IMG/VR virus record: IMGVR_UViG_3300044619_002192
Location: 1 to 22,177 of that record
Length of the DNA stretch: 22,177 bases
DNA from: a virus
Direction: 5' to 3' (one strand)
The position numbers and the translations under genes are program-made. The notes under the pieces are model-generated. The model did not search any database and had not been told where the DNA came from. It was given only the letters and a program-made list of their open reading frames with translations. Shown piece after piece: positions 1 through 22,177 of this stretch (position 1 is the first letter of the stretch; each line of letters opens with the position of its first letter).

Positions 1-1617
1 GGATTGGCCAGATGTCAGGATGTGACTTATTCAGAACGATTTACCACAGCCGTCAGAACGCCCGAACAAACACTACCTGCTGAACCTGTTTATAGGTTTT
101 CGCTTAGGGAATTGGATTCAGAAGAAAGCTTCTTTCTAACAGTTTTAGGTAAGATTGTCAAGAAAGGGTTTCAATCAGGCATTACCCGGGCCGACATAAT
201 TACTTATGCCGCTTTGTTTGTCAGACCTTCGGGGTGGTCTTTTACTGCTGAAACCGATTCGACAAATAAGGTGGAATTTACATGGTCCACATCAAACATC
301 GGACTTCGTATCTCAGGCATTGAAACGGGAGGGGTATGGCTATGGCAAAGGTTTGTGTGTCTTACAGAACCAGATGCTTCGATTTTTATTCAGGATTTTG
401 CTGGACTGCTTCCATACGAACCCAACACCGGTTTGATGTACAATTCAATCTGGTACGATATTGAATTTGTGGACTTCGAAGCCTGCCCAACACCTGGAGA
501 AACATATCAGGGACCAATTAAGCCGGGAGATACATACCAATTTAATGTGCCATTGATTTCAGGGAATCTTTCGGGGCTGGAATCCTGCCTTGTAGGATTG
601 CTGGATTCAGATGGCAATTTTGTCGGGCAGATCGGAACGGCTGAACTTCCTTTGGCTGATTCAACTCAATTAGGGTTTTATGATTCAAACGATAATATTC
701 AACCATTTCTAAGCATCAAAAACACATTCAGCCCCGGACCTGGGGAATTTGATGGAATGTATTTTTACTATGTAAATGAGGATGGCGGAATTGGTGCTGG
801 ATTGGGATTGCTTGCAAGGGCTGATATTTATGCCTGTACTTCAACTGCTGATTTTGCCGACCTCATTAACGATTTTGCATGGCCCGAAGACTTAATTGTT
901 TCCGCTTCCGTAAACGACGACCAAACCATCACCATAACTTGCACCTATACCGGAGCAGAATGCTTCCTTGGCATCGGGGCTTACACTTTCCTCCCAAATA
1001 TTGTTGAAAACAATATGTGGTTCCGGGTTACTGAAGCAAACACAACCGTTGGAACACAATTCCAAGCCACTGCACTTATTCCAGGTATTTCAGAAGGGTG
1101 CTACCGGATTTGCCTGTATGGTCAGGATTCCTACACCGAGGACTTCGAAATCTATGCGGTTTCAAATGCGCTTCAGTATCGGGAAGATGACTGTTTTTCA
1201 ACCTTGGTTGAATTTTGGGATAGTGGTTATACAATCCGGGAAGGCTTCGAATACCTATATGGTTGGAAACAAATTGCCCGTATTGACTTAAACGGTGGCG
1301 GAGAAACTATCCAGATCGAAGAATCGATTTACAGGAATTCAGACGGAACGTATCAAAGGCCAATGTCTAATTCAGATAAATCCGTTTCTTTGCAAACAGA
1401 TTATATCGACTTGAACACCCAGAATGCTTTGTTTGCTGCCACCAGACATCCCGCTTTTGTGTGGAACGGTCAGAATATATTCGTCAGTGGAGAATTGGAA
1501 GTTGCCACCACCCAAGACAACACCACTGAGTCAACTTATCGGAACTTATCAATGGTCAAGTTCCAGGCACTCCTTCAGGGCTTCCAGCCCGATAATAACG
1601 CCTGCATAGGCTGTTAA
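1..1617 (+). CDS. Putative phage tail protein, 5' end outside the window
   Basis: The reading frame is open at the first base of the window and the first possible start is a TTG at base 4, so the gene is probably cut by the left edge; about 537 residues are visible. The protein is rich in beta-prone segments with many Thr, Ser, Gly and Asp and scattered cysteines, and has no membrane segment or enzyme motif that I recognise. The last ~140 residues (from about DLNGGGETIQIEESIYR to NACIGC) have the look of a C-terminal region seen in Bacteroidetes phage tail proteins, where a repeated comparison to a reference value and a terminal Cys-rich end are common. It ends four bases before the next structural gene, so the two are probably co-transcribed. 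A baseplate, distal tail or fibre role is inference from context and composition. Confidence 0.55.
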   Translation, partial: GLARCQDVTYSERFTTAVRTPEQTLPAEPVYRFSLRELDSEESFFLTVLGKIVKKGFQSGITRADIITYAALFVRPSGWSFTAETDSTNKVEFTWSTSNIGLRISGIETGGVWLWQRFVCLTEPDASIFIQDFAGLLPYEPNTGLMYNSIWYDIEFVDFEACPTPGETYQGPIKPGDTYQFNVPLISGNLSGLESCLVGLLDSDGNFVGQIGTAELPLADSTQLGFYDSNDNIQPFLSIKNTFSPGPGEFDGMYFYYVNEDGGIGAGLGLLARADIYACTSTADFADLINDFAWPEDLIVSASVNDDQTITITCTYTGAECFLGIGAYTFLPNIVENNMWFRVTEANTTVGTQFQATALIPGISEGCYRICLYGQDSYTEDFEIYAVSNALQYREDDCFSTLVEFWDSGYTIREGFEYLYGWKQIARIDLNGGGETIQIEESIYRNSDGTYQRPMSNSDKSVSLQTDYIDLNTQNALFAATRHPAFVWNGQNIFVSGELEVATTQDNTTESTYRNLSMVKFQALLQGFQPDNNACIGC

Positions 1618-1621
1618 TACA

Positions 1622-2467
1622 ATGTTTCAAACCAACTGTCCATCTGATGGCTGCTATCGCAACCCTCCGTGCGACGTAAACGAAAAGGGAAGGATTATTG
1701 CCTTTGCCCTTACTAAGAAAAGCGTACGTTCTCAGATTGATACCTCAACGGCTACGGCTTTGCAGGATTCACTTTGGGAGCAACAACTTGCCGGAAATGC
1801 CTTTCTGATTCTGAATACTTCAGGGGAAAAGCCAAGACCGGAAACTGCTGAACTGCCAGGATCAGGAATGCGTATCAATCGCCCTGGTGCGAAAACGCAT
1901 ACTGTCAATATCAACGACCTTCAGATTATGGGTCAGGGCAATATTGATTTTTACAATAAAATCCTGCGCACCTCTCAGAACTACGATTTCTGGTACTTCA
2001 CTCCTGCTCAGGTCTGGAATGCTGCCGGGAATCAAGTAACTGTCATCGGGGATCCTGTTATTCAGGACGACTTGACTCAGTTTATCATGGGTCAGGTAAC
2101 CGTGAAATGGGTATCTGACGACAATCCGGTTCCTGTGGTATTTAATACAGATGTTCTTCTCGAAGGTTTGTCCTACGAAATTGACGGAATTGACACCATC
2201 TCAACCACTATTTCATCAGGTGACACCACAGCTTACACGGCCACTTTGAATCAGTCCCTACCATCAGGCTCTTTGCCGGATATCGTTTGGTCTTTAGGTT
2301 CAGAAGAGGACGTTGTGGATGCTTTGGGGGCTACAATCGATGAAACAACCGCAGAGCTGGAATTGAACCCAATCGAAACCGGGGTATATACCCTGACGGT
2401 TGTGGTAACCAGCGAAACCGGATGCGTGTATGGCACTCTTGATGTTGTTGTAACTGTTACCGCCTAA
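1622..2467 (+). CDS. Probable major tail (tube) protein with C-terminal Ig-like domain
   Basis: This 281-aa protein has two parts. Residues ~1-175 contain a compact core (GAKTHTVNINDLQIMGQGN, FYNKILRTSQNYDFWYFTP, FIMGQVTVKWVSDDNPVPV) that fits a phage tail-tube or other virion protein. Residues ~185-281 are a Thr/Ser/Val-rich beta segment ending in GVYTLTVVVTSETGCVYGTLD, the typical closing strands of a PKD/Ig-like domain. Ig-like domains appended to tail-tube or capsid proteins are well known in phages and are thought to help weak adhesion to surfaces or glycans. The gene sits four bases after the tail-like gene and five bases before the portal gene. Tail-tube identity is inference; the Ig-like end is the firmer part. 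It is also a possible acceptor for the glycosylation genes further right. Confidence 0.55.
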   Translation: MFQTNCPSDGCYRNPPCDVNEKGRIIAFALTKKSVRSQIDTSTATALQDSLWEQQLAGNAFLILNTSGEKPRPETAELPGSGMRINRPGAKTHTVNINDLQIMGQGNIDFYNKILRTSQNYDFWYFTPAQVWNAAGNQVTVIGDPVIQDDLTQFIMGQVTVKWVSDDNPVPVVFNTDVLLEGLSYEIDGIDTISTTISSGDTTAYTATLNQSLPSGSLPDIVWSLGSEEDVVDALGATIDETTAELELNPIETGVYTLTVVVTSETGCVYGTLDVVVTVTA

Positions 2468-2472
2468 CTGAA

Positions 2473-4275
2473 ATGATCTCAGAAGTAATGCTTAGGATAG
2501 CCATTGAGGCTTTAAACCACCCTGATTACAGGGATGGGAAGGATGAATTTGGCGAAGAAATAAGGGAAATTGCTGAAAGCCTTTACCCGCATTTCTCCGA
2601 ACACTATCCTGAGCATTTACTTGAGCATCAGCACCCAGGCGAAGAATCTTGGGCAAAAGCCTATCGGGATAAAAGGTGGACATCGGTCACAATGATGTGT
2701 ACCGGAAGGGTTTACACCACCCTTCAGAAAATCAGTCAGGCAGACGATTGGAAAATCCGGTTTAACGAAAATGTTGCAGAAACCGGAGTAACGGAAGAAA
2801 ACAGCCTTTCGAAGTATGTCGAAGGCAATGTGCCAAAGTTTGGGAAGCTATCAGCTTGGCTTTTTGGCCCTTTCTTAAAGGAATATCTCAAAGACCCAAA
2901 TGCAGTAGTTCTTTTCTTGCCTAACCTTGAAGAAATCAAGAAAAACCCTGAAAATCCAGTATTTGACCCGAAATTCCCTTATCCTCAGATATTTTGTTCA
3001 GAGGACATAGTCTATAAAAGGGACGACATGATTGTTGTCCGCTTTGGCAAATGGAAAGATAAAGAACAGGTTAAATGGGATCAGTTTTTAGCCGTTGATA
3101 AAAACGGTTTTGCGCTGATTAGGCAAACCAAGGCTTACAAGTACGACGAGGATGTTTTTGTTTATTACAATTACGAATTCGAAAGCCCTGTATTGCCTGT
3201 TGTTGATGTCGGGTTCATCATTAAAGAAATCGAAGAAGGCCAAAGGGTTTACGACAGCATTTTAAGCCCATGTTTACCAGCATGGGATGAGGTGCTTTAC
3301 AGGCACTCAGACCTGATAATAAATTGGGCTATGCACGGAAATCCTCAGAAATGGAGGATTGGAGGCCAAAAGTGCAAAACCTGTCGTGGCACTGGATTTA
3401 GTGTCAATAATAAAAACGAACAAACAAAGTGTGGGGATTGTAACGGAACGGGCCAAAGCGAAGGTTCCCCCTTTACTGAAATTGTCATCAATGCTCAGGT
3501 TCCCAACGCTCTGAATCCATCAGTAGCAACGGTTCCAACTCCTCCGGCTGGATATGTTACCCGGGACACTGAATCCCTCAAAGCGCAAAAAGAGGATATC
3601 GAAAACAACATCTTCAGGGGTTTTCAGGCTATTGGTTTGGAACTTCTTTCGGTTGTTCCTGCTGCCCAGTCAGGACTCGCAAAGCAATACGACCGCAAAG
3701 AAATCAATACTTTCTTTTACCAGGTTGCAGTGCATCTGGCTTCGGTGTATATCCGTTCATCAATGATAATGTACGGTCAAAGGCTTATTGCCCTTGGAAT
3801 CATTGGCGAAAACACCGGATTTACAGATGAGAAATTCTTGGCCGCAAAACCAGTCATTACAGTTCCAACTGACTTCGACATCCTATCTGCTGAAATGATT
3901 GCAGACCAATTAGGCAAAGCCTTAAAAGACGGTTTCAATCCGGTTATTATCAAAGGTTTGGAGTACGACTACACTGAGAAAATCTATGGCACCGACTCAA
4001 TGCAGTTAAAGCTAATGAAAGCCCTGACAGCACTTGACCCATTGCCAAATAAAACCGTGGATGAAAAGGTCTTAACAAGGGATTCAGGTGGTTGTTCTGC
4101 CTTGGATTTCATTTTGTCGACCTACCTTGAACTATTCGTAAACGAACTCATGGAGGAAAACCCGGATTGGATTTTAAAACCAAGGTCCGAACAGCGAAAA
4201 GACCTGAACGAAAAGGCTATTGCAAAGCAGAAGGATGTGAAAGCCGGGATTGTGCCGTTAGTTGAGGTGGTTTAA
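2473..4275 (+). CDS. Portal protein with inserted DnaJ-type zinc-finger pair
   Basis: This 600-aa protein is best read as the phage portal, the dodecameric ring at the capsid vertex through which DNA enters. Supporting points are its length, its position before the Mu F-like head gene, the N-terminal region with RDKRWTSVTMMCTGRVYTTL, and a long C-terminal helical half (EDIENNIFRGFQAIGLELLS; SGLAKQYDRKEINTFFYQVA) like the alpha-helical stem of portals. The odd part is residues 301-327: CKTCRGTGF, a ten-residue hairpin, then CGDCNGTG, that is two CxxCxGxG motifs as in the zinc-binding centre of DnaJ. They lie between the N-terminal body and the helical stem. The start is the ATG six bases after the preceding stop. 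The gene's end overlaps the convergent methyltransferase gene by four bases. Portal identity is inferred without a search. Confidence 0.7.
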   Translation: MISEVMLRIAIEALNHPDYRDGKDEFGEEIREIAESLYPHFSEHYPEHLLEHQHPGEESWAKAYRDKRWTSVTMMCTGRVYTTLQKISQADDWKIRFNENVAETGVTEENSLSKYVEGNVPKFGKLSAWLFGPFLKEYLKDPNAVVLFLPNLEEIKKNPENPVFDPKFPYPQIFCSEDIVYKRDDMIVVRFGKWKDKEQVKWDQFLAVDKNGFALIRQTKAYKYDEDVFVYYNYEFESPVLPVVDVGFIIKEIEEGQRVYDSILSPCLPAWDEVLYRHSDLIINWAMHGNPQKWRIGGQKCKTCRGTGFSVNNKNEQTKCGDCNGTGQSEGSPFTEIVINAQVPNALNPSVATVPTPPAGYVTRDTESLKAQKEDIENNIFRGFQAIGLELLSVVPAAQSGLAKQYDRKEINTFFYQVAVHLASVYIRSSMIMYGQRLIALGIIGENTGFTDEKFLAAKPVITVPTDFDILSAEMIADQLGKALKDGFNPVIIKGLEYDYTEKIYGTDSMQLKLMKALTALDPLPNKTVDEKVLTRDSGGCSALDFILSTYLELFVNELMEENPDWILKPRSEQRKDLNEKAIAKQKDVKAGIVPLVEVV

Positions 4276-5054
4276 TCAAAGAAATTGATTGTCGGCACAG
4301 GGCCAAATAATGGAAGTTGCTTAACGTGGTTTTCAATCCGCTTTTTGGCAGCGGCAAAGTAGTCGGGGTCTTTCTCGGAGCCGACAAAACTTCTCCCCTC
4401 TGATATTGCTGCATGGGCACAGGTCCCGCTTCCTAAATATCCATCAAAAACAGTATCTCCGGGGTTGGAGTAGGTTTTGATTAAATATTGAAAAAGTGCT
4501 ATCGGTTTTTGAGTTGGATGGTCGCTTTCAGAAGTTCTGTCCCCATTGCTAAATTCAATTACACTTTGTGGATTTCTCATCCCTTTGTCGTCATAAAAAT
4601 TACTTGTTTCCTCTGTCGCAAATCTGCCATAATTGGGTCCGTTTCTGTCGTGTTTTCTATTAAACCTTTTTCTTTCGCCAATTCCTTTTTGTGGATTATA
4701 GGTAGGTAACTTTCTGTAAAAAACCAGAATGTGTTCATGGTTTCTCATGGGCATTTTGTTGGCATTGAGATAACCTGATCCAAGAGGCTTGTACCAAATT
4801 AAATCATAACGAAACAAGTCCTTTTTAGAAAGTATTAGATCAATAGTAAAGGGGAATTGAGAAGTAAAAATAAATGCTCCATTTGGCTTCACGACCCGCT
4901 CCCACTCCTCCCATAGTTTGGCCAACGGTATTTCTACATCCCATTGATTTTGAGTCACCGCATAAGGCGGATCTGTCAACATTAAATCAATGCTGCCTGT
5001 TTCAATTTTTTTCAAAACGTCGTGGCAATCCCCTAAGTAAATGTTTGCCGTCAT
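4272..5054 (-). CDS. DNA N6-adenine/N4-cytosine methyltransferase
   Basis: A 260-aa DNA methyltransferase of the N6/N4 class that transfers methyl from SAM to an exocyclic amino group. The catalytic motif IV TDPPY is at residues 27-31 and follows the GDCHDVL motif near the N-terminus; the SAM-binding motif I is near the C-terminus (VFDGYLGSGTC, ~residues 202-212), preceded by HPTQKPIALFQYLIKTYSNPG. The order IV before I marks the beta group (PF01555 type). Motif I reads DGYLGSGTC instead of the usual DPFxGSGTT. There is no adjacent restriction gene, so this is an orphan methyltransferase, typically used by phages to escape host restriction or regulate their own DNA. It is oriented against the flanking virion genes, overlaps the portal end by four bases and has its own promoter, which suggests later acquisition (a moron). 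Target sequence cannot be read from the gene. Confidence 0.9.
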   Translation of the reverse strand: MTANIYLGDCHDVLKKIETGSIDLMLTDPPYAVTQNQWDVEIPLAKLWEEWERVVKPNGAFIFTSQFPFTIDLILSKKDLFRYDLIWYKPLGSGYLNANKMPMRNHEHILVFYRKLPTYNPQKGIGERKRFNRKHDRNGPNYGRFATEETSNFYDDKGMRNPQSVIEFSNGDRTSESDHPTQKPIALFQYLIKTYSNPGDTVFDGYLGSGTCAHAAISEGRSFVGSEKDPDYFAAAKKRIENHVKQLPLFGPVPTINFFD

Positions 5055-5061
5055 ATTGCAA

Positions 5062-5069
5062 CAAAACTA
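5062..5069 (-). promoter_or_regulatory. Promoter -7 box for the methyltransferase gene
   Basis: On the minus strand this reads TAGTTTTG, a match to the Bacteroidota -7 consensus TAnnTTTG, followed by TTGCAAT and the ATG at 5054. The expected start of transcription lies only a few bases before the ATG. The -33 box is not clear, so strength is uncertain. Confidence 0.5.
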
Positions 5070-5099
5070 CAAACAAATCTCAAACCAGAAAAATTATTT

Positions 5100-5107
5100 T
5101 ACTTTTG
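5100..5107 (+). promoter_or_regulatory. Promoter -7 box for the minor head gene
   Basis: TACTTTTG matches TAnnTTTG and ends five bases before the ATG at 5112, so the transcript would be leaderless or nearly so. It lies back to back with the methyltransferase promoter at 5062-5069, so the two may compete for polymerase. No good -33 box is visible. Confidence 0.45.
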
Positions 5108-5111
5108 GTGC

Positions 5112-5984
5112 ATGGCAGTAACCGACAGGCAGCTTGAAATAATCCGGGAGATTCAGAGGCTTCAGGCATCGCTTGAAAAGCAGATGGATGACAGTTTACC
5201 GGTTGTCTTCAAAGACTTGTCGAATCAGGTTATTGAACTGACCAACGACATTCCGCTGGACCCAAAAAACAGGGCCGCAAACATCCGGGCGATTATTTCT
5301 CTCAAACATCAGATCGCAGCAACGATTTCAACAAATCCGGAGTACATTAAACAGGTTCAGGATTTGGTCAAAGGGTTCCGGGAAATCAAGAATCTTTCGG
5401 ACAGTTATTTCAGCACTTTGATTGATGGCTATAATGCTAAGGAAGAATTGTACCAAGAAATTTTGAAGGCCAATATTTCAGTGGTCAGGGATCGATTGAT
5501 TGGCGGGGAGATTAAGGAGAATTTTAAGAATGCGATAACGGAGGTGCTAAATGCAAATGCAGCCGGACAAACAAATCGTACTGAATTGCAGAAGGTTCTA
5601 AAAAACTTCATTGAAGGAACGCCACAGCAGAAAGCTTATTTGGAGCGTTACATAAAACAAACCACATCGGATTCAATAATGGGCTTCTCCAGGGAATACA
5701 ATCAGACCATAGCCACAGACTTGAATCTGCAATATTATTTCTACGCAGGAACGCTAATCGAAGATTCCCGGCAATTCTGCAAAGCAAGAGCAGGACGTTA
5801 CTTCAAAAAGTCAGAGGTTCAATCTTGGGCAAAACTCAAAGGCTGGGATGGCAGAATGCCTGGGACCAATGAAGTTACTATTTTTTCCTTTTTAGGTGGA
5901 TTTGGTTGCCGCCACGACATTTATCCGATTACAAAGACCCAATACCTTTTGGCTCAAAAAAGGGGATTGGCAGGATTGAAGTAA
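5112..5984 (+). CDS. Minor head protein, Mu F-like (SPP1 gp7-like) head morphogenesis
   Basis: A 290-aa head morphogenesis protein. Residues 1-210 are mostly helical (NRTELQKVLKNFIEGTPQQK, ERYIKQTTSDSIMGFSREYN), and the C-terminal ~80 residues carry the signature of the Phage Mu F-like family (PF04233): YFYAGTLIEDSRQFCKARAG at ~209-228, then a short loop and GGFGCRHDIYPI at ~262-273, with Cys223, Cys266 and His268 as probable metal ligands. Proteins of this family bind the portal and are packaged in a few copies per capsid. In most tailed phages the gene follows the portal; here it does as well, except for the methyltransferase gene inserted between them. The ATG at 5112 directly follows a -7 box, which supports this start. 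Confidence 0.85.
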   Translation: MAVTDRQLEIIREIQRLQASLEKQMDDSLPVVFKDLSNQVIELTNDIPLDPKNRAANIRAIISLKHQIAATISTNPEYIKQVQDLVKGFREIKNLSDSYFSTLIDGYNAKEELYQEILKANISVVRDRLIGGEIKENFKNAITEVLNANAAGQTNRTELQKVLKNFIEGTPQQKAYLERYIKQTTSDSIMGFSREYNQTIATDLNLQYYFYAGTLIEDSRQFCKARAGRYFKKSEVQSWAKLKGWDGRMPGTNEVTIFSFLGGFGCRHDIYPITKTQYLLAQKRGLAGLK

Positions 5985-6000
5985 ACCATATCTTCGCACT

Positions 6001-6231
6001 ATGGCAGAAAAGAAATTCAAAGCAACGGTAAACGGTAAAACCAGAAGTTTTGGGGCGAAAGGCTATTCTATTTCTCCGGGAACCAAAAAGGGAGATAATT
6101 ACTGTGCAAGGTCATCAGGAATAAAGAAGTGCAAGAATCCACCATGCGCCAACGACCTTTCAAGGCAAGCATGGGGATGTGTTGGCAAGAAATCAGTAAA
6201 GAGTAAGGCGAAAAAGTTTAAGAGGGCTTAG
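6001..6231 (+). CDS. Small basic Cys-containing phage protein
   Basis: A 76-aa strongly basic protein with four cysteines: NYCARSSGIKKCKNPPCAND, then WGCVGKKS and a Lys-rich tail. I recognise the pattern (SYCARS ... KNPPCANxLSR) from many phage genomes, where it is a conserved small protein of unknown function, possibly of the DUF6321 type; that name is from memory and not verified. The charge and the cysteines fit nucleic-acid binding or a packaged DNA-condensing protein, but nothing in the sequence proves it. It follows the minor head gene by 16 bases and is preceded by TATCTTCG, a near match to the -7 box, 12 bases before the ATG. Confidence 0.75.
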   Translation: MAEKKFKATVNGKTRSFGAKGYSISPGTKKGDNYCARSSGIKKCKNPPCANDLSRQAWGCVGKKSVKSKAKKFKRA

Positions 6232-6237
6232 GCGCAC

Positions 6238-6444
6238 TTAACCAAGCAAGGATTTTTTTACCATTTCTTTTACGGTTTTTACCTTACAATCTTCAACCGG
6301 AGCGTGTCTGACATAGGCATCTAATCTTCGATCTAAAACTTCGGTTTCGGTTTCTACAATTTGCTTTGATAAATAGCACCTAAACCCGCCAGTTTGATAG
6401 TGAATTAAAGCCCTACAACCGGCGCAACTTTTAGTTTTTTTCAT
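6238..6444 (-). CDS. Small Cys-containing protein of unknown function
   Basis: A 68-aa protein beginning MKKTKSCAGCRALIHYQTGG with Cys at 7, 10, 23 and 53. The CxxC start and the later cysteines suggest a small zinc-binding fold of the kind that phages carry in accessory pairs. I do not recognise the family. It converges on the plus-strand gene ending at 6231 with six bases between. Its ATG (6442-6444) directly follows the U-run of an intrinsic terminator (6445-6464) that closes the upstream 62-aa gene, so its expression depends on readthrough of that terminator unless it has a hidden promoter inside the upstream gene. Confidence 0.6.
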   Translation of the reverse strand: MKKTKSCAGCRALIHYQTGGFRCYLSKQIVETETEVLDRRLDAYVRHAPVEDCKVKTVKEMVKKSLLG

Positions 6445-6464
6445 AAAAAAAGCCCCGAAGGGCT
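6445..6464 (-). terminator. Intrinsic terminator touching a start codon
   Basis: On the minus strand AGCCC-TTCG-GGGCT forms a 5-bp stem with a UUCG-type loop, followed by a run of seven T (counting the last stem base) and then immediately the ATG of the 68-aa gene. It begins a few bases after the stop codon of the 62-aa gene (TAA at 6471-6469). Confidence 0.7.
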
Positions 6465-6468
6465 GGTT

Positions 6469-6657
6469 TTAGTGCCAGAAAGATTCTCCTGAATTTGCCC
6501 GGATGCCTCTTTGGTAGCATCTGCGAACCAGGTAGTGGGCTGTTTTGTAGTTTCTCCGGTTCTCTTTGGCTTTTGCCTTTGCTTCTGTTAGGTTATCAGC
6601 TGCAAATGTTTCAAGAACTGTTTTGCCGTCGCTGTATATTACTTCGTAGATGTTCAT
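6469..6657 (-). CDS. Small protein of unknown function
   Basis: A 62-aa protein starting MNIYEVIYSDGKTVLETFAA and ending in GESFWH, with a central basic helix (LTEAKAKAKENRRNYK). The first half looks like a beta-beta-alpha unit: short strands with an acidic turn and then an amphipathic helix, as in small phage proteins of unknown role. The ATG is preceded by a well-formed promoter (6689-6720) and the stop is followed at once by a terminator, so it is a complete one-gene unit, possibly with the next gene by readthrough. No function assigned. Confidence 0.6.
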   Translation of the reverse strand: MNIYEVIYSDGKTVLETFAADNLTEAKAKAKENRRNYKTAHYLVRRCYQRGIRANSGESFWH

Positions 6658-6688
6658 GACTTTGTTTTGTTTTTGATCTCTAACGCAA

Positions 6689-6720
6689 CAAAAGTATAAA
6701 AGGTTTCATTCACCACCAAA
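6689..6720 (-). promoter_or_regulatory. Bacteroidota-type promoter for the 62-aa gene
   Basis: On the minus strand TTTG (6720-6717), 20 bases, then TACTTTTG (6696-6689), a full match to the -33/-7 pattern of Bacteroidota sigma-A promoters. Transcription should start near 6684, giving a leader of about 25 bases. Confidence 0.65.
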
Positions 6721-6754
6721 AATATTTCTCCTATTTTCGCAAAAACTTTCTGCC

Positions 6755-7786
6755 ATGTCCTGTTTAACTGACTTTATCGGACTCCGCTCCTGCACAACTG
6801 AAGAACCTATTTCAGGTTTGTGGATCAATGACTATCCGGGTATGTCCTCTGAACTACTGGAAAAGATTGCCAGTCAGGATCAGGTAACCTACCTGGGCGT
6901 TTGGGCATCCGTTCAACGCCAGGCTTACCAGAAGCTCAAGACCGACATTCAGACTGTTTTAGCGGATATGGCAAACGCCAGACTGGACCAGGTTATTTTT
7001 CAGACCTCAAAGGTCTTCAATCAGCAATGGCAGCAGATCGACCCCGTTGGACCAGAAGCGAAATACAAGGGGATCTTTGCTTCGATTGCTGGAGGTAAGT
7101 ACATCGGGCTTCGGGTTAAAAATGCTTATGTCTATAATTCCGGGGAAGTTGATGTGGAAATCACAATCAAATACTTTCAGGCTCAGGATTGCAAGTTGCT
7201 GTACGAAAAGGAAGCGACCGTGGTTCCTGGCATGAACACCATACCAATAAACCAAATCCTGTATTCAGATTTCGACAAAATCAACATTGCCCAGTTGGTT
7301 GACTGTACAAACCTTCCAACGCTGAACGGTGCTTTTATTGATTATGGATGGGGATGGTTTAACCAGGAATGCGCAACACGGTTTTCATGGTGGTTTACCC
7401 AAGGATGGTCAAACTTTCCTATTTCGGCTCCTCTTGATTATGGCTTAGGCGTAAATTGGAACAACGACAACCAATCAGGGATTTATTGGGATGCAGAACT
7501 AATGTGCAGTCTGGATTCGTTTATTTGTTCGGAAAGGAATTACTTAGTAGATGCCTGGGCCAGATTGCTATGCGCTGAAATCCTGCGAACCAAATTGGCA
7601 TCGCAACGGTTCAACTATTTCACCCAGGGTAACCGTGAAATAACCGAAAGAAACCAAGCTACGTTTCTGCAGGAATATCAGGCTGCCCTAAAAGGATGGG
7701 CAAGGCAGTTGAACCTTGATCGGGAAACGCTTTGTTTTAATTGTGAGGATTCCGCTTTGATTCAGCAGGTGCAGAAGATGCCATAA
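6755..7786 (+). CDS. Conserved Bacteroidetes-phage virion-region protein
   Basis: A 343-aa protein beginning MSCLTDFIGLRSCTTEEPIS, followed by GLWINDYPGMSSELLEKIA and an aromatic, helical middle. The N-terminal pattern (short Cys-containing start, then INDxPG) is one I associate with a family found in Bacteroidetes phages among tail or neck genes; its function is not established. Residues ~240-343 are helical with paired cysteines (MCSLDSFICSERN, LCFNCEDS). There is no signal peptide or membrane segment. It stands alone between the small minus-strand pair and the minus-strand glycan operon, and is closed by a bidirectional terminator. A -7-like box TATTTTCG lies about 15 bases before the ATG, similar to TATCTTCG before the gene at 6001. 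Confidence 0.7.
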   Translation: MSCLTDFIGLRSCTTEEPISGLWINDYPGMSSELLEKIASQDQVTYLGVWASVQRQAYQKLKTDIQTVLADMANARLDQVIFQTSKVFNQQWQQIDPVGPEAKYKGIFASIAGGKYIGLRVKNAYVYNSGEVDVEITIKYFQAQDCKLLYEKEATVVPGMNTIPINQILYSDFDKINIAQLVDCTNLPTLNGAFIDYGWGWFNQECATRFSWWFTQGWSNFPISAPLDYGLGVNWNNDNQSGIYWDAELMCSLDSFICSERNYLVDAWARLLCAEILRTKLASQRFNYFTQGNREITERNQATFLQEYQAALKGWARQLNLDRETLCFNCEDSALIQQVQKMP

Positions 7787-7791
7787 AAAAA

Positions 7792-7810
7792 GCCGAAAAA
7801 TATTTCCGGC
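7792..7810. terminator. Bidirectional terminator between convergent genes
   Basis: GCCG-A-AAA-ATA-TTT-C-CGGC forms a hairpin with one mismatch. It is flanked by a run of A on the left (U-run for the minus strand) and by CCTTTCTTTT on the right (U-rich for the plus strand). It closes both the 343-aa gene and the long minus-strand operon ending at 7839. Confidence 0.7.
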
Positions 7811-7838
7811 CCTTTCTTTTCGTAAAACCCTATTAACA

Positions 7839-8534
7839 CTAATTCATAAGCTGGTAATTGTGTTTTCGCAGTATGTAGTCATAATTTTTGTGGTTTGACT
7901 CATCAGGTCTGCGGATGTAAATATGCGGGTCTTTGCACTTTAATTCAAGCAATTCCAAAAGGTAAATGATTGAAGTGCTGACGGTGTGAATCTCTGTGGC
8001 TTTTTCAATAACCAAGGACCAATCAAACAAACTGAATCCTGAATACTCTTGCATTTCGACAATCTGCAACCCAGAATCAGGTTTTATTTGAACGGCTTTA
8101 TTGCCTACGCTGGTAAAGTTTCGATTGACAAGGCAAAACGGTTCATCTGGATTTGAAACAACCAAATCAAAAAGATGCAGTTCTTTTTCCATGTTTCTGC
8201 AATAAGTTGAATGGTTCCATGTCTTCCAATCAAGTTGGTACATATCGTACTTGGACCTCATGCAGAATTGATAGGGCACTCTTTGAATCTGATCAGCAAA
8301 CCGGATAGGGATTATTCGATTGTTCTGGATTGCTTGGTCCCTTTTAATATTTTCCCAGGTTCCGGGAATAATGCCAGTAGGAATCCATGTTATATCCGGG
8401 TAAGCTGCTTTCAGCCCTGGCAAGAACTTATCAAGCACCGGCCACACTATAGGACCATTGGCAATCTCTTTAATCAGTTGTTGGCAAAAGATATGGTCCC
8501 CAATCCCGTGAGGCTGTAATACAATGTTATTCAT
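7839..8534 (-). CDS. GT-B-like glycosyltransferase (family 9-like)
   Basis: A 231-aa protein starting MNNIVLQPHGIGDHIFCQQL. The GxGD motif right after the first strand is characteristic of GT-B enzymes related to family 9 (heptosyltransferase-like), where it contacts the acceptor or donor. Near the C-terminus VIEKATEIHTVSTSIIYLLE resembles the nucleotide-sugar part of these enzymes, where a conserved segment places a serine at the donor phosphate. It is shorter than a full heptosyltransferase (about 320-350 aa), so either a compact version or partly degenerate. The ATG at 8534 is preferred over a TTG nine bases upstream; it overlaps the end of the preceding glycosyltransferase gene by eight bases. 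It is the last gene of the operon. Sugar and acceptor are unknown. Confidence 0.65.
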   Translation of the reverse strand: MNNIVLQPHGIGDHIFCQQLIKEIANGPIVWPVLDKFLPGLKAAYPDITWIPTGIIPGTWENIKRDQAIQNNRIIPIRFADQIQRVPYQFCMRSKYDMYQLDWKTWNHSTYCRNMEKELHLFDLVVSNPDEPFCLVNRNFTSVGNKAVQIKPDSGLQIVEMQEYSGFSLFDWSLVIEKATEIHTVSTSIIYLLELLELKCKDPHIYIRRPDESNHKNYDYILRKHNYQLMN

Positions 8535-9186
8535 CGAAGTCAAAAGCTATATCTGGATTTTTTAAGTGTTTGCCTTCTTCGATTCCAATATGCTGAACGA
8601 CTGAAGGCTTTGAAACAATAAAAGGGGATTTGCTTCGGGAACAAACATTCCAATCCCAATGTCCGGAGCTTTTTAGCGCAGGAAAAACAATGGTCTGAAA
8701 CTGCGGCAAATTGAAAAACATATTGATTCCTCCAATAGTCTTTTTAGTAACGTAATCGCCAAAAGAATCAATGGTCTTATGCCTTATTTGCAAGGTCTTT
8801 GAATCAACTGTCTGAGTATTAAACCCGGAAACAATATTTCCCAAAAACCGAAGTTTAAGGTCGAAAAGAACCTCAAAGAAGTTTGGCTTTACAATAGCGT
8901 CGCTGTCCAGGATCATTAAAAAAGTGCATCCATTTTTTATTGCCTCGTTTAAGCCAGTCAGGATTGCTTTGGAAACGCCAAAGTTTCGGGGGTGGTTGTG
9001 TATAAAAACCGGGAAACCCTGTGCCCTAAACTCGTTCAGAATGATTGGAATAGTCGGATCAGAACTTCCATCATTTACGACGTAGAATTCAATCTCATGC
9101 GGATACTTAGCCAATGCCAAGGATTCAAAACATTGCTTCACGTACTGAGGCCGATTGAATACAGGAATAACTATGCCCGTTTTCAT
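8527..9186 (-). CDS. Family 2 glycosyltransferase
   Basis: A 219-aa GT-A glycosyltransferase. It begins with the family-2 signature MKTGIVIPVFNRPQYVKQCF, has the nucleotide-binding VVNDGSSD at ~36-43 and the metal-binding DSD at 94-96 (FLMILDSDAIVKPNFF). This is the catalytic core only, without membrane segments, so it is a soluble enzyme using a nucleotide-activated sugar. A 4-base ATGA overlap with the FkbM gene upstream and an 8-base overlap with the gene downstream show translational coupling within the operon. The sugar and acceptor cannot be read from sequence. Confidence 0.88.
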   Translation of the reverse strand: MKTGIVIPVFNRPQYVKQCFESLALAKYPHEIEFYVVNDGSSDPTIPIILNEFRAQGFPVFIHNHPRNFGVSKAILTGLNEAIKNGCTFLMILDSDAIVKPNFFEVLFDLKLRFLGNIVSGFNTQTVDSKTLQIRHKTIDSFGDYVTKKTIGGINMFFNLPQFQTIVFPALKSSGHWDWNVCSRSKSPFIVSKPSVVQHIGIEEGKHLKNPDIAFDFDE

Positions 9187-9875
9187 GGGTAAAATAAAAA
9201 GCTATGGTTCCCGGCATTGACCTGAGCGCAAAAACCCGCAAAGCTGAACTTTTGACCATTAAGGTCTTCGCAAGTATAGAAGTCAAATAGAGGCTCTATT
9301 GATTCCAAAAAGTTGTCGAATTCAGGAATCCAGGCAGGATGAAAACTGACGTACATTGGTGGTTTCAGTTTTCGCAGGATTTCGATTGAATGCGGCAAAA
9401 CCAAAGATTCACCACCTTCAATGTCCATTTTGATTAGGCCGATTTGCCCTGCAAAATATTCTTTTAGAATCCTTTCCAGAGTAATGCACCGTACTTCTGT
9501 TGGCTCCAAGTGTTCATCCCTTTTTAAGGCACTACTCATTGAGTCCCCCGTATTCCCGTAAAACTCCGTTCTGCCTTCAAAGTCAGAAACTACCATCTGC
9601 CAAAGCATAGCATTTTCAATGCTATTTATTTGGATGTTTCTTTTGAGAATATTAAAGGCCATGTAATCTGGTTCAATCGCCAAAACCTGACGAAACAACT
9701 TTGATGCAGGGAGAGAAACAACTCCGTTCCATGCTCCAATATCAATGAAGTCTTTTTCCTTGTCTGCAAAGCGGTTTAAAACATCAAAGGTCTTCGTTTC
9801 CCAATGGGGCAAAGTAGGCCAAAACCATTCATGGCCATCAACCACAAAATTTTCATTGTTAATCGTTACCTTCAT
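9183..9875 (-). CDS. FkbM-family SAM-dependent methyltransferase
   Basis: A 230-aa methyltransferase of the FkbM type. The SAM-binding motif I is FIDIGAWNGVVSLPASKLF (DIGAWNG at 45-51), motif II acidic residue is in LAIEPD (67-70), and the FkbM-typical IGLIKMDIEGGESLVLPHSI follows at about 150-169, then PPMYVSFHP. FkbM enzymes methylate hydroxyl groups of sugars or polyketides, which fits its place between glycosyltransferase genes: it probably caps or modifies a sugar added by its neighbours. It overlaps the upstream methyltransferase gene by 17 bases and the downstream GT2 gene by 4 bases. Confidence 0.85.
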   Translation of the reverse strand: MKVTINNENFVVDGHEWFWPTLPHWETKTFDVLNRFADKEKDFIDIGAWNGVVSLPASKLFRQVLAIEPDYMAFNILKRNIQINSIENAMLWQMVVSDFEGRTEFYGNTGDSMSSALKRDEHLEPTEVRCITLERILKEYFAGQIGLIKMDIEGGESLVLPHSIEILRKLKPPMYVSFHPAWIPEFDNFLESIEPLFDFYTCEDLNGQKFSFAGFCAQVNAGNHSFLFYP

Positions 9876-10365
9876 ACTTGCAGTATATTACAGAGAAAGA
9901 ATCATTTAGATCGCCATCCGAAACAAAGAAATGCTCAAAGTCTTCCCGGCTGTTCAGATAATTGTAAACAATCTTTGGCGTTAAATAATGAATGTGTTTA
10001 CGGTTGTTCCACGGCCTCCAGTAGTGCTGTTCATCCATGTTTGGAAGATAGAGGAAAAGAACTCCTCCCGGCTTCAATTCAGAAATCCAGTAATCTAAAG
10101 CTTCAACCCAATTTGGCAAGTGTTCGAGGCAATGTGAGGAAAAAATGTAGTCCAATTCCTTTGGAAGATGGAAGGCATGGTATTCATCGTTTATTGTAAT
10201 GTCCACCGGTATTGCACCAGGGAAAGCCCATTCTGGCCTGTTGCATCCAATATCAACTCCTTTGCCAAGGCATACCTTTTGAGCAAAGGGAAAAGCAAAC
10301 TGAGCCGCAAAGCCTTCGGCCTGAAATGCTGGATAAATCTGGTCTTTAAATTCAATTATCTTCAT
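9859..10365 (-). CDS. Class I SAM methyltransferase (type 11-like)
   Basis: A 168-aa protein with a methyltransferase fold: GKGVDIGCNRPEWAFPGAIP supplies motif I (VDIGC at 37-41) and the following acidic strand end, LDYIFSSHCLEHLPNWVEAL is the motif IV/EHL segment typical of Methyltransf_11 proteins, and LKPGGVLFLYLPN is the post-motif strand. The ATG at 10365 (MKIIEFKDQIYPAF) is chosen; a TTG further upstream would add 15 residues that overlap the preceding gene and look spurious. It overlaps the 92-aa gene by 14 bases. In glycan clusters such proteins act on sugars or sugar-linked groups; the substrate here is unknown. Confidence 0.8.
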   Translation of the reverse strand: MKIIEFKDQIYPAFQAEGFAAQFAFPFAQKVCLGKGVDIGCNRPEWAFPGAIPVDITINDEYHAFHLPKELDYIFSSHCLEHLPNWVEALDYWISELKPGGVLFLYLPNMDEQHYWRPWNNRKHIHYLTPKIVYNYLNSREDFEHFFVSDGDLNDSFSVIYCKYEGND

Positions 10366-10630
10366 CTTCAATATCTGATTCTCTTTCTCCAAAATAAGTT
10401 GGGACAACAAGGTCTTTATTCACATCCTCGAGCAAAGAACGGCTTTTGCCCATTATAGTGCGAATCTGAATTTCACTCACTCCAAAAGCCTTAGATTGCT
10501 GTGAAATCAAATCAGCCTTGATAATCCGGCCTTTCTTTATTTGATCTATTGAGGTTATGCAGTCCTCGATTGCCTGTGCATATTGGTTTGGGGTGAACTT
10601 TTCACGCCAGGGTAAGAGTGGGATAATCAT
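10352..10630 (-). CDS. Small helical protein of unknown function
   Basis: A 92-aa protein with two or three helices (TPNQYAQAIEDCITSIDQIK; AFGVSEIQIRTIMGKSRSLL) and an acidic end (ERESDIEDEDN). The central part could be a small helix-turn-helix but no family is recognised. It overlaps the upstream 116-aa gene by four bases (ATGA) and the downstream methyltransferase by 14 bases, so it is translated as part of the operon. Whether it serves the glycan pathway is not visible. Confidence 0.6.
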   Translation of the reverse strand: MIIPLLPWREKFTPNQYAQAIEDCITSIDQIKKGRIIKADLISQQSKAFGVSEIQIRTIMGKSRSLLEDVNKDLVVPTYFGERESDIEDEDN

Positions 10631-10977
10631 TTTGTTTCTTCGGTTTTAAATGCGAGTTCGGTTCCTGTCAAAGCGAAAAAAAGGTTCTGGACTTGGTGGA
10701 CAAACTTTATTTCTGTTCCATAAAAGGCAGAAAGCTGTTCATGGTAAAAGACAAATCCGTCTTTATTTGATTGCAGTTGGTAGTCAAAGTGGTCTGAATA
10801 AAAAGTATTTTTCTCCTGCACAAACCCCGCCCTCAGTAACCATTCTTCGGTTAATGGCAAAGGCTCAAAATGTTCCTTTTCCGAACAAACCAAAATCCCA
10901 TAGGCATTCACCTGTATTGGATGTTGATAATCTGGGTGCTTTACCCAATTACGAATGCGTAATTCTTCTGCTTTCAT
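10627..10977 (-). CDS. Conserved Bacteroidetes-phage protein of unknown function
   Basis: A 116-aa protein opening MKAEELRIRNWVKH and carrying PLPLTEEWLLRAGF and VHQVQNLFFALTGTEL. I recognise this pattern (ExLRIGNWV ... PLTEEWLLKFGF ... VHQLQNLYFALTG) as a very common hypothetical protein of Bacteroidetes phages and prophages. Its function has not been established as far as I know. It is not a glycan enzyme by any visible motif. Its ATG overlaps by four bases the stop of a truncated reading frame (10974-11099) left behind beside the HNH gene, which suggests that it was originally coupled to the gene upstream. Confidence 0.8.
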   Translation of the reverse strand: MKAEELRIRNWVKHPDYQHPIQVNAYGILVCSEKEHFEPLPLTEEWLLRAGFVQEKNTFYSDHFDYQLQSNKDGFVFYHEQLSAFYGTEIKFVHQVQNLFFALTGTELAFKTEETK

Positions 10978-11072
10978 TTCTCTTTTAATTTTCGTTGTTC
11001 AAAAAAATCTTTGTGTTCGGGAAAATTCCCGGTAAAAAGTCTGCTGTAATAGCTGGAAAAGTTGTTGTTTTT
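10974..11072 (-). pseudogene. Severed C-terminal end of an upstream gene, probably the glycosyltransferase at 11679
   Basis: Just after the HNH stop codon, a frame without its own start runs on to a TGA that overlaps the next gene's ATG by four bases, exactly the junction style of the other genes in this operon. The frame encodes about 32 residues including SSYYSRLFTGNFPEHKDFF and a basic end (EQRKLKEK), with coding-like composition. It is open back to 11099 inside the HNH gene, then meets TAA. It is in the same frame as the glycosyltransferase gene that ends abruptly at 11679 on the other side of the HNH unit. The simplest reading is that the HNH unit entered that gene near its 3' end and left this tail behind. 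That it belonged to the glycosyltransferase, and not to another lost gene, is inference. Confidence 0.55.
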
Positions 11073-11556
11073 AGATATTTTTCCAAGTTCTTTTTGTTTT
11101 TATGTTCCAAATAGTAGAAGCATAAACATTGTATTGTTTGCTTAGTTTTAAACAGGACAATTCTGATTGCCGTATTTGCAAAACAATTTCTTTGTTTAAT
11201 TTTTGCACCTTTCCTTTCCTGCCTATTCCCTTTTTTAATATTTTAATCTTATGGTTTATATTTTCTGTATGGGTAGCCCATTCAAGATTTTGGACAATAT
11301 TATTATATGGATTTCCGTCAATATGATTTACGGTCCTTTTGTTTTCAGGGTTTTCTAAAAAAGTTTTTGCTATTAATCGATGAACCAAATGAATAGTAAT
11401 TTCCTTGGCCTTACTAAGCCTAACATGGTGATACTTCGTCCCTTTTTGGGGCTTTAGGATTCTTTTTTGCCGGTAAGTTGATTTTATCCTTCCTAAAGAA
11501 CTTGCTTGGTAAACTCCTTCGTATCCGGGAATGTCTTTCCAAATTTCATTTTCCAT
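11071..11556 (-). CDS. HNH homing endonuclease (NUMOD4-HNH-HTH)
   Basis: A 161-aa endonuclease. NUMOD4 at residues 1-26 (MENEIWKDIPGYEGVYQASS, LGRIKS); HNH core at ~56-92 (LVHRLIAKTFLENP, TVNHIDGNPYNN, NLEWAT) with His59, His78, Asp80 and Asn82 as likely catalytic and metal residues; and a C-terminal helix-turn-helix (~118-160, IRQSELSCLKLSKQYNVYA) that reads DNA. Such proteins cut intron- or intein-less alleles and spread their own gene. The ATG at 11556 begins exactly at the domain start. An in-frame ATG at 11646 would add 30 residues (MKTLKTFAPSVLPIPVRESD...), and since the promoter is only about 16 bases before it, either that longer form or a leader peptide is possible. The gene is visibly more AT-rich than its neighbours, which fits recent arrival. 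Confidence 0.88.
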   Translation of the reverse strand: MENEIWKDIPGYEGVYQASSLGRIKSTYRQKRILKPQKGTKYHHVRLSKAKEITIHLVHRLIAKTFLENPENKRTVNHIDGNPYNNIVQNLEWATHTENINHKIKILKKGIGRKGKVQKLNKEIVLQIRQSELSCLKLSKQYNVYASTIWNIKTKRTWKNI

Positions 11557-11657
11557 AAAAAAAGATTGCCCCGACTGTAAAGGCTCGTCCGACTCCCGAA
11601 CGGGAATAGGCAATACAGAAGGGGCAAAAGTTTTTAATGTTTTCATATCGGACGAGC
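11557..11657 (-). promoter_or_regulatory. Structured leader with terminator ahead of the HNH gene
   Basis: Read 5' to 3' on the minus strand: arm a GCTCGTCCGA (11657-11648); ATG of a short ORF (11646); arm t TTGCCCCTTCTGTA (11627-11614); hairpin TTCCCGTTCGGGAG (11606-11593); arm a' TCGGACGAGC (11592-11583); arm t' TACAGTCGGGGCAA (11579-11566); TCTTTTTTT; ATG of HNH (11556). a/a' is a perfect 10-bp helix. t/t' pairs as 7 bp plus 4 bp around a 3x3 internal loop and is followed by a U-run, so it is an intrinsic terminator whose last U touches the AUG. The two helices cross (a, t, a', t'), so they form a pseudoknot or compete. The arms are exact complements, so chance is unlikely; the mechanism is inferred. 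Confidence 0.65.
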
Positions 11658-11661
11658 AATG

Positions 11662-11669
11662 CAAAGATA
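11662..11669 (-). promoter_or_regulatory. Promoter -7 box for the HNH unit
   Basis: Minus strand TATCTTTG followed by C, a perfect TAnnTTTG match, lying about ten bases after the TGA of the glycosyltransferase gene (11679). Transcription would begin near 11656, at the start of leader arm a. The -33 box is poor. The HNH unit therefore has its own promoter inside the operon. Confidence 0.6.
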
Positions 11670-11678
11670 GCAAAATAA

Positions 11679-12362
11679 TCAATAAATGTGTCTGTTTTGA
11701 CCCAAATGCTTCACATACCCTCTCAACAAGGTAGCAGCCACAAACCCATTTCGCCAATAAACCTGACCGATCTGGCTTTCTGCCATCCAAGGTTTTGCTC
11801 TGTCCCATGTGCATTTCTCCGCATAGCCATTTGGGAATAGTCTTTGGTAATCCGATAGCCTACGAAGGCCAGGATTGAAAGAAAATCCCCTCCATTGACC
11901 TCTGGCATGAAGTTTTGAAAGGTGCTGGTAATGCGTCCGCAAATGCGTGTGAATCGGTCCAGATGCAGGATGTCCATTGCGGTCCTTTGGATCCCTTAAC
12001 CAGACCTGCATAACCTTTGGTTCGTGCTGAAGAATGTCCAGGCTGGATTGAATGAAGCTTGTTTGGTAAAACTCCCAATCGTCCTCGCAATGAAAAATGT
12101 ATGGCGTTTCTACCAGTGAATAAAGGCGATCAACAGCCGTTATTTGACCAACATTTTTACTGTCCGCATAAACTGTTACGGGGCAAAGGTTTCTGCAATA
12201 ATCTTTTATCAAATAAGTCATTTCCTGGCCTATTGAAACACCAGAGTCTTCATAAATATACAATGCTACTGGTTTTGGCCCATCCCAATGCTTTATCAGG
12301 CTTTCAATTGTTCTTGTCAGAAGGTCAAACCGACCGCACGAAGTCAAACAAACCGTAATCAT
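11679..12362 (-). CDS. GT-A glycosyltransferase-like protein, probably truncated at its C-terminus
   Basis: A 227-aa protein with a family-2-like start MITVCLTSCGRFDLLTRTIE, a donor-binding strand ending in YIYEDSGVS and the metal-binding segment YIFHCEDDWEFYQ (EDDW at 93-96), followed by an acceptor half with aromatic and His-rich loops (HTHLRTHYQHLSKL). This is a soluble nucleotide-sugar glycosyltransferase. It ends abruptly in KHLGQNRHIY just before the HNH unit's promoter, and a same-frame tail of about 32 residues survives beyond the HNH gene (10974-11072). The catalytic half is intact, so loss of this tail may or may not abolish activity. It overlaps the upstream 82-aa gene by four bases. 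Confidence 0.75.
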   Translation of the reverse strand: MITVCLTSCGRFDLLTRTIESLIKHWDGPKPVALYIYEDSGVSIGQEMTYLIKDYCRNLCPVTVYADSKNVGQITAVDRLYSLVETPYIFHCEDDWEFYQTSFIQSSLDILQHEPKVMQVWLRDPKDRNGHPASGPIHTHLRTHYQHLSKLHARGQWRGFSFNPGLRRLSDYQRLFPNGYAEKCTWDRAKPWMAESQIGQVYWRNGFVAATLLRGYVKHLGQNRHIY

Positions 12363-12607
12363 ACCAATCCAATAAATTCTTCAGTTAATTCTTTAGGGAA
12401 AAGGTCAGAAACAACCATTGAATAAAGGCTTTCAGGAACCTCTTCACATTCAAGAAAATTTAAAAAAGTCAATTTACCGGGGCATTCCTCATCCAGATAA
12501 CTTGTCAAAAACCAGCTTAAAACATCGGACCAGGGCTTTTGATAATTGTTATCAATGTAGTCCTGGACTGTAACAGGGTAGGTTGGTGGGGTGTCGTTGT
12601 CAAACAT
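12359..12607 (-). CDS. Small acidic protein of unknown function
   Basis: An 82-aa acidic protein (MFDNDTPPTYPVTVQDYIDN ... LTEEFIGLV), largely helical with several aromatic residues and no recognised domain. It overlaps the glycosyltransferase gene downstream by the ATGA type of four bases and starts one base after the stop of the small membrane protein gene, so it is firmly part of the operon. No function can be assigned. Confidence 0.55.
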   Translation of the reverse strand: MFDNDTPPTYPVTVQDYIDNNYQKPWSDVLSWFLTSYLDEECPGKLTFLNFLECEEVPESLYSMVVSDLFPKELTEEFIGLV

Positions 12608-12608
12608 T

Positions 12609-12719
12609 TTATTTCAGAATTAAGGTTGCTACAATCTGAATCCAGACATAAATTGAAAAGGCAAGAAGAGCCGCCAAAACGGCCCATCTTTTCAAAGAAT
12701 CAATTAGTTCTCTTTTCAT
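12609..12719 (-). CDS. 36-aa single-span membrane protein
   Basis: A very small protein, MKRELIDSLKRWAVLAALLA..., with a basic N-terminal part and one hydrophobic segment (~residues 12-35, with WAVLAALLAFSIYVWIQIVA). The ATG at 12719 is chosen over a longer frame because it starts four bases after the stop of the upstream gene and begins at a natural membrane-protein start. By the positive-inside rule the N-terminus would be cytoplasmic. Possible roles are a membrane anchor for the glycan enzymes or a lysis/antiholin-like peptide, but no family is recognised. Confidence 0.5.
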   Translation of the reverse strand: MKRELIDSLKRWAVLAALLAFSIYVWIQIVATLILK

Positions 12720-12723
12720 TTGA

Positions 12724-13032
12724 CTAAACGTGAAGAATCCCATCCCTCCATTCTGCCTTTGTGCCAATCCCATTGAAGGAAATCGAAGAACCAAAGGATT
12801 CTGTCTGATTATGCCTTTTTATTTCAGTCATCGGAACAAATGCCTTCAGATGAACAAATGTGCCAACGGTTTCTGTATAAAGAAGTCCACCATCTTTGAC
12901 TTCAAGAACGCCACCAAATTGATTAAGAAGCAGGACCATAGCCTCCGCAGCGTTATCTTTGATTTCCAAGGTTACGTGAGCCTCGGATTCAATCAGCACA
13001 TAAATTGCCGGAATGATTAGTTTTGTGTTCAT
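12724..13032 (-). CDS. Small protein of unknown function, first gene of the glycan operon
   Basis: A 102-aa protein starting MNTKLIIPAIYVLIESEAHV, beta-rich with a central helix (NAAEAMVLLLNQFGGVLEVK) and a polar C-terminal end. The ATG at 13032 is preferred over a longer frame reaching 13128, because the promoter -7 box lies at 13051-13058 and transcription should start near 13045. It is the first gene of the minus-strand operon. No domain is recognised; the pattern of a hydrophobic N-terminal strand is not a signal peptide, since no cleavage region follows. Confidence 0.6.
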   Translation of the reverse strand: MNTKLIIPAIYVLIESEAHVTLEIKDNAAEAMVLLLNQFGGVLEVKDGGLLYTETVGTFVHLKAFVPMTEIKRHNQTESFGSSISFNGIGTKAEWRDGILHV

Positions 13033-13050
13033 GTTCTGTTTTTGTTTCTG

Positions 13051-13081
13051 CAAAGGTAAAACAAAGTTCTGAATCCTGCAA
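13051..13081 (-). promoter_or_regulatory. Promoter of the minus-strand glycan operon
   Basis: Minus strand TTG (13081-13079), 20 bases, then TACCTTTG (13058-13051): a full Bacteroidota-type -33/-7 pair. It is the only clear operon-level promoter before the ~5.2 kb gene chain that ends at 7839 (the HNH unit has its own inside). It overlaps a 16-bp sequence repeated at the RecT promoter (see the repeat entry). Confidence 0.7.
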
Positions 13082-13086
13082 CAAAA
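13071..13086 (-). repeat. 16-bp repeat shared by two minus-strand promoters
   Basis: The plus-strand sequence GAATCCTGCAACAAAA occurs here and again at 19016-19031. Both copies cover the -33 box of a minus-strand promoter, each with the -7 box starting 20 bases downstream of the same TTG. The identity extends beyond the promoter consensus, so it may be an operator bound by one regulator. Confidence 0.6.
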
Positions 13087-13096
13087 GTTCAAAGAA

Positions 13097-13639
13097 ATGC
13101 CAAAATATAATTCAATATCTGACTTCATAAAGGTTCAGGAACGCAACTGGAAAGATGCTGTGGACCCCAATAAGGTGCTTCGGGCTGCTGTGGTTACTTT
13201 GGTCCCTGAAATCAAAAGAAGGGTTCAGAATGATGGCAAAAAGTCGGATGGATCCCAGATTGGCGAATATTCGGACAAGACCATTACGGGTGGTCCATTA
13301 GCGGCAAGGTTCAATGAAGTGGCCACAAAAAAGCAAATTGGAAGACGGCTTCGGGCTTTTGGCGATACCAATGAATTCTATGGCTACAAAGACCTCCGTA
13401 GAAGCCTTGGCCGTCAGGTTGCATTTGTGGACCTAACCTTGACCGGGGATATGTTCTTAGCCTTTCGGGCTGCTCCATCAGGGCCAAATTCTTATGGGTA
13501 TGGTTTTGCCGGAAATCAGTTTAAAATAGCCCAATACAATGAGGAGCGTTATGGAACTGTTTTTGATCCAAGCGACACCGAAAACAAACTGACCTTAAAC
13601 ACCATTAACAAAGAATCTCAAAAACTACTCAGCAGATGA
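13097..13639 (+). CDS. HK97 gp10-like / phage virion morphogenesis protein
   Basis: A 180-aa protein that fits the family of head-tail joining or tail-completion proteins (HK97 gp10-like, 'phage virion morphogenesis'). It has an N-terminal helical region with a basic stretch (LVPEIKRRVQNDGKKSDGSQ) and a C-terminal part with VDLTLTGDMFLAFRAAP, GFAGNQFKIAQYNEERYGTV and FDPS, a combination seen in this family where a strand pair is followed by a conserved ERYG...FxPS end. It overlaps the following gene by four bases (ATGA) and restarts the plus-strand virion genes after the glycan operon. The start is the ATG; no clear promoter precedes it on this strand. Confidence 0.75.
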   Translation: MPKYNSISDFIKVQERNWKDAVDPNKVLRAAVVTLVPEIKRRVQNDGKKSDGSQIGEYSDKTITGGPLAARFNEVATKKQIGRRLRAFGDTNEFYGYKDLRRSLGRQVAFVDLTLTGDMFLAFRAAPSGPNSYGYGFAGNQFKIAQYNEERYGTVFDPSDTENKLTLNTINKESQKLLSR

Positions 13640-14097
13640 AAAAAGACTTTGAAAAACTGTGCAGCCTTTTAGAGCAGAAGTTCCCAGGTTCAATTCTGAA
13701 CTATGGTTTAGCCCATGAAGCTATTGAAGTGGACCAAGGTGCCAATTACTATTCCATTCCCGAAAATAGAGCCTGTGGTGTTTCTGATCAGCACGACTTG
13801 ACTTTCTTTTATATTCAAGAATCAGCAACGCCAACTGATCAAATCAGGGGCGGGAATAAAGGACCGGTTTCCAGGAATGTATCCTACAAATTGGTAGGAA
13901 TGTCAAAAAAGCACTATGCTGAAGCCTTTGTAACATCGGTGGTTAATCAGATACCAGGAATGACCTATACCGACTCAAACATGGATTCAAAGGCAATAGC
14001 CTCGACTTATTGGGGAACGCCAAACTTCAACTTTGAACTATACTTTTTCACCGTGGATTTCACTGTTCTCGAAGATATAAACTGCCCGACTTGCTAA
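13636..14097 (+). CDS. Probable head-tail connector or tail-terminator protein
   Basis: A 153-aa protein translated from an ATG that overlaps the stop of the gp10-like gene by four bases. In tailed phages the gene after the gp10-like gene is usually the tail terminator, and size and alpha/beta character here fit (N-terminal helix KKDFEKLCSLLEQKFPGSIL; later strands FNFELYFFTVDFTVLEDINC). Direct motif support is weak, so the role is inferred from position. It ends in a CPTC motif. Confidence 0.55.
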   Translation: MKKDFEKLCSLLEQKFPGSILNYGLAHEAIEVDQGANYYSIPENRACGVSDQHDLTFFYIQESATPTDQIRGGNKGPVSRNVSYKLVGMSKKHYAEAFVTSVVNQIPGMTYTDSNMDSKAIASTYWGTPNFNFELYFFTVDFTVLEDINCPTC

Positions 14098-14100
14098 GTA

Positions 14101-14130
14101 TTTGCATATTCAAATAGTTGCATACCTTTG
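14101..14130 (+). promoter_or_regulatory. Promoter of the family-25 glycosyltransferase gene
   Basis: TTTG (14101-14104), 18 bases, then TACCTTTG (14123-14130), both perfect boxes. The ATG at 14135 is only five bases after the -7 box, so the transcript should be leaderless or carry almost no leader. Confidence 0.7.
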
Positions 14131-14134
14131 CAAA

Positions 14135-14803
14135 ATGGTTGCACCGTTTAATAAAATCTACATCATAACCCTAAAAAGAGCCGTTGCCAGACAGCGTAAA
14201 TATGTCAGGCATATGGAATCTTTGGGCGGGTTAGTTGATAAAAACGGCAACCCTCCGGAAATTGTGTTTGGTTCAACTGGATCAGAAATCAGCCATCAGG
14301 TTGACAATTCAATCAAACTCAAAAACAGGTTAAGTCCGGTTTCTCAGGGTGAAATTGGATGCTATGCCTCACATCGAACCGTTTACCAAAAGTTCATGCA
14401 GTCCGAACTTGAAACCTGCCTGATCCTCGAAGATGACTTTCGCATTGAACCATTAGCCAAAGAAGTTTTCTTGAATTGGGACCAAATGCCAGCATGGGAC
14501 TATGTGAATTTTGGTTTTTGCACAAATCAAAAGTCCATTGTTTCAACGCTAAAACTGGCAGAAGAAAGACCGTGGAAGAACCTATACCAGGGTTCTGGAA
14601 TGTGGCTTACCCATGCCTACGCAATCAACCAAAATGCTGCACAACTGTTTTTGGAAGGAACGGAAATCCAGCAGGGCGGAATTGATTGGCAGTTGACAGG
14701 TATTCAATACAAACTTAAATCTTATGGGTTTACCAACCCTTCGATTATACGACAGGAAAAGGTTTCCATGTCAAATCCTTCATTTATTCGGCACACTCAA
14801 TAA
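14135..14803 (+). CDS. Family 25 glycosyltransferase (LPS-type)
   Basis: A 222-aa glycosyltransferase of family 25, best known from LPS galactosyl/glucosyl transfer and collagen hydroxylysine glycosylation. It starts with NKIYIITLKRAVARQ (the first strand), has LSPVSQGEIGCYASH at ~66-80, the SxGExGCxxSH motif of the family, LILEDDFRIEP with the metal-binding EDD at 99-101, and LTHAYAINQNAAQLFLE in the C-terminal part. It has no membrane segment. The ATG at 14135 is chosen because a perfect promoter lies directly before it; an upstream TTG would put the start inside that promoter. It sits among virion genes but with its own promoter, as a later addition would, and is likely to cooperate with the minus-strand glycan operon. 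Confidence 0.88.
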   Translation: MVAPFNKIYIITLKRAVARQRKYVRHMESLGGLVDKNGNPPEIVFGSTGSEISHQVDNSIKLKNRLSPVSQGEIGCYASHRTVYQKFMQSELETCLILEDDFRIEPLAKEVFLNWDQMPAWDYVNFGFCTNQKSIVSTLKLAEERPWKNLYQGSGMWLTHAYAINQNAAQLFLEGTEIQQGGIDWQLTGIQYKLKSYGFTNPSIIRQEKVSMSNPSFIRHTQ

Positions 14804-14810
14804 TTTTTAT

Positions 14811-15212
14811 ATGACTCTTTACGAACTCGGCCAACTGGCCAGAACAAAGCCCCGGGAAAAGGTAACTTTGATCAAACGGGAAAAGAACTTTGAAACAGGC
14901 GAAAGAACAGACACCCGGGAGATTAAAGTCCTGGCTTCGGTTGCTTTCAAGGCACTTTCTAAGGACTTCAACAAGCGGTCCCAGGTTTGGCAGAATATTG
15001 AACTGCCCGGACAACGGCACGAACAAAAGATCGTCCATCAAATCAAGATTGATACCAACAGTCTTTCTGATCCTAATCTGCTTCAGGCACTTTTGGCAAA
15101 TCCGGAAGTAATGGCAAAACTGCAAGCGGCACAAGCTGAAGCGCAAACCCCAAAGAAAAAGCCTTCTGCCAAAACTGATACTGAACCCACAAACCCATTA
15201 GAAAATGCCTAA
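14811..15212 (+). CDS. Conserved structural-region protein of unknown function
   Basis: A 133-aa protein starting MTLYELGQLARTKPREKVTL, basic in the first half and with a helical Ala/Gln-rich second half (LLQALLANPEVMAKLQAAQA) and a Lys/Pro/Thr-rich tail. Its stop overlaps the start of the scaffold-like gene by eight bases, so it belongs to the capsid module. It could be a head-associated or scaffolding accessory protein, but no family is recognised. The ATG at 14811 follows the GT25 stop by seven bases; a longer frame inside the GT25 gene is rejected. Confidence 0.55.
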   Translation: MTLYELGQLARTKPREKVTLIKREKNFETGERTDTREIKVLASVAFKALSKDFNKRSQVWQNIELPGQRHEQKIVHQIKIDTNSLSDPNLLQALLANPEVMAKLQAAQAEAQTPKKKPSAKTDTEPTNPLENA

Positions 15213-16110
15213 GATTAAAGACCTACTTCTTGAACTTGCCAAAAAGGTAGGGGTAGAAAATGACCAGGAACTGGCACTTGCTTTATCAGGATCCGGGCTG
15301 GATGCCTTTGAATTGCCTGATGGAGTTTCAAATAAAATCAAGGGTTTGATGTCAATTTCAGAAGCTAAAACATTTGGGCAAAACGACATCGACACCAAGA
15401 ACTATCATATTCGGAAATTCGCAGAAGGAACCGATGAAGCCATAATCGAAAAGGCCAAAGCCTTCGGGGTTTCTCAGGAAGGAATTGCCGAACTTAAAAA
15501 CATCAAGTCTTCGGGCGAAATGTACAAGCGTGCAATGGAACTCATGCACGATCAGGTAGAAGCGGCAAAGAAGTCAAAGCCAGGGAATGAAGAGTATGTC
15601 CGTCAGATGGCCGAAAAAGACAGGCTACTAAAAGAACTGAAGGAAACGCACGAAAAGCAGATTGGTGAAACAACTGCGCAATACAATGCCAGAATTCAAA
15701 AACTTGTTTTGACTGGGAAAACCAACTTCAACTGGAACCAGGCAATCCCTGAAATCGGACGTGCTTCAATTTATCAGACTGCAATCGAAACTGAAGCTGC
15801 TGCTCTTGGTGGAAAGCTGGTTTTTGATGTTGATAAAAACGACTTTAAATTGGTCAATGTAAATGACGAATCTTTGCCCCTTGTTGTCGAAGGAAAAGAA
15901 TTTGGATATTCAAATTTACATCTTTTAACTTTGCAAAAACATAAACTGATCGGTGAAGCGGCTCCTGGTGGCACAGGTGGCTCCGGTAACCCTCCAGGAT
16001 TCGTACCTCCTTCAGGTGGTGCAGGCACTCCTAAGCTGCCCAGCAATGCGGCCAGCGTACTCAAAGACATCGACAAAGCGTTCGGTGTGTTTGAGAAATC
16101 TTCTCAATAA
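15205..16110 (+). CDS. Probable capsid scaffolding protein
   Basis: A 301-aa protein just before the capsid gene. It has a long charged helical region (~residues 115-165, NEEYVRQMAEKDRLLKELKE, coiled-coil-like), a helical middle and a low-complexity Gly/Pro linker (PGGTGGSGNPPGFVPPSGGA) before a short C-terminal helix (LKDIDKAFGVFEK). Helical rod, flexible linker and small C-terminal helix is the usual build of scaffold proteins that bind the capsid protein with the last helix. No protease motif is seen. Two bases separate it from the capsid gene. Role inferred from position and composition. Confidence 0.65.
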   Translation: MPKIKDLLLELAKKVGVENDQELALALSGSGLDAFELPDGVSNKIKGLMSISEAKTFGQNDIDTKNYHIRKFAEGTDEAIIEKAKAFGVSQEGIAELKNIKSSGEMYKRAMELMHDQVEAAKKSKPGNEEYVRQMAEKDRLLKELKETHEKQIGETTAQYNARIQKLVLTGKTNFNWNQAIPEIGRASIYQTAIETEAAALGGKLVFDVDKNDFKLVNVNDESLPLVVEGKEFGYSNLHLLTLQKHKLIGEAAPGGTGGSGNPPGFVPPSGGAGTPKLPSNAASVLKDIDKAFGVFEKSSQ

Positions 16111-16112
16111 AA

Positions 16113-17234
16113 ATGTCAGTAAATACCGCTAATATCTGTCCGGCGATTCTTACATCGCTGTCAGATAATGCCATTAACAACCCTCAGTCCGTTGGGATTG
16201 TCGGTGGTGCTTTGAAGGCTCTTACACTTCCACAAAACCTTGCAAGGGGCCGTGTGATTCGTGGAGCAAATGATTCTGGAACTGGTCACTCAAAAGAAGT
16301 TCGTGTCGTTTACAAGCGCAGAAGGTTAGCTTCTGATACTGTGGACGTAAAGAACTGCGATTTTGGGCCGACTTCGGAATATATCGAAGAATCATTTCAG
16401 GTAACGCAATACCGGGGAATCTCTCAGTCAATGACTGAAGCCCAGGTTCGTGCTTACTGCGATGCGTATTCTGAACTTGTACGTTTAACCGGGGCAAATA
16501 ACCCTGGAATGATCATAGAACGTGCCTCTCAAATAGGTGATGCCCAAGTTGCTTTGTCAGTTATCCGGGAAATGTTCTCTGACATCCGCTTGATGTCAAA
16601 TGCCTTGGTGCAATCAATCAACCAGGACATCCTGACTTCAATCGCTGCTGCTTATGGAACTTGGCTTGGTGGAGTAGCTTCCAAAACCTACCAGATTCAG
16701 AACGCAGATGGTTCATTGAACGCCGGTGAACTTTTCCGGATGAAGCAAGACATCATGGTTACCACTTTTGAAGGTGCGCCAATTATCATCGGTGGTGCTG
16801 GACCGCTTCAGCAAGTCTGGATGAATGATTCTCGCTTTTTCGGACAAGGAGCCAATGGCGTTGATTTTTCAACCGTTCGGGCCAATACCGGAATCGCAGA
16901 TTTTGAATATGATCAGAACGTGGCTTCTGAATTTGGTGCAGAAACTGATGCTGCCATCTTCATCCCAGGCTCCCTGATCTACACTCCATTTCTTCAGTAT
17001 GAAGGCCAATTTGGAAAGATTGGAACAATGGAGCGTTTTACAATGCCGATCCCAGGTGCTGAATATGCCCGGGCCGATATGCGCATTCTTCCGGATGAGT
17101 GTAACGAAAACTACAACATCTGGATGGAAGCCTACTTCGATGTTTATGCCGCACCAACCAATATGTTCCCTTCCGGGGATGCGTTGGAAGGAATCAACGG
17201 TGTGTTCGAAGCAAGTTTTACAAAGGCGGCTTAG
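16113..17234 (+). CDS. Probable major capsid protein
   Basis: A 373-aa protein with the size, position and composition of an HK97-fold major capsid protein: a long N-terminal segment with basic residues (KEVRVVYKRRRLASDTVDVK), a helical spine (RASQIGDAQVALSVIREMF), mixed strands, a segment like PIIIGGAGPLQQVWMN used in the P-domain, and a C-terminal end rich in charged residues and aromatic strands. It follows the scaffold-like gene by two bases and is closed by a strong terminator, as expected for a highly expressed gene. The stop codon lies inside a 9-bp inverted repeat (17225-17287). I could not confirm the fold by search; identity is inferred from position, size and pattern. Confidence 0.75.
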   Translation: MSVNTANICPAILTSLSDNAINNPQSVGIVGGALKALTLPQNLARGRVIRGANDSGTGHSKEVRVVYKRRRLASDTVDVKNCDFGPTSEYIEESFQVTQYRGISQSMTEAQVRAYCDAYSELVRLTGANNPGMIIERASQIGDAQVALSVIREMFSDIRLMSNALVQSINQDILTSIAAAYGTWLGGVASKTYQIQNADGSLNAGELFRMKQDIMVTTFEGAPIIIGGAGPLQQVWMNDSRFFGQGANGVDFSTVRANTGIADFEYDQNVASEFGAETDAAIFIPGSLIYTPFLQYEGQFGKIGTMERFTMPIPGAEYARADMRILPDECNENYNIWMEAYFDVYAAPTNMFPSGDALEGINGVFEASFTKAA

Positions 17235-17287
17235 GAGAAGGGGATTATTCGGACGACTATTCGGACGATTATTTCACATAAGCCGCC
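17225..17287 (+). repeat. Inverted repeat over the capsid stop codon with a tandem repeat in its loop
   Basis: GGCGGCTTA (17225-17233, covering the end of the capsid gene) is exactly complementary to TAAGCCGCC (17279-17287). The loop holds two tandem copies of TATTCGGACGA (17246-17256 and 17258-17268) separated by one base. This is separate from the terminator that follows. It could protect the 3' end of the abundant capsid transcript or bind a protein; no family is recognised. Confidence 0.55.
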
Positions 17288-17292
17288 AAAAG

Positions 17293-17321
17293 AAAAATCC
17301 CGGTGTTGTGCCGGGATTTTT
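17293..17321. terminator. Strong bidirectional terminator after the capsid gene
   Basis: AAAAATCCCGG (17293-17303) and CCGGGATTTTT (17311-17321) form an 11-bp stem with a 7-base loop. The stem ends in A on one side and T on the other, so it works in both directions; it separates the capsid gene from the convergent YqaJ-like gene. Confidence 0.85.
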
Positions 17322-17325
17322 TGTT

Positions 17326-18102
17326 TTACAGGGATTCCATATACTCCCATGCCTTTTCGACTTTTCGTTTAATCAATTCCTGTTCGGATTGTTTGGCTTC
17401 AATTTCAAAGGTATGGATCCTTTGTTCCTGCGGAACATCGTATTCCCATTTTTCAACTTCGGTGTACAAATCAAAGTTTGGGTAACGCTTCCGAAATCCA
17501 GGTAAATCGTAAATCATTAAGCGTTCAATCATTTGGGCACGCTTTACAAATTCCGGGCTTTCATCTGAATCCGTGGTTCGCATTGCCCATCTAACTTTGC
17601 GAAGTTCATCCAAAATCAAGTCCGGAGTAGCGTTATTCAGGCAGTAATCAACAAACCCGACCTTTGCGCCAGTAAGCCACAAATAACATTGAATCTGCCA
17701 GTAGTTCGAATCCGGAAGTCCTTTCTGCTTTGTCCGAAGAAAAGTATAGATGTCGTAGCTTGACTTTGTGTCCCTGATTGTTTCTGCCTTCATTAGTTCC
17801 GGACCTGTGAACAAATCCGGAGTACCACAAATCCAATCATTTTCAACAAAGGTTTCGTTCTTTTTCAAAAACACTCCATAAGCCAAAGAAACCAGCGTAA
17901 TAGAATCTTCTTCTGTTTCATTGCCTTTCTCCAGGTACTTCGAATAGACCTCTTCCCTGCGTTTGTATGTGTGCGAAATCCAAGTGTTCAAGGCGTGGAC
18001 TTTTGCCCCTTCGGAAAGGTTGCCAGCCGCTTTGTCGGCTGCTGACTTTGGCTCTGTCATCAAGTGCGACAATCCGGAACAGCGGAATTTAGGCTTGCTC
18101 AT
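17326..18102 (-). CDS. YqaJ-like (lambda exonuclease-type) recombination nuclease
   Basis: A 258-aa nuclease of the PD-(D/E)XK superfamily, YqaJ/lambda-Exo type. After an N-terminal helical part, ENDWICGTPDLF has GTPD at 93-96 (the first acidic ligand), RDTKSS gives the (D/E)xK at 111-113, and YWQIQCYLWL has the QxxxY motif (136-140) typical of this family. It probably degrades the 5' strand of a DNA end so that the RecT partner, encoded just upstream, can anneal the exposed strand. The ATG at 18102 (MSKPKFRCSGLSH, a start typical of this family) overlaps the RecT stop by 14 bases. A longer TTG-type start is not favoured. Confidence 0.85.
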   Translation of the reverse strand: MSKPKFRCSGLSHLMTEPKSAADKAAGNLSEGAKVHALNTWISHTYKRREEVYSKYLEKGNETEEDSITLVSLAYGVFLKKNETFVENDWICGTPDLFTGPELMKAETIRDTKSSYDIYTFLRTKQKGLPDSNYWQIQCYLWLTGAKVGFVDYCLNNATPDLILDELRKVRWAMRTTDSDESPEFVKRAQMIERLMIYDLPGFRKRYPNFDLYTEVEKWEYDVPQEQRIHTFEIEAKQSEQELIKRKVEKAWEYMESL

Positions 18103-18970
18103 TTGCTTTGACAATAAAAACCCGGTGATTCTCAATTACAGGCTGCAATTCAACCTTAATATCTTCCGGCAATTCCAGAAGAAGTGCTTCGAGTTTTTCA
18201 ATCGAAGTTGTAGCAACAACCATTTTTTCGGCCCTTTCAAGTTCGTGGTTAATTTCGGGTTCTGTGTTGTCCGAATAAGCCACTTCCAATGTATCAGGGT
18301 TGTCAATAACTCCCTGATCAGTAATTACAGCCTGCTGCATTTCAACGGATAATGGCGCAAACTTTGACAGCAACAACTTAATAACGGTTTTCAACGCCAT
18401 TGATTCAAAGTCATCCTTCCAAAGTCCCTGACCTCTTTTAAAGGTCTGAGAAAACCGTAAACCGTGCTGTTTAAGTTCTTCGGTGGTCATGTATAGGGTT
18501 TTTTCAAACCCGTTTAACAATTTAAAGTAGGCCGCATACCCAATCGGGCTTCCGGTTTTTGATACGGTAAAATCAAACTCATATCCAGTCAAAGGATTCT
18601 CAGCAACAATCTGACCCTGATAAATCGGAGTAGCTGAAATCGTCTTAAACTGCCCCGATCTTTGAGCAAGCTGAATAAAACCTCTGTAACCCATCTGAAA
18701 CTGTGCATCTTTGCCATAAGGCACGATGTATGCAAAGCCAAGGTTGTTGTTAATTGGCAGGTCTAAAGTTGCCGCAACACAGGCTGCATTGTAAATGGAT
18801 TGGGGACTGGCATTTTTCAAGTAAGAGTTGTTGCTTACGATCTGAAGCACCGAAGTCAGGAAAGAAGATGCTCTTTTGCCCAAAAGTTCTTCAAACTTTC
18901 GTTTGACATTGTCCTGCTGGAGAAACTGAATTGGCGACGTATTCGCCGGTTGCACTTGTTGATTTGACAT
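18089..18970 (-). CDS. recT: RecT-family single-strand annealing protein
   Basis: A 293-aa RecT annealase, within the usual length. It has the family's N-terminal helices (VKRKFEELLGKRASSFLTSV), the segment PQSIYNAACVAATLDLPINN leading into LGFAYIVPYG, and the central hallmark FQMGYRGFIQLAQRSGQFK, followed by GYEFDF and the W-K-DDFESMALKTVIKLLL signature. It binds single-stranded DNA and anneals complementary strands, working with the YqaJ-like nuclease downstream (14-base overlap). The acidic C-terminal part (NTEPEINHELERAEK and beyond) may recruit partners. The start follows a promoter (18996-19026). Confidence 0.92.
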   Translation of the reverse strand: MSNQQVQPANTSPIQFLQQDNVKRKFEELLGKRASSFLTSVLQIVSNNSYLKNASPQSIYNAACVAATLDLPINNNLGFAYIVPYGKDAQFQMGYRGFIQLAQRSGQFKTISATPIYQGQIVAENPLTGYEFDFTVSKTGSPIGYAAYFKLLNGFEKTLYMTTEELKQHGLRFSQTFKRGQGLWKDDFESMALKTVIKLLLSKFAPLSVEMQQAVITDQGVIDNPDTLEVAYSDNTEPEINHELERAEKMVVATTSIEKLEALLLELPEDIKVELQPVIENHRVFIVKANEQA

Positions 18971-18995
18971 AAATTGTTGTGTTTAAAACTTGCAA

Positions 18996-19026
18996 CAAAA
19001 ATACAACAACCTTTCGAATCCTGCAA
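18996..19026 (-). promoter_or_regulatory. Promoter of the recT-exonuclease operon
   Basis: Minus strand TTG (19026-19024), 20 bases, then TATTTTTG (19003-18996). The -33 part lies in the 16-bp repeat also found at the glycan operon promoter (13071-13086). The ATG at 18970 lies about 25 bases downstream. Confidence 0.65.
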
Positions 19027-19031
19027 CAAAA
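19016..19031 (-). repeat. Second copy of the 16-bp promoter repeat
   Basis: Plus-strand GAATCCTGCAACAAAA, identical to 13071-13086, placed the same distance from the -7 box of the recT promoter. Joint control of both operons by one factor is inference. Confidence 0.6.
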
Positions 19032-19040
19032 AATAAAAAA

Positions 19041-19061
19041 AGCCTGATAAAATACCAGGCT
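19041..19061 (-). terminator. Terminator of the small HTH gene
   Basis: Minus strand AGCCTG-loop-CAGGCT (6 bp) followed by seven T, then A and more T. It lies between the HTH gene and the recT promoter and separates the two transcription units. Confidence 0.75.
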
Positions 19062-19090
19062 CTTTACAATCAATTATCACTTTTTACCTA

Positions 19091-19306
19091 TCAATCTTTC
19101 TTAACCCGTTCAGCGTTTTGCTTCCGGATTTCTTCCGCAATTCCAAAATTCGCCTCAGTAGTCAGGATTCGTTCCTTAAACAATGGGTCAGGATCAGCCC
19201 ATTGGAATTTGTTCTTGTTTCGAGTAATCATGTATCGTGAAAGCCCTGTCTTGCGGCAAAATTCTGCTGCGGTCAAGGCGATAATATTGCTGTTCAGTTC
19301 TGACAT
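19091..19306 (-). CDS. Small helix-turn-helix DNA-binding protein
   Basis: A 71-aa protein with a helix-turn-helix of the excisionase/MerR-like type (ALTAAEFCRKTGLSRYMITR, ~residues 10-29) followed by a hydrophobic strand-turn (NKFQWADPDPLFKERIL) and a charged helix. It most likely binds DNA as an excisionase-like or regulatory factor. The ATG at 19306 is chosen; a TTG 21 bases upstream overlaps the promoter region (19325-19332). It is a single-gene unit with promoter and terminator, and stands divergent from the VRR-NUC gene. It could be the regulator of the early genes. Confidence 0.65.
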   Translation of the reverse strand: MSELNSNIIALTAAEFCRKTGLSRYMITRNKNKFQWADPDPLFKERILTTEANFGIAEEIRKQNAERVKKD

Positions 19307-19324
19307 TTGTTCTTTAATTTGTTG

Positions 19325-19357
19325 CAAAGATAGACAAAGAAACTAACTTGCAACAAA
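19325..19357 (-). promoter_or_regulatory. Promoter of the HTH gene
   Basis: Minus strand TTTG (19357-19354), 21 bases, then TATCTTTG (19332-19325), followed by C. Transcription would begin about 13 bases before the ATG at 19306. The same stretch is the start region of the divergent VRR-NUC gene, so the two transcripts overlap at their 5' ends. Confidence 0.65.
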
Positions 19358-19812
19358 ATCGAATAAATTTTTCTTTTTTGGATTTACCGACTAAAAAACA
19401 GTTTGCCCCATACCGTGGCAGCGAAGATGACTTTCAGATTTCAGCAGCCAGGTTTTTAGATACGCTTGGTCTGCTTTGGTTTCATCCGGCAAATGAGCGT
19501 AAGACAAAATCCTACGAACTGAAATCGGGGCAAAAGATAAGCCTGGAGGGAATACACCTAAAAAGAAAGGGCGTAAAGCGTGGCGTTCCAGACTGCCTAA
19601 TTCAGGAGCCTTATGGCGGTTATGTTGGCTTTGCCATTGAACTAAAAGTAGGCCGCAATACATTAACCGAAGAACAAAAATGGTGGCTTCGGGAACTTGA
19701 AAAACGTGGATGGAAAACTTTGGTAACTTGGTCTTTGGATGAATTTATTTATGAAGTTCAAAATTTTGTTGCACAGAAAAGAAATCCTGTTTTACCTTTG
19801 TTGCAAAAATAA
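19348..19812 (+). CDS. VRR-NUC domain nuclease
   Basis: A protein of up to 154 aa with a VRR-NUC (PD-(D/E)XK) fold: SEDDFQISAARFLDTLGLLW, then GVKRGVPDCLIQEPYGG with the first acidic ligand in GVPD (79-82), FAIELKVG with the ExK pair (Glu98, Lys100), and LTEEQKWWLRELEKRGWK, the family's C-terminal signature. Stand-alone VRR-NUC proteins of phages are structure-specific nucleases, perhaps Holliday junction resolving. No ATG is available near the domain: the start is TTG at 19348 or TTG at 19378 (MDLPTKKQF), which is unusual and may limit translation. It is followed in five bases by the coiled-coil gene. Confidence 0.85.
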   Translation: MQQNRINFSFLDLPTKKQFAPYRGSEDDFQISAARFLDTLGLLWFHPANERKTKSYELKSGQKISLEGIHLKRKGVKRGVPDCLIQEPYGGYVGFAIELKVGRNTLTEEQKWWLRELEKRGWKTLVTWSLDEFIYEVQNFVAQKRNPVLPLLQK

Positions 19813-19817
19813 ACAAA

Positions 19818-20342
19818 ATGAAAACACCGAAAATCGAAATTGGTCTTCGCCTCGGAGTAGGTCGGGGAAGTATTCACATCATTGGTCAGGTTAATTCTGA
19901 TACCTGGAAAGCCGAAATTAAAGCCCACAAAGATTCATCAAACTTTGTTGAAGTCAATCTTCCGGTCGGATTGATCCAGGAACTTCAGAAAGTTGAAGAT
20001 CTGGAGCGCAAAACTGAAAGCTTGCGAAAGGGCAAAGATTACTTTGAAAGAGAAAGAAACGATGTGATGAAACGTCTGACTTTGGCAACACAGCAAAATG
20101 ATTCTTTGGCGCAGGACATCAAAATTTTGCGGGAAATCAAGACCGAACAGGACATCAAGATTGGCCGGATTCGTACCGAAGCCCTGGACAAAGAAAACCA
20201 AATGACTGATCGGATTGACTACTTAAATGAACAAATCGGGAAGCTAAAAGGGGCCAATTCTGCCTTGAAAACTGGTCTTTTGTTGGCCTGTGGATTGCTT
20301 TTTTTGGCGGGTGTTTTTCTGATTCACTACGGAGTGATTTAA
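19818..20342 (+). CDS. Tail-anchored coiled-coil protein of unknown function
   Basis: A 174-aa protein with three parts: a small beta N-terminal region (~1-50, IEIGLRLGVGRGSIHIIGQV), a long charged coiled coil (~55-145; LERKTESLRKGKDYFERERN ... TEQDIKIGRIRTEALDKENQ), and a final hydrophobic segment (~152-174, GLLLACGLLFLAGVFLIHYG) that ends at the C-terminus. There is no signal peptide, so the coil should be cytoplasmic and held at the inner membrane by its tail. Among early genes, such a protein could tether replication or exclude other phages; nothing in the sequence decides this. Confidence 0.65.
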   Translation: MKTPKIEIGLRLGVGRGSIHIIGQVNSDTWKAEIKAHKDSSNFVEVNLPVGLIQELQKVEDLERKTESLRKGKDYFERERNDVMKRLTLATQQNDSLAQDIKILREIKTEQDIKIGRIRTEALDKENQMTDRIDYLNEQIGKLKGANSALKTGLLLACGLLFLAGVFLIHYGVI

Positions 20343-20350
20343 AAAAACTG

Positions 20351-20358
20351 TATATTTG
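20351..20358 (+). promoter_or_regulatory. Promoter -7 box for the structured leader and 65-aa gene
   Basis: TATATTTG followed by C, a perfect TAnnTTTG box, nine bases after the coiled-coil stop. Start expected near 20364. The -33 box is weak. Confidence 0.55.
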
Positions 20359-20363
20359 CAATG

Positions 20364-20496
20364 TCGAAAGACCCGGATTGGAACCCCGGTAAAATAAGGT
20401 AAAAATGAAGATTTTTAAAGCCCCATTCGGTCGGTACTGTTCAGCGTGTTACCTCGCTGGTTCCAAACAGGAAAGCCGGATGGGGTTTTTGTTTTT
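20364..20496 (+). promoter_or_regulatory. Structured leader with terminator ahead of the 65-aa gene
   Basis: In order: arm a TTGGAACC (20378-20385); leader ORF start (20405); arm t GCCCCATTCGG (20420-20430); hairpin CAGCG/CGCTG (20442-20446 with 20455-20459), itself enclosed by CTGTT/AACAG (20437-20441 with 20466-20470); arm a' GGTTCCAA (20459-20466); arm t' CCGGATGGGG (20476-20485); TTTTTGTTTTT; ATG at 20497. t/t' is a 10-bp stem with one G-U pair, extended by A-U pairs, and the U-run touches the AUG. a/a' is 8 perfect pairs. The order a, t, a', t' is the same as in the HNH leader at 11557-11657, although the sequences differ. Confidence 0.65.
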
Positions 20497-20500
20497 ATGA
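20405..20500 (+). CDS. 31-aa leader peptide spanning the attenuator
   Basis: A short ORF beginning MKIFKAPFGRYCSACYLAGS and ending in GFLFL. Its TGA overlaps the ATG of the 65-aa gene (ATGA), so the peptide covers the whole terminator hairpin and ribosomes translating it would melt the stem. This supports a role as a leader peptide in attenuation or translational coupling; whether it is made is not known. A second possible ORF at 20361 (13 codons) probably starts before the transcription start and is not counted. Confidence 0.4.
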   Translation: MKIFKAPFGRYCSACYLAGSKQESRMGFLFL

Positions 20501-20694
20501 ATCTTTTATTAGAAGATCGAGCAGATGATTGGAAATTAGTAGTTACAATTTTTAGCGATTCAGTTTTGCTAAAAACAACAAATGGCGATTCTGTTTCAAT
20601 AGTTGATTTAGAAAGTGAAAATTTTTATAAGCTATGCAAACTTTATGTTTCATGGTATAATGAAGAGCCGGGGTTTGAACATTTAGTGTTTTAA
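20497..20694 (+). CDS. Small protein of unknown function under attenuator-like leader
   Basis: A 65-aa protein, MNLLLEDRADDWKLVVTIFS ... EEPGFEHLVF, acidic, probably beta-rich with a helical end (FYKLCKLYVSWYNEE). No domain is recognised. The gene is more AT-rich in its codons than the flanking genes, which suggests separate origin. The ATG at 20497 is chosen because the leader's U-run ends there and the leader ORF's TGA overlaps it; a longer frame from 20446 lies inside the hairpin and is not favoured. The next gene starts four bases after its stop. Confidence 0.6.
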   Translation: MNLLLEDRADDWKLVVTIFSDSVLLKTTNGDSVSIVDLESENFYKLCKLYVSWYNEEPGFEHLVF

Positions 20695-20698
20695 ATTT

Positions 20699-21466
20699 AT
20701 GGCTAAAGATCCAGCTTTCCTGTTTTACAGTTCCGATTTTTTGACAGGGACCATGTTTATGTCAAATGAGCAGGTTGGCCTATACATTCGGCTTTTGTGC
20801 GCTCAACATCAACATGGGGGGAGAATTGATACGAACGTATTACGAGCGCAATGCGATTCAATTACGAACGGGGCATCAGTGTATTCAAAATTTCAGCACG
20901 ACGAATCCGGGAGTTATTCTTTACGACTTGAAAAAGAGATGTTAATCCGTAAAGAAAAAGGCTTAAAAGCCAAAGAATCAGTGAATAAGAGATGGGAAAA
21001 ACATAGAAACGAAAGTAATACGAACGTATTACGTTCTGAAGGTGTAAATGAAAGTGTAAATGAAAGTGTAAATGAAACTGGAATTGTAATTAGGGATAGG
21101 GGTGCAGGGGAAAGGGTAAAAATCAAAACCGACACCTACGGACTTTTTGAACCCTTGGTAAAAAAATGGATTGACTACAAAAAAGCCGAACATCGGGAAA
21201 CCTACAAAACCCAGGCAACCCTGGATGAATTTGTAAAAAAGTTGATCGACTATTCTGGCGGGGATTTCCACAGATCCGAAAAGATTATTGACAATTCAAT
21301 CGCAAATCGGTGGAAGGGTATTTTCCCGGAAAAACCAAATGGTAAGCCAGAACCAAAAAAAGAATACCATCCTGACGGAACTGAAATGTCAGAGCAGGAA
21401 AGAAACCTTAAAGGGGTATTGGAATTGATAAAAAAGAAACACGCAAACAATGGAAGCAACTCGTAA
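20699..21466 (+). CDS. DUF1376-type replication protein
   Basis: A 255-aa protein. Its N-terminal part (FLFYSSDFLTGTMFMSNEQV, GLYIRLLCAQHQHGGRI) is the DUF1376-type winged-helix region found in phage replication-initiation proteins. The middle (~residues 95-130) is a variable, repeat-bearing linker (NVLRSEGVNESVNESVNETG), and the C-terminal part (YKTQATLDEFVKKLIDYSGG, KIIDNSIANRWKGIF) is the helical region seen at the end of DnaD/primosome-like phage proteins. It likely binds the origin and loads the helicase. The 12-bp tandem repeat and two palindromic 16-bp repeats lie within the gene, which recalls lambda O, where iterons lie inside the initiator gene. Confidence 0.75.
   Translation: MAKDPAFLFYSSDFLTGTMFMSNEQVGLYIRLLCAQHQHGGRIDTNVLRAQCDSITNGASVYSKFQHDESGSYSLRLEKEMLIRKEKGLKAKESVNKRWEKHRNESNTNVLRSEGVNESVNESVNETGIVIRDRGAGERVKIKTDTYGLFEPLVKKWIDYKKAEHRETYKTQATLDEFVKKLIDYSGGDFHRSEKIIDNSIANRWKGIFPEKPNGKPEPKKEYHPDGTEMSEQERNLKGVLELIKKKHANNGSNS
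20829..20844 (+). repeat. 16-bp palindrome-bearing repeat, copy 1
   Basis: ATACGAACGTATTACG, identical to 21018-21033; contains the inverted repeat ATACG-AA-CGTAT. It encodes TNVLR with the same codons in both copies. A shorter relative ATTACGAACG is at 20861-20870. Confidence 0.65.
21018..21033 (+). repeat. 16-bp palindrome-bearing repeat, copy 2
   Basis: Identical to 20829-20844. Here the flank also forms a second inverted repeat, GAACGT-ATT-ACGTTC. Followed after eight bases by the tandem 12-mers. Confidence 0.65.
21042..21077 (+). repeat. Three tandem 12-bp repeats (iteron-like)
   Basis: Three perfect copies of GTGTAAATGAAA inside the DUF1376-type gene, encoding repeated VNES. Possible binding sites for the protein itself at an internal origin; equally, a simple slippage expansion in a linker. 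Confidence 0.75.
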
Positions 21467-22177
21467 GCTATTAGGTTCTGGAGGAACCCTTACATTTTTA
21501 AAAGAAAAACCTGGTCGGCTCAGTTATGAGTTTGCAAAAGATTCAGAAATGGTTGAGGCTCAAATTTCAGCAGGAATTATTGCGGCCCATGCAGTTATGA
21601 AGCTAACCTTTAAGGACCAGGGCGAATGTCTGAAGACCGCAGAAGCAGCAATAAAGAAAATCATGGAGGTTTATCCCCATGCGATTATCGACGACATCCT
21701 GAAAGCCTTGGAAATGGCCTCATTTGGAGAAATCAAACTTGATGACCAGCTCACAACAATCAGCGCAGCCAATATTTTCGGATGGTATAAAAAATTCCGC
21801 ATGGACTTTGGGCATCTAAGCAAAGCCTGTCCACCACCACCGCCAAAAGAGGTTGTTGAGTATTACGCCAACAAAAAGCATGAAGAAGCCGTGGCGTTTT
21901 ACAGGGAATGGTTGTTTGAGCCTGAAAAGTCAATGTTCGGGCTGCATCGGTATTACGACCGCTTGATTGAATGGAAGTTTATTGATCCTTTGCCGGAATT
22001 CAAAACCAAGGTGTTTAATGAAGTTCTTGCTGAGTTCTGCAAAGACATGGATCCTGCCAGGATTTACACCGGATACCCGGATTTTAAAGAAAGGAACCTG
22101 GTCAAAGAAATGATTCAGGAATTTACTGAAACCGGAAAACTGGATTTCAAAAAATTCAAGGGAACGAAGCCTTTTGA
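21450..22177 (+). CDS. Replication-region protein of unknown function, 3' end outside the window
   Basis: From the ATG at 21450 (MEATRKLLGSGGTLTFLKEK) the frame is open to the end of the window, 242 codons so far, so the gene is cut by the right edge. It overlaps the DUF1376-type gene by 17 bases, which shows translational coupling. The visible part is helical and mostly charged, with a proline run (CPPPPPKEVVEYY) at ~residue 128 and helices such as KHEEAVAFYREWLFEP. No nucleotide-binding motif is visible in this part. The position after a DUF1376-type protein suggests a partner in replication, for example a helicase loader or accessory factor; I do not recognise the family. Confidence 0.7.
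   Translation, partial: MEATRKLLGSGGTLTFLKEKPGRLSYEFAKDSEMVEAQISAGIIAAHAVMKLTFKDQGECLKTAEAAIKKIMEVYPHAIIDDILKALEMASFGEIKLDDQLTTISAANIFGWYKKFRMDFGHLSKACPPPPPKEVVEYYANKKHEEAVAFYREWLFEPEKSMFGLHRYYDRLIEWKFIDPLPEFKTKVFNEVLAEFCKDMDPARIYTGYPDFKERNLVKEMIQEFTETGKLDFKKFKGTKPF

Follow-up and report, generated by a model that had tools for sequence, protein, structure and literature searches.

For IncI/IncB repZ, a repY leader peptide and a pseudoknot with long-range loop pairing lie before the replication gene. Attenuation of the pT181 and pIP501 rep genes reportedly uses a leader terminator and RNA pairing to control the replication gene. In satellite phage P4, according to PMC4825925, an RNA derived from the leader pairs with complementary leader sequences and terminates transcription of the replication genes.

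The window analysed here, an entire IMG/VR virus record of 22,177 bases, holds two leaders, W1 (11557-11669, minus strand), upstream of a NUMOD4-HNH gene, and W2 (20351-20499, plus strand), in which a 5′ arm, a, pairs with a sequence, a′, lying between the two arms, t and t′, of an intrinsic terminator. Many leaders at loci fetched from viral contigs through relatives of the HNH and replication genes (L-numbers below) have the W1-like topology with wholly different sequences. In the commonest form, class I, the ~7-nt loop a of a 5′ hairpin, typically of 4-6 bp, matches the terminator apical loop a′ as a kissing loop; in class II, which includes W1 and W2, a/a′ is 8-10 bp long and a leader ORF is present. 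In kind this is attenuation; what is new is the architecture and the matched hypervariable loops. Rfam 15 gave no family match to the elements at gathering score (high-E-value matches around the element lay far below the gathering scores and were dismissed), and no description of such an element was found among open-licence papers.

The partner in pT181 and pIP501 is said to come from a separate antisense transcript, whereas the kissing elements carry both loops on the sense RNA. IncI/IncB repZ resembles class II in combining a leader ORF with long-range loop pairing before a replication gene, but its control acts on translation and has no terminator, unlike that of the kissing elements. The likeness to P4 CI RNA immunity (seqA/seqC) consists in a leader-encoded RNA, complementary segments within the leader and premature termination upstream of replication genes. 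Complementary leader segments of this kind stand before replication genes in W2, the L256-type leaders, Tenacibaculum phage Gundel_1 and others, though not in the HNH-linked cases. The likeness is one of architecture: the P4 CI RNA is a processed antisense RNA acting on seqA and seqC, whereas in the W1/W2 class the partner lies within the terminator loop.

Crossing helices and terminators in the window

The preliminary description of W1 had reported a −7 box, a 10-bp a/a′ helix, a crossing t/t′ stem with a 3×3 internal loop, a small hairpin and a U-run abutting the HNH AUG, and each of these lies where it had been placed (Table 1). The arms follow the order a, t, a′, t′ and the helices thus cross; the a/a′ duplex has an energy of −18.4 kcal/mol, and t/t′ comprises 11 bp (7 + 4 pairs). 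A detector requiring this order, a U-run and complementarity gave W1 a score of 29, reached by 0 of 3000 dinucleotide shuffles in which the T-run and ATG were kept (best shuffle, 23). This bears out the claim of an RNA-level element made of two crossing helices and a gene-abutting terminator. RNAfold, which cannot model pseudoknots and so draws no crossing helix, folds W1 into t/t′ with the inner hairpin at −31.3 kcal/mol, compared with a shuffle mean of −22.4 (z = −2.8; 2 of 200 shuffles as good). Design at the RNA level had been read from the arms, the U-run and the leader ORF together; the shuffles uphold this for the crossing arms, while the in-frame open ORF is weak evidence on its own because it stays open in 34% of shuffles. 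By eye, the small hairpin has a counterpart at the same place in W2, L050, L253 and L262.

Promoter (a consensus match), GC-rich stem with U-run, and gene follow one another as in the attenuator class. The helix a/a′ had been proposed to decide read-through, but a/a′ and t/t′ have no bases in common in either W1 or W2, so the classical two-state switch, in which an antiterminator is incompatible by sequence with the terminator, does not apply to a/a′. The HNH protein matches NUMOD4 (3.5e-15) and HNH_3 (3.7e-6) in Pfam, both above cut-off, and the identical protein of L001 matches PHROG 59, HNH endonuclease (9.3e-47). Its gene is inserted among glycosyltransferase and methyltransferase genes (8527-12362, minus strand; Glycos_transf_2, FkbM, Methyltransf_23).

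A scan of the whole window found one other strong element, W2, which as a whole was likewise matched by 0 of 3000 shuffles. It precedes a 65-aa orphan ORF, for which Pfam and PHROG searches returned no match, and then a primosomal/replication O-like gene.

Table 1 Features of the two leader elements and the genes behind them.
Feature	Position	Strand	Sequence or remarks
W1 −7-like promoter box	11662..11669	−	TATCTTTG; Bacteroidota TAnnTTTG type, consensus match only
W1 arm a	11648..11657	−	GCTCGTCCGA; just 3′ of −7-like box; 10/10 complementary to a′
W1 leader ORF	11557..11646	−	MKTLKTFAPSVLPIPVRESDEPLQSGQSFF; ATG 11646-11644; HNH frame
W1 terminator 5′ arm t	11614..11627	−	TTGCCCC 11627-11621 + TGTA 11617-11614
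W1 small hairpin	11593..11606	−	TTCCC-GTTC-GGGAG; between t and a′
W1 arm a′	11583..11592	−	TCGGACGAGC; within terminator loop
W1 terminator 3′ arm t′	11566..11579	−	TACA 11579-11576 + GGGGCAA 11572-11566
W1 intrinsic-terminator T-run	11557..11563	−	from sequence
NUMOD4-HNH homing-type endonuclease gene, 161 aa	11071..11556	−	ATG 11556-11554; Pfam NUMOD4, HNH_3
W2 −7-like box	20351..20358	+	TATATTTG; from sequence
W2 hairpin 1	20373..20389	+	CCGG-ATTGGAACC-CCGG; loop holds a TTGGAACC 20378-20385
W2 leader ORF	20405..20500	+	MKIFKAPFGRYCSACYLAGSKQESRMGFLFL, then stop, which overlaps following ATG (ATGA)
W2 terminator 5′ arm t	20417..20430	+	AAAGCCCCATTCGG; from sequence
W2 hairpin-2 loop region with a′	20457..20470	+	GGTTCCAA; a′ 20459-20466, between CTG/CAG
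W2 terminator 3′ arm t′ and T-run	20476..20496	+	CCGGATGGGGTTTT + T-run; then ATG
65-aa orphan ORF	20497..20694	+	first gene 3′ of W2
Primosomal/replication O-like gene	20699..21466	+	second gene 3′ of W2; PHROG 9327 3.3e-11, PHROG 678 2.4e-7

Covariation across a wider class of leaders

In 289 loci (2.35 Mb) we identified 47 distinct elements scoring at least 24, against 3, 8 and 4 in three dinucleotide shuffles. A TAnnTTTG box lies 4-32 nt 5′ of a in 30 of the 47, compared with 0 of 15 shuffle hits, and a TTTACA-N16-18-TAnnnT promoter pattern accompanies three further elements (L134 twice, L097). The other 14 hits have neither promoter pattern; L106, L137 and L063 look real, and several others with no real ORF behind (e.g. 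L047, L051, L197, L211 and L177) are probably due to chance. Throughout the elements listed, a′ is situated between t and t′. With the first detector an element scored in just 14 of 100 distinct HNH upstream regions, L092 at least being missed.

Some leaders depart from the common layout. At L092 (1373-1448, before a DNA methylase gene) and L056 (5891-5971, before an HNH gene), a′ forms nearly the whole terminator loop, without a separate surrounding stem. By eye, L263 (~2660-2777) has a class II-like leader (GTGAGTAAG/CTTACTCAC) whose t/t′ is strong but whose U-run is poor; it may have decayed or may act in translation. Similar TGAT/TGAT internal loops between t and a′ are visible by eye in L015, L056 and L065 and could form tandem G-A pairs between terminator stem and kissing loop. 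A riboswitch was dropped as first choice on finding, by eye, no invariant unpaired core outside the helices.

The fetched copies of W1, like those of W2, are all identical, so covariation is shown for the class rather than for W1 and W2 themselves. The preliminary description had held that homologous leaders lacking covariation would count against the element; instead, the topology is kept with different, perfectly matched arms. As the detector itself requires complementary arms, a second selection ignored complementarity and used only the promoter box, the two hairpins (5′ and terminator) and the ATG. In 13 of the 16 elements so chosen, loop 1 matched the terminator interior over at least 6 bp, and in 11 over at least 7 bp, while at least 7 bp occurred in 3.3% of the control cross pairs (n = 240). 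The three failures comprise L185, a hairpin mis-assignment for which the detector gives TCGCAGC/GCTGCGA, and L122 and L157, which look unrelated.

Natural alleles of the loops were seen in L256, L257 and L265, which are 94-98% identical over aligned blocks and have a replication gene related to that of the window. A pattern scan with part of the L256-type leader gave 10 records, perhaps not independent isolates, with three loop alleles, GTGCAG/CTGCAC (3 records), GAGCGA/TCGCTC (3) and TAGCAG/CTGCTA (4), complementary in 10/10. Across the 97 columns of this leader, 8 of 12 loop columns vary compared with 2 of 85 elsewhere (Fisher p = 1.4e-7), although apparent variation 5′ of a′ is lowered because the scan pattern fixed ~19 bases just 5′ of a′; the 5′ half of the leader lay outside the pattern. 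One of the two variable non-loop columns is in the stem beside a′ and linked to the third allele, the other in L285. The alleles occur on mixed flanks: L285 and L286 have a common 3′ side with different alleles, L284 and L288 a common 5′ side with L279 but a different allele, and in L280 and L283 the leader precedes a different gene. Cognate loop duplexes reach −6.4 to −8.1 kcal/mol and non-cognate ones −2.0 to −5.0. Elemovirus phages of one host also have three alleles, TGAGAGCT/GGCTCTCA, GTGAGATG/CATCTCAC and GTGGAGG/CCTCCAC, with 59 of the 68 records at ≥99% identity to the query. We make no claim that a genome keeps its loop pairs distinct from one another, a comparison without power since random pairs seldom match anyway.

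Downstream genes and carrier phages

Counts of downstream genes are biased because the loci were picked mostly through HNH genes. Of the 33 downstream ORFs with promoter support, 19 have a NUMOD4 match and 18 an HNH_3 match, with single matches to GIY-YIG, N6_N4_Mtase and HTH_36 and two matches to each of two replication-initiation PHROGs. Phages of Bacteroidota have related elements upstream of NUMOD4-HNH, GIY-YIG, DNA-methylase and replication-initiation genes, and two contigs with Gram-positive-type promoters have them upstream of HNH genes. The purpose suggested for W1, that of holding down a dangerous nuclease, is too limited as it stands, because related elements also precede replication-initiation, DNA methylase and GIY-YIG genes.

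Among named phages scanned in full or over their first 50 kb, a clear element was found in Flavobacterium phage FCL-2, where the following gene matches PHROG 428 (replication initiation), in Polaribacter phage P12002L, where the following gene is annotated as primosomal protein, and in Flavobacterium phage elemoA, where gp20 and replication gp19 follow; none was found in phi10:1 or Enterococcus KEN18, and LG62 gave a weak hit only, which was discounted. ElemoE also carries the element. Eight further stretches came from named phages that have relatives of the FCL-2 and P12002L replication genes, and three of these stretches contain it: Gundel_1, found by script before a replication protein, and the near-identical Parabacteroides phages PD691P6 and PD691P3, read by eye. 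No element was seen in the stretches from RAP44, CRP19, PT33, PJL1 and one unclassified record. Bacteroidota genomes with NUMOD4 (41 of 395; 29 loci kept, L222-L250) yielded no convincing element, the hits in L229 and L236 being discounted.

The int-alpA RNA (RF02996) is likewise a structured phage leader before the NUMOD4-HNH family, present above gathering score at L118 (5897-5963), but it has another fold and sequence, and the kissing elements do not match RF02996. Leaders resembling int-alpA by eye, none shown above gathering score, lie at L006, L011, L085, L086, L109, L117, L121 and, upstream of 28031, L276. It seems that structured leaders are drawn to genes of homing-type endonucleases.

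Mechanism and alternatives

The class combines a promoter-like box, crossing helices, covariation, a terminator and gene adjacency. From these sequence features we consider it probable that the element is a promoter-proximal transcription attenuator of phages, with its terminator tied to the RNA 5′ end. Transcription would start at or just before the 5′ arm or hairpin a; ~60-90 nt downstream an intrinsic terminator would form, its loop region carrying a′, and a would pair with a′, as a kissing loop of 7 bp in class I and as a pseudoknot of 8-10 bp in class II. With the terminator directly before the gene, most transcripts should by default end as RNAs of ~85-145 nt, and the gene would be made only through read-through. 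With no overlap between a/a′ and t/t′, both helices can be present together, and the most likely role of the 5′ end is to stabilise or gate the terminator. We infer that read-through would depend on whether the 5′ end is free: an occupied 5′ arm, whether by a ribosome starting the leader ORF in class II or by bound RNA or protein, would loosen the terminator. Such an element would serve both homing-type endonuclease genes and replication-initiation operons.

A ribosome could have a larger part. Translation-coupled attenuation in the W1 class, in which ribosomes that begin on the leader ORF would occupy first a, then t, so that the terminator fails under brisk translation and translation continues into the gene, either in frame or by way of an ATGA overlap, is possible but somewhat doubtful. 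All 8 class II elements inspected have an ATG 8-28 nt past the 5′-most base of a; in six of them the ORF stays open as far as the gene start (chance 0.10-0.36 for each), and ATGA overlaps end the leader ORFs of W2 and L264. Yet the leader can be in frame 0, 1 or 2 relative to the gene, and the ORFs of L253 and L262, which encode related peptides and have different stop codons at the same place (by eye), end after 15 codons, 5′ of a′. Since the common class I is mostly without a leader ORF (by eye), translation coupling cannot be the general mechanism. Control by the leader ORF is not borne out in the form first proposed, since the ORF belongs mainly to that one subclass and is open to the gene in only 6/8; the evidence suggests that leader translation matters in class II and is not required across the whole class. 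Another reading, that the region is simply the N-terminal extension of the HNH protein and its structure imposed by coding or due to chance, is extremely improbable. The leader ORF is in frame in W1 and L063, as that would demand, but the shuffles contradict it, as do homologues with out-of-frame leader ORFs or none, which retain the helices; the preliminary description had looked for protein-coding homologues without helices as the contrary case. We also think it distinctly unlikely that the element is a stand-alone small RNA of the phage beside which the next gene is merely packed. Promoter-like box, compact fold and terminator do make a complete RNA gene, and similar structures stand upstream of unrelated genes, but in 27 of the 47 hits the ATG lies no more than 16 nt from the stem, leaving no room for another promoter, and by eye no single target sequence is common to the loops.

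A purely cis role leaves the matched diversification of the loops unexplained, whereas a trans role as in P4 would explain it. The loop of the terminated leader from one genome would then pair with that of a nascent leader made from another copy and promote termination there, giving dosage control of the replication operon or superinfection immunity, with loop alleles as immunity types. Variation in the L256-type leaders, concentrated in the loops, always complementary and sorted into three alleles on mixed flanks, points this way, as do the gap between cognate and non-cognate duplex energies, the replication-type gene in the operon and the precedent of P4 (PMC4825925). By this analogy the trans code is worth considering, though on balance rather unlikely: pairing in cis should outcompete pairing in trans, L253/L262 and L134/L097 show the opposite pattern, conserving arm a while the flanks diverge, nine FCL-2-type records are identical, and many carriers are fragments. 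A cis attenuator and a trans code are not mutually exclusive.

If the attenuator reading is true, the leaders represent a new RNA architecture in transcription control, with a kissing loop fastening the terminator to the 5′ end of its own transcript, which would be used repeatedly by phages of Bacteroidota, and apparently by Firmicutes phages, for replication and homing genes. More speculatively, the loop sequences suggest a widespread phage leader-RNA family whose hypervariable, always-matching kissing pair may be an identity code, through which a short RNA would shut down the replication or nuclease genes of phages with the same loop; frequency-dependent selection would then maintain several types of loop within a population. 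With their three naturally occurring alleles, the L256-type leaders bring P4-like RNA immunity in environmental phages within reach of a direct test.

Follow-up and report, generated by a model that had tools for sequence, protein, structure and literature searches.

The RNA leader encoded from position 20351 of the uncultivated virus record IMGVR_UViG_3300044619_002192 probably acts as an attenuator, a conditional intrinsic terminator that heads a phage replication operon. The loop region of its predicted terminator contains a complement to the first loop of the transcript, and in related leaders this arm pairing is conserved by covariation while the letters change.

The window, by which we mean the whole 22,177-base stretch analyzed, is an uncultivated virus record. 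Its genes include portal-like, RecT, exonuclease, and replication types, and its promoters are Bacteroidota-type. From its TAnnTTTG boxes, we infer that the host of the phage belongs to the Bacteroidota.

A Leader Ending at a Start Codon Heads a Replication Operon

A sequence-only reading had described a promoter box, an arm (a), a leader ORF, a terminator arm (t), a local hairpin (h), the complement of the first arm (a′), the second terminator arm (t′), a U-run, and an AUG within 20351-20500. Every one of these elements is present in that order, and two genes follow:

20351..20358, +, −7 promoter box TATATTTG, Bacteroidota consensus TAnnTTTG
20363..20372, +, small hairpin GUC-GAAA-GAC, from the predicted +1 onward (folding)
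20373..20389, +, hairpin HP1, CCGG-AUUGGAACC-CCGG, with a 9-nt loop containing arm a (folding)
20378..20385, +, arm a, TTGGAACC (sequence)
20405..20500, +, leader ORF MKIFKAPFGRYCSACYLAGSKQESRMGFLFL, 31 codons, whose TGA stop overlaps the downstream AUG (sequence)
20417..20430, +, t, 5′ arm of the terminator stem, AAAGCCCCATTCGG (sequence, folding)
20437..20440, +, t2, 5′ side of the inner stem, CTGT, pairing with 20467-20470 (folding)
20442..20459, +, h, internal hairpin CAGCG-TGTTACCT-CGCTG (folding)
20459..20466, +, arm a′, GGTTCCAA, reverse complement of a, between h and t2′ (sequence)
20476..20489, +, t′, 3′ arm of the terminator stem, CCGGATGGGGTTTT (sequence, folding)
20486..20496, +, U-run TTTTTGTTTTT, directly adjoining the AUG at 20497 (sequence)
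20497..20694, +, 65-aa orphan gene, first after the leader (Pfam/PHROGs search)
20699..21466, +, DnaD/primosomal-type replication gene (MAKDPAFLFY...), second after the leader (phrog_9327 primosomal protein, E 3.3e-11)

TAnnTTTG is the consensus of Bacteroidota promoters (PMC6847099, PMC9723704). Since this −7 box spans −12 to −5 (PMC9723704), +1 is predicted at 20363. Arm a is present as had been described, but it is presented in the 9-nt loop of the CCGG/CCGG hairpin rather than as a free strand, and the 20351 pairing is therefore one of loop to loop-side. Neither a (20378-20385) nor a′ (20459-20466) shares a base with t or t′. For RNA truncated just past a′, the minimum-energy fold (−23.3) includes the a-a′ helix; at full length the minimum-energy fold is the terminator (−43.6). 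Homologue searches with this leader returned identical copies only, all from its own phage species.

The first gene had been called an unrelated orphan. Its 65-aa product indeed has no match in Pfam or PHROGs, but the replication gene begins 4 nt past its end; by this arrangement the 20351 leader is the head of a predicted replication operon, which the earlier reader had missed. The 65-aa protein was considered as a component of the system and rejected, as it matches no family and does not align to the small proteins at the equivalent place in phages of family W, described below.

A Second Leader Precedes an HNH Gene

Reading the minus strand confirmed that the same order of elements stands before an HNH gene:

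11662..11669, −, −7 box TATCTTTG, with the predicted +1 at 11657 (sequence)
11648..11657, −, arm a, GCTCGTCCGA, whose first base is the predicted +1 (sequence)
11621..11627, −, t, TTGCCCC (sequence)
11595..11604, −, internal hairpin h, CCCGTTCGGG (sequence, folding)
11583..11592, −, arm a′, TCGGACGAGC (sequence)
11566..11572, −, t′, GGGGCAA, then a U-run and AUG (sequence)
11560..11657, −, whole HNH leader, member of the covarying family W (model R2 built without the window: 47.1 bits, E 1.7e-9)
11071..11556, −, NUMOD4/HNH endonuclease gene (NUMOD4 E 2.6e-15, HNH_3 E 2.6e-06)

As in the 20351 leader, the arms lie outside the terminator stem t/t′. The a-a′ helix is again in the minimum-energy fold of the RNA cut after a′ (−23.2), and the terminator is the full-length minimum (−30.7). 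The leader ORF here is fused in frame. The −7 box lies ~10 nt downstream of the stop of the preceding gene, and the HNH gene and its leader are inserted among a cluster of glycosyltransferase-like and methyltransferase-like genes, named by eye, at 7839-12362 (−).

Because the two leaders of the window align poorly to each other, a single model for both was dropped and separate families were modeled instead.

The Crossing Helix Covaries in Two Families

For family W, a pattern drawn from two leaders led to 31 contigs. Nearly all read GCU(arm)-AUGAAAA...-AUUGCC-hairpin-(arm′)-CUUU...-stem-U-run-AUG, with the motifs AUUGCC and AGCCUUU retained. The crossing helix is 9 bp long. Across 15 leaders with 12 different arm combinations, 134 of 135 arm pairs form; with a′ permuted, pairing averaged 78% and never exceeded 91%. 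As modeled, the arms and the terminator stem have no base in common. W members also keep an AUG right after arm a. The stop of the ORF that it opens varies in position and its frame changes (L318); in L017, the stop overlaps the downstream AUG, as it does in the 20351 leader.

Model R2, built from W without the window, recognizes the HNH leader at E 1.7e-9. Its second-best match in the window is the 20351 leader, at 13.5 bits and a nonsignificant E of 0.39, and this leader lacks both W motifs. The idea that the two leaders of the window demonstrably belong to one homologous family is thus not supported; they appear to share an architecture, not a proven ancestry. One contig, L319, holds two W leaders, at 5210-5306 (−) and 7584-7680 (−), with the arm pairs GACTATCCG/CGGATAGTC and GCTACCCAG/CTGGGTAGC, which precede a DUF6291-type gene and a long helicase-like gene. 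It was R2 that added a second leader here, its arm pair being wholly different from that of the first.

Leaders of family K1 open with a hairpin whose loop usually has 7 nt, followed by the linker AGAACUUAUU and by GCCC...GGGC-U-run-AUG, in which the loop of the inner hairpin is complementary. Members retain a 9x9 internal loop and the linker AGAACTTATT. We defined 13 distinct apical loops blind to the 5′ side, and 11 of them have a complement of at least 6 nt in the 5′ region (20,000 permutations: mean 1.3, maximum 8); the two exceptions are loops misplaced by the script, and both match by eye. In an alignment of ten K1 leaders, all seven kissing pairs form in every sequence, and in five of the seven both partners have changed. 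Offsetting the partners by one to three columns lowered total pairing from 100% to 29-47%. As modeled, the K1 crossing helix likewise uses no base of the terminator stem. The basal stem, 4-5 bp below the 9x9 internal loop, makes a weak terminator, and the fold with a-a′ forced is much less stable there. In K1, no AUG directly behind a opens an ORF. More than 50 leaders in the loci examined match R1, the K1 model; the window was among the sources and gave no match up to E 1.

By these alignments, covariation of the crossing helix is strong in both K1 and W. The proposal of an RNA class is supported: many leaders of uncultured phages combine this layout with unrelated sequence, and at least two families covary in the crossing helix.

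The Layout Recurs beyond Chance

For the 20351 leader, arm pairing has p = 0.011 when the 5′ part is shuffled with the terminator kept and 0.041 when the loop is shuffled. For the HNH leader, the same shuffles gave 0 and 0.04% (p < 0.0005 on both). The shuffling check proposed in the earlier reading comes out clearly for the HNH leader and modestly for the 20351 copy. Among 200 shuffled whole windows, seven contained at least one such leader and one contained two.

The general layout is common, occurring in dozens of uncultured phages with Bacteroidota-type-looking promoters. Relatives of the downstream replication gene in viral contigs (L009, L010, and L016-L019) have the same element order in quite different sequences. 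A scan that required only a terminator adjoining an AUG, with no arm requirement, found a crossing complement at p ≤ 0.05 in 27 of the 58 distinct upstreams from viral contigs that had enough sequence. Whole phage records, picked for holding leaders, yielded 21 matches scoring at least 11, compared to 1.3 in shuffled DNA. Among 51 distinct leaders, 24 begin their first element precisely at the predicted +1. As the search patterns demanded a T-run near the AUG, the class is partly defined by the search.

Other leader types were seen. In a third type (L019 3906-4000 and L009 ~2120-2230), a k-turn-like stem (GGAGGCA...UGCUGA) carries the variable arm as its apical loop; compensatory arm changes occur among L009, L010, and L018. 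In a further kissing type (L031, L035, L053, L060, L104, L030, L042, and L121), the loop of the first hairpin is framed by GCGRR...WCGA or similar, and its partner is the 7-nt loop at the tip of a long terminator stem.

Could the 20351 copy be a common phage terminator before a gene with an accidental 8-bp complement? Its modest p values (0.011-0.041), the W model's E of 0.39, and the failure of searches to find a diverged homologue would fit. However, this leader has the operon position, layout, hairpin-loop presentation, and promoter geometry of the covarying families, and this phage's other leader belongs significantly to W. We consider coincidence very unlikely. Taken alone, the 20351 leader is suggestive only; it becomes convincing through the class.

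Leaders Precede Replication and Endonuclease Genes

The earlier reading had called for a check of the downstream genes. K1 and W leaders head replication initiators of several unrelated N-terminal types (DnaD-like, Lin1244, and DUF6291) and NUMOD4-HNH genes; other first genes resemble HNH, GIY-YIG, or DNA methyltransferase genes, by eye only. In four W phages, the leader is followed by a small orphan of 71-78 aa and a replication-type gene, the same order as in the window, and the small proteins are not alike.

Leaders that are identical from approximately +1 to the AUG precede unrelated genes, and some such pairs also lack detectable upstream similarity. Because of this, the leader seems to travel or persist as a module. 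The proposal of a mobile leader holds in this sense of a portable module only. Identical 87-nt K1 leaders (L131, L072, L105, L119, and L074) stand before different replication genes; the L072 and L105 proteins have unlike N termini and similar C termini, as if N-terminal domains had been swapped just past the leader.

Rfam 15, searched at gathering and lax thresholds, contains no family that reaches threshold for these leaders; the best sub-threshold score was 18 of 50 bits. A SAM riboswitch reading of L019 was rejected, as the score was 13.4 bits against a threshold of 44.4 and probably reflects only a shared k-turn-like stem-loop. On one phage contig (L042 12672-12707, +), the abiF RNA (RF03085) scored just above threshold, at 37.7 versus 37 bits. 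A pattern of promoter, terminator, and AUG had zero matches in 84,980 bacterial genomes, and exact-pattern, BLAST, and model searches returned no relatives from 50,697 named phages or 72,556 plasmids. Of the 66 bacterial loci with a related replication gene, only one has a clear leader of this layout before that gene (L277 3866, +, in a Chitinophagaceae MAG).

The covariance-model search that had been suggested, run with models of the wider class (R1 and R2) in place of one built from the two leaders, finds many members. Under strict filters these models had zero matches in 395 sampled Bacteroidota genomes, a weak negative since the sample included no positive control genome. The claim that the class is undescribed agrees with Rfam, where no family lists these leaders. 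The class is a real kind of putative control element, apparently uncatalogued as far as Rfam 15 shows; priority is not certain. Fremin, Bhatt, and Kyrpides have reportedly described about ten thousand candidate structured RNAs in viruses.

A Kinetic Clamp on the Terminator Could Gate Replication Genes

Transcription probably begins at ~20363, and a stable predicted terminator hairpin and U-run end right at the AUG. Because the start codon directly follows the U-run, expression of the operon from the 20351 promoter would need read-through. How might this be controlled? A mutually exclusive attenuator was rejected: a/a′ lies outside t/t′ in both leaders of the window and, as modeled, in K1 and W. 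With no base shared between arms and terminator stem, a switch is not explained by simple mutual exclusion, and a-a′ and t-t′ can coexist in a pseudoknot or kissing complex.

Since a-a′ is most stable when the RNA is cut after a′ and the terminator wins at full length, in both leaders of the window, we infer a kinetic clamp. The 5′ arm would capture the terminator loop once it is transcribed, before the 3′ terminator arm exists, altering timely closure of the stem. In the direction that we favor, this pairing would slow closure and lead to read-through, and an occupied 5′ arm would restore termination. Alternatively, the clamp may produce a rigid, stable terminator. In K1, with its short basal stem, the clamp or a bound factor may instead be needed for termination. 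We consider a conditional terminator that gates early phage genes the most likely role of the leader.

A leader-peptide attenuator of the trp type was also rejected as a conserved feature, since in W the AUG is kept while frame and stop vary, and K1 is without such an ORF. For the same reasons, the suggestion that the leader peptides matter was not upheld. In W, a ribosome on the leader ORF could add control, though frame and stop are unconserved.

Another explanation is that the U-run is incidental and that initiation of the downstream gene is set either by structure adjoining the AUG or by ribosomes translating the leader ORF (ATGA overlap, coupling). Consistent with this, the ORF stop overlaps the AUG in the window and in L017, and W members keep the AUG after arm a. 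Initiation in F. johnsoniae is weakened by structure close to the start codon and strengthened by A at −3 and −6 (PMC6847099); the 20351 leader has U at both positions. However, the ORF stops of W vary and the frame changes (L318), the HNH ORF is fused in frame, and K1 has no ORF. Moreover, the combination of a G+C-rich stem with a U-run abutting the AUG is recurrent in the class, as expected of a terminator. We regard translational control as an unlikely main mechanism. A translational effect may be added to conditional termination, with base pairs predicted within ~15 nt of the AUG.

The arm pairing might instead only build the fold of a ligand- or protein-binding RNA, riboswitch-like or antiterminator-like, with the conserved internal loops and linkers as the sensor. 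The 9x9 internal loop and linker AGAACTTATT of K1 and the conserved AUUGCC and AGCCUUU of W are possible candidates, and the L019 and L009 types resemble a k-turn stem-loop, L019 with its weak SAM score of 13.4 bits. Against this, the conserved segments differ between the families, no Rfam family reaches threshold, and the downstream genes suggest no metabolite. We think such a sensor most unlikely.

Finally, the main product may be the terminated RNA itself: a short, stable molecule (~90-135 nt), with both ends locked by structure, that acts in trans on other copies of the leader. It would serve copy-number or superinfection control like the CI RNA of satellite phage P4, with the hypervariable loops setting specificity. 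Structure is present at both ends, at the 5′ end often exactly from +1; the leader heads replication operons, and the loops are hypervariable yet self-matching. Differing arms occur on one contig in the window, in L319 (GCTACCCAG versus GACTATCCG), and in G016, and L307 and L322 differ in arm a (the a′ of L322 lies outside the covered sequence). P4 also offers a precedent, in that its own replication genes are stopped by CI RNA-dependent premature termination (PMC4825925). However, the simplest pairing for complementary arms on the same RNA is in cis, and HNH and other genes that replication control does not need also carry the leader. In our judgment, an action in trans is unlikely.

In its strongest form, the terminated leader would be a trans-acting specificity RNA with a lineage-specific lock-and-key pair of 7-10-nt loops, through which the leader RNA of a resident phage shuts down the replication genes of co-infecting phages with the same loops. 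We consider this form quite unlikely; if true, a whole copy-number or superinfection system would reside in a ~100-nt leader exchanged between phages as a module.

Discussion

Little is known of how early genes are timed in phages with Bacteroidota-type promoters. A recurrent clamp, hypervariable yet covarying, on a terminator at the start codon of replication genes would be a concrete and easily tested control point. It would tie control of phage replication to recognition between RNA loops, of the kind seen in plasmid copy control and P4 immunity, and identical leaders before unrelated genes suggest a short regulatory RNA that moves between phages as a module.

Attenuators with mutually exclusive hairpins, such as those of B. 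subtilis trp, ribosomal-protein leaders, and T-box RNAs, similarly have a 5′ leader, an intrinsic terminator before the first codon, and an alternative pairing upstream. They differ in that the alternative arm here pairs with the loop of the terminator rather than with one of its arms, so that the helices are compatible, as in a pseudoknot.

The preQ1, SAM-II, and ZTP riboswitches have a compact pseudoknot in the 5′ leader that is coupled to a terminator or start codon, an arrangement that the leaders described here resemble. In contrast, our families share no conserved ligand-binding core and have no Rfam match at threshold, and the genes downstream are replication and endonuclease genes.

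The copy-number RNAs of ColE1-type plasmids control replication through fully complementary hairpin loops of ~7 nt whose sequence sets specificity. Loop length, specificity set by the loops, and a connection to replication control are shared with our leaders, but here both loops lie on one strand of one RNA, and there is no antisense transcript from the opposite strand.

Closest in setting are the P4 CI RNA in the seqA-seqC leader and the IsrK leader of Gifsy-1 (PMC4825925), phage leaders that stand before replication or early genes. In these systems, too, a short RNA results when transcription stops at a terminator inside the leader, read-through produces the mRNA, and the leader contains complementary segments. 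Our leaders show no sequence relation to isrK (model score 14.6 bits against a threshold of 50). They also differ in that the complement joins a 5′ loop to the terminator's own loop, covaries, and is hypervariable; in that the terminator abuts the AUG; and in that the carriers are uncultured phages with Bacteroidota-type promoters. The P4 CI RNA system is the nearest functional precedent.
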